NCBI RefSeq assembly: GCF_021311115.1 | Contig: NZ_JAJTNP010000001.1 | Location: 372,001 to 436,000 of the forward strand | Direction of reading: 5' to 3' | DNA length: 64,000 nucleotides | Source of the DNA: Chryseobacterium gwangjuense | GTDB taxonomy: Bacteria > Bacteroidota > Bacteroidia > Flavobacteriales > Weeksellaceae | Shown: piece by piece, positions 1-64,000 of the stretch | How positions within the stretch are numbered: the first letter of the stretch is position 1 | How the letters are laid out: each line of letters starts with the position of its first letter | The notes under the pieces: generated by a model | What the model was told of the DNA's origin: nothing | The model's input: the letters and a program-made list of their open reading frames with translations, nothing else | Databases searched by the model: none | Translations under genes and position numbers: made by a program

Positions 1-2160
1 AAGAATTGGTGCATTTCGTGAAGCTCCGGCCAGTTGATAATACAATTCAAGTTGCCAAAAAGGTACCAGCACTTTAAACACATCTATATTTGTATTCCCT
101 TGTAAGGCTTCCTGGTTTATGGCAGTATTCAAAATTGCGCCGTTTATTCTTCCTCCCGTTAAACTAGTCATTCCTGTTGTAGGCTCCACAGATTCTCTTT
201 CTAGACGTGACATGCCATCATTTTGTACATTCATATGATAATCTACCCATGTACTATATATATTATTAGTAACTTCTGTAGTACCAATCCATTTAAGATC
301 CGGTCTTATCTGATTGATATGCCCGAATTCATGAGCAATTCCCCATAAAGACAACTGATTGACATCGGCTAGAGATTCCTCGCCCCAGTCGGAATCCATA
401 TTTATACCTAGCCCTCCCGCATACCAACCTCCGCCATTATTACTATAGCTGAACATACGGTTTTTTGGAACTAAATTATATTTATACAGCCCCATCACAA
501 GCCATTCATTTTTTACAATAAGATCATATTTTGAAGTGAGTTCGACAGGATTAAAAGGAGCATAATTTTTCAACATGCTTTTTTTGTAAACCAAATGAGA
601 ATGTTGCCCCACAACATCGATCATATTATAAGCTGAATTCGTCAGATTTGTCTGCCAGTCAGTTTGTGTAGAGGTCTGATAATGATAAAGACCATTTACC
701 TTGCCGGAAACAATATTGATCTTGATATCCGGTAGTGCTGAATTGGGATTATAATAACTGATATATCCTAAACCACTGTTAGTAAGCTGGAATACATTCA
801 AACCATTATGAAGTTCATAATAAGAAGAGGTACCACCAATAGTGGTAGAAAAATCCTTCACTTGCAACGAAATACTAGCACTAGAAGGTAAATTTTGAAC
901 AAACATGGCCACCTTGCTTCCTTGTTCAAAAACAATACCTGTTGGGTTTTCAAAACGGCTATAGCCACCTCCCACTTTTAAATTACCTGTAGTAACAGCA
1001 ATGGGTGGATAAACCTTATAATCCTGAACTCTGTACTTATTTACATATGTTCCGTTGAAGAGGCATTGTGCCAAACCTTTATAGAACGGCGACGTCATAG
1101 CATCTATATCTGCTTGCGTAACCGAAGGCTGTAATGCTGAATAAAGAGTATTTGCAAAAATATTGGTGTAAGGATTGGCAGTTCCTGAAGAGCCTAATGT
1201 GTAAAAGCCCATTTCAGCACAACTTGCATAGTTTCCCTGACCATTATTTATTGTAATTCTTATATTTAAAGGGGTAATCTGATTAGGAAAATAGACGTTC
1301 ACAGGAGAAGAAGGATTTTGAAAATCAAATGCCATCAATGTCACAAAGGTACTATTCGACGTAGTATTATAGCTGATGCTTACACTTCCAAACCGCCCGT
1401 TGCTTCCACTAGTTCTCGGAGTATATTTCAGATAATCAATAGGGGTAACACCATCTAATCTGTAATTTAGCACCACCGGAAAAATAGTATTGCCATATGC
1501 AGAATGATAAAGTGTATTTACATCATTGTCAAAAGATTTATCTATATTTTCTCCTGACTGATAAGATGATGCGGTTGTTCCTGAAGGTATAATGGTTGCC
1601 TTCACATCGTTAGTACCATTTACATTTAATTCTGCTGTATTGATGGTACAGTCCGTGCCGTCAGGAATTACCGGTTGTACTTCAGAAAAGAATTTCATCT
1701 CTGCTCCACTCGAGTAGTTACCACTGCCGGCATTTACAGAAATTTTAATAATGTAAGGGGTCTGAATAGCTGTTGGAAAAATAACTTCTTTATCTAGGGC
1801 GTTAGATGTCCAACTCAAAGTATTGCTTACCGAAATGAAAGTATTGGGTGCCGCCTGTGTACTGTAGGAAATACTTACATTGGTCCATATTCCATTTGTT
1901 CCTGATTGTCTTGGAGTATAAATAAGCTTCTTAATACTGGTAACATTAGAAGTAAAATAAAACTTCAACTCATCCGGAATACCGTTCTGTGACCATTTAG
2001 AATGATAAAGGGTCGAATTATCATCATCAAGTAGCTTTGCAACTTCACTCCCTGGTTGTGCAGGCTGCAAGGATGATCCAGCATATACAGGAACTTGGTA
2101 TAGTTGTGAAAATAGATGGGATCCCCATAAAATAAAAAAATATAGTAGTAATTTTTTCAT
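1..2160 (-). CDS. M60-family zinc metallopeptidase, secreted (C-terminus cut by window edge)
   Basis: The frame is open from an ATG at 2160 to the left edge, giving 720 visible residues with no stop. A signal peptide (MKKLLLYFFILWGSHLFS) starts it. Two tandem discoidin/F5-8C-like domains follow; the matching motifs YTPRQSGTNG (about residue 81) and YTPRTSGSNG (about 246) lie roughly 165 residues apart. The zinc motif HEFGH sits at residues 610-614 inside GIAHEFGHINQ, as in M60/enhancin-like peptidases, a family known to act on mucin-type glycoproteins. I infer a secreted or surface glycoprotein-degrading protease. The C-terminal part, which in this phylum may carry a type IX secretion sorting domain, lies outside the window. 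The family call is good; the substrate is unknown. Confidence 0.85.
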   Translation of the reverse strand, partial: MKKLLLYFFILWGSHLFSQLYQVPVYAGSSLQPAQPGSEVAKLLDDDNSTLYHSKWSQNGIPDELKFYFTSNVTSIKKLIYTPRQSGTNGIWTNVSISYSTQAAPNTFISVSNTLSWTSNALDKEVIFPTAIQTPYIIKISVNAGSGNYSSGAEMKFFSEVQPVIPDGTDCTINTAELNVNGTNDVKATIIPSGTTASSYQSGENIDKSFDNDVNTLYHSAYGNTIFPVVLNYRLDGVTPIDYLKYTPRTSGSNGRFGSVSISYNTTSNSTFVTLMAFDFQNPSSPVNVYFPNQITPLNIRITINNGQGNYASCAEMGFYTLGSSGTANPYTNIFANTLYSALQPSVTQADIDAMTSPFYKGLAQCLFNGTYVNKYRVQDYKVYPPIAVTTGNLKVGGGYSRFENPTGIVFEQGSKVAMFVQNLPSSASISLQVKDFSTTIGGTSSYYELHNGLNVFQLTNSGLGYISYYNPNSALPDIKINIVSGKVNGLYHYQTSTQTDWQTNLTNSAYNMIDVVGQHSHLVYKKSMLKNYAPFNPVELTSKYDLIVKNEWLVMGLYKYNLVPKNRMFSYSNNGGGWYAGGLGINMDSDWGEESLADVNQLSLWGIAHEFGHINQIRPDLKWIGTTEVTNNIYSTWVDYHMNVQNDGMSRLERESVEPTTGMTSLTGGRINGAILNTAINQEALQGNTNIDVFKVLVPFWQLELYYQLAGASRNAPIL

Positions 2161-2304
2161 ATAATATCATTTTATATACAAAAATAGCTTTTTGAGAGCT
2201 ATTACTTTTTTCAGGAAATTATTTTTACAATATAAAAAGTTAACTTTTTATTTATCAATTTTATTACATTTTATTAAATATTTTTTGATTTTAACAAAAA
2301 TAAT

Positions 2305-2353
2305 TTGCGTAGCTAAATAACTACATATATATTTGTAGTCAAATAACTACATA
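2305..2353 (+). promoter_or_regulatory. Promoter and candidate ArsR operator
   Basis: A TTG at 2305-2307 and TATATTTG at 2328-2335 (20-base spacer) match the Bacteroidetes -33/-7 consensus. The inverted repeat ACTACA-N8-TGTAGT (2320-2339) covers the -7 box, and a 13-base direct repeat (aaataactacata) occurs at 2315-2327 and 2341-2353, the second copy ending at the start codon. The arrangement fits autorepression by the ArsR protein encoded immediately downstream. Transcription would start about 10 bases before the ATG. Confidence 0.7.
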
Positions 2354-2680
2354 ATGAATTTAAGAAGAGATGTATTTCAGGCAATAGCTGATCCTACCAG
2401 AAGATCAATTCTGATGCTGGTTGCAGCTCAATCTATGACTGCAGGTGCGATCGCTTCAAATTTTGATACCGCAAGACCCACCGTTTCAAAACATCTTCAG
2501 ATCCTTACAGAATGTGAATTATTGAAGTCAGAACAAAACGGACGCGAAATTATTTACCATTTAAATCCAACAAAAATGAAAGAAATTGCAGACTTTATTG
2601 AACCTTTCCGTAAAATGTGGGATGAAAAATTCAATAAACTAGAAAGTGTGATGAAAGCATACCAGAATAGAGATGCGTGA
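2354..2680 (+). CDS. ArsR/SdpR-family winged-helix transcriptional repressor
   Basis: This 108-residue protein opens with [17 protein letters not shown], the characteristic N-terminus of ArsR-family repressors, followed by a winged helix with the recognition segment [13 protein letters not shown] (about residues 39-51) and [11 protein letters not shown] (about 62-72) as the wing. No cysteine metal-binding motif is visible, so it belongs with the SdpR-like, non-metal group that usually controls neighbouring AHSA1-domain genes. Such a gene (2859-3317) follows on the same strand. The start codon lies directly after a promoter with an overlapping inverted repeat, which suggests autoregulation. 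The inducer cannot be told from sequence. Confidence 0.9.
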
Positions 2681-2858
2681 TATGAGATTCGAGTTTTGGG
2701 GTTCGGGTTTTTAGCGATGTAAGTTAAGTTTACAAATACAAAACCTGATAAAAACCCATTACTCTTCTCTTCAATCCTGATAACTCGAATCCTGTATCAC
2801 ACAAAACACTATAACTCGAATCCCGTACCTCGAACTACTAAACCCCAAATCTTAAAAT
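2681..2858. repeat. Intergenic region rich in degenerate TTCGAG/CTCGAA repeats
   Basis: The 178 bases between the ArsR and AHSA1 genes hold several related short units: gagattcgagtttt (near 2684), ggttcgggttttt (near 2699), actcgaatcc (near 2782) and actcgaatcc again (near 2814), the last two being inverted relative to the first. The next gap (3318-3404) contains related text (gatacgagtttcgagttc; gcatctcgcatttcgcatc). I see no open frame or RNA gene here. It looks like a decayed dispersed intergenic repeat. Confidence 0.5.
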
Positions 2859-3317
2859 ATGGAACTTAAAACAAAAATCCACGCTGAAGACGGAAAACAG
2901 GAAATCTTCATCATCAGAGAATTTGATCTTCCTGTAGAATTGCTCTTCAAAGCCTATACAGAAGCTGAGCTTTTCGAACAATGGATGGGAACCAAAGTGA
3001 CCAAGTTTGAAAACCAACCCCACGGAAGTTACCGTTTCGAAACCTCAAATTCTCAGGGAGAAGTCATGTTCAGCGCCAATGGAACGATTCATGATATTGT
3101 TCAAAATGAGAAAATTATAAGAACTTTCCAGATGGAAAACACCCCTTTTCCGGTGCAGATCGAGTTTTTAGAATTTGAAAAAATAACAGATACCACCAGC
3201 AAAATCACGATCCAAACCATTTATAAATCTGTAGACTTCAGAGACCAGCACCTGAAAATGCCTTTTGCACGGGGAATTAATATGGCACATAATCGTTTGC
3301 AGGAAATATTTAAATAA
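2859..3317 (+). CDS. SRPBCC/AHSA1 (START-like) domain protein
   Basis: A 152-residue protein with the AHSA1 pattern: REFDLPVELLFKAYTEAELFEQWMG near residues 21-45, the GSYRFE strand, and a C-terminal amphipathic helix (RGINMAHNRLQEIF). The fold forms a hydrophobic pocket for a small ligand and has no conserved catalytic residues. These proteins are commonly encoded next to an ArsR/SdpR regulator, as here; the regulator lies 178 bases upstream on the same strand. The cluster continues with YdeI-like, DoxX-like and DUF4256 genes, a set often found together in Flavobacteriia, possibly in stress or xenobiotic response. The exact function is unknown. Confidence 0.88.
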   Translation: MELKTKIHAEDGKQEIFIIREFDLPVELLFKAYTEAELFEQWMGTKVTKFENQPHGSYRFETSNSQGEVMFSANGTIHDIVQNEKIIRTFQMENTPFPVQIEFLEFEKITDTTSKITIQTIYKSVDFRDQHLKMPFARGINMAHNRLQEIFK

Positions 3318-3404
3318 TGAGATGCGGGATACGAGTTTCGAGTTCTCAGAATCAATCCATTGCATCTCGCATTTCGCATCACGAACCTCTCAAACTCAAA
3401 ACAT

Positions 3405-3983
3405 ATGAATCCAAAAGTTGATTTTTTCTTCGATAAGGCCACCCAATGGAAAGAAGAATTTGAAAAATTAAGAACCATTGCCTTAAACACCAAATTGGTA
3501 GAAGATTTAAAATGGGGCTGTCCTTGCTATACGTTTGAAGGAAAAAATATTTTCTTAATTCACGGTTTTAAAGAATATTGTGCGCTTCTCTTTTTCAAAG
3601 GTGCTTTAATGAAAGATTCCGAAAATATTTTAATTCGACAAACTGAAAATGTACAGGCTTCAAGACAAATCCGTTTTACAGATCTACAACAAATTGTTAA
3701 TTTAGAAAAAACACTCAAAGCTTATATGTTTGAAGCTGTTGAAATTGAAGAATCAGGGGCAAAAGTCGAAATGAAGAAAACCAAAGAATTCGAAATGCCT
3801 GAAGAATTTCAACAAAAACTAGATGAAAGTTTCGAATTAAAAAAAGCTTTTGAATCGTTAACTCCAGGAAGACAACGCGCTTACCTACTCTATTTTTCTT
3901 CCGCCAAACAATCCAAAACAAGAGTTTCAAGAATTGAAAAATATATTCCGGAGATTCTTGACGGGAAAGGCTTAAATGATTAA
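3405..3983 (+). CDS. YdeI/OmdA-family protein (DUF1801-type N-terminus)
   Basis: 192 residues from the ATG at 3405. The frame is open further upstream to 3360, but that stretch lies in repeat-like DNA and encodes an unrelated leader, so MNPKVDFFFDKATQW is taken as the N-terminus. The N-terminal half has the DUF1801 pattern (KWGCPCYTFEGKNIFLIHGFKEYCALLFFKG, about residues 41-71), with two cysteines in WGCPCY. The C-terminal half has the YdeI/OmpD-associated signature ESLTPGRQRAYLLYFSSAKQSKTRVSRIEKY. Family members are cytoplasmic and poorly understood; in enterobacteria YdeI has been linked to peptide or stress resistance. It lies 18 bases ahead of the DoxX-like gene, so an operon is likely. 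Confidence 0.85.
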   Translation: MNPKVDFFFDKATQWKEEFEKLRTIALNTKLVEDLKWGCPCYTFEGKNIFLIHGFKEYCALLFFKGALMKDSENILIRQTENVQASRQIRFTDLQQIVNLEKTLKAYMFEAVEIEESGAKVEMKKTKEFEMPEEFQQKLDESFELKKAFESLTPGRQRAYLLYFSSAKQSKTRVSRIEKYIPEILDGKGLND

Positions 3984-4001
3984 AAACTTAAACAACAAAA
4001 A

Positions 4002-4397
4002 ATGGAAACACCAAACAAATCACAAAAAAGAAACAAAATCATCTATTGGATCTTTACCCTTTGGATGTCTTTAGGAATGGCTTCAACAGCCATTGTTCAA
4101 TTAATGAAAAACAAAGATGAACTAGCCAATTTCACCAATCTCGGCTACCCTTCTTATTTAATGATCATTATCGGAGTCTGGAAAATATTGGGCGTTATCA
4201 CTGTTTTAATCCCCAAATTTCCTTTACTAAAAGAATGGGCATACGCAGGTTTTTTCTTTGTGATGTCCGGAGCGGTTATTTCGCATATTATTGTTAATGA
4301 TCCGTTTAGCAAAACTTTTCCGGCAATTTTATTGCTTGTGTTAGTAATTATTTCTTGGTATTTTAGACCTGCCGATAGAAAACTCTCTGTAAATTAA
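4002..4397 (+). CDS. DoxX-like integral membrane protein
   Basis: 131 residues with four predicted membrane segments (about residues 14-34, 52-74, 79-98 and 103-121) and a charged N-terminus. The pattern YWIFTLWMSLGMASTAIVQL, then LGYPSYLMIIIGVWKILGVI, then KEWAYAGFFFVMSGAVISHI is typical of the DoxX-like family found beside AHSA1 genes. A role in redox or membrane stress is suggested for DoxX relatives, but no active site is visible here. Gaps of 18 bases before and 26 bases after place it inside the ArsR-led operon. Confidence 0.88.
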   Translation: METPNKSQKRNKIIYWIFTLWMSLGMASTAIVQLMKNKDELANFTNLGYPSYLMIIIGVWKILGVITVLIPKFPLLKEWAYAGFFFVMSGAVISHIIVNDPFSKTFPAILLLVLVIISWYFRPADRKLSVN

Positions 4398-4423
4398 TCC
4401 TGATCACCATAACAAAATTAAAT

Positions 4424-4981
4424 ATGAAAAAAAAGAAACTTTCCACCACACAAAACGAAGAGCTTTTAAAAGTTCTGAAAACCCGTTTTGAGAAAAATAT
4501 GAGCCGTCACAAAGGAATGCATTGGGATAAAATTCAGGAAAAACTGGAGAAAAGCCCGGAAAAAATATGGTCTTTAAACGAAATGGAAGAAACAGAAGGC
4601 GACCCCGACGTCGTGAGCTACGACAAAAAAACAGACGAATACCTTTTCTTCGATTGTTCCCCTGAAAGTCCGAAGCGCCGAAGCCTTTGCTACGATTATC
4701 CTGCCTGGGAAGCCAGAAAAGCGAATAAACCGGAAAATAATGTTATTGACAAAGCTTCAGAAATGGGGATAGAGCTACTCACTGAAGAACAATATCGCCA
4801 ACTCCAGGAATTAGGAAAATTTGATCTGAAAACTTCAAGTTGGATACAAACTCCTGCAGCGATCAGAGAATTAGGCGGAGCCATTTTCTGTGACCGACGT
4901 TATAATACGGTTTTTACCTATCATAACGGAGCGGATTCTTATTATGCAGCGAGAGGTTTCAGAGGATGTCTGAAGGTTTAA
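4424..4981 (+). CDS. DUF4256 domain protein
   Basis: 185 residues matching DUF4256 over most of the length: GMHWDKIQEKLEKSPEKIWSL, then EETEGDPDVV, FFDCSPESPKRRSLCYD, and a C-terminal GGAIFCDRRYNTVFTYHNGADSYYAARGFRG. No signal peptide or membrane segment is present, so it is probably cytoplasmic. The family has no known activity; the conserved Cys, Asp and Arg residues hint at an enzyme but prove nothing. It is the last closely spaced gene of the ArsR cluster. Confidence 0.85.
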   Translation: MKKKKLSTTQNEELLKVLKTRFEKNMSRHKGMHWDKIQEKLEKSPEKIWSLNEMEETEGDPDVVSYDKKTDEYLFFDCSPESPKRRSLCYDYPAWEARKANKPENNVIDKASEMGIELLTEEQYRQLQELGKFDLKTSSWIQTPAAIRELGGAIFCDRRYNTVFTYHNGADSYYAARGFRGCLKV

Positions 4982-5056
4982 TTTTTTACAATCATTCAAT
5001 AATAAAATGATTATTTTAGCAACTTCGAAATTTAGCTAACCCAACAAAAAAGGATT

Positions 5057-5557
5057 ATGAAAAAGTTGATCTTATTAAGTTCACTATCAGTTTTTTTAAT
5101 GAACTGCAATAAAAAGACAGAAACGGCAGCTCCAAAAGCAGAAACAGATTCTACAGCAACCACAGAAGCGGTAATTGATACTTTAGGACCAAAATCATTC
5201 TGTTATATGGGAGTAACCGGAAAAGACTCTGTATTTGCCAGTATTGATGACAATTTGGGAACCATTACCGGAAAAATGTCTTACAAAAACGCTGAGAAAG
5301 ACAGTAATAAAGGTGATATTTCAGGTTATAAATCAGGAGATACATTAAAATTAACTTATGAATTTGAATCTGAAGGCAAAAAAAGCGCAAGAGATATTTT
5401 CTTCATTCAAAAAGATAATTCATTAGTAGAAGGTATTGGAGCTCATAAAGAAGAAAACGGACAGGTAAAATATGCCAGTGAGAAAAACATCAGTTATAAT
5501 GATGGCCAAAAACTGGAAAAAGCCGATTGTAATCTTGTAAATAAAGGTTTAAAATAA
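5057..5557 (+). CDS. Small secreted lipoprotein, function unknown
   Basis: 166 residues. The N-terminus MKKLILLSSLSVFLMNCNKK is a lipoprotein signal with lipobox LMNC, so the mature protein should be membrane-anchored through Cys17. A Thr/Ala/Glu-rich linker follows, then a predicted beta-rich domain (FCYMGVTGKDSVFASIDDN; GTITGKMSYKNAEKDSNKGDISG; DTLKLTYEFESEGKKSARDIFF). I do not recognise the family. It is separated from DUF4256 by 75 bases and followed by a strong terminator. Confidence 0.75.
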   Translation: MKKLILLSSLSVFLMNCNKKTETAAPKAETDSTATTEAVIDTLGPKSFCYMGVTGKDSVFASIDDNLGTITGKMSYKNAEKDSNKGDISGYKSGDTLKLTYEFESEGKKSARDIFFIQKDNSLVEGIGAHKEENGQVKYASEKNISYNDGQKLEKADCNLVNKGLK

Positions 5558-5563
5558 CGAAAA

Positions 5564-5591
5564 ATGCAACTTAGTTAAGTTGCATTTTTTT
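5564..5591. terminator. Intrinsic terminator between convergent genes
   Basis: A perfect 9-base stem (ATGCAACTT 5564-5572, AAGTTGCAT 5577-5585) with AGTT loop is followed by a T-run. The T-run overlaps the stop codon of the minus-strand threonine aldolase gene (5590-5592). Confidence 0.85.
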
Positions 5592-6621
5592 ATAGTTCTG
5601 CGTTGATAATTTCAATAAATTCATTTACAGGTTCATCCTGAGTATTCCAGGAAGTAATAAGCCTGATTGCTGAAAAATTTTCATCTATTTTTTTCCAGAC
5701 ATAAAATTCAAACTTTTCGGATAGTTTTTGAATAAGTTCATTGCTTAAAATCGGGAAAATCTGGTTGGTATACGTATCCGAAAGAAACTGTACTCCTTTT
5801 TCTTTCATCGCATTTTTAATTTTCATGGCCTGCTGATTCGCTTGTTTTGCCAAATCAAAATAAAGGTCGTTTTTCATCAATTCCAAGAACTGAATTCCTA
5901 ATAATCTTCCTTTTGCCAGCAATGCTCCTTTCTGTTTAATATTGAAAGCAAAATCCTGTTGAAGTTCATGATTATTAATGACAATAGCTTCACCAATCAA
6001 GGCTCCGTTTTTAGTTCCTCCCAAATAGAAAACATCCGTAAGTTCCGCTACTTTTTCTAGCGTCAGATCACTGATTTCGGAAGTTAAACCATGTCCCATT
6101 CTCGCGCCATCCATAAATAGAAACAAATTGTTTTCTTTACAGAATTTCGAGAGTTCTTCCAGTTCTTTTAAAGTATAAATCGTACCCAATTCTGTAGAAT
6201 TCGAAATATACACCAACTTCGGCATGACCTGATGCGGAACATTTTTATGATTTTCCAGAACCGGAATGATATCTTCCGGACTTAGTTTTCCGTCCACTTT
6301 TTCTATACCTAAAATCTTGTGTCCGGTTGCTTCAATTGCTCCTGTTTCATTATTGAGAATATGTCCCGTGGATGCAGAAATTGCACATTGATAAGGTCTT
6401 AAAATGGAAGAAATTACAATTAAATTAGCCTGAGTTCCCCCAGAAACAAGATAGACTTCCGAGTCTGTTTTTTTAATTCTTTGTTTAATTAATTCCTTAG
6501 CCTGTAAAGAATACCCGTCTTCTCCATAACCTGCCTGCTGATCTGTATTATGCTCTAAAAGAGCCTGTAAAATAGTAGGATGACAGCCCTCCGAATAATC
6601 GTTTTTGAATGAAAATTTCAT
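5590..6621 (-). CDS. ltaE: Low-specificity L-threonine aldolase
   Basis: A 343-residue fold-type I PLP enzyme of the threonine aldolase/beta-eliminating lyase family, cleaving L-threonine or L-allo-threonine to glycine and acetaldehyde. Visible features are FSFKNDYSEGCHPTIL at the N-terminus, VSGGTQAN (59-66) in the PLP phosphate loop, FMDGARMGHG (169-178) with the cofactor-binding Asp171, and GGTKNGA with the Schiff-base lysine at Lys204. The length is normal for the family. It is monocistronic, convergent with the lipoprotein gene and divergent from the DtxR-type regulator 85 bases away. Family assignment is firm; exact substrate preference is inferred. Confidence 0.9.
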   Translation of the reverse strand: MKFSFKNDYSEGCHPTILQALLEHNTDQQAGYGEDGYSLQAKELIKQRIKKTDSEVYLVSGGTQANLIVISSILRPYQCAISASTGHILNNETGAIEATGHKILGIEKVDGKLSPEDIIPVLENHKNVPHQVMPKLVYISNSTELGTIYTLKELEELSKFCKENNLFLFMDGARMGHGLTSEISDLTLEKVAELTDVFYLGGTKNGALIGEAIVINNHELQQDFAFNIKQKGALLAKGRLLGIQFLELMKNDLYFDLAKQANQQAMKIKNAMKEKGVQFLSDTYTNQIFPILSNELIQKLSEKFEFYVWKKIDENFSAIRLITSWNTQDEPVNEFIEIINAEL

Positions 6622-6675
6622 AGAGTAAAATTAAAAAAACTTAAAATAACAAGCAGCAATAATTCATAATATTTT

Positions 6676-6703
6676 GTTAGATTTGTAATGAAATTCATCT
6701 AAC
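6676..6703 (+). promoter_or_regulatory. Promoter -7 box with candidate DtxR/MntR-type operator
   Basis: TAGATTTG at 6678-6685 fits the -7 consensus TAnnTTTG; no TTG at the usual -33 distance was found. A 28-base inverted repeat with 7-base arms GTTAGAT (6676-6682) and ATCTAAC (6697-6703) covers the -7 box and ends 3 bases before the TTG start codon. Its position fits autorepression by the metal-dependent regulator. Confidence 0.55.
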
Positions 6704-6706
6704 ATT

Positions 6707-7360
6707 TTGAAAACAACACTAACCGAAGAAAACTATCTGAAAGCTTTATTTCATTTGGTAGATAGTGAAAGTAAGGTAACGATTAATGAACTCAGCAAAT
6801 TTTTAACTGTAAAAATGCCGAGTGTTAACAACATGATGAAGAAGTTTGCAGAAAAAGGCTGGGTGATCTATGAAACCTACAAACCGCTTATCGTTACTGA
6901 AAAAGGACGTCGCGAAGCTGCTTTGGTGGTAAGAAAACACAGACTTACAGAAATGTTTCTGGTAAAAAAAATGAACTTTGGATGGGAAAATGTTCATGAA
7001 ATTGCGGAACAACTCGAGCATGTACACTCTACTATTTTCTTTGATAAAATGGATGAAATTCTTGATTATCCGAAATTTGACCCTCATGGAGAACCGATTC
7101 CTGATAAAGACGGGAATATTATTGCTCAGGATTTACAAAAATTAAGCAGCTGCGAGCTTGGAGAAGTTGTGACTTTTGCTTCTGTAACGCTTTCTGATGA
7201 TGCTTTTCTTAATTATCTGACCGAAAGAAATCTATTATTAAACAAGAAAATAAAAATTATCAAAATTGAAAGTTTTGATAAATCCATTACCGTAGAAGTT
7301 GATAAAAAACAGGAAGTTTTGAGTCGAAAAGCAACAGAAAAAATACTGGTTAAGAAATAA
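6707..7360 (+). CDS. DtxR/MntR-family metal-dependent transcriptional regulator
   Basis: 217 residues starting at TTG (6707). The only nearby in-line ATG (6688) meets a stop after four codons, and MKTTLTEENYLKALFHL is the conserved family N-terminus, so TTG is the start. An HTH lies at about residues 25-55 (VTINELSKFLTVKMPSVNNMMKKFAEKGW), the dimerisation domain has HEIAEQLEHVHS (97-108) and FDPHGEPIPDKDG, and a C-terminal FeoA/SH3-like domain is present. At the position of the DtxR iron-selective Cys102 there is Glu101, as in Mn-selective MntR, with Glu104, His105 and His78 also conserved. I infer Mn(II) or mixed Mn/Fe sensing. A stem-loop region separates it from the next, convergent gene. 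Confidence 0.88.
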   Translation: MKTTLTEENYLKALFHLVDSESKVTINELSKFLTVKMPSVNNMMKKFAEKGWVIYETYKPLIVTEKGRREAALVVRKHRLTEMFLVKKMNFGWENVHEIAEQLEHVHSTIFFDKMDEILDYPKFDPHGEPIPDKDGNIIAQDLQKLSSCELGEVVTFASVTLSDDAFLNYLTERNLLLNKKIKIIKIESFDKSITVEVDKKQEVLSRKATEKILVKK

Positions 7361-7372
7361 TTTTCAAAACTA

Positions 7373-7422
7373 TTAAGATCTTATTCGTGTTATTAAATGA
7401 TTAAACTTAAATAAGATCTTAA
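7373..7422. terminator. Inverted repeat between convergent genes, probable terminator
   Basis: Perfect 13-base arms (TTAAGATCTTATT 7373-7385; AATAAGATCTTAA 7410-7422) flank a 24-base spacer. There is no clear T-run, so termination is inferred from position between two convergent genes. Confidence 0.55.
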
Positions 7423-7438
7423 TGGTTAAAACATCCTA

Positions 7439-8614
7439 CTAAAAACTACTTTTCAAGATTTCGGAAACTGTTTCAATTTCTTCAACGGTATTGAAATAAT
7501 GTGGTGACAGTCTTACAATTCCATTGATATTTTTATTGGTAAAATCAATTAAGGCAGAATTCTTATACGTTACAGAAAAGAAAACATTATTTTCTTTCAA
7601 CACTTTTTGAATATTTTCGAGATCTCCGTTTGGACTGCAAAACGTAATAATACTGCTCAGATTATTTCCCTGATCCCAAACCTGAAAACCTTCATTTTTT
7701 AAATTCCCTCGAAGTCTTTCGGATAGACCTTTGTTATAATGTTCAATAGCATGCATCCCAATATTATTTGCATATTTTACAGCTTCCGTAAACCCAAGCA
7801 AAGACGCATAAGAAATTTCCCAATGTTCGAATCTTTTTGCGGTTTTAAATAATTCATAATCATCATATTCAGACCAGTGAGCTCCTCTCATATCTAACAA
7901 TAAAGGAGCATAATTTTGTTCCAACATTTTATCGGAAACATATAAAAATCCTGTTCCTCTTGGTCCTCTCATGAATTTACGTCCGGTTGCCGTTAAAAAA
8001 TCACATCCGATTTTCTCGACATCCACAAACATTTGTCCGACAGACTGACAAGCATCAACCAGATACAAAACATCATATTTTTTACAGATTTTTCCTACAC
8101 CTTCAACGTTTTGGATTAACCCCGAATTTGTTGGAATATGTGTAACAGCAACCAGTTTTGGATGATGTTGTTTAATTAATTGTTCCAGATCTTCCAAATC
8201 CAGTTCATGGTCTGCAAGATTTTTTGTTCTGATGATTTTTACCTTTAATTTTTTCTGAAGTGAAATAAAGGTAATCTGGTTGGAAATATAATCGTCAATC
8301 GTGGTAATGATCACATCGCCTTCTTTAAAAACAATACTGGATAAAGCCTTTGTATAAGCATCTGTAGCACTTGTTGCAAAAGCAATATTGGAAGGTTTAC
8401 AATGAATCAGCTTTGCCGTTTCTTCATAAAAATTTTCCAACAATTCAGCATTTCTATTGGCGACTTCATAGCCTCCAAATTGCTCTTCTTGCTGTATATA
8501 ATGCAGCATTGAATCTACCACATACATCAGCATTAATGAAGATCCTGCATTATTGAGAAATATTTTGCCATCAGATAATCCTCTAATATCCTGTCGTATT
8601 ATATCTATATTCAT
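7439..8614 (-). CDS. Class V aminotransferase-fold PLP enzyme (cysteine desulfurase/EgtE-like)
   Basis: 391 residues from the ATG at 8614 (MNIDIIRQDIRGL). The frame stays open to 8800 but that would overlap tssK and a terminator, so the short start is used. Motifs: FLNNAGSSL at the N-terminus, ATSATDAYTKAL in the phosphate loop, LVDACQSVGQ with the cofactor Asp, and ATGRKFMRGPRGTGFLYV, where the lysine in GRKF is the probable Schiff-base residue. The GRKF/RGPRGTG pattern resembles the isopenicillin-N-epimerase/EgtE branch rather than IscS; no IscS-type catalytic cysteine loop is evident. The substrate is unknown. A terminator after tssK suggests it is transcribed separately from the T6SS genes. 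Confidence 0.85.
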   Translation of the reverse strand: MNIDIIRQDIRGLSDGKIFLNNAGSSLMLMYVVDSMLHYIQQEEQFGGYEVANRNAELLENFYEETAKLIHCKPSNIAFATSATDAYTKALSSIVFKEGDVIITTIDDYISNQITFISLQKKLKVKIIRTKNLADHELDLEDLEQLIKQHHPKLVAVTHIPTNSGLIQNVEGVGKICKKYDVLYLVDACQSVGQMFVDVEKIGCDFLTATGRKFMRGPRGTGFLYVSDKMLEQNYAPLLLDMRGAHWSEYDDYELFKTAKRFEHWEISYASLLGFTEAVKYANNIGMHAIEHYNKGLSERLRGNLKNEGFQVWDQGNNLSSIITFCSPNGDLENIQKVLKENNVFFSVTYKNSALIDFTNKNINGIVRLSPHYFNTVEEIETVSEILKSSF

Positions 8615-8648
8615 ATTTACTGAATGCTTTAAAACAATTTTACACAAA

Positions 8649-8675
8649 AAATCCCGAATGTATATACCGGGATTT
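8649..8675 (-). terminator. Terminator after tssK
   Basis: AAATCCCG (8649-8656) pairs with CGGGATTT (8668-8675) over a 11-base loop. Read on the minus strand the stem is followed by a U-rich run (8643-8650). It separates the T6SS operon from the aminotransferase gene. Confidence 0.7.
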
Positions 8676-8696
8676 GTTCTTTCGAGCTCTATATGG

Positions 8697-9836
8697 TTAA
8701 TCCAAAACGCTCCAGCCTCTTTTCGGGTTGGTATTGGAAGAAACTTCCTGTTCGTTGACGATAATGTTTTCTTTTCTCTGACCAATATAATCCAGCTCAC
8801 TCAGTTTGGAGAAAATAATTTCTAAACTTCTCAATAGCTGTTGAATGTACAATAAAGGTTCTCCACAATTGTGGTGGTCATAATTGGTTTCAGCTACAAT
8901 TGATAATTGGTTTAATAAAGTATGAGGTGCAATTTCACTCCATTCTAAGCTATAATTCAGCATTTCTTCCAATTCTGCAGGAACCAGAACCTGTGTAGAA
9001 TTATATAAATTAAGAGCCAGCTTCGCAAAAGATTCAATCAAAAATACTGGTGGTTGCCAAGGCGTAATATTTCTAAACTGAAAATACATATCCGCAAAAG
9101 TGGTTACCATCGTATTACACAAAAATTTTACATTCTGTGCTAATGCTGTATTCTGGTTTTTATGAGAAGCTTTCTGAATAATTTTAAAAGCATATTGCTG
9201 CAAATTACCAATTGATTTTGCAAAACCGTTGTAATAGTTAATTAATGTAGGATGACTCTGAATAGAAGTACATGGCGGAATAAAGTTTGAATCCACCTGA
9301 GCAATATTTCCTTTAAGATCAACTTTCCCTACAATTAGATAGTTTCCTCCTGAATAACTGCTATTTAGAGACGTTACCGGAAGTAATTCTATATGATAAT
9401 TCGATTGTGTATTCGGATGTCTTGGCGGAATTTCTTCAGGATCAATATCCCCAAATGGAACCTTATCAAAAGGATTTACCGAAATCAAAATATAATATTC
9501 TCCGTCTACCTGTTCTTCGTTCATTGATTTTGCCAATGACTTCACACTTACTCTCCTATCATTAAGTTCTACTCTATATCCGGCTAATGTAACAGCACTA
9601 CAATGTTTTATAACTAGCTGAACATCATTAGTTGCCGTATTATGAACATCAAAAATAGTTTTGTCGGTAAACTCGTTGGGAATGGGTAAAAGTCCGTAAT
9701 TATAATTGGTAATTCCTAATGAATTGGAGTCTCTAATGGTATCAATTAAAAAGTTATCCTGATCATTTAAATGTCTTTGGGAGACCTTCATTCCGTCTAC
9801 CCAATTGATCGCAAAATGTTTAATTGGCTGTATCAT
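8697..9836 (-). CDS. tssK: Type VI secretion system baseplate subunit TssK
   Basis: 379 residues. The N-terminus IKHFAINWVDGMKVSQRHL with GLLPIPNEF after about 50 residues is the TssK signature (W-x-DGM-x(3)-QH..., then GLLP). The middle contains YYILISVNPFDKVPFGDIDPEEIPPRHP, matching the TssK shell domain, and a helical neck/head follows. In the T6SS the TssK trimer links baseplate wedges to the membrane complex. It is shorter than the roughly 440-residue proteobacterial proteins, as expected in subtype iii. It follows tssN by 29 bases and is the last gene of the tssG-tssN-tssK operon. Cytoplasmic; no membrane segment. Confidence 0.85.
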   Translation of the reverse strand: MIQPIKHFAINWVDGMKVSQRHLNDQDNFLIDTIRDSNSLGITNYNYGLLPIPNEFTDKTIFDVHNTATNDVQLVIKHCSAVTLAGYRVELNDRRVSVKSLAKSMNEEQVDGEYYILISVNPFDKVPFGDIDPEEIPPRHPNTQSNYHIELLPVTSLNSSYSGGNYLIVGKVDLKGNIAQVDSNFIPPCTSIQSHPTLINYYNGFAKSIGNLQQYAFKIIQKASHKNQNTALAQNVKFLCNTMVTTFADMYFQFRNITPWQPPVFLIESFAKLALNLYNSTQVLVPAELEEMLNYSLEWSEIAPHTLLNQLSIVAETNYDHHNCGEPLLYIQQLLRSLEIIFSKLSELDYIGQRKENIIVNEQEVSSNTNPKRGWSVLD

Positions 9837-9865
9837 ATTAAATACTTTTATAATTTGTGTGTGTG

Positions 9866-10768
9866 TTAAGATTTTTTGGTAATTCCTTCTTCTTCATGCT
9901 GAATTACTCTTTTGCAAATAACCACTTCATTTTCTGAAATACTATTTGCTGCAATATCCTGATCGAAATTGATGTATTTTCTAAAGCTGAAAAATGACTT
10001 TTTTGTGTAAAAAATCCAATAATAAGATTCTTTCTCACTATCAGTAAGATGAATAATAGATCCAGGATTTTTATGGTTATAATCGTCTACGACTCTATAA
10101 AACCAATCCCCGAAAGTAACGCCTGTCGGTAAAGTCTTAGCTTTAATCCTGAATCGGTTGGATTCTTCCAGGTTTTTGCTCAATTCTACATTCAGTACCA
10201 TTAATCTGTCAAAATCTGCCCCTTCAAAATCAGGAAGTTTTTGATCCGGTGAATACCTCCATGTTTTATAAATATCAACCGGAATGCTGATAAACTGAAC
10301 ATAACAATAATGGAACACCATCGGAACAAGGAAGATGAAAACACTTGTCGCAGCCATTACAGGATACCCTGTTCCTCTACTCATCAAGTCAAAGATCAAT
10401 GTAAAAAGGTAACCTCCGAATAAAATGCATGTTAACGAAAGTACAGATTCAAATAATACATTCATTGAGAATGAATCAATATGCTTTTTAAAATATCTGT
10501 CTAAAAGATTAACATGAATAATCCCTAAAACGAAATAAACAATCTGAGCAATCAGATACCAATAAGGATTAAAAGAATTTCCGGCAAAGCCAAAAAAACC
10601 GGGTACAGCTATACACAAACTGCACAGAAGAACATAAATAATGATGGTTTTGATTTTGATGGCAGGCTTATTCCTTCTGATGATTCCTAAAATAATCATC
10701 ATAATTACTGCAATCAAAGGCATTAAAATATATCTTAAAAATATACCTTTTACTGAAGAGATTTCCAT
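9866..10768 (-). CDS. tssN: T6SS subtype iii membrane protein TssN
   Basis: 300 residues with about five N-terminal membrane segments (roughly residues 10-28, 40-60, 70-92, 103-127, 135-160), followed by a 140-residue soluble domain (GADFDRLMVLNVELSKNLEESNRFRIKAK..., TGVTFGDWFYRVVDDYN, SYYWIFYTKKSFF). This layout and the position between tssG and tssK match TssN, a component found only in Bacteroidetes T6SSiii and thought to serve in the membrane complex in place of the TssJLM set. The call rests on architecture and context rather than a short catalytic motif. It lies 53 bases after tssG. Confidence 0.8.
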   Translation of the reverse strand: MEISSVKGIFLRYILMPLIAVIMMIILGIIRRNKPAIKIKTIIIYVLLCSLCIAVPGFFGFAGNSFNPYWYLIAQIVYFVLGIIHVNLLDRYFKKHIDSFSMNVLFESVLSLTCILFGGYLFTLIFDLMSRGTGYPVMAATSVFIFLVPMVFHYCYVQFISIPVDIYKTWRYSPDQKLPDFEGADFDRLMVLNVELSKNLEESNRFRIKAKTLPTGVTFGDWFYRVVDDYNHKNPGSIIHLTDSEKESYYWIFYTKKSFFSFRKYINFDQDIAANSISENEVVICKRVIQHEEEGITKKS

Positions 10769-10821
10769 TTGTCTTTTTTCAATTAATAATGTATTGGTGT
10801 TTGTAAATATAGTAAATTATT

Positions 10822-11763
10822 TCAGAGGAATGTAGAGTAACCAAGGCGATTTGCATTTCTTCCATCGTCTTCCAAAGCGAAAGAATATTCCTGTTTTTCC
10901 GTGATGAAATTTTCTTTTACATCTACACTTACCGGTAAAAAATAATCATACATCGTATGAAGGATTTTCCTGAACGGACTTCCGTCAATAAACTTTTTCA
11001 TCTCAGAATACGGAATCGGTCCGATATTCACCACCCAGTTTCTTTGTCCGTCCATATGACTTCCACTCGGAATGTAAGTAACTCCCAATCTGGAATTTCC
11101 CAACAGCATCGAATCATCATTCTCTTCTATTTTATCAATAATATTAGGAGCAAAAGTAACTTCTACCGGAATTTGAAGAAAAGCGGTCATGCATCTCTCA
11201 AACCACTTTTTATCACCTCTGATCTGGTGAAAAAACGGTAAAATATAGATGAAAATATAAGCATTCTGCTTGTCAAGCATGGTCACCAAAGGCCAAAGTT
11301 CACTCACTGTATCAAGTAAAGAATCTGTATCACTGGAGATATCAAAGTCGGATTCTTTCAGCAAAGCACTGATTTCAGTAAAGAAAATCTCCAGCTCAAA
11401 CGGTTTGAAGAACTTTCTGGCATCCTCTTCTACTCTTTTTTGTTTTCGGATTTCTTTAACAACCGTTTCTACATTTTTCCTGGATGTTCCCAATGATGGC
11501 GGATGAAACAAGCCTTCAGGAAGATAATCGTAAATTCCTTCCCGATAGGTTTCTATGGTAAAAACTTCTTCATCAAACCCTAAGAAATGACTTGAAATTC
11601 CTTTTATATCTTTAAGATAAGCTCTGTCATTAATTCCCAGGCGTTCAATAAAAATATTACTTACGGCTCTCTGGTATTTTAATAAATTAACAGCCACAGC
11701 TTCAGCTTTAAAATCTGTCTGCAGCTTATTGTAATGCATATCTACAATATCATTCTCATACAT
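10822..11763 (-). CDS. tssG: T6SS baseplate subunit TssG
   Basis: 313 residues, cytoplasmic. The C-terminus NANRLGYSTFL carries the family-typical LGYSTxL ending of TssG (ImpH/VasB), and a tract with YIPSGSHMDGQRNWVVNIGPIPYSEMKKFIDG corresponds to the conserved IGPL-type segment. TssG joins two TssF and one TssE in the baseplate wedge. It is the first gene of a minus-strand operon with tssN and tssK and is divergent from the S1/P1 nuclease gene. No tssF, tssB, tssC, tssH or hcp gene lies nearby, so the rest of the apparatus must be outside the window. Confidence 0.85.
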   Translation of the reverse strand: MYENDIVDMHYNKLQTDFKAEAVAVNLLKYQRAVSNIFIERLGINDRAYLKDIKGISSHFLGFDEEVFTIETYREGIYDYLPEGLFHPPSLGTSRKNVETVVKEIRKQKRVEEDARKFFKPFELEIFFTEISALLKESDFDISSDTDSLLDTVSELWPLVTMLDKQNAYIFIYILPFFHQIRGDKKWFERCMTAFLQIPVEVTFAPNIIDKIEENDDSMLLGNSRLGVTYIPSGSHMDGQRNWVVNIGPIPYSEMKKFIDGSPFRKILHTMYDYFLPVSVDVKENFITEKQEYSFALEDDGRNANRLGYSTFL

Positions 11764-12058
11764 AGTATTTTCTGTGATTTTGGGCGTGTAAAGGTAATAT
11801 ATCTCCTATTATTGAAAAAATATTTCTTAAATAATTTCACTTTAAAAATACTAATTTAATCCCATTAAAAAGAATAATCCATGTAATTATCCGTAAAAAT
11901 ACGGTAACAAAGTGTAGAACTTCTATGTTTAAAGTTTATGTACAATTTTGAACCCACTAGAAATAAATTCACGAAATACTTATTTAGATTAAATTTTATT
12001 AACATGATCAAGCACAAGAATTCTGATATATTGTACTCCTACTTCGGAAACTGAGCCG
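11764..12058. other. Divergent intergenic region, tssG / S1-P1 nuclease
   Basis: About 300 AT-rich bases without an open frame. On the minus strand a near-consensus box TACCTTTA lies about 30 bases upstream of tssG and may be its -7 element. No RNA gene or repeat was seen. Confidence 0.4.
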
Positions 12059-12066
12059 TATCTTTG
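12059..12066 (+). promoter_or_regulatory. -7 promoter box of the S1/P1 nuclease gene
   Basis: TATCTTTG matches TAnnTTTG. A TTG at 12031-12033 is 25 bases upstream, a little far. Transcription would begin near 12073, which favours the ATG at 12089 over the one at 12077. Confidence 0.55.
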
Positions 12067-12088
12067 CACCCTGAAAATGTTATTTACA

Positions 12089-12880
12089 ATGAAAAGTATT
12101 TATTCTAAAATTCTGATTTTAGCTTTCATGGCATCTTCGCTTTATTCTTATGCGTGGGGACTGACGGGACACAGAATTATTGCAGAAATCGCAGAAAATC
12201 ATCTTTCCGGAAAGGCAAGAAGAGAAATTAAAAAAATCATGGGGAAAGAGCGCCTTGCTTATTGGGCAAACTGGCCAGATTTCATCAAATCAGATACTAC
12301 AGGTGCATGGAAAGAAGCTTCAGCTTGGCATTATGTAAACATCGATCCTCAAACAGATCTTAAAGCGTTCGAAAAAAACCTGGAAGCTCAGGCGGGACCA
12401 AGTTTATACACTCAGGTAAAAGTATTGTCTAGCCAGATAAAAGATGAAAAAACTTCTGAAAAAGACAGAAAAATAGCTTTAATTTTCCTGATTCACATCA
12501 TGGGAGATTTAGCACAGCCTTTACACGTAGGAAGAGCTGAAGATTTAGGAGGAAATAAAATAAATGTTACTTATTTTGGAGAAAAAACAAATTTACACTC
12601 AGTTTGGGACGGAAAATTAGTAGATTCTCAAAAATACAGCTATACAGAATATTCAAAATTACTGGATATCAAATCTAAGGATGAAGTGGCTAAAATTCAG
12701 TCAGGAACACTGGAAGACTGGTTGTATGATTCTCATCAGATTGCCAATAAAATCTATGCTCAAACTCCTAATGATTCAAAATTGGCGTACGATTATCAGT
12801 ATAAATTTAATGATATCATGGAAAGACAGCTTTTATACGGAGGTTTGAGATTATCGAAATTATTGAATGACCTTTTTTAA
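12089..12880 (+). CDS. S1/P1-family zinc-dependent nuclease, secreted
   Basis: 263 residues from the ATG at 12089 (MKSIYSKILILAFMASSLYSYA). The signal peptide would be cut before WGLTGHRIIAEIAE, which puts the zinc-ligating Trp at the mature N-terminus as required in this family. Other ligand motifs are present: WHYVNID, HIMGDLAQPLHVG and NLHSVWDGKLV. S1/P1 enzymes bind three zinc ions and degrade single-stranded DNA or RNA and 3' nucleotides, releasing 5' nucleotides. The protein is probably periplasmic or exported and may serve phosphate and nucleotide scavenging. The gene is monocistronic with its own -7 box and terminator. Confidence 0.92.
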   Translation: MKSIYSKILILAFMASSLYSYAWGLTGHRIIAEIAENHLSGKARREIKKIMGKERLAYWANWPDFIKSDTTGAWKEASAWHYVNIDPQTDLKAFEKNLEAQAGPSLYTQVKVLSSQIKDEKTSEKDRKIALIFLIHIMGDLAQPLHVGRAEDLGGNKINVTYFGEKTNLHSVWDGKLVDSQKYSYTEYSKLLDIKSKDEVAKIQSGTLEDWLYDSHQIANKIYAQTPNDSKLAYDYQYKFNDIMERQLLYGGLRLSKLLNDLF

Positions 12881-12930
12881 TGTTGATGGTTGATGGTCTC
12901 TAAGTTGATCGTCAAACTTAAAATAATATA

Positions 12931-12957
12931 AGCGGAACTTTGGTTTCGCTTTTTTTG
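12931..12957 (+). terminator. Terminator of the S1/P1 nuclease gene
   Basis: AGCGGAAC (12931-12938) pairs with GTTTCGCT (12943-12950), one G-U pair, followed by seven T. Confidence 0.8.
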
Positions 12958-13336
12958 TTTTTAAGCGGCAAATGATCTCAGAAGGAAAAGCATCCAAGAT
13001 TGAGTTATTTCTGAGGTTTTCTATGCATAGATTCTTAACAGAATGACAACCTCTGTGAATGTTTTTTAAAAGGATTACAACTCTAGCCCTGATTGTAGCA
13101 ATTGTTTGAGCTCATTTTCCGGATTTTGGCGGAGGCAAAGCCTCCGCCAAAATCCGGAAAATAGCGAGTGCGGAAAGCGGGATAAAGCTCCAAATAAAAT
13201 TGAATTCAAAACGTCTCAATACAATTTTCTCAACATCTACCCGAACTGACAAAATCAAAAAAATCACCGTTCTACGTCATGAAAGGCATAAATTACAACT
13301 AATTTTTCAATTTCAAATTAAATAAATATAAAATAA
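12958..13336. other. Non-coding intergenic stretch with a palindromic element
   Basis: Roughly 380 bases with no convincing frame on either strand. The only structure is the perfect hairpin at 13115-13161 with an adjoining GC-rich tail (gcgagtgcggaaagcggg, 13164-13181), which reads like part of a dispersed repeat. Confidence 0.5.
13115..13161. repeat. Perfect 22-base-arm palindrome (REP/MITE-like)
   Basis: The left arm (13115-13136, TTTTCCGGATTTTGGCGGAG plus GC) and the right arm (13140-13161) are exact reverse complements with a 3-base AAA loop. There is no T-run and it is about 235 bases past the nearest upstream gene end, so it is probably not a simple terminator. Its GC content is far above the flanks. 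Confidence 0.75.
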
Positions 13337-13365
13337 TTGAAACAAGTGTAACCTTTTTACCTTTT
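13337..13365 (+). promoter_or_regulatory. Candidate promoter of the primary sigma factor gene
   Basis: TTG at 13337-13339 and TACCTTTT at 13358-13365, 18-base spacer. The -7 box differs from TAnnTTTG only at the last base. Confidence 0.45.
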
Positions 13366-13409
13366 CATACGTATAATATATAGTAACTCTTTTTTGAGGA
13401 TAAAAATAG

Positions 13410-14276
13410 ATGAGACAATTAAAAATCACTAAGCAGGTTACCAACAGGGAAACTGCTTCATTAGACAAGTATTTGCAGGAAATTGGTAAGGTAGAACTAA
13501 TCACTGCAGACGAAGAAGTAGAATTGGCACAAAGAATTCGTGCGGGCGACAGAGCAGCATTGGAAAAACTAATCAAAGCCAACCTTCGTTTTGTGGTTTC
13601 AGTATCTAAACAGTACCAAAATCAAGGTCTTTCTTTACCCGATTTGATTAATGAAGGTAACTTAGGACTTATGAAAGCAGCAAAAAGGTATGATGAAACA
13701 AGAGGTTTCAAATTTATCTCTTACGCGGTATGGTGGATTCGTCAATCAATTTTACAAGCTTTGGCTGAACAGTCGAGAATTGTAAGATTACCTTTGAACA
13801 AAATCGGTTCCATCAATAAAATCAACAAAGCATACGCTCACCTTGAGCAGGAAAATGAAAGACCACCTTCTCCTGAAGAATTGGCCGAAGTTCTTGACAT
13901 GAGCGAGGAAGATATCAAAGAATCTATGAAAAACTCCGGAAGACACTTGTCTATGGATGCACCTTTAGTAGAAGGTGAAGATTCTAATCTTTATGATGTA
14001 TTACGTTCAGGAGAATCTCCAAGTCCGGATAAAGATTTGATGCTTGAATCTCTACAAATCGAGATCGAAAGAGCATTGAATACTTTGACTCCTAGAGAAG
14101 CTGATTTGGTAAGATTATACTTCGGATTAAACGGAAAACATCCGATGACTTTAGAAGAAATCGGAGAAACTTTCGATCTTACAAGAGAGAGAGTTCGTCA
14201 GATCAAAGAAAAAGCGATCAAGAGATTGAAACACAATACCAGAAGTAAGATTTTGAAATCTTATTTAGGTAAATAA
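13410..14276 (+). CDS. rpoD: Primary sigma factor (RpoD/SigA, Bacteroidetes type)
   Basis: 288 residues, with the short N-terminus typical of Bacteroidetes primary sigma factors (no long region 1.1). Region 1.2 is [28 protein letters not shown], region 2 includes [38 protein letters not shown] and the -7 recognition helix [14 protein letters not shown], region 3 follows, and region 4 has [14 protein letters not shown] and [27 protein letters not shown]. It directs RNA polymerase to housekeeping promoters, here expected to read TTG...TAnnTTTG, matching many boxes in this window. It is monocistronic with a strong terminator. Confidence 0.96.
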
Positions 14277-14297
14277 TTTTATCGAAATAATGTATAG

Positions 14298-14330
14298 GCG
14301 GAGTTTGATTTTCAGGCTCCGCTTTTTTTT
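14298..14330 (+). terminator. Terminator of the sigma factor gene
   Basis: GCGGAG (14298-14303) pairs with CTCCGC (14317-14322), followed by eight T. Confidence 0.88.
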
Positions 14331-14363
14331 GTAACGAAATTTAAACGAATTTAAAAAGTATAT

Positions 14364-14453
14364 TTGTCATTCTGAACGCAGCAACGCGGAGTGAAGAATC
14401 TCAATTCGCATTTCAAAAGTTTAAAGAGATTCCTCCTTCTGTCGGAATGACAA
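14364..14453. repeat. Dispersed palindromic element (TTGTCATTCTGA...TCGGAATGACAA)
   Basis: 90 bases bounded by 12-base inverted ends with one mismatch (TTGTCATTCTGA 14364-14375; TCGGAATGACAA 14442-14453). Inside lie GAAGAATCTC and GAGATTC. I know this TCATTCTGA/AAGAATCTC pattern as a common intergenic repeat in Flavobacteriia. A partial copy occurs in a coding gene at 34947-34980. The element supplies a false upstream ATG (14447) to the FAD monooxygenase frame. Confidence 0.7.
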
Positions 14454-14467
14454 CTAAAAGAAAAATA

Positions 14468-15587
14468 ATGAATTCAATTTCAATCATCGGAGCCGGAATC
14501 GGAGGTTTAACCCTCGGGAACATTCTGAAACAACATCATCTTGATTTTACGATTTACGAATCGGCACCGGAAATAAAACCGGTCGGTTCAGGAATTATGA
14601 TGGCTATCAATGCCATGCAGATTTTTGAAACATTAAGTTTAAAAGAAAAAATTGAAAAAGCAGGGAATACAATTCATGGAATTTCTATTACTGATGAAAA
14701 CTTAAAGCTTCTGTCAAAAACCAACGTTCTTGAGCTTGAAAAAAAGTACAATTCTTGTAATGTAGCGATCCACAGAGCTGATTTACAGAGAATTTTAGCT
14801 GAAAATATGGGGGTTTGAACATCTTGAATTGAATCATTCGCTAAAAACAATTCAAAAGAATGAAAATTACCTTTTAAGCTTTGAAAACGGAACTGAAATT
14901 GAGAGCCAAACAGTTTTCGGTGCAGATGGAATTCACTCAAAAATAAGAAATCAGATGTTTGGAACAGGAAATATTCGTAACACTGAACAAATGTGTTGGA
15001 GAGGTCTGGTTGAGTTTGATCTGCCTGAAAAATTTCATCAGGAAGCTATTGAAGCATGGGGGAAAGGAAAGCGTTTTGGGTTCGTTAAAATGACTGACAG
15101 AAAAATATATTGGTATGCCGTCATCAATAAAAGAATATATAAACGTTATAATAGTTTATCTGAAAATTTTCACGGCTTTCATCCATTAATCTTAGATATT
15201 ATTGATTCTACTTTACAAGAAAATATCATTCTGAATGACATTATAGACTTATCTCCCATTCCGACATGGTATTCTGAAAATCTTTGTCTGATCGGTGATG
15301 CTGCACATGCTACCACTCCCAATCTGGGACAAGGTGCTTGTCAGGCCATTGAAGATGCTTATATCATTGGAAAATTATTAGAGAAAAACAAAGACTTCAA
15401 TTTAATCTTTGAGCAGTTTCAGAAAATCAGAAGGACAAAAGTCGATCACGTGGTGAATACCAGTCTGAAAATAGGACAAATCTCCCAATGGGAAAAGGGA
15501 ACTCATCTACGAAATTTTCTCATGAGGTCAGTTCCTGAAAGGATGAATCAGCAAATGGTTGAAAGGGTGATAAAATTAGAAATGTAA
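14468..15587 (+). pseudogene. FAD-dependent monooxygenase, interrupted by a one-base frameshift
   Basis: Two adjoining frames together encode one aromatic-hydroxylase-like flavoprotein of about 372 residues. The first starts at ATG 14468 (MNSISIIGAGIGGLTLGN, Rossmann GxGxxG) and stops at 14818; the second continues from about 14814 with FEHLELNHSLKTIQ, then GADGIHSKIR and LIGDAAHATTPNLGQGACQAIEDA, the FAD ribityl/pyrophosphate motif. The break is at a run of five G (14809-14813): with four G the frame reads NMGFEHLEL without interruption. It may be a pseudogene, a sequencing error or a phase-variable tract. Relatives include TetX-, UbiH- and urate-hydroxylase-like enzymes; the substrate is unknown. 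The longer start at 14447 lies in a repeat element and is rejected. Confidence 0.85.
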
Positions 15588-15608
15588 AAATTTGCCTATT
15601 GAATGAAA

Positions 15609-17168
15609 CTACAATTCATTCAAATACTGAGAAAGGTCTTCTTTAGTATTGGTAAGGTTCATTTTCTTTCTGAGGCGGGTTCGTGAATTTTCTATTGTTT
15701 TAGGAGTAACATTCAGCAGATTGGAAATTTCTTTTGTTGATAATTTAAGTTTAAGCATTGCCGCCAGTCTTTTATCATAATTGGTCAATCCCGGATGTTT
15801 GGCATCCAAATTTTCATAAAACGACTCATGAACATTCAGGAAATGATATTCAAAATCACCCCATGAATCTTGCTTGGTATTGATCTTAATTTCATTCACA
15901 ATCCTTGAAACTTCATCAATTTCACTGTCATTAACCTTGGATTTTAATACATTGATCTGCTCCAGAATAGATTTAAAGATTTCTTCAATCTTAGACTGCT
16001 CCATAGATTTATAGACCAGCAATTTCTCCTTCATCTGGTTATCAATTTCCAGTTCTCTTTCTCTGTTTTCTATAAGTTTTTTCTCAAGTCTAAGCTTCTC
16101 GGCTTTATTTCTGAAATTAAAAAGGAACAAAATACAGATCGCGACTACCAACAGAAGAATAATGAACATAACAATATACAGTGTATTCTTACGATCCTGC
16201 TCTATTTTATTGAGTCTTTGCTGGAGTTCATACTCATGTTTTACTTTAAGTCTTTCTACATTGACTGCTTTTTCCTCAACATTCAATAACTCGCGGATCG
16301 AATCATATTTTTTAAACGTTTCAGAAGAAAGTTTATAATCTTTATTAAGCTGATACGCCTTGTATAATGTTCTTAAATAGTTGGTATTATCAAAATTAAT
16401 AGAATTGGAAGCCAAATAATTCCCCACATTTTTAGCATATAATAATGCTTTAACAGGATCTTTGGTTTCAATATAAAAATTGGCAAGATTATAATTGACC
16501 TGATAATTGGATTTTTTGTCTTCAATATTATTTTTTTCTAAAATTTCCTTGGCTTCCAATAAATACGTTTCGGCTTTAGGAGCATTACCATCTATGAAAT
16601 TAAATTTTCCAAAATTTGAAAAAACAAAAGCCTTTAATACAGGATTATCATAATTATCAAAAGCCTTTAAGCCTTTTTCAAAATAATATTTTGAAGAATC
16701 CATTTTTGAAAGTACCAAATAAGCATTTCCGAGATTATTCAATGATTTAACAGTCTCTGCTTCTTTTTTTTGTCCCTGGTAAAAGTTTAAAAGTTTTTTA
16801 TAATACGTAATCGCCCGTTGAGTATCATTGAGTTGAGAATAGATATAGGCGAAAACACCATTTACTTTAGCCGTTTTTTCCGGATCTTTATCTAAGAACA
16901 GATGATTTGCTTTCGAAGCATATTCTAACGCAAGATCAAAATAATTAACATCACTATAAATTTTGGCTACTTCTATATAAAAATCACCTAAATTCTCTTC
17001 AGGAACTTTTTTTTGGGCTTCCTGTATATTAAGTTCTGTTTTTCCCCAATCTTTAAATTTCAGTTCATTCGCTTTATCCAAATATTGTTCATAGCTTTTC
17101 TTCTCTTGCCCGAAGCAAAAAATCACGGAAAAACACAGAAGAAAAACAAAAAATAAACGTACTTTCAT
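15609..17168 (-). CDS. Membrane-anchored TPR protein with C-terminal LuxR-type HTH
   Basis: 519 residues from the ATG at 17168 (MKVRLFFVFLLCFSVIFCFG, signal peptide). Upstream in-frame codons give an implausible leader. About six tetratricopeptide repeats fill residues 25-300, with units such as ETVKSLNNLGNAYLVLSKMDSSKYYFEKGL. A membrane helix lies near residues 330-352, then a coiled coil (RLEKKLIENRERELEID). The C-terminus has a GerE/LuxR-like HTH: YDKRLAAMLKLKLSTKEISNLLNVTPKTIENSRTRLRKKM. The layout, with a periplasmic sensor and cytoplasmic HTH, is common in Bacteroidetes regulators. The target genes and signal are unknown. It is convergent with the monooxygenase and downstream of the copper block. 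Confidence 0.88.
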   Translation of the reverse strand: MKVRLFFVFLLCFSVIFCFGQEKKSYEQYLDKANELKFKDWGKTELNIQEAQKKVPEENLGDFYIEVAKIYSDVNYFDLALEYASKANHLFLDKDPEKTAKVNGVFAYIYSQLNDTQRAITYYKKLLNFYQGQKKEAETVKSLNNLGNAYLVLSKMDSSKYYFEKGLKAFDNYDNPVLKAFVFSNFGKFNFIDGNAPKAETYLLEAKEILEKNNIEDKKSNYQVNYNLANFYIETKDPVKALLYAKNVGNYLASNSINFDNTNYLRTLYKAYQLNKDYKLSSETFKKYDSIRELLNVEEKAVNVERLKVKHEYELQQRLNKIEQDRKNTLYIVMFIILLLVVAICILFLFNFRNKAEKLRLEKKLIENRERELEIDNQMKEKLLVYKSMEQSKIEEIFKSILEQINVLKSKVNDSEIDEVSRIVNEIKINTKQDSWGDFEYHFLNVHESFYENLDAKHPGLTNYDKRLAAMLKLKLSTKEISNLLNVTPKTIENSRTRLRKKMNLTNTKEDLSQYLNEL

Positions 17169-17267
17169 ATCATATAATTCACTATAAAAATATGAAATCA
17201 TTTGAAAGTTCATCTAATTTTTTTTCAGATTTTATAGTCTTTAATAAAACTTTCATCCAATTATTAA

Positions 17268-17310
17268 AAATAAAAGCTGCTTCAACATTGAAACAGCTTT
17301 TATTTTTTTT
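17268..17310 (-). terminator. Hairpin after the multicopper oxidase gene
   Basis: AAATAAAAGCTG (17268-17279) pairs with CAGCTTTTATTT (17294-17305), with TTCAA/TTGAA extending the stem past one mismatch pair. A- and T-runs flank both sides, so it can terminate minus-strand transcription. It ends within two bases of the gene stop. Confidence 0.75.
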
Positions 17311-20092
17311 AATACGTTAAAGTAATTCCGGCTCCCCAACCCATTTCGTTGTCGTAATTTCCGGAAACAGACAAATATTTTTGTAAAATATACCGTAATC
17401 CTGTCGAAAATTCTCCATCTGAATTTAAACTGAAATTTCCTCTCCATCTTCTGGAAATCGGAATATCTTCCCTGCTCAATTCTAGTAAAACTTTTCCGTT
17501 TTGGTCAACACTTGCATCCGCAGTCACCAACATTGGTAAGAGATATTGCATCCCGACAATAAAGTTCGCTTTATTTTTAGATGCTATTTTCTGTCCAAAC
17601 CAACTTTTCTCTCCATGAAAATCCATTCCCATTTTTTCCATCATCTGTCTTTCCATTATTTCATGGTTTTTCTGAATTCTAAAACCTGCATAAGGCAATG
17701 CCCATTGAAATTTTCCTAAAAATCTTCCCACTTTTACATTTCCTTCAAAATGATCGAAATCCCAGTTAGAATGAAACTCATTCAGGTTCGCCCATCTCGG
17801 TCCGAACATCGTCATCGTTTCTGCATGGAGTTTATTAGACTGAAGATCCAGCATCGCCATTGAACTTACCATTCTGTTGTCTTTTAAAAAGTCTTTCCAG
17901 GCCAGTTTTCTATTCGGAAGCTGTGGATTCGGTTTTGAGTTCTCATAACTGAAAATTCTTCCCATTCCCGCCATCATATGGTATAAAATATGACAGTGGA
18001 AAAACCAGTCGCCATCCTGATTGGCTGCAAATTCAATAATATTGGTTTCCATCGGCATGATATCTACTACATTTTTAAGCGGCGAATATTCTCCTTTTGA
18101 ATTAATCAATCTGAAATCATGGCCATGAAGGTGCATCGGATGACGCATCATGGAATTATTATACATCGTAATTCTCAGAATCTCTCCTTTTTTTACCAAT
18201 ATTTTATCTGTTTCCGTAACAGTTTTATTATCTAAAGTCCACAGATAATGATTCATATTTCCTTCCAAAGTAAACTTCAGCTCGCGAACATTTTCTGTAG
18301 GAAGAATTGTTTTTTCAGGAGATTTCAAGATATTATAAGACAATCTTTTAATCGGTTTTTCTTCTGACATATTCATACCTGAATGATTGGAATGGTCTTC
18401 CCCTTCTTTTTCTTTGGTTTTAATTCCCATCATTTCATTGATATGCTTCATTGTCGTCTTTCTTTGAGTTTCTGAAAGTTCAGGATACATCACTTCATTC
18501 ATATCCATCATCTGGTTGCCCATCGTCATATTCATCGGCTTCATATTTCCGCTCATTTCCATCATTCCGTTCATCATTTTCATACCTTCAAAAAGCTTTA
18601 ATCTCGGTAAATCAGGAGCTTCGTTTTTTTCTCCGGAGCCCAGCCAAAGTGAAGCATGACCAATTCGGTCTTCTGAAGTAGCACGGAATTCAAAACTTTT
18701 ATTCTCAGGAATCGTTACTTCAATATCATACGTTTCAGAAACTCCAACAATCAGACGGTCAACTTCCACAGGAACAACATCATTCCCGTCATTTCCAACC
18801 ACTTTTATTTTTCCTCCTCCATAATTCAGCCAGAAATAGGTGGAAGAACCTCCGTTAGCCACTCTTAATCTAACTTTATCACCAGCTTTTAAATGAGGAT
18901 ACTCAGAACTTGGTTGTCCGTTGATAAGAAATTTATCATAATAAACATCACTCACATCCATCGCTTCCATTCTTTTCCATTCATTCAGAGCTTTTGTTCC
19001 GAAGTTTCCGGATTTTATGGCTTCCCAATAACTTTGGACCGCATTTTTCTTAACGGCATACCAATCCGTATTGGCCATGTGAAGTCGTCTTGCGATCTGC
19101 ATAGGATCATCATCACTCCAATCCCCTAATAAAACAGGAATCTCCTTTGTATATTCTGTTTTAGGTTCACCTTCTCTTTTTTGAAAAACCAAAATTCCGT
19201 TCATTCCGATTTGTTCCTGCAAACTTTCATGGGAATGATACCAATAGGTTCCGTTTTGAGAAATTTTAAATTTATACAAATGGGTTTCTCCCGGTTTCAC
19301 AGGTTTTGTAGTAAGATACGGAACTCCGTCATGTTCATTAGGTAAAATCACGCCATGCCAGTGAAAGCCTGTATTCTCCTTCAGCATATTGTGAAGATAA
19401 ATTTCGGCGGTATCTCCTTCTGTAAAATACAAAGTCGGAGCTTGGAGTTTTCCGTTAACAGCAATGGCTCTACGGTTTTTTCCTGTGAAATTGACAATCG
19501 TATCTTTTACATACAAATCATAGCGTACTGTTTTTCCTTTAAAGCTAATCTTGCCATTTTCAGAGTTTCTTTTTAAAACAGAACCTTGAGATTCCAACTG
19601 CAAAGGTTTAGTATCATCTTCTTTCTCAACCAGCTCCATACCGCACTTCGGGCATTTTCCGGGTTTATCAGAGATCACTTCCGGATGCATCGGACAAGTA
19701 TATTTCTGAACCTGAGATTGAGATTTAGGTTGAGGCTTTGATTCTGTTACAGTTTTATTCTGAACAGGCTTTGTAGCATTTACCTTAGTGACTTCTTTAG
19801 CCTTTTTTAGCTTTTTAGCTTCAACTTTATTGTCAACTTTTGCTTTAGGCTTATTTTTAATTTCTGTCGGCTTTGTTTCTGTTTTCGGTAACGTTTTAAC
19901 TTGTGGTTTTGCAATAACTTTCGGTTTTATTACTACTGTTTTTTTTACCAATGTCATTCCGCATTTTGGGCAGTCTCCAGGTTTTGAGGAAACAACTTCA
20001 GGATGCATCGGACACGTATAAAACGTTTTTGTAGTTTGTGCAAAAGAGAAAACAGAGAACAAAAGCATCAGAAATAATATCAATTTTTTCAT
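17309..20092 (-). CDS. Multicopper oxidase fused to two heavy-metal-binding domains and a CopB-like barrel
   Basis: 927 residues from the ATG at 20092 (MKKLILFLMLLFSVFSFA, signal peptide). Two copies of a Cys-Met-His metal-binding domain come first (YTCPMHPEV...CPKCGM at about 26-46 and 132-152), joined by a Lys/Pro/Thr-rich linker. The multicopper oxidase part has all copper motifs: GFHWHG (H244), WYHSH, HPMHLHGHDF and WFFHCHILYHMMAGMGRIF. A Met-rich stretch (MMNGMMEMSGNMKPMNM) resembles CopA copper-binding loops. The last 190 residues (about 739-927) resemble the outer-membrane barrel of CopB (ETMTMFGPRW, GYxx strands, terminal aromatic Tyr). I infer Cu(I) oxidation and sequestration at the cell envelope. 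Confidence 0.88.
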   Translation of the reverse strand: MKKLILFLMLLFSVFSFAQTTKTFYTCPMHPEVVSSKPGDCPKCGMTLVKKTVVIKPKVIAKPQVKTLPKTETKPTEIKNKPKAKVDNKVEAKKLKKAKEVTKVNATKPVQNKTVTESKPQPKSQSQVQKYTCPMHPEVISDKPGKCPKCGMELVEKEDDTKPLQLESQGSVLKRNSENGKISFKGKTVRYDLYVKDTIVNFTGKNRRAIAVNGKLQAPTLYFTEGDTAEIYLHNMLKENTGFHWHGVILPNEHDGVPYLTTKPVKPGETHLYKFKISQNGTYWYHSHESLQEQIGMNGILVFQKREGEPKTEYTKEIPVLLGDWSDDDPMQIARRLHMANTDWYAVKKNAVQSYWEAIKSGNFGTKALNEWKRMEAMDVSDVYYDKFLINGQPSSEYPHLKAGDKVRLRVANGGSSTYFWLNYGGGKIKVVGNDGNDVVPVEVDRLIVGVSETYDIEVTIPENKSFEFRATSEDRIGHASLWLGSGEKNEAPDLPRLKLFEGMKMMNGMMEMSGNMKPMNMTMGNQMMDMNEVMYPELSETQRKTTMKHINEMMGIKTKEKEGEDHSNHSGMNMSEEKPIKRLSYNILKSPEKTILPTENVRELKFTLEGNMNHYLWTLDNKTVTETDKILVKKGEILRITMYNNSMMRHPMHLHGHDFRLINSKGEYSPLKNVVDIMPMETNIIEFAANQDGDWFFHCHILYHMMAGMGRIFSYENSKPNPQLPNRKLAWKDFLKDNRMVSSMAMLDLQSNKLHAETMTMFGPRWANLNEFHSNWDFDHFEGNVKVGRFLGKFQWALPYAGFRIQKNHEIMERQMMEKMGMDFHGEKSWFGQKIASKNKANFIVGMQYLLPMLVTADASVDQNGKVLLELSREDIPISRRWRGNFSLNSDGEFSTGLRYILQKYLSVSGNYDNEMGWGAGITLTY

Positions 20093-20193
20093 ACTATTTC
20101 GAACTTTTATCAAGTTGTACAGCTCATTTTAAAAATTAAAGTCAATTCTAACTTAAGCTATACAACTTATTAATTTAAAATAAGATAAATAAA

Positions 20194-20667
20194 CTATTTA
20201 ATCGTTGACTTTACACTTCCACAAGAAAGCATAGAGCTTCCGTAATAAGGATTTACGATTTTAGATTCGTCGCTCAGCCAGCTTCCGTCTGCCATTGGAC
20301 AATACTGAACGTAGATCGGATTTTCTGAAAGCTTAAATTCTTTCGTTAAGCCAATCATATTATCAGAAAGATTGTAAAAAGTTTCTCTTTGAGCGTTGAT
20401 TGTCTTCGCATCTGAAATTGCAGTAGCGTCTTTTCTAAGGATGTTTAAATTTCCTTCTGAAACCTGCTTATAATCAATTGCTGAAGCGGTTTTAATGAAT
20501 TCTGCCGCTGCTTTCGAGGTTTTATCTGCATCATCTGAAGCCAAAGCTGATTTTATGGCAATATAGTTTTGATACAATTTAGAAACTTGTGCATCTTTTT
20601 TAGATTGTGCTGAAAGAGAAAGTACTGAAAATAAAGATAATGCTGCTGTAATGATATATTTTTTCAT
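20194..20667 (-). CDS. DUF3347 periplasmic copper-associated protein
   Basis: 157 residues with a signal peptide (MKKYIITAALSLFSVLSLSA). A helical DUF3347 domain contains LYQNYIAIKSALASDDADKTSKAA, and the C-terminus holds YCPMADGSWLSDES and NPYYGSSMLSCG, the conserved Cys/Met motif found in DUF3347 proteins next to CusB-type efflux genes. The Cys-Pro-Met and late Cys suggest soft-metal binding. It lies between the HYC_CC_PP gene and the multicopper oxidase on the same strand (gaps of about 100 bases), which supports a copper role. The exact function is not known. Confidence 0.87.
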   Translation of the reverse strand: MKKYIITAALSLFSVLSLSAQSKKDAQVSKLYQNYIAIKSALASDDADKTSKAAAEFIKTASAIDYKQVSEGNLNILRKDATAISDAKTINAQRETFYNLSDNMIGLTKEFKLSENPIYVQYCPMADGSWLSDESKIVNPYYGSSMLSCGSVKSTIK

Positions 20668-20775
20668 TGTTTTAAATTTTAGAATTAATTTTTAAGTAAA
20701 GAATTGTAATCATCGCATAAAGCGACAAACCATGTCGTCCGTAATGATCAAAGATCAAACGACAACTGACGAATT

Positions 20776-21153
20776 CTAAATTCTAAAATTACAATGATTA
20801 ATAAAGATGGGAACCGACCGGTTTTCCGGCGGTGCATTGATTTGAATCTGAGTAAATTTTGTAACTGAAAAAGATCGGTCAACAAAGAAAAATTCATGAG
20901 TCTGAACTTCCAGAATTTGTTTTAAAACATCAATTTTAAGAAAATCTGATTTTTGGGAATCGTCAACTTTTACGACTTTGATTTCGGTTTTACAACAGTC
21001 TTTTTTGGTTTTAACACCGCATTTGCTGCAGACATCATCAACTTTCTGACTTATAGAAGCCAATTCCTTCATACAATAATGTACACTGAAAGCTGCCCCG
21101 GAAGAAAATCCGAAGTAGAAAACAGAAAACAATATTGCCAGAAACTTTTTCAT
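20776..21153 (-). CDS. HYC_CC_PP family small secreted protein
   Basis: 125 residues from the ATG at 21153 (MKKFLAILFSVFYFGFSSGA, signal peptide); upstream codons in the longer frame lie in non-coding DNA. It contains the three name-giving motifs: VHYC (about residue 25), a Cys-rich VCSKCGVKTKKDCCKTE, and INAPPENRS near the end. The family occurs beside metal-handling and TonB-receptor genes in Bacteroidetes. The seven cysteines suggest metal binding or disulfides. A box TAACTTTG (minus strand, 21166-21159) ends only 5 bases before the ATG, so transcription may start almost at the start codon. Confidence 0.85.
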   Translation of the reverse strand: MKKFLAILFSVFYFGFSSGAAFSVHYCMKELASISQKVDDVCSKCGVKTKKDCCKTEIKVVKVDDSQKSDFLKIDVLKQILEVQTHEFFFVDRSFSVTKFTQIQINAPPENRSVPIFINHCNFRI

Positions 21154-21223
21154 TGAGACAAAGTTAAAAATATCTTTAATATGAAGGTTATAGAATTTTG
21201 TATTCTTGTTATAAAATTTGGGA

Positions 21224-21261
21224 AAGACAAAAGCTCCTGATATTTCAGAAGCTTTTGTCTT
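21224..21261 (-). terminator. Hairpin terminating the TonB receptor gene
   Basis: AAGACAAAAGCT (21224-21235) pairs with AGCTTTTGTCTT (21250-21261), with an inner CTGA/TCAG extension. The distal arm overlaps the receptor stop codon. It suggests that the copper genes downstream have their own promoter. Confidence 0.75.
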
Positions 21262-23464
21262 ATAATTTAAATTCAAGTTTAACATTGAAGAACCTTCCTG
21301 TCAGACGAACCGGAACCGGATACATCAGGTTGGAATTATAATCGGTAATCCATTGGTTGGCAACTGTATTATTAATATTAAATGCATTAAACACCTGAAC
21401 TCCTAATGTCAACTCTTCGAAATTGCTCCAGAAACCGTATGTTTTTTTATTGTCTTTTCTATCAATAAATACTTTAGAAAGCCCAAGGTCTACCCTTTTA
21501 TAGGAAGGAAGTGTATTCTGATATTGATAAGGATCTGTAAACACAGGTGCTCCGTTTGGCAATCCCATTGCATATACCAAAGTAAGGTTTACACGCATGG
21601 AAGGAAATCTCGGCATATAATCCTGATAAAACATTGCAAATCTTAGTCTTTGGTCAGTAGGTCTCGGAATATTTCCTCTTCCGTCAATATTTTCATAAAC
21701 TCTTGCATAACTTGCAGATAACCATGAATCTACGCCCGGAACAAATTCACCGAATAATCTGGTATCAATTCCATAAGCATACCCAGAAGCATTATTCTTT
21801 CCTGAATAACGGATTCTAACATTATCCATATAATAAGGAATAAGGTTATCCATTTTTTTGTAATAAGCTTCAGTAGTCAGTTTAAATGGTCGGTCATACA
21901 TCTCAAACTCATAATCATTCGCCAATACAAGTTGGATTGAGCGCTGAGATTTTATATCAGAGTTGAAATTACCTTCTAAATCTTTAATTTCTTTATAAAA
22001 AGGAGATTGGTAATAAATACCTCCATTCACTTTAAACAACATATCCGACTCCCAATCCGGTTTTATCGCAAACTGGAATCTCGGAGAGAATATGGTTTCT
22101 TTATTGAAACTCCAATTAGCAACTCTTGCTCCTACATTTAAAAATACTTTACTGCTTCCCCAATAGAATTTTTGGGAATATTGTGCGTAAGCTGATAATC
22201 TGGTCGGCTGAATATGATTCTTCCCTGAGATGCTGTAAAACAACTCAAGATCTGCCGCATTAAGTCTAGGATCGTTAATATTTGCAGGGGTCGGAATACT
22301 ATAACCGGCAGAATCTACCAATTTCCATTCGTTCGTAAGATCTTTCAGGTTTTCTTTTTCATATTTAAAACCAACTTCAAAATCCGAATTCACGTTAGGT
22401 GAAAAACGTGCTCTGAACTGCGTTCCGTAAGTTCTTACAAAAAGATCATTTCTTGCACTTTCAATCTGACCACCTACATCGTATGAAACAACAGGAGCTC
22501 CGGTTGCCTGATCGAATGTCTGAAGTTCATATTGGGAATGAATGGTATAATATTCTTTTTCTCTATTCTGGTACGAAAAACTGTCTAAAGTAAATCTCCA
22601 CTTATCTGACGGTTTATAATTCATAGAGAATGTTCCCATCATATTCTTATACATATCCTGTTCTCTTCCTGCATATCCGATATTAACCATAATAGGCTGC
22701 TGAAGAGTTCCAAAGGTTACGCTTTTTGACTTAGGAACCATTTCGTAATCATTCTTAGAGTAATATCCTATGAATGAAAGTGAAAATTTGTCGCTGATAT
22801 GATAATTGATATACGACTGAAAATCCCAATACGTAGGGTTGAAATCCGTATCTTCATTTAAGGTATTCAATACTAAATTGGTATTTCTGTACCTTCCTGA
22901 AAATAAAGCGGTCAGTTTCTTATTTTTTGAAGCTAACCCAGTAGTTAATCTTCCTCCGATAAGACTTGCTTCTCCCGAAAGTTCTAATTTTTTAGGCTCT
23001 CTGTAATAAATGTTCAAAGCTGAAGACATTTTGTCTCCATATCTTGCTTCAAAACCTCCTGCCGAAAAATTAACCGTAGAGACCATATCCGGATTAATGA
23101 TACTCATTCCCTCCTGCTGAGAGTTTCTAATCAGGAAAGGTCTGTAGATTTCAATATCATTAATATAGATCAGGTTTTCGTCATAGTTTCCACCACGAAC
23201 CATATATTGAGAAGAAAGCTCAGTATTTGAATTTACGGAAGGTAAGGTTTTAAGAATTCCTTCGATACCTCCTGCAAGACTCGCAACATTCTGAGCATCT
23301 TTTGCTGAAATTTTTACAGCGGAAAGGTCGGTTGTTTTTCCTGATTGTCTCTGGAAAACGACTTCCTCTATATTGGTAACTCTAGTTGTAGTATCTTTCT
23401 TTTTTGTCTGAGAAAATACAAACAGAGGAGCCATTAAGCTCAGTGGTAAAACTAGTTTTTTCAA
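21260..23464 (-). CDS. TonB-dependent outer-membrane receptor
   Basis: 734 residues with signal peptide (MKKLVLPLSLMAPLFVFS). A plug domain runs from about residue 30 to 150 (TNIEEVVFQRQ; GGIEGILKTLPSVNSNTELSSQYMVRGGNYDENLIYINDIEI; PDMVSTVNFSAGGFEARYGDKMSSALNI). A 22-strand-type barrel follows with alternating aromatic residues, ending in FNVKLEFKL. No N-terminal CarboxypepD_reg repeat is present, so it is not SusC-like. It imports a ligand such as a metal chelate using TonB energy. The copper-linked genes downstream suggest a metal ligand, but the hairpin between them weakens that link. kdsA lies 44 bases upstream. Confidence 0.9.
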   Translation of the reverse strand: MKKLVLPLSLMAPLFVFSQTKKKDTTTRVTNIEEVVFQRQSGKTTDLSAVKISAKDAQNVASLAGGIEGILKTLPSVNSNTELSSQYMVRGGNYDENLIYINDIEIYRPFLIRNSQQEGMSIINPDMVSTVNFSAGGFEARYGDKMSSALNIYYREPKKLELSGEASLIGGRLTTGLASKNKKLTALFSGRYRNTNLVLNTLNEDTDFNPTYWDFQSYINYHISDKFSLSFIGYYSKNDYEMVPKSKSVTFGTLQQPIMVNIGYAGREQDMYKNMMGTFSMNYKPSDKWRFTLDSFSYQNREKEYYTIHSQYELQTFDQATGAPVVSYDVGGQIESARNDLFVRTYGTQFRARFSPNVNSDFEVGFKYEKENLKDLTNEWKLVDSAGYSIPTPANINDPRLNAADLELFYSISGKNHIQPTRLSAYAQYSQKFYWGSSKVFLNVGARVANWSFNKETIFSPRFQFAIKPDWESDMLFKVNGGIYYQSPFYKEIKDLEGNFNSDIKSQRSIQLVLANDYEFEMYDRPFKLTTEAYYKKMDNLIPYYMDNVRIRYSGKNNASGYAYGIDTRLFGEFVPGVDSWLSASYARVYENIDGRGNIPRPTDQRLRFAMFYQDYMPRFPSMRVNLTLVYAMGLPNGAPVFTDPYQYQNTLPSYKRVDLGLSKVFIDRKDNKKTYGFWSNFEELTLGVQVFNAFNINNTVANQWITDYNSNLMYPVPVRLTGRFFNVKLEFKL

Positions 23465-23508
23465 AAGAAATATTTTAAGGATTTCTAAAATTAATGTTTT
23501 TTTAACAA

Positions 23509-24318
23509 TTACAAAATGGATTCTCTAATTCTTGTGAGTTTTTGTAATAAATCTTCTAATAAATCTAGTCTTAACATGTTCGCACCATCAGATAAAGCGG
23601 TTTCCGGTGTCGGATGCGTTTCTATGAAAATTCCGTCTACTCCTACTGCAATTCCTGCTTTTGCCACTGTTTCAATAAGATCCGGTCTTCCTCCTGTAAC
23701 TCCAGAGCTTTGATTAGGTTGTTGTAAAGAATGGGTAACATCTAGAATAACAGGTGCATATTCTCTCATGGTAGGAATTCCTCTGTAATCTACAATCAGG
23801 TCTGTATATCCGAAAGAGTTTCCTCTTTCAATGATAGCTACTCTCGGATTATCTGAATCGGTAACTTTCTGAACGGCAAATTTCATAGATTCCGGAGAGA
23901 GAAATTGTCCTTTCTTCAAGCTCACACATTTTCCTGTTTTTGCAGCAGCCACCAAAAGGTCGGTCTGACGTACTAAAAAGGCAGGAATCTGCAGAACATC
24001 AACATATTGAGCCGCTAAAGCCGCATGTTCGTTCTCATGAATGTCTGTAGTTGTAGGAATATTGAATGTTTCTCCCACTTTTTTAAGAATTTCCAGCGAT
24101 TTTTCTTCACCAATCGTCGTAAACGAGTCTACTCTACTTCTGTTGGCTTTTTTGAAACTCCCTTTAAAAATGTACGGAATATTATATTTATTGGTTAATT
24201 CTACCACTTTTTCGGCAATTCTAAGTGCCATATCTTCGCCTTCAATAATACAAGGACCGGCAATAAGGAAAAAGTTTTTTGAATCTTTGTGATGAATATT
24301 ATCTAAATACTGAATCAT
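23509..24318 (-). CDS. kdsA: 3-deoxy-8-phosphooctulonate synthase
   Basis: 269 residues, cytoplasmic TIM-barrel enzyme. It condenses arabinose 5-phosphate with phosphoenolpyruvate to Kdo 8-phosphate for LPS. Family motifs: FLIAGPCIIEGEDMALRIAE, IFKGSFKKANRSRVDSF, VLQIPAFLVRQTDLL, CVSLKKGQFLSPE, RGNSFGYTDLIVDYRG, DVTHSLQQP and DGIFIETHPTPETALSDG. The QIPAFL/KKGQ set separates it from DAHP synthase. Its partner kdsB is at 43065-43790. It is probably co-transcribed with the TonB receptor 44 bases downstream, or only adjacent. Confidence 0.95.
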   Translation of the reverse strand: MIQYLDNIHHKDSKNFFLIAGPCIIEGEDMALRIAEKVVELTNKYNIPYIFKGSFKKANRSRVDSFTTIGEEKSLEILKKVGETFNIPTTTDIHENEHAALAAQYVDVLQIPAFLVRQTDLLVAAAKTGKCVSLKKGQFLSPESMKFAVQKVTDSDNPRVAIIERGNSFGYTDLIVDYRGIPTMREYAPVILDVTHSLQQPNQSSGVTGGRPDLIETVAKAGIAVGVDGIFIETHPTPETALSDGANMLRLDLLEDLLQKLTRIRESIL

Positions 24319-24486
24319 TTTATTTTTTATTAAAAAGTTCAGTAAAAATACTGAGAAAGTTTCAGAATCGGAAATTTTTAATTTCTTTAAGTCATGGTTT
24401 TGACTATTTCGTCAATAGGAATAAATAATACTTTTATTTTAACGGTTATAATTTTATTTTTGATTCTTATAAATTATAAACTATCC

Positions 24487-24804
24487 ATGACTATGAATTG
24501 GGAACCTATATCTTTTGAAGAATTATCAACTGAAATTTCAAAAGGTGAAAATGATATGAAAACAGAACTTTTAAATTTCTGGAATAAAGTTAAAATTAAT
24601 CCCATTAAATGGTCTGAACATGAATATGGAGATGATGGAAATGGTTTCTGGGTGGTTGCAAAATATAAAAATCTTGTTTTATACTATAATGACATAGAAG
24701 AAGGATTCAACATTTCAGAATTTGAAAATGAAGGAGAAATTAAAGAATATTATGCCGAACAAGATGAATTGTATTTCGCTGTACTCAAACTTTCAAGACT
24801 ATAA
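24487..24804 (+). CDS. Small acidic hypothetical protein
   Basis: 105 residues from the ATG at 24487 (MTMNWEPISFEELSTEI); an ATG two codons later is also possible. The frame is open back to 24394 with a hydrophobic stretch (FILTVIILFLILI), but a -7-like TATTTTTG at 24455-24462 would start transcription near 24469, inside that extension, so the shorter start is preferred. The protein is rich in Glu and aromatic residues (WSEHEYGDDGNGFWVVAKYKNLVLYYNDIEEGFNISEF) and has no known motif. Similar small proteins occur among immunity-type families, but there is no toxin gene next to it. I do not recognise the family. Confidence 0.6.
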   Translation: MTMNWEPISFEELSTEISKGENDMKTELLNFWNKVKINPIKWSEHEYGDDGNGFWVVAKYKNLVLYYNDIEEGFNISEFENEGEIKEYYAEQDELYFAVLKLSRL

Positions 24805-24808
24805 ATTG

Positions 24809-25336
24809 TCAGCTTATTTTCTTTAGAATCTTTTCAAAAGTATTAATATTCCTGCTCGTAAACTGGTCTTTCAGACTTTTCTTACCAAGAATTTTCCCAA
24901 AAGTGGAATCCAATGTATTTCCTTTCGGAACCTGCCAGTAGAAAATATTATTTACGATTTTAGCATCTTCATGAGCTGCTTTTACTGCGTTTTCGAATTC
25001 CTGCATCAGAACTTTTTCAACACCGTCATTTCCAACAAAGGTATAGGAATGAAGTTCTTCATTTTTTTCAAAAGGATTTCCATTCCAGAATTGCTCTATT
25101 TCTTCCTGAGATTTAATAAAAAGATAGGCTTCGTAAGAGAAATGTTCCGACATTGCTTTTTCAAGAATCTCTTTTAACTCTCCTGCTTTTTTATCCGATG
25201 AAAAGATAATATTTCCGGAAGCCAGAATAGAAATAACATCACTCATGCCTGCTTTTTTGAATACCTGGCAAACATCTGCCATTTTCATGTTTGTTCCTTT
25301 TACATTAACTCCGCGGAGAAAAGCACAGTATTTCAT
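24809..25336 (-). CDS. DUF1697 domain protein
   Basis: 175 residues, cytoplasmic. The N-terminus YCAFLRGVNVKGTNMKMADVCQVFKKAG and then SILASGNIIFSSDKK are the DUF1697 hallmarks (LRGINVGG..., ...SGNVVF). The C-terminal half has FYWQVPKGNTLDSTFGKILGK and LKDQFTSRNINTFEKI, matching the conserved TxRNxxTxxK segment. Structures in the family show two ferredoxin-like domains; the function is unknown. It is convergent with the small acidic gene, 4 bases away. Confidence 0.9.
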   Translation of the reverse strand: MKYCAFLRGVNVKGTNMKMADVCQVFKKAGMSDVISILASGNIIFSSDKKAGELKEILEKAMSEHFSYEAYLFIKSQEEIEQFWNGNPFEKNEELHSYTFVGNDGVEKVLMQEFENAVKAAHEDAKIVNNIFYWQVPKGNTLDSTFGKILGKKSLKDQFTSRNINTFEKILKKIS

Positions 25337-25387
25337 AGTTGGTGAGTTTGTTGAGTTGTTAAATCGTTAAATCGTTGAGTTGCTATA
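25337..25387. repeat. Short tandem/dispersed repeat between genes
   Basis: The spacer contains two gttgagttg units around two ttaaatcg units (gttgagttgttaaatcg, ttaaatcgttgagttg). It has the look of a small repeat copied between genes, not of coding DNA. Confidence 0.45.
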
Positions 25388-26881
25388 CTATTTAATTCTT
25401 TCGTATAAATTATAATCTGTTCCGGATGGTTTTAAATGGTAAATTTTTTCAAGAATCTTATTCTGACTGTTCAGATGATCTTTGATGCGGAATTCTTTTA
25501 GAAGTTTGTAATGTTCTTTATAATATTCAGCATCTTTTTCAGTATATAAATTTTTATAGGAAAGCAGATATTTAGGTTTTCTTTTCTTTACCGTATTAAT
25601 CCAGTAATTGGTTTTATCTTTTTTGATTTCCTCCTGAATCTGCTGATCAACCAGCCCTACTTCATCAATTGTTTTAAGTCCTGAGAAGTACGGAACATAA
25701 CCCGCAGGTTCAAGCAGAATCCATTGTTTTTTATCTTTTTCATACAAATCCAGATAAAGTCCGATTGATCTTCTGTAATTCCATTCTCCGTTTCCTGTTG
25801 CAATGGAATGTACCGTCTGAAAAGCCAACATAGGAAGGATATAAAAAATGATAAGTGAACTCAGCCAAAGGTTTCTTTTTTCTTTCTGCTCTAACACAAA
25901 AATAAGAACCGGAACAAAAAGTAAAATCTGAGGGATCCAGTAATACCAATCAAAAAGACTTTTCTGTGAAAGAAAGATAATTTGTTTCGTCCAGGCAAAA
26001 ATAAAAATCATCCATAAAAACGGGTTCCTTTGCTTTTGCTCTTTCTGTCTTATGATAAAGATGAAACATACGATTTCAAAAACAGCTATAATAATTGTAA
26101 ACGGGTTAAAATCTCCGGGTAATTTGAGCATTCCCCAAAAGTTCCCATAATTCAGTCTGAAATAATCCCAATTTTGTTGGAAAGTAAAATGATGATCATA
26201 TCGCAATTGCTTTGCAACAATCGTATTATTGATCAATTCTCCAAAATAAAACCAGTTAAAAGCCAGTGCCACACTAACTCCTAAAATTCCTCCCAAAACA
26301 TAGCTCCATCTTATTTTTCGATTCCAAAAAACAGCTACTAAAAAAACAATTCCTAAGAAAATTACCGAGTCTATTCTCGTAAATAAAATCAACACAGGTA
26401 AAATGAATAAAGCCCATTTTTTCTCTTTTTTAAAGCCATAATACAGCAAAGCCATTTCTAAAAAGAACAGAATTCCATATTCCATTCCTAAAATAGAAAT
26501 CTTTATAGAAGGCGGGAGTATGCCAAAAAGAAAGATAAAAATTGCTTTATGCCAAGGATTTTTAAATATCAAATGTGAAAGAAACAGACTTCCTATTGTA
26601 AAGAGTACGGTATTAAAAATCAGCAAAGGCTCTATAAAATTCTCTTTCCCAAAAATCAGATTAAAAAAGTAGGATACAAAAACATACAAATGCGTAGTAG
26701 ATGCTGAAATCTTAGTGGTTCCGTTGAACCCTATGACTCCGTAATCCATCAAATTCTGAGCGACTCTCCAGGTAATAAAAGCATCTTCCTGAATATGATG
26801 GGTAAGCAAAAAATAAAGCTTTACAATAATTGCAAAAAAAAGAGCATAAATGGGAAGGTATTTATTCTGAGATTCAGTCAT
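25388..26881 (-). CDS. GT-C-fold integral membrane glycosyltransferase-like protein
   Basis: 497 residues with about ten hydrophobic segments in the first 370 residues and a soluble C-terminus. The first loop contains HIQEDAFITWRVAQNL, the acidic-pair motif expected in GT-C enzymes that use polyprenyl-phosphate sugars, followed by GVIGFNG. The C-terminal domain (LEPAGYVPYFSGLKTIDEVGLVD) matches that of arabinosyl/mannosyltransferase-like proteins annotated in other bacteria. The acceptor is unknown; protein or cell-surface glycan is possible. It lies downstream of the DUF2723 gene, from which a terminator separates it. Confidence 0.75.
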   Translation of the reverse strand: MTESQNKYLPIYALFFAIIVKLYFLLTHHIQEDAFITWRVAQNLMDYGVIGFNGTTKISASTTHLYVFVSYFFNLIFGKENFIEPLLIFNTVLFTIGSLFLSHLIFKNPWHKAIFIFLFGILPPSIKISILGMEYGILFFLEMALLYYGFKKEKKWALFILPVLILFTRIDSVIFLGIVFLVAVFWNRKIRWSYVLGGILGVSVALAFNWFYFGELINNTIVAKQLRYDHHFTFQQNWDYFRLNYGNFWGMLKLPGDFNPFTIIIAVFEIVCFIFIIRQKEQKQRNPFLWMIFIFAWTKQIIFLSQKSLFDWYYWIPQILLFVPVLIFVLEQKEKRNLWLSSLIIFYILPMLAFQTVHSIATGNGEWNYRRSIGLYLDLYEKDKKQWILLEPAGYVPYFSGLKTIDEVGLVDQQIQEEIKKDKTNYWINTVKKRKPKYLLSYKNLYTEKDAEYYKEHYKLLKEFRIKDHLNSQNKILEKIYHLKPSGTDYNLYERIK

Positions 26882-26938
26882 TCTGTATTTTTAGTTTTGA
26901 CAAAGATAATTGTAAAATTTCTGAATATCAACAAATAA

Positions 26939-26962
26939 AAAACGGAACCGAAGTTCCGTTTT
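26939..26962 (-). terminator. Terminator of the DUF2723 gene
   Basis: AAAACGGAAC (26939-26948), CGAA loop, GTTCCGTTTT (26953-26962). On the minus strand it is followed by a U-rich tract. Confidence 0.82.
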
Positions 26963-26972
26963 AGTGAATATG

Positions 26973-29900
26973 TTATTGTGTTGCTTTTATAATTGCGTTG
27001 GTAATCTGTTCTTCTTTTTCTTTGGAATAAGTAGAATCATACGGTTCCATCACATCAAATAAATACTGGTAGAAAGGGGTTATCTTTTGTACTTTTTCAG
27101 ATTCATGGATTGCTTTTTCTTTACCCATTTCTTTAAGATTTTCTACAAATCTGTTAAACTTACTGTCAATAGGCTCGATTGATTTTACAAGATAATTATA
27201 AGCTTTCTCTTTTTGTCCTATCTTTCTGTAAGCATCTGTAACTGCAGAAACCACTAATGAGTATTCCATTGGTTTGCTTCTCATTTCTCTTCCGATCATT
27301 CGTTGATCTTTCGGATTTAGTTTCAGATAATACTCATATTCTTCAAAGATTCCTTTTTTAAGAACATCAGCCAATTTTAAAGCTTTTTGCTCTTTCCCGG
27401 AAACGATATATCCGTAAACCATTGAGCTTAATGAACGTGGATCATTGTATTTCTCCACAGGAATTTCTTTTGAAGCAAGATCCAATAATTCTAATGCTTT
27501 TGCTTTCTGACCGCTTAATGCTAATTCTGCAGCCGCTCTACTTGCAGAACTTCTATAGCTCATAATGTTTGAAGTAGCTGTTTCATCGAAATGCGTGTTC
27601 AGGTCTTTGAAATTACCCCATCTGTAGTTTTTCACTACATTATAAAGCGAGTTTGCGTCTACTCTTCCCAATTCTCCGTCCGGAGTTTGAGGGGTATGGA
27701 TAGGAATTAATCTATAACTGAATCCGTCAAACTGAAGATATTCATCAAGATAGAATATATTTTCACTGTCATAGATACCTCCTGAAGAGAAACTTACAGG
27801 TCTTTTCCAGTCAAAGTTAGCAAGAAGGTCAAGCATGATAAGGTTACTCTTATACAATGTATTTGCCTTATAATCAATCATGATTTGATTCGCTGCCTTT
27901 GGAAGATCTGCTGCATTGATGATTCCTGCTTTTACTGCATTTTCTTTATTTACAGGTAAGATAAATTTGGTTACAGGAAGAATATTATATTTTTCATATT
28001 TCTCTTCTCCAAAATACATTTTCAACAATTCGTCTTTTTCAGGCGATTTCATCTTAATGAAGTTCAGCGCTTCTTTCAAAGTCATTGAATCCTGAGTAAG
28101 ATATTTTCTGAACGACTGAAATTCAGTTTCCGGAGCTCCTTGCTGTTTCAACATTGAAAAGAATCCTTCCCAATCATCTTTTTTCATTAAATAGATCTGA
28201 TCATTTACTCCGTCTCTGTAATCGTCATGAGTAAGTATACCAGGAATTCCTGCTGCATTATATGTTCTTCTTTTCACCTGATCCAAATTCCAAGGTGTAG
28301 ATGCTAAAGTAAAGTTCACCACTTTCACATCATCACGGAATCTCTCAGTCTCCTGAATCGCCCAAACCGGATACGTGTCATTATCTCCATACACAAATAA
28401 AATATCATTCTTCGGTAAAGATTTCAAGATTGAATATCCATAATCATAAGAAGTATATCTGTTGTGTCTGTTGTGTACATTATAATTCTGGAAGCCCATC
28501 ATAAAAGGAACTCCTAATAAAACAACTCCTGCAAGAATATTCGCTGCATTAGACTTTATTTTAGATTGTAAAAACCACAGAATAGCTCCAGCTCCCAATC
28601 CTATCCAAATGGCAAACGCATAGAACGAGCCTACCATTGCATAATCTCTTTCTCTCGGTTCAAATGGTTTTACTCCCGTGTAGAAAACAATTCCGACACT
28701 TGTTAAAATGAATAAAGATAACAAGGCGTAAAATCTTCCGAAATCTCTATTCAATTGGAAAAAGAACCCAATTAAACCTAAAATTAATGGTAAAAAGAAA
28801 AACTTAACCGTGCTTTCATTTTTGAATTTCGCAGGCATTGCCTCCTGATTTCCCCACATTGCATCATCTATAAATGAGATCCCTGAAATCCAGTTTCCTC
28901 TTGTATTTTCACTGCTTCCTTCCAAATCATTCTGTCTTCCTACAAAGTTCCACATCAAATATCTTGCAAAATAATATCCGTTTTGGAACGTAATGAAGTA
29001 GTCCATATTCTGAGCAAGAGAAGGCTTCTGCACATTGATTAAATCATAAGGTTTTACTTTTAAATAATCTGCTGCTGTGATAGATCCGTCTTCATATTTT
29101 GCTCTCAGTTCCTCAAAAATTTGTTTTGCCTGTGGATCGTCAGCAATATCTTCATTGTCATAATTAAAAGTAAAATCCGGTGCTCCATACATAGAAATGT
29201 AGTTTGACATCACTGATTTATCTTCATTAAACATTCTCGGCATTAAACTTACATGTGATTTATTGAAAACATAGTTAAATCTGTCCCCAGTCTTTCTATA
29301 CGTTCCGGTTTTTTCATCCTTTTCGTAGATATCACCTGTTTTAACCGTTTTAAAACTTCCATCTTCATTTTTTTCGATCCCTTTCGCGTCTAAAAACGCC
29401 GTATAGTTCTGTCCGTAGAAAGTTGGCCAATCTCCGTATTGTTCTCTGTTATAATAATCCAGCATACCAATTGCCGTATCAGGATCATTAAGGTTCATTG
29501 GTGGGTTTGCATTCGCTCTGATAGGAATTACCATCCAGCAAGAGAAACCGATAATCATATAAACAACTGATAATGCAATCGTCTGGAATACATTTCTTTT
29601 TGCTTTTCTGGCATATTTAATAAGGAAATAGCAAATTGCCACCATTAAAATAAATGCCACAATAGTTCCTGAATGGAAAGGAAGTCCTAAACCGTTTACA
29701 AAGAAAATTTCCAGTCTTCCAAACATCGTCATGATCAATGGGAAAATAATTTTAAAAACAATAATTAAAATCCCAAGAGTAATCAAGTTAGCCCAAATAA
29801 AATTCTTCCAGGTAAACTGATAATTTCTAGCATAATATACTAAACAAACCGCAGGAATTGCCAACATACACATCATGTGCACCCCTACAGAAAGGCCTAA

Positions 29901-30458
29901 AATAAAGAAAATAAGAATGATCCATCTTTCGCTGGCCGCATCTTTATATTCATTTTCCCATTTAGTAATCAACCAAACTAATAAAGCAATAAACATAGAA
30001 GCCATAGAATATACTTCACCTTCTACTGCCGAAAACCAAAACGTATCTGAAAAAGTAAAACATAAAGCACCTATTATACCTGCAAAAAGTATAGATATTT
30101 CCTGATGCTTTGTAATTTCTTCAAAATCTTTGTTCAGAAGTCTTCTTACAAAATGAGTGATCGTCCAGAACAAAAACAGAATAGTAAATGCACTGAATAA
30201 TGCAGACATTCCATTAATAACAATTGAATAATTTTCACCATTTCCAAAAGCAAAAATGGCAGCGACTGCTCCCACAATCTGGAACAAAGCTGCTCCCGGT
30301 GCGTGTGTCACTTCCAGCTTTACTGCTGAAGAAATATATTCTCCACAATCCCAAAAACTAAAATTGGGCTCTATGGTCGAAAGGTAAGTGAAAAATGCAA
30401 TGACAAAAACCACCCATCCGAGAAGGGTGTTCCATCGCCTAAAAGTCCAGTTTTTCAT
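26973..30458 (-). CDS. DUF2723 large membrane protein, GT-C/PMT-like
   Basis: 1161 residues. The N-terminus (WNTLLGWVVFVIAFFTYLSTIEPNFSFWDCGEYISSAVKLEVTHAPGAALFQIVGAVAA) is the DUF2723 domain, with FWDCGEY carrying the acidic pair that GT-C transferases use. About a dozen membrane helices occur in two blocks (residues 10-320 and 560-680), and a large periplasmic insert lies between them. After the second block comes a soluble domain with DILFVYGDNDTYPVWAIQETERFRDDVKVVN. The last 200 residues look TPR-like (SGQKAKALELLDLASKEIP). Bacteroidetes DUF2723 proteins are proposed protein O-glycosylation or lipid-linked glycosyltransferases. The catalytic role here is inferred. Confidence 0.87.
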   Translation of the reverse strand: MKNWTFRRWNTLLGWVVFVIAFFTYLSTIEPNFSFWDCGEYISSAVKLEVTHAPGAALFQIVGAVAAIFAFGNGENYSIVINGMSALFSAFTILFLFWTITHFVRRLLNKDFEEITKHQEISILFAGIIGALCFTFSDTFWFSAVEGEVYSMASMFIALLVWLITKWENEYKDAASERWIILIFFILGLSVGVHMMCMLAIPAVCLVYYARNYQFTWKNFIWANLITLGILIIVFKIIFPLIMTMFGRLEIFFVNGLGLPFHSGTIVAFILMVAICYFLIKYARKAKRNVFQTIALSVVYMIIGFSCWMVIPIRANANPPMNLNDPDTAIGMLDYYNREQYGDWPTFYGQNYTAFLDAKGIEKNEDGSFKTVKTGDIYEKDEKTGTYRKTGDRFNYVFNKSHVSLMPRMFNEDKSVMSNYISMYGAPDFTFNYDNEDIADDPQAKQIFEELRAKYEDGSITAADYLKVKPYDLINVQKPSLAQNMDYFITFQNGYYFARYLMWNFVGRQNDLEGSSENTRGNWISGISFIDDAMWGNQEAMPAKFKNESTVKFFFLPLILGLIGFFFQLNRDFGRFYALLSLFILTSVGIVFYTGVKPFEPRERDYAMVGSFYAFAIWIGLGAGAILWFLQSKIKSNAANILAGVVLLGVPFMMGFQNYNVHNRHNRYTSYDYGYSILKSLPKNDILFVYGDNDTYPVWAIQETERFRDDVKVVNFTLASTPWNLDQVKRRTYNAAGIPGILTHDDYRDGVNDQIYLMKKDDWEGFFSMLKQQGAPETEFQSFRKYLTQDSMTLKEALNFIKMKSPEKDELLKMYFGEEKYEKYNILPVTKFILPVNKENAVKAGIINAADLPKAANQIMIDYKANTLYKSNLIMLDLLANFDWKRPVSFSSGGIYDSENIFYLDEYLQFDGFSYRLIPIHTPQTPDGELGRVDANSLYNVVKNYRWGNFKDLNTHFDETATSNIMSYRSSASRAAAELALSGQKAKALELLDLASKEIPVEKYNDPRSLSSMVYGYIVSGKEQKALKLADVLKKGIFEEYEYYLKLNPKDQRMIGREMRSKPMEYSLVVSAVTDAYRKIGQKEKAYNYLVKSIEPIDSKFNRFVENLKEMGKEKAIHESEKVQKITPFYQYLFDVMEPYDSTYSKEKEEQITNAIIKATQ

Positions 30459-30641
30459 AGTATAAAATCAATTATGCGAAAATAACGTTTTTAGATCATT
30501 CTATAGGGATTTTAACAAAATTTAAAAATTTGGCGCAGTATTTGCGAAGTCAGTATCGCGAAAAAAACAAAATAAAAATATTTTTTTATTTAATCAATAG
30601 TTTCAAACCCAACAAAAGTTTAGAAATTATTTATTTTTTTG

Positions 30642-30649
30642 TATTTTTG
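30642..30649 (+). promoter_or_regulatory. -7 box upstream of the cysteine-synthase-like gene
   Basis: TATTTTTG matches TAnnTTTG; the expected transcription start near 30656 leaves a leader of about 24 bases. No TTG at the ideal -33 distance was seen. Confidence 0.5.
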
Positions 30650-30679
30650 CCGTCAGATTTTTATTGAAAATAACAAATA

Positions 30680-31717
30680 ATGAGTAATGTTTACGATAAT
30701 ATCCTTGGCCTAATAGGAAACACTCCTATGGTGAAGCTAAATACTGTTACAAAAGATATTCCTGCAACCGTTTATGCCAAGTTAGAATCATATAATCCTG
30801 GACATTCCACTAAAGATAGAATTGCACTTCACATTATAGAAAACGCTGAGAAAAAAGGCTTATTAAAAGAAGATTCTGTAGTTGTAGAAACTACTTCCGG
30901 AAATACCGGTTTTTCTATTGCAATGGTTTGCATCATTAAAGGATATAAATGTATACTTGCTGTAAGTGATAAGACAAAGCCAGAAAAAATAGCTTATCTT
31001 AAAGCACTTGGAGCTACGGTTTACATATGCCCTGCTAATGTACCTGCAGATGACCCTAGATCTTACTATGAAGTTGCTAAAAGAATCGCTTCAGAAACAC
31101 CAAATTCAGTTTACATCAATCAATATTTTAATGAACTAAATATTGATGCCCACTACCAAACCACAGGTCCTGAAATTTGGGAACAGACAGAAGGTAAAAT
31201 TACTCACCTTTTTGCCTGCACTGGAACAGGTGGAACTTTATCAGGATCAGCAAAATTTTTAAAGGAAAAAAATCCTGCTATCAAAGTGATCGGTGTAGAT
31301 GCCGACGGTTCTATTCTTAAAAGCTATCATGAGACCGGTGAAATTCGTAAAGAAGATGTTCACCCTTATCAGATCGAAGGAATGGGGAAAAATTTAATTC
31401 CTTCTGCCCTGCTTTTTGATAAAATTGATGAATTTGTAAGAGTAAACGATGAGATGTCTGCTTACAGAACCCGCGAAATTGCTTTAAAAGAAGCAATAAT
31501 GGGAGGTTATACTACAGGAGCGGTTACTCAGGCATTGATGCAATATGCGCAATCTCATGAGCTTTCTGAAAACGATATCATTGTTTTAATATATCCGGAT
31601 CATGGGTCAAGATACATTACCAAAGTGTACAGCGACAAATGGATGGAAGAACAGGGATTCATCAACAACTGTGTTCATAATTATGATGAAGTTTTCAAAA
31701 CGGAATTCATTAAATAA
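30680..31717 (+). CDS. PLP-dependent cysteine synthase family protein, candidate cysteate synthase
   Basis: 345 residues of fold type II. The PLP lysine is Lys45 in NPGHSTKDR, the Asn loop is TTSGNTG (71-77), and the phosphate loop is CTGTGGTLSG. The sequence resembles CysK/CysM but has ESYNPGHS and GMGKNLIPSALLFDKIDEFVRV at positions where O-acetylserine sulfhydrylases read NPxxSVKDR and GIGAGFIP, which suggests a changed substrate. The next gene is an alpha-oxoamine synthase like the cysteate fatty acyltransferase of Flavobacterium sulfonolipid synthesis. In that pathway a cysteine-synthase homologue makes L-cysteate from phosphoserine and sulfite. I infer that role; plain cysteine synthase is the alternative. 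Confidence 0.75.
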   Translation: MSNVYDNILGLIGNTPMVKLNTVTKDIPATVYAKLESYNPGHSTKDRIALHIIENAEKKGLLKEDSVVVETTSGNTGFSIAMVCIIKGYKCILAVSDKTKPEKIAYLKALGATVYICPANVPADDPRSYYEVAKRIASETPNSVYINQYFNELNIDAHYQTTGPEIWEQTEGKITHLFACTGTGGTLSGSAKFLKEKNPAIKVIGVDADGSILKSYHETGEIRKEDVHPYQIEGMGKNLIPSALLFDKIDEFVRVNDEMSAYRTREIALKEAIMGGYTTGAVTQALMQYAQSHELSENDIIVLIYPDHGSRYITKVYSDKWMEEQGFINNCVHNYDEVFKTEFIK

Positions 31718-31743
31718 GAAGAAATAAATTTATTATACAAATC

Positions 31744-31776
31744 AAGCCTTTTTTGTAGATCATAAAAGGCTTTTTT
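31744..31776 (+). terminator. Terminator or attenuator between the two lipid genes
   Basis: AAGCCTTTT (31744-31752) pairs with AAAAGGCTT (31764-31772), followed by a T-run. It sits 20 bases before the start of the next gene. Confidence 0.75.
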
Positions 31777-31796
31777 ACTTAAAAATTACTAATAAA

Positions 31797-33071
31797 ATGT
31801 TGGATATTTTTGAAAGAATAAAAGAAAATCCAGGACCTCTTGGACAATTTGCAGACTACGGAGAAGGTTATTTTATTTTCCCTAGATTAGAAGGTCCTAT
31901 TGGTCCTAGAATGCAGTTCCAAGGAAGAGAAGTAATTTTCTGGAGTGCAAATGATTACCTGGGAATGTGTAATCATCCGGAAGTTTTAGAAGCAGATGCA
32001 AAAGCTGCTGCAGAATTCGGAATGTTCTATCCTATGGGAGCAAGAGCAATGTCCGGAGAAACTGAACAACACTTACAATTGGAAAGAGAATTGGCCGATT
32101 TCGTTCAAAAGGAATCTGCTTATCTGTTAAATTTCGGTTACCAAGGAATGGTTTCTACTATCGATGCATTGGTAGGAAGAAATGATGTCATTGTTTATGA
32201 TGTTGATTCTCACGCTTGTATCGTAGACGGTGTAAGGCTTCACGCTGGTAAGAGATTTACTTACAAGCACAATAATATTGAAAGTTTAGAAAAAAACCTT
32301 CAGAGAGCAACCAAAGTAGCTCAAGAAACAGGAGGTGGAATTCTTGTGATCACGGAAGGAGTTTTCGGGATGAGAGGACAACAAGGTAAACTGAAAGAAA
32401 TCTGTGAGCTAAAATCTAAATATCAATTCAGACTTTTAGTGGATGATGCTCATGGTTTCGGAACGCTTGGTAAAACAGGAGCCGGAGCTGGAGAAGAACA
32501 AGAATGCCAAGATCAGATTGATGTTTATTTCTCAACTTTTGCTAAATCTATGGCTGGTTTTGGAGCTTTCCTTGCAGGAGACAAAGAAATCATCAGATAC
32601 CTAAAATTTAATTTGAGATCTCAAATTTTTGCTAAATCTTTAACAATGCCAATGGTAATCGGAGGATTGAAAAGATTGGAGCTATTGAGAACAAGACCTG
32701 AAATTAAAGCTAAGCTTTGGGAAAATGTAAATAAACTACAAAGCGGTCTTAAAGAAAGAGGCTTCAACATTGGAGATACCAATACTTGCGTAACTCCGGT
32801 TATGATGCAGGGAAGTCCAGTAGAAGCTACTCTGTTGGTAAAAGACTTGAGAGAGAAGTACGGAATCTTCACATCTGTAGTGGTTTACCCTGTAATACCT
32901 AAAGGAATGATTTTACTAAGATTAATTCCTACAGCATCCCATACCGATGCAGAAATCAACGAAACTCTTGCAGCATTTGAAGCAATTCACGATAAATTAG
33001 TAAGTGGTTACTATAAAGAGCAGGAACAAAAATTATTAGAAGAACAAGGTTTAAGTTTCAAACCGATTTAA
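31797..33071 (+). CDS. Alpha-oxoamine synthase, candidate cysteate fatty acyltransferase (SPT-like)
   Basis: 424 residues of fold type I, in the family of serine palmitoyltransferase and 2-amino-3-ketobutyrate CoA ligase. Visible residues: FWSANDYLGMCNHP, His139 in VDSHAC (stacks on PLP), LVDDAHGFGTLGKTG with Asp217, and the Schiff-base Lys250 in STFAKSMAGFGAF. The N-terminus (MLDIFERIKENPGPLGQFADYGEGYFIFPRLEGPIG) is longer than KBL and matches the sphingolipid/sulfonolipid branch. In Flavobacterium the equivalent enzyme condenses cysteate with an iso-C15 acyl-CoA to 3-ketocapnine. A serine palmitoyltransferase is the alternative. The adjacent cysteate-synthase-like gene favours the sulfonolipid reading. 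Confidence 0.8.
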   Translation: MLDIFERIKENPGPLGQFADYGEGYFIFPRLEGPIGPRMQFQGREVIFWSANDYLGMCNHPEVLEADAKAAAEFGMFYPMGARAMSGETEQHLQLERELADFVQKESAYLLNFGYQGMVSTIDALVGRNDVIVYDVDSHACIVDGVRLHAGKRFTYKHNNIESLEKNLQRATKVAQETGGGILVITEGVFGMRGQQGKLKEICELKSKYQFRLLVDDAHGFGTLGKTGAGAGEEQECQDQIDVYFSTFAKSMAGFGAFLAGDKEIIRYLKFNLRSQIFAKSLTMPMVIGGLKRLELLRTRPEIKAKLWENVNKLQSGLKERGFNIGDTNTCVTPVMMQGSPVEATLLVKDLREKYGIFTSVVVYPVIPKGMILLRLIPTASHTDAEINETLAAFEAIHDKLVSGYYKEQEQKLLEEQGLSFKPI

Positions 33072-33081
33072 TAATAAAATT

Positions 33082-33114
33082 AAAAAACCACTGAAATTCA
33101 CTCAGTGGTTTTTT
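33082..33114 (+). terminator. Terminator after the SPT-like gene
   Basis: AAAAAACCACTGA (33082-33094) pairs exactly with TCAGTGGTTTTTT (33102-33114) over a 7-base loop, ending in T-run. Confidence 0.9.
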
Positions 33115-33158
33115 ATAAATAATATTCTATAAAAACGAATTTATACAATAAATAATTA

Positions 33159-34043
33159 ATGAAGCTGAGAGGTTATGTTTTGGGTATTATTTCTGCAATT
33201 TCTTACGGGTTGCTCCCTATTTTTATTTTACCCATCAAACATGGTCACTTTTCTTTAGACATTACTTTATTCTATAGATTTCTGTTTTCAGCTTTAATGA
33301 TTGGAGGCTATTTACTCTATTCCAAAGAAAGCTTTTTACTCAGCAAAAAGGAACTGCTGATATTTACAATCCTCGGAATCTGTTATGCACTTTCCTCAGA
33401 ATTTTTATTCTTAGGATATGATTATCTTACTGCAGGAATAGCATCAACCGTTTTATTTATCTATCCGGTTATTGTAGCGCTCATTATGTTTTTCTTTTAT
33501 AAAGAGAAATTGACAAACCTTTCCGTAGGATCGTTGTTTTTAGCATTTGCCGGAGTTATTGTGCTTTGCTTAAAAGGAAATAGTCTGGAAATCAATTATG
33601 CCGGTTTAGGAATTGTGATGCTTAGTTCAATATTCTACGCCTTGTATATTGTTATAGTAAACAAATCCAACATACAGGCTTCAGGATTTAAACTTTCATT
33701 TTATTCCATGTTGTTTACTTCCGGATTTTTTATGGTAAAAGCAATGATGGGTAATGAATCTTTTATGATTCCGTCACTCAATACTTTTTTCAATTTTTTA
33801 ATTTTTGCTTTCCTGACGACAGTTATCTCAAGTCTATGTTTAGTCTATGCTATTAAAGACATTGGCTCCACTCCCGCTGCAATTTTAGGAGCTTTGGAAC
33901 CAGTAGTTGCTGTCCTGATTAGTGTTTCAATGTTTCATGAAAAATTTACTTTCAATCTTTTTTTAGGAATCATTTTAATTTTAATCGGGGTTATTTTAAA
34001 CGTTATTTCAGACAGTAAAAAATCAATTGAAATTGAAAAATAA
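33159..34043 (+). CDS. EamA-family (DMT superfamily) transporter
   Basis: 294 residues with ten predicted membrane helices in two EamA repeats, the second starting near residue 150 (GLGIVMLSSIFYALYIVIVNKSN). The conserved end-of-repeat pattern STPAAILGALEPVVAVLISVSMFHEKFTFNLFLGIILILIGVIL is clear. Substrates for this family range from amino acids to drugs and cannot be predicted here. It has its own region after a terminator and is followed, 70 bases on, by the radical SAM gene. Confidence 0.88.
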   Translation: MKLRGYVLGIISAISYGLLPIFILPIKHGHFSLDITLFYRFLFSALMIGGYLLYSKESFLLSKKELLIFTILGICYALSSEFLFLGYDYLTAGIASTVLFIYPVIVALIMFFFYKEKLTNLSVGSLFLAFAGVIVLCLKGNSLEINYAGLGIVMLSSIFYALYIVIVNKSNIQASGFKLSFYSMLFTSGFFMVKAMMGNESFMIPSLNTFFNFLIFAFLTTVISSLCLVYAIKDIGSTPAAILGALEPVVAVLISVSMFHEKFTFNLFLGIILILIGVILNVISDSKKSIEIEK

Positions 34044-34092
34044 AAGAATATTATTCAAAATAAACCATTCATAAAAATTCAATTATTTAAAA

Positions 34093-34100
34093 TAAATTTG
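34093..34100 (+). promoter_or_regulatory. -7 box of the radical SAM gene
   Basis: TAAATTTG fits TAnnTTTG. With a start about 7 bases further on, the transcript would begin within about 7 bases of the TTG start codon, so it may be nearly leaderless. Confidence 0.5.
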
Positions 34101-34113
34101 TAAAAATTTTCTC

Positions 34114-36309
34114 TTGAAAGATCTGCTTCTCATTACTCCGCCTTTTACCCAACTCAATACTCCTTATCCGGCAACGGCTTATATCAAAGGATTTTTGAAC
34201 ACCAAAAATATTTCCAGCTATCAGGTAGATTTGGGAATAGAAGTTATTATAGAATTATTTTCAAAAGACGGAATTCAGAAAATTTTCAATAAAGAAATTG
34301 ATTTACAACATGTTTCAGAAAACTCTCAGCGAATTTTCGCATTAAGAGAAGAATATATAAAAACGATTGAGCAAGTAATTTCTTTTTTACAAGGTAAGAC
34401 TCCAACATTGGCGAGACAAATCTGCTCTATGAATTTTCTTCCTGAAGCTTCCAGATTTAATCAGCTTGATGATATGGAATTTGCTTTCGGAAATATGGGT
34501 CTTCAGGATAAAGCCAAACATTTGGCTACCTTATACTTAGAAGATCTATCCGATTATATTGTGGAAAATATCGATCCTGATTTCGGGTTCAGTAGATATG
34601 CGGAAAGATTAGGAAAAAGTGCCAATTCTTTTGATGAATTGTATTCAAAACTATCAGATAATCAAACGTTTATTGATGGGTTTACCTTAAAAATTCTTCA
34701 GGAAAAACTGGAATTGACTCAACCTAAATTAATTTGTTTTTCCATTCCTTTCCCTGGAAATTTATATTCAGCTTTTCGATGTGCACAATTTATTAAAGCC
34801 AATTATCCCAACATAAAAATTGCAATGGGGGGAGGTTTTCCAAATACGGAACTAAGAGAAGTAAAAGATAAGCGGGTATTTGAATTTTTTGATTTCATTA
34901 CTTTAGATGATGGTGAAGTTCCTCTTGAATTACTCTACGAAAATATTTGTCATTCTGAGCAAAACGAAGAATCTCAATTTAAAAGAACTTTTTTAATTGA
35001 AAATCAAGAAGTTACATATAAAAACAATTCTAAAAGACACGATTATAAACAATCTGAAATCGGAACTCCCGATTATACTGATTTACAATTAGATAAATAC
35101 ATTTCCGTTATAGAAATTGCCAATCCGATGCACAGTTTATGGAGCGACGGAAGATGGAATAAATTAACGATGGCTCATGGTTGTTATTGGGGAAAATGTA
35201 CTTTCTGTGATATTTCTTTAGATTATATAAAAATTTACGAACCCATTTCTGCAAAAATTCTAGTTGACAGAATGGAAGAATTGATTCGAACCACTGGTGA
35301 AACAGGATTCCATTTTGTAGATGAAGCAGCTCCACCCGCTTTGATGAGAGAAGTTGCTTTAGAAATTTTGAGAAGAAATCTTGTGGTAACCTGGTGGACC
35401 AATATTCGTTTCGAAAAAAGTTTTACCCGAGACTTATGTTTTCTATTAAAACTTTCCGGATGCGTTGCAGTTTCAGGAGGACTTGAAGTTGCGAGCGACA
35501 GATTGTTAAAATTAATTGACAAAGGAATCTCCGTAGAACAAGTTGCCCAAGTCACACGAAATTTTACAGAAGCAGGAATTATGATTCATGCTTATCTGAT
35601 GTATGGCTACCCGACTCAGACCATTCAGGAAACTGTTGACTCTTTGGAAATGGTTCGCCAATTATTTGAAATGGGAATTCTGCAAAGTGGATTTTGGCAT
35701 CAGTTTGCCATGACTGCTCACTCACCTGTCGGATTGAATCCTGAAGAATTTGGAGTGACTCCGATCAAGCAGGAAATTTTGTTTGCTAACAACGATATTG
35801 ATTTTACAGATAAAACCGGAATCGATCATGGGAAATTTAGTTTTGGTTTAAAAAAATCTTTGTTCAATTATATGCATGGAATTAATTTCGAACTTTCTCT
35901 TCAGGAATGGTTTGATTTTAAAATTCCCAAAACAACTGTTCATCCGGATCATATTCATGATTGCTTGCTTGAAAATAATGATTTTAAATTTAAAGGAAAT
36001 TCAAAAGTTATATTTTTGACAAAAAACGTAATCGCTGAGAATCGCGTAAAAACAAAAAAAAAATATACTTACCCGTATACACAACTTACATTCCATTTAA
36101 AAACGAACATTGCAACTATTGATTTGGATCAAGAACAGGCGGAATGGTTGGTAAAAATTATTGAAGAAAACTTTATAGGAAATTCTAAAACCATTACCCT
36201 TCAGCAACTTAAGGCAAATTTTGAAGAAAATCTTGATGATTTTGAATTATTTTGGTTCTCAAAGCCAATGCAACACTTGAAAGAAAACGGAGTGATTTTG
36301 AGTTTATAG
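34114..36309 (+). CDS. B12-binding-domain radical SAM protein
   Basis: 731 residues starting with TTG (34114); MKDLLLITPPFTQLNTPYPATAY is the conserved N-terminus, and no ATG lies at that place. Residues 1-275 resemble a cobalamin-binding Rossmann domain (CFSIPFPGNLYSAFRCAQFIK; AMGGGFPNTELREV), without the DxHxxG motif, so cobalamin may bind base-off without histidine or not at all. The cluster motif is GCYWGKCTFCD with Cys357, Cys362 and Cys365: a CX4CX2C spacing instead of CX3CX2C. A GGE-like FVDEAAPP and strand motifs follow. Residues 278-289 (ICHSEQNEESQF) come from a dispersed repeat inserted in frame. The substrate is unknown. Confidence 0.85.
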   Translation: MKDLLLITPPFTQLNTPYPATAYIKGFLNTKNISSYQVDLGIEVIIELFSKDGIQKIFNKEIDLQHVSENSQRIFALREEYIKTIEQVISFLQGKTPTLARQICSMNFLPEASRFNQLDDMEFAFGNMGLQDKAKHLATLYLEDLSDYIVENIDPDFGFSRYAERLGKSANSFDELYSKLSDNQTFIDGFTLKILQEKLELTQPKLICFSIPFPGNLYSAFRCAQFIKANYPNIKIAMGGGFPNTELREVKDKRVFEFFDFITLDDGEVPLELLYENICHSEQNEESQFKRTFLIENQEVTYKNNSKRHDYKQSEIGTPDYTDLQLDKYISVIEIANPMHSLWSDGRWNKLTMAHGCYWGKCTFCDISLDYIKIYEPISAKILVDRMEELIRTTGETGFHFVDEAAPPALMREVALEILRRNLVVTWWTNIRFEKSFTRDLCFLLKLSGCVAVSGGLEVASDRLLKLIDKGISVEQVAQVTRNFTEAGIMIHAYLMYGYPTQTIQETVDSLEMVRQLFEMGILQSGFWHQFAMTAHSPVGLNPEEFGVTPIKQEILFANNDIDFTDKTGIDHGKFSFGLKKSLFNYMHGINFELSLQEWFDFKIPKTTVHPDHIHDCLLENNDFKFKGNSKVIFLTKNVIAENRVKTKKKYTYPYTQLTFHLKTNIATIDLDQEQAEWLVKIIEENFIGNSKTITLQQLKANFEENLDDFELFWFSKPMQHLKENGVILSL
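34947..34980 (+). repeat. Partial dispersed repeat within the radical SAM gene
   Basis: TTGTCATTCTGA (34947-34958) equals the left end of the element at 14364, and GAAGAATCTCAATT (34966-34979) equals the internal GAAGAATCTCAATT there. It is read in frame as CHSEQNEESQ, without breaking the protein. Confidence 0.75.
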
Positions 36310-36345
36310 TTTAAAAATTTTTCTCTTATTACACTTTCTGAAAAT

Positions 36346-36377
36346 AAAAAAATCCCGAAAAATTTTCAGGATTTTTT
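36346..36377. terminator. Bidirectional terminator between convergent genes
   Basis: An A-rich arm with ATCC and GAAAA (36346-36362) pairs with TTTTC, GGAT and a T-run (36363-36377), with one C/A mismatch in the stem. It lies between the radical SAM gene and the minus-strand hypothetical gene. Confidence 0.75.
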
Positions 36378-36398
36378 ATTATTTATAGCAATAACATG

Positions 36399-37220
36399 TT
36401 ATTTCTCAACACCATCTTTTTTTACTTCACCTACAATTATCTTATCCTGGATTTTAATAAAATTCGGATCCAAAATTGCCATTCGTTCAGCAATTGCTTT
36501 ATACGTCGGAAATTTTAAAATTGAAGCACGACCAGACATTTCTCTATACAAAGTAAAAATTTTCCCACCTGCCGTTTTGATCTGTTTGGTTGTCGTAATA
36601 TATCTTCCAATATACTTACTATTAGCATCATAGATTTCAATATCTACAAAAGTTTTTTCAGAAATTGTATCTTCAGAACCAAAACTAACTGGCAAATTTG
36701 TAAAGTAACCTACTGGTTTACCGTTACTTAAAATTTCTCCCACACTGTTTACCGTAATATTCAGTCTGTCAATTTTACTTCTTGTTGTATAGGCATCCTT
36801 AGTTTTTGTATCAAGTTTTCTTTTAGGAGAGTTTTTAAAAAGTTCATCAATATTTTTAACATTAATTCCCTTATTATCAATAAGTTTCAATCCTTTGATG
36901 GATGTATACACTGCTGATTTTTCTTCCCCAGAAAATGCTGATGGAGAAATATAATCGAGTTCTAACGTTTTATCCCGGTTATAAACTCTGTTTAATTTTA
37001 TGTAACTATCTCTTACAGAATCTACTACACTTTTATCTATAAATTCTATGGTGTAAATTGGGGTCTCTTTTAAATCCAAAAAAGTATATTCATTGGATTT
37101 ATTGGAAACCTTAGCAACATGAACTCCATCAATACTTACGATTCCTCTTTTTGTCCTAATTTCCTGAGCTTTAAAAAATAATCCCAGAATTGTAAATAAA
37201 ATGATTAAACTTTTCTTCAT
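36399..37220 (-). CDS. Secreted hypothetical protein
   Basis: 273 residues with a signal peptide (MKKSLIILFTILGLFFKA). The mature part has a repeated beta-rich character: VSIDGVHVAKVSNKSNEYTFLDLKETPIYTIEFIDK, and later ITVNSVGEILSNGKPVGYFTNLPVSFGSED and FVDIEIYDANSKYIGRYITT. It resembles secreted proteins that read out a preset default residue set in Flavobacteriia, but I do not recognise a defined family. No enzyme motif or lipobox is present. It is probably periplasmic or exported. It is followed by the bidirectional terminator and preceded by the atpC terminator, so it is likely monocistronic. Confidence 0.7.
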   Translation of the reverse strand: MKKSLIILFTILGLFFKAQEIRTKRGIVSIDGVHVAKVSNKSNEYTFLDLKETPIYTIEFIDKSVVDSVRDSYIKLNRVYNRDKTLELDYISPSAFSGEEKSAVYTSIKGLKLIDNKGINVKNIDELFKNSPKRKLDTKTKDAYTTRSKIDRLNITVNSVGEILSNGKPVGYFTNLPVSFGSEDTISEKTFVDIEIYDANSKYIGRYITTTKQIKTAGGKIFTLYREMSGRASILKFPTYKAIAERMAILDPNFIKIQDKIIVGEVKKDGVEK

Positions 37221-37247
37221 AAAATCACATTTTTACATGAAATAAAA

Positions 37248-37271
37248 AAAGTGTAACCAAAGTTACACTTT
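37248..37271 (-). terminator. Terminator of the atpD-atpC operon
   Basis: AAAGTGTAAC (37248-37257), CAAA loop, GTTACACTTT (37262-37271). On the minus strand it is followed by a run of seven U. Confidence 0.85.
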
Positions 37272-37300
37272 CTTGAAAATATATTTAGCTTTTCATTTAA

Positions 37301-37582
37301 TTATTCACAAAGGATGATTCCTTTATCATGATTAAATTCTACAACACCGCTTTTGATTGGGTAAGAAAAAACAGAATCTTTATCATTTTCTTTAGTAAAG
37401 TTTTTGGCATATGCTTCATCAACAGAATTAGCATATAATTTTACTTTACCACCAACTAAAGAAGAAACAATTCCTGCGTGGTTTTTCATGATGTGGAATT
37501 CACCATTTTTTCCAGGCAATAATACTGAGTCTACTTCTCCTTCAAAAACTACGTATTCTGGTGTTAAAATTTTTATATTCAT
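37301..37582 (-). CDS. atpC: ATP synthase F1 epsilon subunit
   Basis: 93 residues. The protein consists of the N-terminal beta-sandwich only: MNIKILTPEYVVFEGEVDSVLLPGKNGEFHIMKNHAGIVSSLVGGKVKL carries the conserved PG(x)GEFxIxxxHA segment. The C-terminal helical hairpin of most epsilon subunits is missing, as is usual in Bacteroidetes. The subunit sits on the central stalk of the F1 motor. It is downstream of atpD in a two-gene operon, with an 89-base spacer that holds short gatttca repeats. Confidence 0.93.
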   Translation of the reverse strand: MNIKILTPEYVVFEGEVDSVLLPGKNGEFHIMKNHAGIVSSLVGGKVKLYANSVDEAYAKNFTKENDKDSVFSYPIKSGVVEFNHDKGIILCE

Positions 37583-37599
37583 TTTAATTTAGATTTGAA

Positions 37600-37620
37600 G
37601 ATTTCAGATTTCAGATTTCA
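37600..37620. repeat. Three tandem gatttca units in the atpD-atpC spacer
   Basis: The 7-base unit gatttca occurs three times in tandem (37600-37620), next to a related gatttgaa unit. It does not affect either reading frame. Confidence 0.55.
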
Positions 37621-37671
37621 GACAACTTAAAAGTCTCATGTCTAGTATCTGCTATCTTTATGTCTAATTTA

Positions 37672-39230
<1,559 letters not shown>

Positions 39231-39441
39231 TTGGTAAAAACGAGATTTTTATCATGCTTTTGGGAGAATCTAAAATTTGGATTTTAATATTTAAATATTT
39301 TTGCTAATCATGCAATTTACCTAGATTTTATGAAACAGGAAAATTTATAGCCGAATTATAAGCAGGATAAAAATAGATAGTATCAAAATCATAACTTGAA
39401 AATAACTCTTACGATATAATAATAGATAATTTTAAAGGCTT

Positions 39442-39449
39442 TATATTTG
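39442..39449 (+). promoter_or_regulatory. -7 box of ribF
   Basis: TATATTTG matches the consensus; the transcript would begin about 14 bases before the TTG start codon. No TTG in the -33 window was found. Confidence 0.55.
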
Positions 39450-39469
39450 CAGTCAAATTTTTTTCCGTT

Positions 39470-40390
39470 TTGAAAGTTTTCAAGAATTTCACAGATTATA
39501 CTTCTCAGACCCCTCTAGCATTGTCTTTAGGGATGTTTGACGGGGTACATCTTGGGCACAAAAGTATTATTGATGAATTATTAAAAATAGGCTCAGAAAA
39601 CAATCTTGAGACTGCTGTTCTTACTTTTTGGCCACATCCGAGGTTTGTTTTTAATCCTAATGAAGATTTAAAACTTCTGAATACATTGGAAGAAAAGAAA
39701 TCACTGATGGAAAAATACGGCATTGATCATCTTTTTTTAAAAGAATTCGATGACGAATTTAGAAATTTAACCGGGGAAGAATTTGTTCGTCAAATTTTAA
39801 TTGATAAGTTAAATGTAAAATATTTAATTATTGGTTATGATCATTCCTTCGGAAAAAACAAAAGCGGAAATTTTGAATTGCTTCAAAAACTGTCAAAAGA
39901 ACTTGATTTTGAGGTTGAACAAATGGAAGCCATTAATATTCATGAAAATAATATCAGCTCTACCAAGGTTCGAAATGCTCTTCTAGCAGGAAACATCAAG
40001 GATGCCAATGAAATGTTGGGCTACTCCTACTCTGTTTCCGGAACGGTTGTTCATGGGAAAAAGATTGGAAGAACGATCGGCTATCCGACTGCCAATATCG
40101 ACACAGATTCCATTAAACTTTTACCTAAGAAAGGTGCTTATATTGTTGAAGTCTTTGTAAAAGGTCAGCAATATAAAGGAATGTTGAGTGTCGGAACCAA
40201 TCCTACCGTCAATGGAGAAAAATTAACTGTTGAAGTTTATATCCTTAATTTTGAAGGAGATATCTATGATGAAAAAATTACTGTAAAATTCAGAGATTTT
40301 CTTCATGACGAAATCAAATTCGAAGGACTTGAAAAATTAATTGAAAGACTGGACGAAGACAAAATATTAACGGAAGTATTTGAATTCTAA
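39470..40390 (+). CDS. ribF: Bifunctional riboflavin kinase / FAD synthetase
   Basis: 306 residues starting with TTG at 39470. The frame begins MKVFKNFTDYTSQTPLALSLGMFDGVHLGH; the next Met is inside the conserved GMFDGVHLGH motif, so TTG must be the start. The N-terminal adenylyltransferase part has HLGH and, about residue 163, ISSTKVRNALLAG; the C-terminal flavokinase has GRTIGYPTANI and GMLSVGTNPTV. It phosphorylates riboflavin to FMN and adenylates FMN to FAD. It overlaps the convergent MmcQ/YjbR gene by 4 bases. A consensus -7 box precedes it. Confidence 0.95.
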   Translation: MKVFKNFTDYTSQTPLALSLGMFDGVHLGHKSIIDELLKIGSENNLETAVLTFWPHPRFVFNPNEDLKLLNTLEEKKSLMEKYGIDHLFLKEFDDEFRNLTGEEFVRQILIDKLNVKYLIIGYDHSFGKNKSGNFELLQKLSKELDFEVEQMEAINIHENNISSTKVRNALLAGNIKDANEMLGYSYSVSGTVVHGKKIGRTIGYPTANIDTDSIKLLPKKGAYIVEVFVKGQQYKGMLSVGTNPTVNGEKLTVEVYILNFEGDIYDEKITVKFRDFLHDEIKFEGLEKLIERLDEDKILTEVFEF

Positions 40391-40740
40391 GTATTTAAAA
40401 TTTCTTCTTTTGCTTTTTTTGTTAAAGATTTAAATACCAGATCATACGATTGGTCAATCATTTTCAAAATTAAGTCTCTTTTCAAACCATCTACCATCAC
40501 CGAATTCCAATGCGTTTTATTCATATGAAATGCTCCGGTTATTTGTGGATGTTGCTCACGAAGTTCTGCACTCCATTCCGGATCGGTTTTTACATTAATG
40601 CCTAAAGGTTGTTTTTCTAAGGCTATCAGTAAAAACATTTTCGTTCCTACCTTCATCACAAGGGTTTCATTATCAAAAGGAAAACTTTCTGTAACTCCTT
40701 TTTTCGCAAGACAATAGTCTAAAATTTCGTTTGCATCCAT
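40387..40740 (-). CDS. MmcQ/YjbR-family protein
   Basis: 117 residues. The pattern DYCLAKKGVTESFPFDNETLVMKVGTKMFLLI, then NVKTDPEWSAELREQHPQITGAFHMNKTHWNSVMVDG, is the MmcQ/YjbR family (double-wing DNA-binding fold), with KTHWNSV the most conserved stretch. It is a small cytoplasmic protein, function not well known. It is convergent with ribF, overlapping its 3' end by 4 bases. Confidence 0.9.
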   Translation of the reverse strand: MDANEILDYCLAKKGVTESFPFDNETLVMKVGTKMFLLIALEKQPLGINVKTDPEWSAELREQHPQITGAFHMNKTHWNSVMVDGLKRDLILKMIDQSYDLVFKSLTKKAKEEILNT

Positions 40741-40957
40741 GTTTTTATATGAGTAATAAGTAATTGGTAATGAGTAATTTTATTATTTAATACGTTTTGA
40801 CAAACTTAGTAGATATTTTCTAATTCACTGTTTTTTAGTGAAATATTTATAATGTTTTCATACTCAACATCTCATTTTTCATATTTAAATATAAAACTTT
40901 ACTTCAAATTTAGTAAATTTAAGAAGGAAAACATCATTACTAACAAACCACATTATT

Positions 40958-41614
40958 ATGAAAGCTCTCGTAATCGGTGCTACAGGTGCCACAGGAAAAG
41001 ATTTGGTCAATCAGTTACTCAATGATAAAGATTTTGAAGAGGTCGATGTTTTTGTTAGAAAACCAATTGATATTCAAAACAATAAGCTCAACGTTCATAT
41101 TGTTAATTTTGAAAAACCCGAGGAATGGAAAAGTATGGTAAAAGGAGATGTTGTTTTTTCCTGTCTCGGAACCACTTTAAAAACTGCCGGAAGTAAAGAT
41201 GCACAGCGAAAAGTAGATTATGATTATCAATATGAATTTGCAAAGGCAGCCAAAGAGAATAATGTAGAAGATTATATTTTAGTTTCTGCTTATGGAGCCA
41301 ATCCCAATTCAAAAATTTTTTATTCTAAAATGAAAGGAGAGCTTGAAGAAGCTGTAAAACAACTCCATTTTACTAAAATCACTATTTTCAACCCCGGAAT
41401 GCTTGAAAGAAAAGATTCTGACAGAGCCGGAGAAGTTTTAGGAAGCAGAATTATAAAATTTGCCAATAAATTGGGCCTTTTGGAAAGTCAGAAACCCTTA
41501 CCTACCGATATTTTAGCTAAAGCAATGATCAAATCTTCAAAAATAAAAAGCAATGGTTATTCAAGTATCAAACTTGGGAATATCTCTTGTTTTGCGGAGA
41601 AAAGTAATGAGTAA
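40958..41614 (+). CDS. NAD(P)H-binding atypical short-chain dehydrogenase
   Basis: 218 residues. The N-terminus MKALVIGATGATGKDLVNQLL carries the GATGATG nucleotide motif of atypical SDRs, followed by VVFSCLGTTLKTAGSKDAQRKVDYDY and ILVSAYGANPNSKIFYSKMKGELEEAV, where Tyr/Ser and the SKxKGELE segment replace the classic YxxxK site. It resembles the HTATIP2/TIP30-like and YwnB-like NAD(P)-binding proteins. The substrate is unknown; a redox-sensor or epimerase/reductase role is possible. It is monocistronic and convergent with the glutathione peroxidase gene. Confidence 0.88.
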   Translation: MKALVIGATGATGKDLVNQLLNDKDFEEVDVFVRKPIDIQNNKLNVHIVNFEKPEEWKSMVKGDVVFSCLGTTLKTAGSKDAQRKVDYDYQYEFAKAAKENNVEDYILVSAYGANPNSKIFYSKMKGELEEAVKQLHFTKITIFNPGMLERKDSDRAGEVLGSRIIKFANKLGLLESQKPLPTDILAKAMIKSSKIKSNGYSSIKLGNISCFAEKSNE

Positions 41615-41632
41615 ACACTGTAACAATCTAAT

Positions 41633-41692
41633 AATATAGCAGTGTAACAATCACCAAATTCAATATTGGTCCATTTATTACACTGCTATATT
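41633..41692. terminator. Large inverted repeat between convergent genes
   Basis: Perfect 15-base arms AATATAGCAGTGTAA (41633-41647) and TTACACTGCTATATT (41678-41692) flank a 30-base spacer that itself contains CCAA/TTGG. It lies between two convergent genes, so a bidirectional terminator is likely. Confidence 0.65.
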
Positions 41693-41700
41693 TCAAATTA

Positions 41701-42279
41701 TTATTTCAAATATTTTATAATCGCTTCATCCGTAGGTTTTGTAGAACTTACAAACGAGTCAATTAATTTTCCGTTTTCGTCAATTAAGAATTTTGTGAAA
41801 TTCCAGGCAATCGTTGAATTCTTTACTCCGTTTAATTCTTTTTCCGTTAAATATTTAAAGATCGGTGCCGTATCATCACCTTTCACAGAAACTTTAGCAG
41901 CCATAGGGAAAGTTACCCCGTAATTTTTTTGGCAAAACGCTCCGATTTCATGATTGGTTCCGGGTTCTTGTCCACCGAAATTATTGGCAGGGAAACCTAC
42001 AACCACTACTTTATCCTTATATTCTTCATATACTTTTTCCAGATCAGCATATTGTGGAGTAAATCCACATTCTGAAGCTGTATTTACGATAAGGATTTTT
42101 TTACCTTTAAAATCTGCAAAATTGATCTGTTTTCCTTCTTCCAAGGCATCAACTTTAAAATCGTATATTGATTTTCCCATAAGTTCTTTGGTTTTAGCTT
42201 TAGACACTTCACTCTTTTTCTGAGCACAACTATTGAAAAATGCTACAAAGGAAAGTAGCAGTATTAAGATCTTTCTCAT
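41701..42279 (-). CDS. Glutathione peroxidase family lipoprotein
   Basis: 192 residues. A lipoprotein signal (MRKILILLLSFVAFFNSC, lipobox FNSC) precedes a thioredoxin-fold GPx domain. The catalytic set is visible: Cys in NTASECGFTPQY (cysteine, not selenocysteine), Gln in FPANNFGGQEPG, and Trp/Asn in IAWNFTKF. It reduces hydrogen or lipid peroxides, probably with thioredoxin-type donors, at the periplasmic face of a membrane. It lies 13 bases downstream of the LolA-like gene, same strand, suggesting one operon. The second Cys in GAFCQKNYG is consistent with a resolving cysteine. Confidence 0.93.
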   Translation of the reverse strand: MRKILILLLSFVAFFNSCAQKKSEVSKAKTKELMGKSIYDFKVDALEEGKQINFADFKGKKILIVNTASECGFTPQYADLEKVYEEYKDKVVVVGFPANNFGGQEPGTNHEIGAFCQKNYGVTFPMAAKVSVKGDDTAPIFKYLTEKELNGVKNSTIAWNFTKFLIDENGKLIDSFVSSTKPTDEAIIKYLK

Positions 42280-42292
42280 TTTTACTATGTAT

Positions 42293-42955
42293 TTAGAATT
42301 TAAAAATATTTGCCGGAAACACTTTATTGATCTCTATTTTATTCAATAACATGACATAATCTCCGTCCTTTTTCGTACTCGAAGATTCTATTCTGAAAGG
42401 CATTGAAAGATTTCCAACTCTTTTATAATCAGAATAATCTAAGGTTTCCTCTTTTTTTATTTCTCTCAACAACATGTAAGTTCTTGTATCAAAATAATAG
42501 ATGTTTTTATTTACATTTTTAGTTAGTTCAACTTTATGGCAATAGATATTTCCTATTTTTTCCTTTCCTAGATATTTTGCTTCAAAACCTTTATTTTCCC
42601 AATCAATAAAATCATTGTCAAAACTTTCGGGTTTATAATCTGCATATTCCTGAAGCTTATTGGTTGCGTAGTTCATCGCGTACCCTTTTGTTCCGTCATA
42701 CCCTTCAATAGCCGTTTCTTTATTATTGATCGTAAGAACCGTTTTAGTAAGATTGGGACGTTGCTGATAAATTTTCACAGGATATTCATCTTTAATTCCC
42801 AGCACCACTTTCCCTTGAAGGAATACTGAATTTAAAAGCTTCCAATTCGTTAATCCTCCGGACAATTCGATGTTTTTATCTATAATCTCCTTTGCTGTCT
42901 GTGCAAAAGACAATTGCGAACATATCAGGACGAAAACTAAAAGTAACTTCTTCAT
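42293..42955 (-). CDS. LolA-like outer-membrane lipoprotein-sorting domain protein
   Basis: 220 residues with a signal peptide (MKKLLLVFVLICSQLSFA). The mature part is beta-rich with the LolA/LolB-type pattern: TAKEIIDKNIELSGGLTNWKLLNSVFLQGKVVLG, YDGTKGYAMNYAT, and KVELTKNVNKNIYYFDTRTYMLLREIKK. The fold makes an unclosed barrel able to hold lipid or acyl chains. True LolA is usually encoded elsewhere, so this may be a paralogue. A minus-strand -7 box (TATATTTG, 42981-42974) lies 19 bases upstream of the ATG. It precedes the glutathione peroxidase gene by 13 bases. Confidence 0.82.
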   Translation of the reverse strand: MKKLLLVFVLICSQLSFAQTAKEIIDKNIELSGGLTNWKLLNSVFLQGKVVLGIKDEYPVKIYQQRPNLTKTVLTINNKETAIEGYDGTKGYAMNYATNKLQEYADYKPESFDNDFIDWENKGFEAKYLGKEKIGNIYCHKVELTKNVNKNIYYFDTRTYMLLREIKKEETLDYSDYKRVGNLSMPFRIESSSTKKDGDYVMLLNKIEINKVFPANIFKF

Positions 42956-43064
42956 TAATTTTATTTATAAATTCAAATATAAGGCTTTTATGGTGAATTT
43001 GTAAAGATGCAAAATCGTAAAAACCGTTAATTTTAAACAATTTTCCAACTCTCGGTTTTACAGT

Positions 43065-43790
43065 TTAGCTAATTAATTTTCTCGCTTTCTCCAAATCTTC
43101 CGGCGTGTCGATCCCCACTCCGATAAAGTTGGTTTCTATGAGCTTGATTTTCATACCATATTCAAGGTAACGGATACATTCAATTTTTTCAGAAATTTCC
43201 AGAGGCTTCATTTCCAATTTTGAAAACTGAATTAGAGCATGTTTTCTGAAAGCGTAAACACCAATATGTTTAAAATAATCTACATGGTAAGAAATTTCTC
43301 TGTGAAAAGGAATTACAGAACGACTGAAATAGAGAGCAAACCCGTTATTATCTGTAATCACTTTTACATTATTGGGATTTTCAATTTCTTCTTTTTCAGT
43401 CAGTTTTATTTTTAATGAAGCCAAAGAAATTTCCTGATTTTCATCGTGATGGAACACTTCAATAAGCTGTTTTAAAGGTTCTAATTTCAAAAACGGTTCA
43501 TCCCCCTGAACATTGATAACAATATCACAGTCAATATGTTGTACAGCTTCTGCAATCCGGTCACTTCCTGTTTCATGTTGACCGGTCATCACTGCTTTCC
43601 CACCATTTTTTATAATTTCATCAAAAATAATTTCTGAATCTGTTGCGACAAAAACTTCATCAAATAACCCCGTTTCCACAACATTCTGATACGTTGTTGT
43701 GATAACCGTTTTTTCTCCCAATAACTGCATTAATTTAGCCGGAAAACGGCTTGCTTCGTAACGTGCGGGAATAACTGCGATGATTTTCAT
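43065..43790 (-). CDS. kdsB: 3-deoxy-manno-octulosonate cytidylyltransferase
   Basis: 241 residues from the ATG at 43790 ([21 protein letters not shown]); the frame is open for 20 further codons, but the family begins at this motif. Other signatures: [41 protein letters not shown] (cation-binding Asp) and [14 protein letters not shown]. It activates Kdo with CTP to CMP-Kdo before transfer to lipid A. Together with kdsA in this window it indicates an LPS-bearing outer membrane. Downstream is the LolA-like gene on the same strand. Confidence 0.95.
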
Positions 43791-43852
43791 TTTGAATAAT
43801 TCTTTGAATTTGAGTTGTAAATTAAGCTTCTGTTCGCTGTACCTGAACAAAA

Positions 43853-43883
43853 AAATTGCCGAAGCTTAAATCTTCGGCAATTT
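43853..43883 (-). terminator. Terminator of the VIT/VWA gene
   Basis: AAATTGCCGAAG (43853-43864) pairs with CTTCGGCAATTT (43872-43883) over a 7-base loop. The minus-strand transcript continues into a U-run (43848-43855). Confidence 0.88.
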
Positions 43884-43895
43884 ATATGATTTTTT

Positions 43896-46748
43896 CTAAA
43901 ACTCAAATTCTCCAATCAGAATTTTACTGTCATTTTCCTGTTTATTTTCTTTCTGACTCTGGAAAACGGCAATTTTTCTTTCTTGTCTTCCATCCGAATA
44001 ATAAAGATAAACTTCAGCCATAATGGTCGTTGGTCCGGAAAGTACATTTTGTCGTTCCCCAAAAAAGTTGGTTTGAATTTTATATTTTCCTTTCACTGCT
44101 TTTTTTAGCAAAAACTGTTCGGGACCGAAACCTTGTGTAAAATCATTACTTAATCTTCCACCAATATCAGTTGATTTATGAGAATAAGAGCAATCTTCAC
44201 CTTTAGGATCGGTTACCCAAAGATCAATATCCGTATTATCCTTGTTCCAATTGATAACCACGCGAATATCAACAGGCAGAGTTGCTTTCAAGCGATCATC
44301 TATTTTACTTCCGTCTACATTTTTATACTGGCTTAGAATATTATTGATTTCCATGATAAGGATTTCCTCAATTCCGTTGTCACGTACAGAAATTTCATCA
44401 GTAAATTCCTGATACAACAATGCTTTATAAACATTTAAAGCTTCCTGAGGTTTTTTATTATCAACCAATGCTAATGCGTAATCTCTGTGACTTTGAGCAT
44501 CAAATGGTCTCCATTCCAGAATTTTCTGAGTAATCCAAAGCTCTTTTTCATAATGACCTCTTTGTTTTAGCAGATAATAAATTGTTTTATACAATTCTTC
44601 GTTTTCCAGATCCAGTTCTGCTAAAGTACTTAAAACCCTTAATGAAAGTACTTTATCTCCCTTTTTAAAAAGCAGTTTAGAAATATCAAAATAATAAGAA
44701 ACCTGCTTTTCATATTTTGAACGGTTTTCCAAATATTTTTGATAAATAACATCCGCAGACTGCAGGTTTTGGAAATCTTTCATGTATTCTTCCGTACTTT
44801 CTACATCTACTAAAGTAACTTTGCCGCTAGATTTTGCTTTAGATTCCATTTTAACAGAACTTGAAACTTCTCTCGCAACAGCATTATTTGCAGTACTGCT
44901 ATACCCCACAGCTACTACTTCTTCTATACTTCTTTCAGCATTAGCTGAATCTCTTATCGATTGATTAGAAATTGTCGTAGGATATTTTTTTGTTTCCGAA
45001 GGTTTAAATTCGGTATTCCACCAAATTTTAAGTTCCCGGGTTTTATCAAAAGCTTTGGAAAGAAGGTTTTTTCTTTGTTCTAAAACATTTCGTTTATTTT
45101 GTGAAACAATGGTTTGATATTCATCCAACAATTCCTTCGGTGGAGTAATATGATAGCGAACATAATCATTTACATTTTCCAACACAATAAGACTTGTATT
45201 TTTACTTACCACACCAAATTGTTCACTTATAGTTTTAATCTCGTTACGGTTTTTTGTAGAGTTCAGCTCCAGTTCATTTATTTTTCTTTGTGCCCAAAAC
45301 TGTGCAATCTGCCAATTGTCTGCCTGAGAAGCCGTACTAAAATCTACTGGAATTTCATATTTTTCATCTCCTACAGAAAAAACAGCTGTAAGTTTTCCTG
45401 TATCCGCCGGAGAAATTCCGAAAAGATTAATGGGTTCACTCACAACCGATCCCTCATTAGGAAACAACTCCTGAATATTTGTATTTTCTTTAAATCCTAA
45501 AAATCGTATTGGAAGTTTTTTATACGCTTTAAATGCAGATTCTGTATCTAGTTCATTTAAATTAATAAAATTACCTCCCGATTGCTGTGCTAATAATCTC
45601 AGGGTATTAAAATCCGAAGTCGGTGTACTTGAAATACTGTACAAAGGCTTTTTAAACTTCATCGTAAGATCTCCAAAATTGGAAATTCCATCCGAAAAAA
45701 GAAGATATTCTTCGGTATCATTTATTTCTTTTAAAGCACTAAAATCTGTTCCTCCATCATATCTCAGATTGAGTATTTTATTTTTTAATGCACTCCAGTT
45801 GCCCTGAAAAATTTTAAATTCTTCCGCTTTTTCCAGTGTATTATTAAGAACAGCGAAAGAAACAGTTACCTCTTTATTATCAGCAAAATAAGCATCTAGA
45901 AAATTAAGTTCTTTATCTCGGTTCCTTTTTGATCCACTGAAAGAATTATCCCAAATAATGGCTATTGTTTGTGATTTTGATTTCTCTTTTTGAGAAAATT
46001 CGTTATTGATGTTAGCTACAAAATAAGATTGATCTCCAGAAGCTTTTTGTAACAAAATATTTGCAGACTTACCTATTTTCGGAATGGTTACTTTCAAACT
46101 CTCGTGAGGAGTGAAATTCACTTTATTGATTTCCGCAATCCATTGCTTTCCTTCTTTCTGAAAAGCGAAACTTCCATCCGGATTTTCAAGAATTTTAGGA
46201 GTTGCAGCACTTTCATTAATCCAGACTTTCAGAGAAAACTTAGGAATTGTAGTTGCATTGGCAAAACTTAAAAAGTACTGATAATCAGCCACCGCATTCC
46301 TTAATTCCTGATGATAGGTAATCTGAACGGTTCTTTTTCCCTTTTCAGGAATCGGATAAATTCTCGTTCTGAAATTGTTTCCGCTAACTTTTTCGATAAT
46401 TCCCGGATCTATATTTCTTTTTTCAACACTTTCAAAAACTTCTTTTGCCCGTTCTTTCGGAACGGGAACTGCATTTCGAAGCTTCCCGTTAATATCCAAT
46501 GCATATCCGCTCACACTCACACCATCCGGAAGCGGAAAAGTGAGTTTACCTTCTAAAATTCTATTGCTTGGATTGTAAAATGTATACGTTGCAGTAGTGG
46601 TTGCAAGATTTCCTAAGATCTTTGTCTCAATCTTAGCTTCCTGTAAGATAACGGGATTCTTTTTTTGATTTTCGACTTCTAAGGTAGGAATCTGCGAAAA
46701 AGCAGCATTAAAAATTATAAGTGCAAACAGGTTTAAAACTTTATTCAT
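43896..46748 (-). CDS. VIT and VWA domain protein with TPR and DUF2135
   Basis: 950 residues from the ATG at 46748 (MNKVLNLFALIIFNAAFS, signal peptide); the 34 upstream codons are dropped. A VIT domain is at about residues 30-155 (LATTTATYTFYNPSNRILEGKLTFPLPDGVSVSGYAL). A VWA domain follows with a MIDAS DNSFSG, YDGGTDFSAL and FSDGISNFGD. A middle stretch contains SIEEVVAVGYSS, close to the signature of TonB-receptor plug domains. TPR-like repeats lie at about 700-800 and a DUF2135 domain ends it (NWNKDNTDIDLWVTDPKGEDCSY). I infer an envelope adhesion or scaffold protein. It lies 40 bases after the serine protease gene. Confidence 0.85.
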   Translation of the reverse strand: MNKVLNLFALIIFNAAFSQIPTLEVENQKKNPVILQEAKIETKILGNLATTTATYTFYNPSNRILEGKLTFPLPDGVSVSGYALDINGKLRNAVPVPKERAKEVFESVEKRNIDPGIIEKVSGNNFRTRIYPIPEKGKRTVQITYHQELRNAVADYQYFLSFANATTIPKFSLKVWINESAATPKILENPDGSFAFQKEGKQWIAEINKVNFTPHESLKVTIPKIGKSANILLQKASGDQSYFVANINNEFSQKEKSKSQTIAIIWDNSFSGSKRNRDKELNFLDAYFADNKEVTVSFAVLNNTLEKAEEFKIFQGNWSALKNKILNLRYDGGTDFSALKEINDTEEYLLFSDGISNFGDLTMKFKKPLYSISSTPTSDFNTLRLLAQQSGGNFINLNELDTESAFKAYKKLPIRFLGFKENTNIQELFPNEGSVVSEPINLFGISPADTGKLTAVFSVGDEKYEIPVDFSTASQADNWQIAQFWAQRKINELELNSTKNRNEIKTISEQFGVVSKNTSLIVLENVNDYVRYHITPPKELLDEYQTIVSQNKRNVLEQRKNLLSKAFDKTRELKIWWNTEFKPSETKKYPTTISNQSIRDSANAERSIEEVVAVGYSSTANNAVAREVSSSVKMESKAKSSGKVTLVDVESTEEYMKDFQNLQSADVIYQKYLENRSKYEKQVSYYFDISKLLFKKGDKVLSLRVLSTLAELDLENEELYKTIYYLLKQRGHYEKELWITQKILEWRPFDAQSHRDYALALVDNKKPQEALNVYKALLYQEFTDEISVRDNGIEEILIMEINNILSQYKNVDGSKIDDRLKATLPVDIRVVINWNKDNTDIDLWVTDPKGEDCSYSHKSTDIGGRLSNDFTQGFGPEQFLLKKAVKGKYKIQTNFFGERQNVLSGPTTIMAEVYLYYSDGRQERKIAVFQSQKENKQENDSKILIGEFEF

Positions 46749-46788
46749 AGTTATGTGTGTTTTTAGAGATTTAAAATTAGGTTTAGCT

Positions 46789-48084
46789 TTAAACAGCAGG
46801 AGCTGAGTATTTCCCAAATAAAATTTTAACATGTTTGGCAACAATTCCAAAATTGAAACCCTGAACCTGATCTACTCCACTGAAGTTAACAGCAATCAGC
46901 TGACCGCATTCGTTAAAAACCGGAGCCCCGCTTGCTCCATGTGTTGATGTGATATTGTATTGCACTTTATTACCATCTGATTCCTTACTAATCTGCCCAT
47001 TATACAACTGCACTTTAATTCCGGAATTGGTTTGTGCTAAATCTATTCCTAAAGGATAGCCTACCATAATGGCTTTCTGACCGGGCTTCAATGTTTTATC
47101 ATCTTCAATCAGATTATCCAGATTAATGATATTGGTAATATTCTTCGGAGTTTCTTGGGTGGTAAGCTGTAAAGCCCCTAAATCGACTTGCGGATCGTCT
47201 GAAATCTTTCCAAAGGTACAGCTCAGCCATTCTCCGTCAGAATCATGTAAAGCAATTGAAATATCAATGGTTTTCACATAAACTTCAATTTCGTTTTCAG
47301 AAACATATTGTTGATGAGGAATTGAAGCTGCAATATCTCCTGATTCAGCCGCAGAATCTACACGTACATCATTTGAACTTATAAATTCCTCTCCGGAAGA
47401 AACACTTTCTTCACCTTCATTATATTCATGTTCACCATCATCATAATTAACAGAAGCATTTCCCCAATTGCCGAGAATAAAGGTTTCGTAACCATCTTCA
47501 GAAACATCAATCGTAAGAATTGACGCTATTTTCATCCTGAAATTTCTGATATTGGTATTTACTTTTTCACTTTCTCCATCAGAAGAATTCCAAGGTTGCA
47601 AAACATGACTATTGGTAAGCAAATTCCCTTTTCGGTCTATAAAAAAACCTGTTCCATACACTGTTTGCTCCGTAGCTTCCGGTACTGTCAGCTGAAATTC
47701 TTTTCCTTTAATTCTTACAAAATATCCATATTGATGCTTTACAAGAGCTACCGCATCTTTATAAGCATCATAAATTTTGGTATCCGTATTTAAGCAGGAA
47801 TTTTCTACAACAGGAACTTCTGTTTTCTTCAAATATTTGGAACCGAAAAATGAAGCCGTTCCCAAAATAACAACTCCTCCCAAAGCAAAAAATGCAATTT
47901 TGTAAGGATTTCTTTTTTTCTTTTCCGTAGATGGTGGAATTACTGTAGATTCTTCTGTAATAGAAGTTATAGTCTCTGTTTCAGATAATAATTGATCTGA
48001 AACTTCATGTTGTTGTGGCGAAATATTTTCAAGCGGCGGATTTTGATCCAATTCCTGATTGGATCCATTATTTTCATTGTTCAT
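46789..48084 (-). CDS. Membrane-anchored trypsin-like serine protease
   Basis: 431 residues. The acidic Gln/Glu-rich N-terminus (residues 1-75) is cytoplasmic, followed by KKKRNPYKIAFFALGGVVILGTASFFGSKYL, a signal anchor at about 78-100. The protease domain has His in LLTNSHVLQPW, an Asp in PQVDLGALQL, and the catalytic Ser in STHGASGAPVFN, matching the triad of HtrA-like/trypsin-like enzymes. An unusual acidic loop (EYNEGEESVSSGEEF) lies between His and Asp. No PDZ domain is seen. The active site would face the periplasm. It is followed by the VIT/VWA gene in the same operon, so the two proteins may interact. Confidence 0.85.
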   Translation of the reverse strand: MNNENNGSNQELDQNPPLENISPQQHEVSDQLLSETETITSITEESTVIPPSTEKKKRNPYKIAFFALGGVVILGTASFFGSKYLKKTEVPVVENSCLNTDTKIYDAYKDAVALVKHQYGYFVRIKGKEFQLTVPEATEQTVYGTGFFIDRKGNLLTNSHVLQPWNSSDGESEKVNTNIRNFRMKIASILTIDVSEDGYETFILGNWGNASVNYDDGEHEYNEGEESVSSGEEFISSNDVRVDSAAESGDIAASIPHQQYVSENEIEVYVKTIDISIALHDSDGEWLSCTFGKISDDPQVDLGALQLTTQETPKNITNIINLDNLIEDDKTLKPGQKAIMVGYPLGIDLAQTNSGIKVQLYNGQISKESDGNKVQYNITSTHGASGAPVFNECGQLIAVNFSGVDQVQGFNFGIVAKHVKILFGKYSAPAV

Positions 48085-48103
48085 TTGTGAGTGTGTTATG
48101 GTG

Positions 48104-48140
48104 AAAAAAAGTTGGTCCTTTTCAAAAGAACCAACTTTTT
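48104..48140 (-). terminator. Terminator of the aminotransferase gene
   Basis: AAAAGTTGGTCCTTTT-type arm (about 48107-48122) pairs with AAAAGAACCAACTTTT (about 48124-48139) with one G-U pair and minimal loop. It lies between the aminotransferase and the protease gene, so they are transcribed separately. Confidence 0.8.
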
Positions 48141-48155
48141 ATAAAATCAAAAAAA

Positions 48156-49409
48156 TTATTTTAGATTATTCAAAGCATTTTCCAGCTTCGGCATCATGAC
48201 AGAAATTTCATCGATTGCCAAACCTCCTACAGAAGCTCTGAACCAAGGTTCAGATTTTTCTTCACCGAAAGCTGAGAAAGGAACCAAAGCTACTCCAGCT
48301 TCGTTGATTAAATAGAATACCAAGTCAGAAGAATTTTCAATAATTGTTCCGTCTGGTTTTGTTTTCCCGATATAATCTAATTTGATGGTCAGGTAAAGCG
48401 CTCCCATTGGTTCGATACTGTCAACACTAAGACCTTTTCCTTTTAGATCCTGGATTCCACCGTGAAGAACTTTTAAGCTGGCTTCCAATTTATCTTTAAA
48501 ATCTTCTACGAAAGCATTTAGATCTTCCGGATTTTCATAATATTTTGCAGTTGCTTCCTGTTCAGGTTTTGGTGCCCAAGCTCCAACGTGTGTAAGAAGA
48601 GCCTTCATTTTATCTAAAATGTGAGCCGGACCGAATCCCCAACCTACACGAACTCCAGTTGCAGCAAGGCATTTTGAAATACCGTCGATATACACAGTAT
48701 ATTCTTTCATTTCAGGGAAAAGAGATACAGGATCTACGTGTTCTGCGCCAAAAGTAAGGTTAGAATAAATTTGATCGTACATTAAGTACAACGGTTTTTC
48801 ATTTTCACCTCTTTTTTTGTTTTCCGCTAAAACCAATTCGCAGATTTCTAAAAGCTGCTCTCTTGTAAACATTGTTCCTGTCGGGTTCAACGGTGAACAA
48901 AGTGCCAATAGAACCGCTCCGTCCAAATGAGGTCTTAAATCGTCCGCAGTCGGAAGGAAATTGTTTTCTGGCGTTGTTTTCACTTCTACAGCATTAGCTG
49001 AAGTAAGGTAAGCGTAATGGTTGTTGTTCCAAGATGGTGTCGGATACACTACTTTATCACCTTCGTCAACGATAGTTTTGTAAACCGCATAGATCAAAGG
49101 TCTTGAACCTGCCGTAATTAAAATATCGTTCGGTGAATAATCAAGATTCCATCTCGTTTTTAAGTCTTGGGAAACTGATTTTCTTAAAGATAAAAGTCCG
49201 TTTGCAGGCGGATAATTTGTCAGATTGTTCTGATACGCTTTCTGAATTTCCTCCTTCAATTTTGCAGGAATCGGATAAATATTAGAATTCAAATCACCAA
49301 TCGTAAGATTAGCAATCTCCGCTCCTTTCGCCTTTAAATCATTTACTTCATTACCAATTTTTACAATTTCAGAACCAATCAGGTTCGCCGCTAATTTTGA
49401 AACTTTCAC
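48156..49409 (-). CDS. Class I/II aminotransferase (aspartate aminotransferase-like)
   Basis: 417 residues, fold type I. Motifs: NLTIGDLNSNIYPIPAKL, TAGSRPLIYAVYKTI for the PLP phosphate, SPLNPTGTMFTREQL, LYLMYDQIYSNLTF with the PLP Asp and Tyr, and IDGISKCLAATGVRVGW, with Lys in ISKCL the Schiff-base residue. The C-terminal arginine that binds the substrate carboxylate is in WFRASVGG. It transaminates amino acids and 2-oxo acids, most likely aspartate or another acidic or aromatic amino acid. The hypothetical lipoprotein gene lies 30 bases upstream. Confidence 0.92.
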   Translation of the reverse strand: MKVSKLAANLIGSEIVKIGNEVNDLKAKGAEIANLTIGDLNSNIYPIPAKLKEEIQKAYQNNLTNYPPANGLLSLRKSVSQDLKTRWNLDYSPNDILITAGSRPLIYAVYKTIVDEGDKVVYPTPSWNNNHYAYLTSANAVEVKTTPENNFLPTADDLRPHLDGAVLLALCSPLNPTGTMFTREQLLEICELVLAENKKRGENEKPLYLMYDQIYSNLTFGAEHVDPVSLFPEMKEYTVYIDGISKCLAATGVRVGWGFGPAHILDKMKALLTHVGAWAPKPEQEATAKYYENPEDLNAFVEDFKDKLEASLKVLHGGIQDLKGKGLSVDSIEPMGALYLTIKLDYIGKTKPDGTIIENSSDLVFYLINEAGVALVPFSAFGEEKSEPWFRASVGGLAIDEISVMMPKLENALNNLK

Positions 49410-49439
49410 TTTATTTTAATTTAAATTTATTTACTATTC

Positions 49440-50342
49440 TCAATTAATATTTATTCTCTTATGAATCTCTTCTTCAGGAACTTTTGCATCAAAAAGGCTT
49501 ATTAATTCCTTTGATTTTTTAGCTACATTCGAATTCGGATATTTTTTTATTATCCTATTAAATTCTTCTCTGTTTTCATCATATAACGTTCCGTCAGAAT
49601 GTTCATGTGTAGGTGTATTATCCATCCCGAACAAATAATCGTGCAAATGATTATTGTACATCTCCTTTACTCTGGAAATTAAAGGACTTTTAGGATATTT
49701 TTTAATGAAATTTTCCCAAAAAACCGTTCTTTCGCCCAATTCTTTCCAAGAAATTACCAATCCTGCATCTGCCGAATAAAGACCTTCACTTTCTTTCGAT
49801 AATTGTTCAATAAAGGTATTATAATCCGGTGTTACTTTATTTTTAAATACAGAAAAATAATGATCAGGCACAGACCAAATTTCAGTATATCCTTCTCCTA
49901 CTTCTGTAAATTCAAGATCTCCTTTCTTCAGTTCAGCACTCAGTTTCTTTATATTTTCCGGGAATTTGTAGCTGTTACTTCCGGAATCATAATAATTTAC
50001 ATATTCTTCTAAGACTTTGCCCAAATTTTCACTTAAACAAGCTGTATATTTCTCACGAATCTTGATGTAATCTTCGTATAATTGAGCATTTTGTTCCGGC
50101 GAATTCTGAGTAATTTCTTTCTCAGTTTTATGTTGATACCATTGAAGAGCTGCAATATAATCTTCCGTTTTATTTTTAGAAGAACACGTAGTATCAATGG
50201 GTTGGTAATTATCCACTTTCGATTCTGTTTTAGCAATTGTATCACTAACATTCTTTTTATCTGAAACGTTAGTAGCAGTCTCCTTTCTACAAGAAAAAAG
50301 AGAAATCAATACAATAAAAGCAGCTAAACTATTTCTTATCAT
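49440..50342 (-). CDS. Hypothetical lipoprotein
   Basis: 300 residues with a lipoprotein signal (MIRNSLAAFIVLISLFSC, lipobox LFSC). A Thr/Lys-rich linker follows, then an alpha-helical domain: YIAALQWYQHKTEKEITQNSPEQNAQLYEDYIKIREKY, NLGKVLEEYVNYYDSGSN, WENFIKKYPKSPLISRVKEMYNNHLHDYLFG. The last part (FNRIIKKYPNSNVAKKSKELI) resembles tetratricopeptide/BamD-like helices. I do not recognise the family. It lies between the phosphosugar mutase and aminotransferase genes on the same strand with short spacers (14 and 30 bases), so the three may form an operon. Confidence 0.75.
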   Translation of the reverse strand: MIRNSLAAFIVLISLFSCRKETATNVSDKKNVSDTIAKTESKVDNYQPIDTTCSSKNKTEDYIAALQWYQHKTEKEITQNSPEQNAQLYEDYIKIREKYTACLSENLGKVLEEYVNYYDSGSNSYKFPENIKKLSAELKKGDLEFTEVGEGYTEIWSVPDHYFSVFKNKVTPDYNTFIEQLSKESEGLYSADAGLVISWKELGERTVFWENFIKKYPKSPLISRVKEMYNNHLHDYLFGMDNTPTHEHSDGTLYDENREEFNRIIKKYPNSNVAKKSKELISLFDAKVPEEEIHKRININ

Positions 50343-50356
50343 GAATCTAGTGACAA

Positions 50357-52072
50357 TTAATCCAACTTTAAGTCTCTTTTTACCTCTCCTATTTTTGCTT
50401 CTAAAGCTTTCAATTTATCTTTAAAATCAGCTTCTGAAGTAACAGAATCCTTCACTGAAACATAAAACTTAATTTTCGGCTCTGTTCCTGAAGGTCTTAC
50501 GCAAACTTTTGTTCCGTCCTGAGTGTAATAAATCAAAACATTCGATTTTGGAATGTCGTTCATTACCTGTTTTTCTCCTTTTGAAACGATAAAATTGGTT
50601 TGTTCTTTAAAATCCTTCACTTCTTCAACCAATGACCCTGCCAATTCTTTTGGAGGATTTTCGCGGAAGTTTTTCATCATATTCTGAATTTCTTCTGCTC
50701 CATCTCTACCTTTTCTAACAATATTGATCAATCCTTCGTAATACATTCCCAATTCCTTATAAATTTCGATCATGTATTGGTACATTGTTTTCCCATTAGC
50801 TTTACACCAAGCTGCAATTTCGCAAGCTAAAATGATACTTCCGCAAGAATCTTTATCACGAACGAAATCTCCGGTCATAAATCCGAAACTTTCTTCACCA
50901 CCACAAATGAATTTTTCCTGACCTTCGAAATCACGGATCATTTTCCCTATCCATTTGAATCCGGTTAATCCAACTTTACAGTCAACACCGAATTTCTGAG
51001 CAATATCAAAGAAAATATCCGAAGTTACAATCGTAGAACCAATGAATTCTTTTCCTGTGATTTTCCCTTGTTTTTTCCATTGGTCTAAAATATAATACGT
51101 TAAAATCGTATTACACTGATTCCCATTCAATAACTGAATTTCTCCCTCAAGATTTCGAACAGCAATTCCTAATCTGTCACCATCCGGATCGGTTCCGATC
51201 ACGATATCTGCATTCGTAATTTTTGCCAAATCCATAGCCATTTCCAATGCTGCAGGTTCTTCAGGGTTTGGAGAATCTACCGTCGGAAAATTTCCGCTAG
51301 GAATCATTTGTTCTTTAACTAAATCGATTTTCTTGAAACCAGCTTTTTCCAACGCTTTTGGAACTGTTGTATACGTTGTTCCATGGATAGATGTGAAAAC
51401 AATATTCAAATTACCTTTTCCAACATCCTGGTAGGTTGAATTTTCAATACAAGTATCGATATAAACATCATCCTGCTCTTCTCCGATCCATTCGATCAAA
51501 TCATCATTTCCGTTAAATTTAATTTCTTCAAATTTCACAGAATATACTTCATTGATAATGGCTTCATCATGTGGTGGAACGATTTGTGCACCGTCATTCC
51601 AATATACTTTGTAACCGTTGTATTCCGGCGGATTGTGAGAAGCCGTCAATACAATTCCTCCGTTACATTTTTTATCACGAACCGTAAAAGACAATTCAGG
51701 AGTCGGTCTGTGATTTTTAAAAAGCAATACTTTAATTCCGTTTGCCGTTAAAACATCTGCTACTAATTTTCCAAATTCTTTTGAATTATTTCTTACATCA
51801 TAAGCAATCGCAACACTAATTTCCTCACCTTGAAATTGCTGTAACATATAATTCGCAAGTCCCTGTGTTGCTTGACCTAATGTATATTTATTTAAACGAT
51901 TGGTTCCAACACCCATAATTCCTCTCATTCCTCCTGTTCCGAACTCCAATTCTCTGTAAAATGAGTCCTCCAAATCAGGCGAATTGCTATCAATTAATGA
52001 CTGAACAGCATCTCTTGTTTCTTTATCAAATGTATCGGTTAACCAAAGTTTCGCTTTTTCTAATGTTGACAT
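50357..52072 (-). CDS. Phosphosugar mutase (phosphoglucomutase/phosphomannomutase)
   Basis: 571 residues of the alpha-D-phosphohexomutase superfamily. The phosphoserine loop is VLTASHNPPEYNGYKVYW, the Mg2+ loop is GTDPDGDRLGIA, the sugar loop is FICGGEESFGF, and the phosphate loop is VRPSGTEPKIKFY. The length fits the phosphoglucomutase-2/ManB-like bacterial group. It interconverts glucose (or mannose) 1- and 6-phosphate for glycan and storage metabolism. The N-terminus MSTLEKAKLWLTDTFDKETRDAVQ is as expected. It is followed at 14 bases by the lipoprotein gene. Confidence 0.94.
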   Translation of the reverse strand: MSTLEKAKLWLTDTFDKETRDAVQSLIDSNSPDLEDSFYRELEFGTGGMRGIMGVGTNRLNKYTLGQATQGLANYMLQQFQGEEISVAIAYDVRNNSKEFGKLVADVLTANGIKVLLFKNHRPTPELSFTVRDKKCNGGIVLTASHNPPEYNGYKVYWNDGAQIVPPHDEAIINEVYSVKFEEIKFNGNDDLIEWIGEEQDDVYIDTCIENSTYQDVGKGNLNIVFTSIHGTTYTTVPKALEKAGFKKIDLVKEQMIPSGNFPTVDSPNPEEPAALEMAMDLAKITNADIVIGTDPDGDRLGIAVRNLEGEIQLLNGNQCNTILTYYILDQWKKQGKITGKEFIGSTIVTSDIFFDIAQKFGVDCKVGLTGFKWIGKMIRDFEGQEKFICGGEESFGFMTGDFVRDKDSCGSIILACEIAAWCKANGKTMYQYMIEIYKELGMYYEGLINIVRKGRDGAEEIQNMMKNFRENPPKELAGSLVEEVKDFKEQTNFIVSKGEKQVMNDIPKSNVLIYYTQDGTKVCVRPSGTEPKIKFYVSVKDSVTSEADFKDKLKALEAKIGEVKRDLKLD

Positions 52073-52150
52073 ATTTGTATATTTTTTTGGTTGGAAGCTT
52101 AGAAGCGGGGAGCTGGAAGTCTTCCATCATCCTTCTTCAGGCTTCCGCTT

Positions 52151-52507
52151 TTATTTTTTTATTTGATTTCTGAACGCTATAATCTGATTCATTAGGCTAT
52201 AGCTTTCATTATATAATTTATTAAAATTTTCTTCCGAAATATATTTTCTGTTTTTTGATTTATATAAACAGGTTACAACTTCAGCTAAAGAACGAATTGA
52301 ATACCCTAAAAATTTCTTAAATTCTAATTTTGACTGTAAAATATTTCCTTCAGAAATATTTAATGCAACAGAATCAGAAGCCCTTCTAATTTGTGAAGTT
52401 AAATTAAACGCTTCATCTTTTGGAAAATTTTGAGATAAATTAAAAATACTTTCTCCAAAATCCATCGATTTCTGCCAAATAATCAGTTTCTCAAATTTAA
52501 AACTCAT
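52151..52507 (-). CDS. Four-helix-bundle protein (23S rRNA IVS-type family)
   Basis: 118 residues. The pattern FEKLIIWQKSMDFGESIFNLSQNFPKDEAFNLTSQIRRASDSVALNISEG, then FLGYSIRSLAEVVTCLYKSKNR and SLMNQIIAFRNQI, is the four-helix-bundle/S23-protein family first seen as an rRNA intervening-sequence ORF. Here it is free-standing and not in an rRNA gene. No activity is known. The preceding spacer (52073-52150) holds AGCTTAGAAGCGGGGAGCTG-like text and a GCTTCCGC motif, maybe a degraded repeat. Confidence 0.9.
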   Translation of the reverse strand: MSFKFEKLIIWQKSMDFGESIFNLSQNFPKDEAFNLTSQIRRASDSVALNISEGNILQSKLEFKKFLGYSIRSLAEVVTCLYKSKNRKYISEENFNKLYNESYSLMNQIIAFRNQIKK

Positions 52508-52567
52508 TGATAATTATTTTGTATTTTCAATTCTTCTAGCCTCTAACCTCCATCTTCTCTCCTTTTC

Positions 52568-53269
52568 TTATTCCAATTTTTTATTTTCTACTTTCGTTTC
52601 TTTATCTATTTTAAATGCACGAATCGGGTCATTATAATATAAGAATTTTGCCGTATTCTGAATGTGACCTTTTAACGAATCTTTTACATTTACTTCTGCA
52701 TAATTCCCATTTTTAGAATCAATTTTCAGATTCTCTATTTTCCAATATGGCGCAATCAAACTTGCTGTATCAGAAATCTTTATCACTGCGTTTTTAGTTT
52801 GCCCGAGGAAATTAGCTCTACTACGGTTCTGCATTTCAACTTCTGCTCTTCTTGTATTTACCGAACCCATAAATGTAGCGTAATTTTTTAAGTTCAATCG
52901 AAAATTATCCGTCTTTATTTCGCTCGAAATGTTCATTTCGACAGAATCAGAAATGGCAACTTTTTCCAGATTATATTTTGAATAAATTGTCACATTATAA
53001 AAATCTACCCCTTTTGTTCCTCGTTTTTCTTTGATAGAAAGTGTTTTATTTTCTACATCAACATCAAGATTATCCGCAACATTCGGATAAGTTTCGATTT
53101 CAACAAAATTTTTAGCTCCTCTTGCATAAAAAACACGAAACTTTCCTTCCAGATCCAGATTTACAAATTCTGAAACATCCACATTTTTCCTTTCAATATT
53201 TCCTTTTGGTGAAACTTTTCCACAGGAAACGACAGCAACCAAAGCTAATGTGTACACTATATTTTTCAT
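52568..53269 (-). CDS. DUF2807 (head GIN) lipoprotein
   Basis: 233 residues from the ATG at 53269 (MKNIVYTLALVAVVSCGK, lipobox VVSC). Upstream codons run to TTG at 53275, next to the DUF3667 stop, so the ATG is preferred. The rest is a parallel beta-helix-like domain: SEFVNLDLEGKFRVFYARGAKNFVEIETYPNVADNLDVDVENKTLSIK, typical for DUF2807, with repeating short beta strands (MNISSEIKTDNFRLNLKNYATFMGSV). It is probably an outer-membrane-associated lipoprotein. It is downstream of the DUF3667 gene with a 6-base gap. Confidence 0.88.
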   Translation of the reverse strand: MKNIVYTLALVAVVSCGKVSPKGNIERKNVDVSEFVNLDLEGKFRVFYARGAKNFVEIETYPNVADNLDVDVENKTLSIKEKRGTKGVDFYNVTIYSKYNLEKVAISDSVEMNISSEIKTDNFRLNLKNYATFMGSVNTRRAEVEMQNRSRANFLGQTKNAVIKISDTASLIAPYWKIENLKIDSKNGNYAEVNVKDSLKGHIQNTAKFLYYNDPIRAFKIDKETKVENKKLE

Positions 53270-53275
53270 ATCCAA

Positions 53276-54007
53276 TTAAAATATTTCATATAAAACAGCA
53301 ATTATTATCAGAGTTTCTATTCCCATCAAAACATAAAGAACCGATACTCTCCACAGTAATCCTGGTTTTGAGTATGAATTTTTAAAAGCAGTCCAATAAG
53401 TAATTGCCGGAAAAAGAATAGAAAGACCGAATATAATTTTATCAATGATATTGAAAATCTTTTCAACAGGTTTCCATAAACCTATCAAACTCACGATATC
53501 ACTTAGCAAAAATAGGATTAAAATTCCTAACAGACTTACTGTTCCTATCATAAAATGTTCGGCAATATTCAATTTTATTCTTCTAAAAAGAGAATAGGCA
53601 TTTATGGCTAACATCGGAATAATGACAAACAATATTACTTTAGAATATTTTGAGAAAAAATCCTTTACATAGACCACATCATCTGTAAGGGTTTGCGCAG
53701 GAGCAAATTTTTCATAATAATGGTAACTCAGGACGTTAAAACCAAAAAGAATCAGTAACAACGATATAAAATTGTTGTATCTGATTCTTTTTCCTGCAAT
53801 ATAATCCATCCCCGTTTTTCCGGATCTGAATAAAATATTTTTTAAAGTATGAAGAAATTTAGCTTCTACATGCCAAATTGATCCGAGAATATCATTTTTG
53901 ATGAGCGAATGTATCGTTATTCTTGCTGTGTCGGATTTCTGTCCGCAATGAGCACAAAACTCATCGGAGATTGAATGACCACAGTTCAAACAACTTTTTT
54001 TATTCAT
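53276..54007 (-). CDS. DUF3667 membrane protein with zinc ribbon
   Basis: 243 residues from the ATG at 54007 (an ATG two codons upstream at 54013 is possible). The N-terminus has two CxxC pairs (SCLNCGHSISDEFCAHCGQK), a zinc ribbon, followed by ARITIHSLIKNDILGSIWHVEAKFLHTLKNILFRSGKTGMDYIAGKRIRY, the DUF3667 signature. Four or five membrane helices follow. The function is unknown. It overlaps no other gene and lies 6 bases upstream of the DUF2807 lipoprotein gene, suggesting co-transcription, and downstream of the T6SS effector locus. Confidence 0.88.
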   Translation of the reverse strand: MNKKSCLNCGHSISDEFCAHCGQKSDTARITIHSLIKNDILGSIWHVEAKFLHTLKNILFRSGKTGMDYIAGKRIRYNNFISLLLILFGFNVLSYHYYEKFAPAQTLTDDVVYVKDFFSKYSKVILFVIIPMLAINAYSLFRRIKLNIAEHFMIGTVSLLGILILFLLSDIVSLIGLWKPVEKIFNIIDKIIFGLSILFPAITYWTAFKNSYSKPGLLWRVSVLYVLMGIETLIIIAVLYEIF

Positions 54008-54112
54008 AGTCATTTCAAAACACTCTGCTAATTCTTCATTTTTTACAAATATAAGAAAAAACACTATTTTTTTGCTGTTTTTTGTGTCCTTCGGAATTGA
54101 TTAACCTGCTTT

Positions 54113-55165
54113 TTATCCTCCCCAGATTTCAATCACCTTCACTTTTTTCAACTCTACTTTTTCACTGTCACATTCAGCATATACTTTAATATCTTTATAC
54201 ATAAATGAAGGAACTAATACAATCTCAATGGGTTTATCAGAATGTTTTTCTTTAAATTTTTCGAATATTACCATCAGCTCCTCATCGTTAAATCCTATTT
54301 CTGCACTATATTTCTGCATCATAAAGACAACGTTGTAAGGAATTGCATCTTTTTTATAAATTTCCGTAGCCTTTGTGTCTATTAAATATTCTGATTCGCC
54401 ATTATAATTCAATCGATAAATCTGATCAAAAGTATCTTTTTCATCGTAAGGATGAAGTCTGAAACGATAATTATACTTTTCTCTGTATTTATCCCACAAC
54501 CCATACGGAATTCCGTTTTTTTCAATTACAGTTTTAATGCTGTCGGAAATGGAAATCTTGTATAATTCATCAAAAAAGCCTTGCTGGGTTCTATTATGTG
54601 GATTGTCATAGAAATCATTAACATCTACAGTGGTTTCTTTAGCCTGCAAACGACAAATTTCTGTTCTGTGGTGGTTACCGGAAAGCCATACTACGATTAT
54701 ACCTCCCGGAGCAGCGCCAATTGTTACTTCATCATAGGTTCCATTCTCCCATATTGATTTTCCGTTTTCAATTTCATTTCCTTTAACTTTAAATCCTTTT
54801 TGAAAAGCGGCTAAAATTTTATCTTTAGGCAAAGCTCCTTCTATTCTGTAAAATTTTTTCTCAGCATAAGCAACGTATGTAAGATCAATATAAGATGGAA
54901 TAATATTTCCTCCCTGACCGGCTTTTGCACCGTCATATTGCCACGGTCCTTCTTCCATTCCTGCCTTTGGAACTCCACATATCATTTTTTTATTTTCATC
55001 GGCCAGATAGCCTTCATGCACTTCTGCAGTAAAGCCTGTAGCCGCAGAAAATGTTACCGCATAGGAAAAGTTTTTTTTATTTTCGATGTTCATTTGTTTG
55101 TTTCCTTTGTTACAGCTTTGTAATAAAAGTATACTGCACAGCAGATTGATTAATAATATTTTCAT
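54113..55165 (-). CDS. DUF2931 lipoprotein, candidate immunity protein to the DUF2235 effector
   Basis: 350 residues with a lipoprotein signal (MKILLINLLCSILLLQSC, lipobox LQSC). DUF2931 follows: FSYAVTFSAATGFTAEVHEGYL, NIIPSYIDLTYVAYAEKKFYRIEGALPKDKI and PGGIIVVWLSGNHHRTEICRLQAKE, then HPYDEKDTF. DUF2931 proteins are often encoded immediately after T6SS lipase-type effectors and are presumed immunity proteins held in the periplasm. The start ATG overlaps the stop of the DUF2235 gene (TAATG), so the two are tightly coupled in translation. I infer that it protects the producing cell; binding is not shown. Confidence 0.8.
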   Translation of the reverse strand: MKILLINLLCSILLLQSCNKGNKQMNIENKKNFSYAVTFSAATGFTAEVHEGYLADENKKMICGVPKAGMEEGPWQYDGAKAGQGGNIIPSYIDLTYVAYAEKKFYRIEGALPKDKILAAFQKGFKVKGNEIENGKSIWENGTYDEVTIGAAPGGIIVVWLSGNHHRTEICRLQAKETTVDVNDFYDNPHNRTQQGFFDELYKISISDSIKTVIEKNGIPYGLWDKYREKYNYRFRLHPYDEKDTFDQIYRLNYNGESEYLIDTKATEIYKKDAIPYNVVFMMQKYSAEIGFNDEELMVIFEKFKEKHSDKPIEIVLVPSFMYKDIKVYAECDSEKVELKKVKVIEIWGG

Positions 55166-57477
55166 TAGTATACAATTCTTTTCCGTTTTCCGTTTTCTAT
55201 ATTAGGATGATCTTTCTGAACAGGGATTTCCGATAATTTTTGTCCATACCTTGAATTCCAATGCAGATAATTATTACGAAGGAATTTAATCCATTCATTC
55301 TTTTTGTCAGCTTCCGCATTCAGTTTTGCCTGTCCCTCATATTCCCGCATCTTTCTTTCTCTCTGATACCGGGCTGCATCCGGACTATTCGTTGCATATA
55401 CAATTGGAGGTTCAACATGAACACCTGGCTCAACAAATACAAAAGGTTCTCCTCCTTTGAAGGAATAATTTTCTAATTTAGTCTTAATTGCCTCTAAAAA
55501 CTGAACGTTACCACTAATCCAGTTTGCTTTAAAGTTTTTAAATTCTAATAAAGCGGATTTGTTAATTGGAAGTTCTTTCATCGTACAGAAATCAGCCATG
55601 ATATGCAGAGGAATGTAGCTATACTGATTACTGATTTTCTTCCTATCCCCTTCCAGACGGAAATTATTAATAGTAGGCCTGTAAAAAGGATCCTGAATAA
55701 TTGTAAGTTCACCTTCTTTAAACCACCCCTGTCTTATCAGCTCAGAGCGTAAAGGTTCCAGACTGCTTGCCAATATAGTAGCATCTATTCTTTTAGGATT
55801 ATCCGGACGACCTTCTTCATAAGCTCCTCCTACATCGCAGTGAACTCCCGGATAAGATAATTCTATCCCTCCTTTTTTGCCACTGTCGGGAGATGTTTTG
55901 GTAACTGTCGAAATATTAACTAAACTAAAATTAGCACGATGCTCATCTGCAGCCACCATGTGCACCACATAATTAGCCTTATTTACATCATCCAGTCCAA
56001 GTTGTTTGTTATCATTTGACTGAGCTAAGCCATAATGTGGAACGGTATCATAAATTCCGACAAAACGAATGACAACTTTCATCTGCTCATCCATAAGCTT
56101 CATTTCATCAAGCAGCTGACCCAGATATCCGTATGACGGCATTATTTTATAAGCATATGATTGATCTAGAGAATAACCAAACATATCCCTTGCGTAAATA
56201 GTTTCTTTAGCATAAGTCACTTTAGGTTTATACGCTCCTTGTGTAACAACATGTACAAAATGACGAGCTGCTGCTGCTCCACGGCTAAATCCAAATACGT
56301 CAAAAGTTAAGACTCCAACGACTTCACGATCTTTATTGATATTAGAGGAAATGTATTGTTTTACGTCCTCAATAGCCTTTCGTACCCTATCTTTTATTCC
56401 GGCTGTTCCCATTCCAAAACCTGGTCCCTGCATAACATCGTCATCTTTATAATCTTCAGCCATAAGATCTGCTTCCTGTGTTTTTGGGGCAGAATTTGTT
56501 CCTATTCCTTCCGTATATACTTTAAATAGTTTCTTGGCTTTATCTTCTTTATATTTTTTAAATAAGATGGCAGGGTTTGAAAGATCATTTTCATAACTAC
56601 TTTCCTGATCGTCAGCATCCCCATGTTTTTTATAGATGCTACCTGCCAGAATATTCCGGTTAAGTCCTGTTGTTTCTGTCTGATCTTTTCCTTCTGCTTT
56701 TTTCCTAAGTTCTGTATTATACATATTATTCAGCGTTCCGTCTATAAAAACCCCAAATGTAAAATGAACAGCTCTTTTTTTAGGTTTAACAGCAGGTTCT
56801 GTTTTTCCCACAACTATAGGATTACTCGTTGGTTTTGGCTGATCGACATGTTTTTTCAACTCATTTTCAACTACCAACTGAGTTTTTTCTTCAGCCTGGT
56901 CAATATGATTTTTGTATACTATTTTTACAAAATATTCATGCTCACTTTCATTAACCCAATCAGAATCATTTAGTTTTGTCTGGTATAAATTCAGATGATT
57001 GAAATATAAAAATGCATATCCTCTTTCATTGACAGCACTGCTCGTATAAGTTCCCATAGCACGGTCTCCGGTCGTATCATCTTCATACACCGATATTGTG
57101 AGACTGTCACCTTTCGGAATATTGGCGGTTTTTATGCTGAGTTTTATTTTATCCAGATATCCTACTTTACGCTTTCCGATAGCTTTTCCATTAGAATCTT
57201 GCCATTCCACAGATACTATTTCAGGACGGCTTGCAAGAATAGTCAGATTGACGGAATATATGTTCTGTTTACCATTTTGCACGGCAACAGCAACAAGCTT
57301 AACAGTTTTTCCCGCTAAGCTAACATTAAATTTAAAAGAACCATTGGTATTGGTTCTCAATACTTTGCCTCCATATTCTATTCTCCATTCTTTCGGAGTT
57401 ATTTTCTTTCCTCCTGACGATAATGTATATGTACAGCTTGCGCCTGCGAGCGGACGTGTATCTCCTATAATTACCAT
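55165..57477 (-). CDS. DUF2235 (Tle1-like) T6SS phospholipase effector with N-terminal Ig-like domains
   Basis: 770 residues without a signal peptide. Residues 1-210 look like two Ig-like domains (IIGDTRPLAGASCTYTLSSGG; RPEIVSVEWQDSNGKAIGKRKVGYLDK). A linker follows (DQPKPTSNPIVVGKTEPAVKP), then the DUF2235 alpha/beta-hydrolase domain: FGVFIDGTLNN (about 241-251), and the nucleophile elbow VFGFSRGAAAARHF with Ser398. Further motifs are GVHCDVGGAYEEG and PLHIMADF. Tle1-type lipases hydrolyse membrane phospholipids of rival cells. The DUF2931 gene overlaps its stop codon, and the PAAR-like gene is just upstream, as expected for a T6SS cargo locus. Confidence 0.88.
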   Translation of the reverse strand: MVIIGDTRPLAGASCTYTLSSGGKKITPKEWRIEYGGKVLRTNTNGSFKFNVSLAGKTVKLVAVAVQNGKQNIYSVNLTILASRPEIVSVEWQDSNGKAIGKRKVGYLDKIKLSIKTANIPKGDSLTISVYEDDTTGDRAMGTYTSSAVNERGYAFLYFNHLNLYQTKLNDSDWVNESEHEYFVKIVYKNHIDQAEEKTQLVVENELKKHVDQPKPTSNPIVVGKTEPAVKPKKRAVHFTFGVFIDGTLNNMYNTELRKKAEGKDQTETTGLNRNILAGSIYKKHGDADDQESSYENDLSNPAILFKKYKEDKAKKLFKVYTEGIGTNSAPKTQEADLMAEDYKDDDVMQGPGFGMGTAGIKDRVRKAIEDVKQYISSNINKDREVVGVLTFDVFGFSRGAAAARHFVHVVTQGAYKPKVTYAKETIYARDMFGYSLDQSYAYKIMPSYGYLGQLLDEMKLMDEQMKVVIRFVGIYDTVPHYGLAQSNDNKQLGLDDVNKANYVVHMVAADEHRANFSLVNISTVTKTSPDSGKKGGIELSYPGVHCDVGGAYEEGRPDNPKRIDATILASSLEPLRSELIRQGWFKEGELTIIQDPFYRPTINNFRLEGDRKKISNQYSYIPLHIMADFCTMKELPINKSALLEFKNFKANWISGNVQFLEAIKTKLENYSFKGGEPFVFVEPGVHVEPPIVYATNSPDAARYQRERKMREYEGQAKLNAEADKKNEWIKFLRNNYLHWNSRYGQKLSEIPVQKDHPNIENGKRKRIVY

Positions 57478-57548
57478 AAATAATTCAGTATTAAGTGGTT
57501 TTCATCTGTTCTTTAGCTCATCTTATTGTTAGAAAATACCCTCAACTT

Positions 57549-58238
57549 TCAATTCTTCACAGTATAAGTGTCTTCATAAGAGTTAACAGAAATATTATCT
57601 TTCACAGTAGTAATTATTTTTTTTATCCTTTTATTCTCGTAATAATAGTTTCTTTTATAATTAAAAGTTTTATCATCATATTTACCTTGTATTTCAAGTT
57701 CTTCTAATCCGTTTTTACCTTTCTTTATTTTGGCAGATGTTATTGTTGAACTTTCAGGTAAATAAGGAGGAACATTGCCTTTTGGAAAAATAAAATCACA
57801 ATTGCTGTATCCTTCTTTTGCTGATTGACAGTTTTCTTTGATTATATCTTCTATTTCCAGATCCTTCTTTATAAAATTGAGATTGTTCACAGGAACTTCA
57901 TCCACTGATATGGGATTTCCGGACACAATAATATCTGAAAGGCTCGTATAGTAATCAACATACTTAATGCTTCCGTTAGCTGTTCTTTTTTTCTGTTTTT
58001 CATCATAATTAAACTCATTGACAATCAAATCGCTTTTATTACGGTTAAATGACAGAGAATCATTTTTCACAGAGTTACCATAAGCTCTTGCATATTCTGA
58101 ATGATCAGGATGAAAATAATACTTTGCCTGAAGTTCATTATTCCCTGAATGAACTACTACATAATCATGTTTTTGAGATTTACAGCCTAGGTAAAAAAAG
58201 AACACGATAAAAAAATACAGATTATTTCTTTTTCTCAT
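57549..58238 (-). CDS. Lipoprotein, candidate immunity to the DUF4280/SleB-like effector
   Basis: 229 residues with signal MRKRNNLYFFIVFFFYLGC (lipobox YLGC). The mature part is lysine- and asparagine-rich with beta character (YDDKTFNYKRNYYYENKRIKKIITTVKDNISVNSYE). I do not recognise a family. Its start lies inside the end of the DUF4280 gene (17-base overlap), so the pair is translationally coupled, as expected for effector and immunity. The 71-base gap to the DUF2235 gene supports assignment to the upstream effector. Function is inferred from position only. Confidence 0.65.
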   Translation of the reverse strand: MRKRNNLYFFIVFFFYLGCKSQKHDYVVVHSGNNELQAKYYFHPDHSEYARAYGNSVKNDSLSFNRNKSDLIVNEFNYDEKQKKRTANGSIKYVDYYTSLSDIIVSGNPISVDEVPVNNLNFIKKDLEIEDIIKENCQSAKEGYSNCDFIFPKGNVPPYLPESSTITSAKIKKGKNGLEELEIQGKYDDKTFNYKRNYYYENKRIKKIITTVKDNISVNSYEDTYTVKN

Positions 58239-59412
58239 TGGGTTTCTTTTTTCTGGTTTTTAATTCTTTCCAAAAAATAGTTCCTAAATATACCGCTCTA
58301 GATTCCAGAGCAATAGTATCTTCAGTTGCATATTTATTGTTAGGGTTTTTGCCCGGAGTATATTTTTCTTTAGGGGCATTAAAAGTCGCTCCGAGTCTCT
58401 CAACTCCTGTCTGCCATTTGGAATGATGCTCATCTGAGATAGTCCATCCCATTGTATTCATATGAATCTCAAATTTCCCTGTTGAATACCTGTCATCATC
58501 GGATGAAAAAGCAGCCTGTTCTGCACCATCCCACATTGTTGCTCCATTACTTGGATCTTCATCTGTTGTTAATGAACGGATAATTGCAGCCAATGCCAAT
58601 TGTTTTTTGGTTTCATTTCTTTTTTCAATTTTCGTATTTCTGAATAAAACAGCCTGAGTACTATTTATTCCATAAGCAACTTTATTGATTTTATGAACGG
58701 AAGCTATAGCCCGCATTTCTAACTCCAACTCTTCTTCCATCTCAACATTCCCCCTATACGCTGAACTTTCGCCATATATTGTAGATGCTTTCTCTACGAA
58801 TTTTTCATTTGAAATAGCTGCTCCTTTTTCTTTAAGTAAATTAGTTTCAATATTAATTCCCGACCATTTCTTATCTCCTTTAACTTTATCATATTCCTCC
58901 TGAGTCGCTAAGTATATTTTGGTACTTTTCTCTATCCCACCCAAATAAAGTCCTTCTTTTGTATAATAAATATATTCAGTATTATCTTCTTCTACAGGCA
59001 ACAACTGCGCTACCACTTCCGGCCGCGCATTCTCCACGTTCTGCTGATTCGGTTCGGCAGTCTGTCCATGAAAAATGATTTCTATACTTGGAGATCCGCT
59101 TATGGCACAGGTTGCTTTACTGTCTTCAAGAAGTGCTTTTCCATTATTATCTTCTACTGTAATATTTTCGTAGTAACCATCCCATTTCGTAACAGTGGGT
59201 GTGCAAGGACTATTATTCATTTTTGCACAGCTTCCAAAAGTATTTTTCTCGAAAGTAGTTCCAATATCCACATGAGTAGCCATTAGTTTCTGGCTCCCAT
59301 CTTTATCGTTGATATAACGTTTGCTCTGGGTTTTTACCATAAGTTTATCCGGAGCTGTTCCAAATTGACACTTACAGATTGCACCCTGACAAACCAAATG
59401 TTTTTCACTCAT
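58222..59412 (-). CDS. DUF4280 PAAR-like spike protein with SleB-like C-terminal domain
   Basis: 396 residues without signal peptide. The N-terminal 115 residues are DUF4280: HLVCQGAICKCQFGTAPDKLMV, ATHVDIGTTFEKNTFGSC, and ATCAISGSPSIEIIFHGQ, a PAAR-like T6SS spike tip with paired cysteines. After a linker, residues 205-300 resemble cell-wall hydrolase SleB (Hydrolase_2): STIYGESSAYRG with Glu215 as the candidate catalytic acid, EMRAIASVHKINKVAYG, and DEDPSNGATMW (285-294). I infer a specialised effector that cuts peptidoglycan. The last part (FEIHMNTMGWTISDEHHSKWQ) is unassigned. The overlapping lipoprotein gene is the likely immunity gene. Confidence 0.82.
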   Translation of the reverse strand: MSEKHLVCQGAICKCQFGTAPDKLMVKTQSKRYINDKDGSQKLMATHVDIGTTFEKNTFGSCAKMNNSPCTPTVTKWDGYYENITVEDNNGKALLEDSKATCAISGSPSIEIIFHGQTAEPNQQNVENARPEVVAQLLPVEEDNTEYIYYTKEGLYLGGIEKSTKIYLATQEEYDKVKGDKKWSGINIETNLLKEKGAAISNEKFVEKASTIYGESSAYRGNVEMEEELELEMRAIASVHKINKVAYGINSTQAVLFRNTKIEKRNETKKQLALAAIIRSLTTDEDPSNGATMWDGAEQAAFSSDDDRYSTGKFEIHMNTMGWTISDEHHSKWQTGVERLGATFNAPKEKYTPGKNPNNKYATEDTIALESRAVYLGTIFWKELKTRKKKPNEKKK

Positions 59413-59640
59413 TCCTTATTGTATTTGATGTACAGGAAAAATATTTGCATCAAGAAAATCTATACTAAAAATTTCTTCACAATATTTGCAAAGAATACAT
59501 TCAAAAAACGGATTATTCCTGTAGAGGTAAATACTGACCAGCTATTTGGTACAGAATTATTCTAGAACGATTTGAGTTTGTGATAAACTTCAGGGACTAA
59601 AAAGTGCTTTCATATTATTATTTTTTATGATTTTGGTATA
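59413..59640. other. Spacer between the LysM-like gene and the DUF4280 gene
   Basis: 228 bases without a convincing frame. AT-rich; may contain the promoter for the effector operon, but no exact TAnnTTTG with TTG was found on the minus strand. Confidence 0.35.
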
Positions 59641-60630
59641 TCAAAGATAAGATTCTTGTCGATATATTTCAATAAAAATCTTAATTTCTTGATGATCATA
59701 AAAAGTTGATAATGTTCCGGTAACTGAAGATATGTTTCTTGTTTTTTTGTCTAACTGATAAACGAGGTCAATTTTTCCCTTTTTCTCATCAAGGCTTATT
59801 TCTTCATACCCTTGGTCACCAGTTATATGAACAAGAATTCTTCCTCTATCCGTATACATTTTTTGAAGAGAAAAAACAGCATCATAAAAAACCGTTTCAC
59901 CTAAATCAGGAAAATAAAATTCTATTTGCTCTCTTTTTTGATAACCAGGATATCTGTCATAAAGAGGTAAAAAAAAGACCGGATAGAAGATATTCTGTTG
60001 TAGGCTTACTATATTTTTTTCAATATGTTCATAAAAACGGTTGAATTTTGCAATCATCTCATCTGTAATCTCTCCTACGTAACGTTCGCGGATTGTTGGA
60101 AGATAAATTTCCTTCCATCTTATTTGAATGTCTTTCCCGTTTTTTATCTCACTCAAATTTCCTTTCTGATGCAATGAAAAATGTAATGGATATAATGCTT
60201 CTCCGGCGGTTTCTATCAATTTTTCAACCATCAGATTTACTTCTTCATCATTCACATAGAGTTTTTGCCTTGAAACTGATACTCTATTTTCAGACAATCT
60301 TTGAATATCAACGAGATAATGCATTCTCAAATCCTGGGGTTGTTGTACTATTGAAACACCATACATAAATTCTCCTGAAAATTCAGGAATTTCAATATGG
60401 GAGGATAAAAGCTGTTTTTCTTTCCATTGATTGTACTTATCTACAGGAACATAGAGATACTTAATATATTTAGGAAGCTGTTCCGGCAACAGCTCATGCA
60501 ACGTACAGTTTTGATTATGGAACGAAATCAGTTCTTCCTTTGAAATATCATATTCTTCGGATAAAAAATTAATATCTACCAAATTTTCTATTTCTATTTT
60601 AACACTTTCCATGCTTTCTTTTTTCATCAT
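59641..60630 (-). CDS. LysM-like domain protein of the T6SS effector locus
   Basis: 329 residues without signal peptide. Residues about 18-65 resemble a LysM domain: FLSEEYDISKEELISFHNQNCTLHELLPEQLPKYIKYLYVP (Y.IS...L..FHN...L). The remainder (GVSIVQQPQDLRMHYLVDIQRL; EALYPLHFSLHQKGNLSEI; IRERYVGEITDEMIAKF) is not recognised. In Bacteroidetes T6SS loci such proteins commonly precede DUF4280 genes, which suggests a chaperone or adaptor that loads effectors on the spike. No hydrolase residue is visible. The start could also be one of the Met codons at 60627 or 60612. Confidence 0.65.
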   Translation of the reverse strand: MMKKESMESVKIEIENLVDINFLSEEYDISKEELISFHNQNCTLHELLPEQLPKYIKYLYVPVDKYNQWKEKQLLSSHIEIPEFSGEFMYGVSIVQQPQDLRMHYLVDIQRLSENRVSVSRQKLYVNDEEVNLMVEKLIETAGEALYPLHFSLHQKGNLSEIKNGKDIQIRWKEIYLPTIRERYVGEITDEMIAKFNRFYEHIEKNIVSLQQNIFYPVFFLPLYDRYPGYQKREQIEFYFPDLGETVFYDAVFSLQKMYTDRGRILVHITGDQGYEEISLDEKKGKIDLVYQLDKKTRNISSVTGTLSTFYDHQEIKIFIEIYRQESYL

Positions 60631-60664
60631 TACGAATATCGGAAAAAGTATGTATTTAAATCAA

Positions 60665-60699
60665 AAAAACTCCAAAAAGTAGTACTTTTTGGAGTTTTT
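60665..60699 (-). terminator. Terminator of the GT2 gene
   Basis: AAAAACTCCAAAAAG (60665-60679), TAGTA loop, CTTTTTGGAGTTTTT (60685-60699). Perfect 15-base arms with A/T tracts at both ends. Confidence 0.88.
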
Positions 60700-60718
60700 A
60701 TAGCTTATTTTATGCTTT

Positions 60719-61669
60719 TTAAATTACCTCGTCAATATTGTAATTCTTATGTTCTCTATTGGTTCTGATGATCATTTCTCCTAAGAATCCTGCTACAAAA
60801 AGCAAACTTCCCATAATCATCATTGTTAAAGCGATAAAAAACCAAGGATTATTGGTAATTAAATGTCCATAAATTCCTCTTGCAACATCAATTAGTTTTG
60901 AAATTCCTAACCAAAGCGCAGAAAGGAAACCAACGATAAACATTAGCGTTCCTACTGCTCCGAAGAAATGCATTGGTCTCCCACCGAAACGACTTACAAA
61001 CCAAAGGGTTACCAAATCCAGAAAACCTCTGATAAATCTTTCAGTTCCGAATTTTGAAGTTCCGTAAGGTCTCGCCTGATGCTGAACTTCTTTTTCCGTA
61101 ATTCTTCTAAAACCTGCATTCGCAGCCAAAACCGGAATGTATCGGTGCATATCTCCATACACATCGATTGTTTTTACCACTTGTTTTTTATAAGCTTTCA
61201 ATCCGCAATTGAAATCGTGAAGGTAAACTCCCGAAACTTTTCTTGCCGCCGCATTGAATAATTTTGAAGGTACGTTTTTCGTCATCACATTGTCAAAACG
61301 CTTCTTTTTCCAACCGGAAACAATATCGTAATTCTCATTAACAACCATTGAATACAATTCTGGAATTTCTTCCGGGAAATCCTGTAAATCAGCATCCATT
61401 GTGATAATTACATCTCCGTTCGTTCTTTCAAAAGCAGCGTGTAACGCCTGAGATTTTCCGTAATTTTTGGAGAATTTTATAGCATGAACCTGAGGATGCT
61501 GAACCCTTAGATTTTCGATAATACTCCAAGATAAATCTGTACTTCCATCATCTACAAACCAGATTTCATAGGATAAACTGTTTGAATTACAAACATTATC
61601 GATCCTGGAAAAAAGCTCTTCCAGAGAAGCTTCTTCGTTCAACAACGGAATAACTATAGATAAATTCAT
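60719..61669 (-). CDS. Family 2 glycosyltransferase, polyprenyl-phosphate type
   Basis: 316 residues. GT-A catalytic domain: IVIPLLNEEASLEELFSRID, WFVDDGSTDLSW, and the metal motif TMDADLQDFPEEIP; KFSKNYGKSQALHAAF is also conserved. Two C-terminal membrane helices (about 235-255 and 275-297) follow. This is the architecture of DPM synthase/GtrB/ArnC-like enzymes, which make undecaprenyl-phosphate sugars for later GT-C transfer. The membrane GT-C-like genes at 25-30 kb could be users of such donors. It is followed by a terminator and lies 19 bases downstream of the DUF4199 gene, so an operon is likely. Confidence 0.92.
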   Translation of the reverse strand: MNLSIVIPLLNEEASLEELFSRIDNVCNSNSLSYEIWFVDDGSTDLSWSIIENLRVQHPQVHAIKFSKNYGKSQALHAAFERTNGDVIITMDADLQDFPEEIPELYSMVVNENYDIVSGWKKKRFDNVMTKNVPSKLFNAAARKVSGVYLHDFNCGLKAYKKQVVKTIDVYGDMHRYIPVLAANAGFRRITEKEVQHQARPYGTSKFGTERFIRGFLDLVTLWFVSRFGGRPMHFFGAVGTLMFIVGFLSALWLGISKLIDVARGIYGHLITNNPWFFIALTMMIMGSLLFVAGFLGEMIIRTNREHKNYNIDEVI

Positions 61670-61688
61670 TTAATTTTTAATAAAATTA

Positions 61689-62285
61689 TTATTCGTTTTC
61701 TGTTTCGGGGTGAATGGTTTTCGTTCTGAAAAACGCTCCGAAAAATACTGACAAAACTACGTAAAATATCAGAATTGCTGCAAAATATCCTGAAAAATGA
61801 CTTGCCGTAAGCATATCTTTTCCTTTTATAGTCTCAGGATTGAATCTCTGAAGACCTTCTTTATACTTCTGCTCCAATTCATCAATGTCTTTTTGATGCT
61901 TTAAAATCTTTTTTGCAGAAGTATATTCTGCATCAAGTTCTGATTTTTGTCTTGTTACATATTGATAATTCAGAAGTTTTTTAGCATCTGTATCTACAAA
62001 ATTCAAAAATGCATAAATGCTGAACACAGAAAGAATTCCTCCGATAAACATTGGAATAAATGCTCTCTTGAATGCATCTCTGAAACTCACCTCTCTATGA
62101 GTGTTCCAGTACGATTTCACAGACCAAAAAGCGGTAGCAGCATATAAAATAGGTAAAACGAAAGCATTGGCTTTCAATGAAATATCAAAATAATTGATAC
62201 CTGAGAAAAAATAATACACTACAAAAAAAACAACCATTGTAGCGATAAAAAGTATAATTCCTAATGTTGATGGACTTTTCGTCAT
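61689..62285 (-). CDS. DUF4199 membrane protein
   Basis: 198 residues from the ATG at 62285 (MTKSPSTLGIILFIATMVVFFVVYYFF). The longer frame to 62333 adds a leader without conservation. Four membrane helices: about 10-27, 38-55, 75-95 and 165-190. A charged cytoplasmic-type loop (KRAFIPMFIG; NFVDTDAKKLLNYQYVTRQKSELDAEY, coiled coil) lies between helices three and four. DUF4199 is common in Bacteroidetes next to DPM-like GT2 genes, as here. Function unknown. Confidence 0.88.
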   Translation of the reverse strand: MTKSPSTLGIILFIATMVVFFVVYYFFSGINYFDISLKANAFVLPILYAATAFWSVKSYWNTHREVSFRDAFKRAFIPMFIGGILSVFSIYAFLNFVDTDAKKLLNYQYVTRQKSELDAEYTSAKKILKHQKDIDELEQKYKEGLQRFNPETIKGKDMLTASHFSGYFAAILIFYVVLSVFFGAFFRTKTIHPETENE

Positions 62286-62384
62286 ATTTAATTTTTTTGA
62301 AAAAAGTTGAAAAATTATTGTTCTAAATCTCAATTATTTAGCGCTATCATTAGACTTTTCAACTATTTTTTTTTTAATAATGTT

Positions 62385-62413
62385 TTGAAGTTTATAAAAT
62401 ATTCCTACCTTTG
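62385..62413 (+). promoter_or_regulatory. Promoter of the SRP RNA gene
   Basis: TTG (62385-62387), 18-base spacer, TACCTTTG (62406-62413), an exact Bacteroidetes consensus. The start would fall at about 62418, where the RNA begins. Confidence 0.8.
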
Positions 62414-62417
62414 CAAC

Positions 62418-62510
62418 GGCAAGTCCTAAACAACCAGCTCCTGAGAATCCTCCAGGGTGGGAACGCAGCAAAGGTAATTGGTCGTAGCGGTGTGATTTAG
62501 GTAGCTTGCC
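62418..62510 (+). ncRNA. ffs: Signal recognition particle RNA (4.5S-type)
   Basis: About 93 bases on the plus strand. The ends pair (GGCAAG 62418-62423 with CTTGCC 62505-62510; CCTAAA with TTTAGG just inside). The conserved domain IV hairpin is present: CCAGGGTGGGAACGCAGCAA, with the GGAA tetraloop at 62460-62463 and the 3' asymmetric AGCA at 62467-62470, which bind the Ffh protein. A T-run follows at 62512-62517. The RNA scaffolds the SRP for targeting membrane proteins. An exact promoter precedes it. A long minus-strand frame over the same bases is a shadow. Confidence 0.92.
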
Positions 62511-62619
62511 ATTTTTTATTGGTTTTAGTTGAAGAGAGGTAATTTGAAAATTATCTTTTTTTGTTTCTAAACACTTCAACATTTCGATTCTGATTTTCAA
62601 ACTACCTTTCAACATTTAT

Positions 62620-63306
62620 TTAAAATTCGAACTCCTCTCCTAATTTTGGTAAAACAAGTTCTACATTTTTATCAGCGAAATGCTTCAATGTACTTTCATG
62701 ATTAATTTCAATCGCAGGGAAAGTATCAAAATGACATCCGATAACTTTTGGGGTTTTCAACAATTCTGCTGCTGCAAAAGCTGCTTTTCTCGGACACATG
62801 GTATAGTGGCTACCAATCGGAAGGATAGAAAGGTCTAAATTCCCATATAATCTTGGAAATAGTTCCATATCTGCCATTACCCCTGTATCGCCTGCCAAAT
62901 ACACATTTTTACCTTCAGGAAGTCTGAAAATATATCCTACAGGAACACCTCCGTAGCTTCCATCCGGGAAAGAACTTGTATGGTGAGCCGGAACCATAGA
63001 AATTTTAAGATCATCGATTTTTACCGATCCTCCTAAGTTCACATCATCCGTATTTTTTGCATTTTTAAAATATCCACAGATTTCCGGAACAGCAATAATG
63101 GTAGCTTCAGGATGAAACTGCAATACTTCTTCTACATCTGCAATATGATCTCCGTGCGCATGAGTCAACAAAATATAATCAATTTTCTGAGCCGAAATAT
63201 CAAACCCTGATTCTGCTTTCTTGTAATTATAGAAAGGATCGCACAAAATTGTTTTGTTTTTATACGTGAACAAAAAGCAGTTTTGTCCCAAGTATTTTAT
63301 TTTCAT
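62620..63306 (-). CDS. Metal-dependent hydrolase, UPF0173 (metallo-beta-lactamase fold)
   Basis: 228 residues. The metal motif is LLTHAHGDHIADVEEV, and further ligands lie in MVPAHHTSSFPDG, LAGDTGVMADMEL and GCHFDTFPAIEI. The length and N-terminus (MKIKYLGQNCFLFTYKNKTILCDPF) match UPF0173, a cytoplasmic MBL-fold family of unknown substrate. It has no neighbour with clear operon coupling except the small hypothetical gene 19 bases upstream. Confidence 0.93.
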   Translation of the reverse strand: MKIKYLGQNCFLFTYKNKTILCDPFYNYKKAESGFDISAQKIDYILLTHAHGDHIADVEEVLQFHPEATIIAVPEICGYFKNAKNTDDVNLGGSVKIDDLKISMVPAHHTSSFPDGSYGGVPVGYIFRLPEGKNVYLAGDTGVMADMELFPRLYGNLDLSILPIGSHYTMCPRKAAFAAAELLKTPKVIGCHFDTFPAIEINHESTLKHFADKNVELVLPKLGEEFEF

Positions 63307-63325
63307 TTTTAATTTATTTTAAAAT

Positions 63326-63631
63326 TTATGGAGTTATGAATTGATCTACTTTTACTGACATACCGCTATTGTAATAGTAAATCAAGTACAAACAATATAT
63401 AATTATCACAATTTGAAATATTTGAAGAAAAATATTCGGTTTTATCTTTTGCTTTAAAACCTGTAAAGAAATAAAAAAATCAATCAACAGAATTATTCCT
63501 AAGATGATAGGAGTTACTGCAATTTCTGATAAAGATAATTCTCCAAATATCAATTCTTTAATCAACAATAAAAAGAAACCAATGGATATAATGATTGATA
63601 ACCAAGAAGTAATTCTATAATTATTGTTCAT
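63326..63631 (-). CDS. Small membrane protein, hypothetical
   Basis: 101 residues with three predicted membrane helices (about 10-25, 36-55, 70-87) and a short tail (NSGMSVKVDQFITP). No recognised family. It lies 19 bases before the UPF0173 gene and 5 bases after the AHSA1-type gene, all on the same strand, so a three-gene unit is likely. Confidence 0.7.
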   Translation of the reverse strand: MNNNYRITSWLSIIISIGFFLLLIKELIFGELSLSEIAVTPIILGIILLIDFFISLQVLKQKIKPNIFLQIFQIVIIIYCLYLIYYYNSGMSVKVDQFITP

Positions 63632-63636
63632 TTAAA

Positions 63637-64000
63637 TTATTTCTGTGGAAATTTATCTTCAATTAATCTCAAATTAATTCCGTGTTCCAGATAAGCTTTG
63701 CAGCCATCAAGAACCGTTGTAAAACCACCTGTATTGTCATTAATTACTTTTAAAAGATCTTCTCCGGTCTGAGAGAATCCATAGCTTTTAACCACAACCA
63801 AAGTTCCTTTTTCCATTTCTTTGAATTCATAATCTACATTCGTTGAAGGTTCTCCCCAAACCGTTTTTATCAGTTGATTTCTAACAATTTGAATACACTT
63901 AACCTCTGTTTTCACTCCATACATTTCCCATTCCCAAGTCACCGTTTTACCTTCTTCTAGTTTTCCGGTTGATTTTGTAAACCAAAATTGAGTCGTTACT
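63637..64000 (-). CDS. SRPBCC/AHSA1-domain protein (N-terminus cut by window edge)
   Basis: The frame is open to the right edge, so the GTG at 63942 is not the true start; upstream codons read VTTQFWFTKSTGKLEEGKT. The AHSA1 pattern is clear: GKTVTWEWEMYG, PSTNVDYEFKEMEKGTLVVVKSYGF, then GFTTVLDGCKAYLEHGINLRLIEDKFP. About 120 residues are visible, likely three quarters or more of the protein. Its function is unknown. It is unrelated in position to the AHSA1 gene of the ArsR cluster. Confidence 0.85.
   Translation of the reverse strand, partial: VTTQFWFTKSTGKLEEGKTVTWEWEMYGVKTEVKCIQIVRNQLIKTVWGEPSTNVDYEFKEMEKGTLVVVKSYGFSQTGEDLLKVINDNTGGFTTVLDGCKAYLEHGINLRLIEDKFPQK

Follow-up and report, generated by a model that had tools for sequence, protein, structure and literature searches.

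In the PcoA-PcoB/CopA-CopB systems of Proteobacteria, a multicopper oxidase and an outer-membrane barrel are two chains, with the oxidase encoded before the barrel, as in the separate Pseudomonas-type loci compared here (copA then copB in L131-L135). The classical CopA carries a twin-arginine (Tat) signal and, as a separate protein, is periplasmic. CueO and laccases have the same oxidase fold and ligands and, to our knowledge, neither a barrel nor a heavy-metal-binding domain (HMBD).

The function of the barrel has been described in two ways. According to PMC9210255, PcoB forms a barrel of 12 strands whose termini lie in the periplasm, with an electronegative funnel opening outward; it passes Cu(II) in liposomes and alone makes E. 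coli copper-sensitive; import of outside Cu(II) was proposed for Pco of E. coli, and the driving force for outward flow was said to be missing. PcoB of Caulobacter was described as an efflux protein: loss of most of its N-terminal region raised intracellular copper, which was read as efflux, and the same region was required for PcoA stability, with docking of PcoA to PcoB being proposed (PMC12509749). Thus, two recent papers disagree on copper import versus export.

Fusions of both partners have been mentioned in one sentence each. By these descriptions, a fused PcoA-PcoB from five Legionella species is of the same kind as the protein reported here, from another phylum (PMC3548706), and the oxidase G2EDV6 of Bizionia argentinensis (Flavobacteriaceae) resembles it in having a signal peptide, an oxidase part made of three cupredoxin domains and, at its C-terminus, a 'porin-like region' (residues 611-809) with 'some similarity to PcoB' (PMC11213822). 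The passages on G2EDV6 call the protein periplasmic and do not mention metal-binding domains, and the passages of PMC7459592 describe no fusion. An oxidase-PcoB fusion as a kind is therefore already known from PMC3548706 and PMC11213822. What this study adds to the open-access literature is how far the fusion extends, its strict alternation with separate genes, the fixed length of the linker and the presence of two metal-binding domains.

Domain layout and gene neighbourhood

In this study, a window of 64,000 nucleotides from Chryseobacterium gwangjuense was analyzed (Table 1). The reading frame at 17309-20113 (minus strand) is open for 934 aa when read from TTG, while the ATG at 20092 yields 927 aa. 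From the N- to the C-terminus, the chain consists of signal, two HMBDs, oxidase, linker and barrel. Pfam, model and profiles thereby confirmed the three-part chain proposed by the first-pass annotation: a CopA/PcoA-type oxidase, a CopB/PcoB-related barrel and two metal-binding domains. Its contrast with Pseudomonas-type systems, where both partners are separate genes, holds for L131-L135 but is not universal, given the Legionella and Bizionia fusions as far as these are described.

Table 1. Features of the fusion gene and its upstream neighbours (positions in the window)
Feature	Position	Strand	Basis or remark
Whole gene: export signal, two HMBDs, multicopper oxidase, CopB-related barrel	17309..20092	(-)	927 aa from ATG
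Sec-type signal peptide (MKKLILFLMLLFSVFSFAQ)	20036..20092	(-)	Translation
HMBD 1 (YTCPMHPEV...CPKCGM)	19934..20020	(-)	PF19335, two stretches in protein
HMBD 2	19622..19705	(-)	PF19335 best stretch, residues 137-164
Multicopper oxidase with HWH, HSH, HPMHLH and HCHxxxHxxxxM copper motifs	17939..19540	(-)	Pfam and motifs
Met-rich segment within oxidase region (GMKMMNGMMEMSGNMKPMNMTMGNQMMDMNEVMY)	18485..18586	(-)	Translation
Oxidase-barrel linker, 31 aa, with predicted helix	17870..17962	(-)	Alignment and models
Predicted 12-stranded CopB/PcoB-related outer-membrane barrel	17312..17869	(-)	Model and profile comparison
DUF3347 protein with CPM and MxxCG motifs, upstream neighbour	20194..20667	(-)	PF11827, 58.2 bits
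HYC_CC_PP family protein, upstream neighbour	20776..21285	(-)	NF047658, 38.2 bits (cut-off 28)
TonB-dependent receptor, upstream neighbour	21260..23464	(-)	Plug domain (Pfam)

No twin-arginine motif was found in the translated signal peptide, and 23 relatives, judged by eye, also start with a hydrophobic export signal. With 104.4 bits (cut-off 23.6) for its two stretches, the protein belongs to the HMBD family PF19335; these N-terminal domains are carried on a long Lys/Pro-rich arm. For counting HMBDs among relatives, 58 rows representing partial loci were left out. In the oxidase part, the families PF07732/PF00394/PF07731 all scored over their cut-offs (Cu-oxidase_3 125.4, Cu-oxidase 47.3, Cu-oxidase_2 110.5 bits) and all copper ligands are present, identifying a multicopper oxidase. 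These ligands are invariant across 24 aligned full-length sequences, as are ten Met of the Met-rich segment. The top NCBIfam match of the protein was TIGR01480 (CopA copper-resistance oxidase); since its 369.4 bits lie below the cut-off of 478.95, we call the oxidase CopA-related. The fused protein is the sole PF07731 oxidase found in the genome, in which CopC was not found and CopD matched only below the cut-off.

The upstream genes for the DUF3347 protein, the HYC_CC_PP protein and the TonB-dependent receptor are present in 57, 56 and 57 of the 58 loci L051-L108, respectively, and DUF3347 also precedes the fusion in 19 of the 22 loci L109-L130. A search of the literature outside subscription papers yielded no paper on DUF3347 and copper.

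The C-terminal barrel and its linker

For the final 202 residues, a 12-stranded barrel was predicted (pLDDT 80.6), in agreement with the barrel expected by the first-pass annotation, and the full-length model again contained 12 strands. The latter model was poor (mean pLDDT 65.2, pTM 0.57), so that the seating of the oxidase on the barrel is not visible there. In a Foldseek comparison of the barrel model with the PDB, PcoB (7pge) was the top match (E 6.5e-6, prob 1.00, TM 0.54/0.55), and the predicted 12-stranded barrel is thus like 7pge. As a value in itself, the TM of 0.54 to 7pge is modest. VIA also placed 7pge best (Z 15.6), tied with OMPLA (14.8), and its list included the autotransporter barrels EstA (Z 10.5) and NalP (10.0).

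A CopB profile search, proposed earlier as a check, was negative when done directly: PF05275 (cut-off 27 bits) had no match in the protein and none genome-wide at E<=10. Among Pfam families listed at E<=1 for the whole protein, none had its best stretch past residue 724 of 934, and when the barrel alone was scanned, porin, OMP and CopB families scored weakly at best. Below its cut-off, PF05275 was matched by one of the 26 members of alignment A3 (best E 0.075) and by L202 (E 0.0029, 17.6 bits), one of ten scanned. Also, profile A1 of the barrel retrieved nothing at E<=10 from the PDB sequences. The profile-profile comparison was positive: with hhalign, the profile of 49 fused tails matched that of 21 CopB sequences (prob 94.5, E 8e-8, score 55.2), whereas 100 column shuffles scored at most 24.7, reversed profiles 18.0 and 18.6, and an OMPLA profile of 6 sequences, shallower than the CopB profile, 14.2. 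These deeper profiles supersede a shallow-profile match to CopB (prob 34 across just 46 columns). Owing to this similarity beyond the controls, the barrel is a relative of CopB/PcoB in the wider sense; since the PF05275 cut-off was not reached, we call it CopB-related and do not file it as a member of that family.

Copper-binding and gate residues of PcoB (D97-E207, E130-E223 and N115-Q179-E187, with N115 not mapped) were compared with the 49 fused tails. D97 aligns with D24, and either this position or its neighbour 26 is acidic in 38 tails. At the counterparts of E207 (E150), D209 (D151) and E130 (E47), the same residue is found in 37, 38 and 27 tails, respectively, and at that of Q179 (Q124) in 10. 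An acid occupies the E187 position in just 9 tails, and N the E223 position in 39.

Of the 44 non-redundant relatives measured, 32 have a linker of exactly 31 aa (range 24-31), the start of the barrel being set by the alignment; the other 5 of 49 non-redundant rows were dropped because their profile match fell short of the barrel start. A helix was predicted in the linker by both models, of the barrel alone and at full length.

Fused and separate forms among relatives

Of the 533 loci found, 80 named ones were kept, and in 79 of these oxidase and barrel share one frame. In a phylum sample of 296 genomes, the barrel was detected in 51, and the same 51 carry the closely related oxidase, while in each of the other 21 genomes in which a CopA-like oxidase was found, CopB is a separate protein. 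The 72 oxidase-bearing genomes are thus split into 51 fused and 21 separate cases with zero overlap, and the joined form is common among the relatives of C. gwangjuense. In the oxidase tree, the fused oxidases form a single group (98/97), represented by 39 rows picked by their barrel match; the window protein itself is absent, its nearest rows being L052, L099 and L105. A separate check of the genome sample confirmed that related oxidases without a barrel had not been overlooked by this choice of rows. No relatives were found in a scan of viral contigs.

Beside the fused group in the tree stand the separate CopA oxidases of the Bacteroidota families f27, f37, f39, f43, f49 and f53. They are 35-38% identical to the fused oxidase (best piece) and have the same oxidase-barrel order, but as two genes, adjacent in the loci examined, with a CopB over the Pfam cut-off. 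With the proteobacterial PcoA-PcoB/CopA-CopB systems, the fusion shares this order, the 12-stranded barrel, and several aligned pore acids together with R215. In contrast to their two chains and Pfam-recognised CopB, it is one chain whose barrel lies past the reach of the Pfam CopB family; moreover, it adds two HMBDs, has a Sec instead of a Tat signal, and occurs in a genome without CopC and with CopD below the cut-off. Caulobacter PcoB has a long disordered His/Met-rich tail, the fusion its linker of about 31 aa. A specific replacement of such a docking tail by the fusion became less plausible, as short N-termini also occur in the separate CopBs of Bacteroidota, in a comparison based on a crude start-codon guess that fails for proteobacterial rows. 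A candidate second fusion with a Bacteroidota CopB in G435 (714-aa frame) was rejected, as the oxidase lies in a different, overlapping frame.

A merger of two genes by sequencing or assembly error is practically negligible as an explanation: broken or partial copies do exist (L108, G360 and a second copy in G177, besides G349, which lies close to the end of a contig, G143, which is truncated by such an end, and a 47-aa fragment in G100), but the conservation of one long frame in the named loci and in 57 of 62 matches of the phylum sample refutes it. It also answers the concern that frameshifts might break the fusion in related genomes. Hence neither a general breakage of this kind nor a failure of the C-terminal part to form a barrel or to match CopB by deep profiles was found, with the caveat that PF05275 itself was negative. 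An unrelated outer-membrane barrel merely anchoring the oxidase appears improbable: Pfam gave no CopB match and OMPLA is equally close by VIA Z, but the profile matches CopB and not OMPLA, the oxidase-barrel order is that of copA-copB, and all 72 oxidase-bearing genomes of the sample have one form or the other. Very improbable is an autotransporter-like display of the oxidase outside the cell. Although 12 C-terminal strands with a predicted helix ahead of strand 1 would suit it and EstA and NalP appear in the VIA list, their Z lies about 5 under that of PcoB, the profile match is to CopB, and the separate CopA is periplasmic.

Proposed role in copper protection

We consider it likely that in this protein a CopA/PcoA-related oxidase is fused, in one chain, with a strongly diverged CopB/PcoB-related outer-membrane barrel, and that it works in periplasmic copper protection. 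The chain would be exported via Sec, and the barrel would insert into the outer membrane and, like PcoB, have its two ends in the periplasm, so that the linker of about 31 aa would hold the oxidase to the barrel's periplasmic mouth. The HMBDs on their Lys/Pro-rich arm and the Met-rich segment may collect periplasmic Cu(I), from which the oxidase would make Cu(II) using oxygen. The barrel, partly lined by acids, could be the exit path of this Cu(II), as we prefer, or an entry for outside copper under control of the oxidase; the net result would be a periplasm protected from copper. Most likely, the oxidase is located in the periplasm at the barrel mouth and makes Cu(II) there. The first-pass annotation proposed that the whole chain both oxidises and sequesters; storage of copper by the barrel found no support here, as its structurally solved relative conducts Cu(II) as a pore (PMC9210255) and Caulobacter PcoB is described as an efflux protein (PMC12509749).

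With the same architecture, the barrel might admit outside Cu(II), with the tethered oxidase and HMBDs handling the arrivals, as proposed for E. coli Pco; this is a realistic though somewhat unlikely possibility. The outward-open, electronegative PcoB funnel, its Cu(II) conduction and the sensitisation of E. coli by PcoB alone (PMC9210255) point in this direction, as does the conserved TonB-dependent receptor upstream, an importer type. The raised intracellular copper after loss of most of the PcoB N-terminal region in Caulobacter argues against it (PMC12509749), and an oxidase would be less needed if Cu(II) alone enters. For outward flow, we tentatively suggest an oxidation-coupled discharge, rather unlikely in our judgement, in which the linker keeps the oxidase positioned above the barrel mouth and Cu(II) is released directly into the pore. 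Oxidation would then keep the local Cu(II) high and thereby provide the driving force said to be missing in PMC9210255. If discharge is true, the fusion would represent, as a naturally occurring covalent link, the docking of PcoA to PcoB that was proposed in PMC12509749.

The wide occurrence of a covalent oxidase-barrel protein whose linker is nearly constant provides evolutionary evidence for both partners acting next to each other at a defined spacing, and the fusion offers a one-gene system for testing their disputed partnership. Also, it is probable that many Bacteroidota proteins annotated only as 'multicopper oxidase domain-containing protein' reside in the outer membrane, a location that matters for purifying such oxidases or for reading copper resistance from genomes.

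Layout and surroundings of the fusion gene

From the start at 20092 proposed in the first-pass annotation, which is an ATG, 927 residues are encoded. These comprise a Sec-type signal peptide, a heavy-metal-binding domain (HMBD), a Lys/Pro-rich stretch (22 Lys in 77 residues; residues 55-127 have very low confidence in the full-length model, pLDDT <50), a second HMBD, the oxidase, and about 200 further residues, termed the tail. Pfam searches returned PF19335 twice and three multicopper-oxidase families, all above cut-off, while no listed family at E ≤ 1 had its best stretch past residue 724. The top NCBIfam match was TIGR01480 (CopA; 369.4 bits, under the cut-off of 478.95). The motifs HWH, HSH, HPMHLH and HCHxxxHxxxxM were found, with copper ligands invariant in 24 aligned full-length sequences including this one, and the protein is the only PF07731 oxidase found in the genome.

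Features of the window and of one plasmid-borne relative
Feature	Sequence	Position	Strand	Remarks
Adjacent ORFs in different frames	window	14447-14818, 14829-15587	+	by eye resemble frameshift-split halves of one FAD-dependent monooxygenase
TPR protein, LuxR/GerE-type DNA-binding end, apparent transmembrane segment	window	15609-17213	-	directly downstream of fusion; possible membrane-bound regulator
Fusion ORF	window	17309-20113	-	open frame of 934 codons
DUF3347 protein, CPM and MxxCG motifs	window	20194-20667	-	upstream of fusion
HYC_CC_PP Cys-rich protein and TonB-dependent receptor	window	20776-23464	-	ORFs overlap slightly; upstream position conserved in Chryseobacterium; may form a copper uptake pair
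Diverged fused oxidase-barrel	Ilyobacter polytropus plasmid pILYOP02 (L136)	4219-6246	+	plasmid typed conjugative; two-component system and cupredoxin gene nearby

A scan for named relatives found 533, of which the best 80 were kept, biasing the set toward close ones. Within these best 80, tail identity is 79-92% in loci L051-L108 (57 of 58 from Chryseobacterium, the remaining one from Weeksellaceae); 51 of these 58 carry two HMBDs, six carry one and one carries none, compared with five, two and 15 of the other 22 (L109-L130). One HMBD was present in 2 of the 16 loci L031-L046 and two in none of them, and the 19 divergent loci had no HMBD. Two HMBDs are typical of L051-L108, not of other loci; oxidase and barrel make up the core unit.

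Among L051-L108, again within the best 80 of 533, 56 of 58 loci have genes for kdsA, a TonB-dependent receptor, HYC_CC_PP and DUF3347, in this order judging by distances, no more than 5 kb upstream and on the strand of the fusion; the exceptions are L108 and one locus cut by a contig end. DUF3347, counted by itself, is upstream in 57 of these 58 and in 19 of the other 22 (within 300 nt in ten of the 19). CPM/CSM and MxxCG motifs occur together in 83 of 84 DUF3347 ORFs counted and are likely metal ligands. Since neither CopC nor a second DUF3347 was found in the genome, and CopD gave only a sub-cut-off match, the DUF3347 protein may, as a guess, be a periplasmic copper carrier.

Relation of the barrel to CopB and PcoB

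Structure prediction and profile comparison both point to a CopB-related barrel at the C-terminus. The first-pass annotation had suggested finding it with Pfam CopB (PF05275), which failed: the tail gave no match above cut-off, genome-wide and barrel-alone searches did not recover it, and among ten divergent relatives scanned only one (L202) matched directly, weakly and under cut-off (E 0.0029). The barrel shape, likewise suggested there, was predicted by AlphaFold2 from 26 related tails (12 strands, pLDDT 80.6).

The top PDB match by Foldseek was PcoB 7pge (E 6.5e-6, probability 1.00, TM 0.54/0.55; runner-up E 5.9e-4). By VIA, 7pge was again top (Z 15.6, rmsd 3.2, 155 aligned), tied with OMPLA (Z 14.8), as expected because the PcoB authors remark on its OMPLA-like fold (PMC9210255). 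At the sequence level the two are set apart, with CopB as the relative. An earlier shallow hhalign comparison with CopB was weak (probability 34); a deeper one, matching 21 CopB proteins with 49 non-redundant fused tails, reached probability 94.5, E 8e-8 and score 55.2, the final strands being poorly aligned. Reversed controls scored 18.0 and 18.6, 100 column shuffles at most 24.7, and an OMPLA profile (shallower, 6 sequences) scored 14.2 with these tails.

PcoB pore positions were mapped by alignment onto the 49 tails, the first-strand match being the least certain part. E207 corresponds to tail E150 (E in 37/49), D209 to D151 (D in 38), E130 to E47 (E in 27), R215 to R157 (R in 46), Q179 to Q124 (Q in just 10) and D97 to D24 (D/E in 21, rising to 38 when an acid at position 26 is also counted). 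Only nine tails have an acid opposite E187, and N replaces E223 in 39. Because some residues are kept and others replaced, the pore is probably partly the same as that of PcoB. E187A raises Cu(II) flux in PcoB (PMC9210255), so loss of this residue need not abolish conductance.

Distribution and origin of the fusion

Breakage by frameshift in relatives, which would have spoken against a true fusion, was the exception: oxidase and barrel share a single frame in 79 of the best 80 of 533 named loci. The sole exception is L108, whose neighbouring genes are likewise split across several frames. Among 99 relatives (own genome counted) 55 match, with frames of 742-954 aa bar one 40-aa fragment; at genus level, 53 of 60 genomes gave a match and seven did not.

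In a sample of 296 Bacteroidota genomes, the fused barrel is common, far from universal (51 genomes; 27 of 139 genera). Frames of 710-978 aa account for 57 of 62 matches, the other five being contig-end cuts, broken copies or fragments. Two or three distinct fused paralogues, some very diverged, occur in single genomes (G353 with L145 and L195, G173, G231, G188, G061, G110). A CopA-like oxidase at E ≤ 1e-30 was detected in 72 genomes, the 51 with the barrel (best oxidase piece at least 43% identical; G143, G349 and G360 with cut or broken copies only) and 21 others (35-38% identical, frames of 598-732 aa except G106, with an oxidase frame of 935 aa and CopB in its own 259-aa frame). All 21 have PF05275 CopB above cut-off, adjoining the oxidase in the eight of these genomes that were checked; thus every oxidase-bearing genome of the sample carries one form or the other.

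In the oxidase tree, 39 fused rows form one group (98/97) next to 16 separate CopA rows. The tree alone is compatible with the separate genes having arisen by fission; a single fusion event is the simplest reading because separate genes are the form in the other phyla examined (L131-L135). An Ignavibacteria MAG (L126) and the Ilyobacter plasmid (Fusobacteriota) carry fused genes too, perhaps via transfer. Plasmid records matching the tail are named just "multicopper oxidase domain-containing protein" (21/22) or unannotated (1/22).

As a kind, oxidase-PcoB fusions are already known, since a 2012 paper recorded them in five Legionella species (PMC3548706) and C-terminal residues 611-809 of a Bizionia argentinensis oxidase are described as seemingly porin-like with some PcoB similarity (PMC11213822). 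Compared with these accounts, the present protein adds two HMBDs. In the papers examined, no account was found of how widespread the fusion is, of its strict alternation with separate copA-copB, of the near-constant linker or of the profile evidence.

Linker and proposed copper flow

Of 44 non-redundant relatives, 32 have 31 residues between the last oxidase motif and the first barrel strand, and the full range is 24-31 (five of 49 were unmeasurable). Since a loose tether should show variation in length, this suggests an oxidase held at a fixed place on the barrel. The linker is poor in His and Met (median 1, maximum 6), whereas the tail of Caulobacter PcoB is reported to be long, disordered and His/Met-rich, to be needed for PcoA stability and perhaps to dock PcoA (PMC12509749). 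Since short N-termini are also seen in separate Bacteroidota CopBs, the lack of such a tail does not distinguish the fusion.

Most likely, the protein would be exported by Sec, with the barrel in the outer membrane, both its ends periplasmic as in PcoB, and a periplasmic oxidase positioned at the barrel mouth. HMBDs and a Met-rich segment would collect Cu(I), the oxidase would convert it to Cu(II), and Cu(II) would be exchanged across the barrel; computational support for this mechanism concerns anatomy only. On direction, PMC9210255 favours import through PcoB, since energy for outward flow is missing, and PMC12509749 favours efflux. We propose that a covalently held oxidase could bypass this energy objection to efflux, because it would make Cu(II) directly at the pore.
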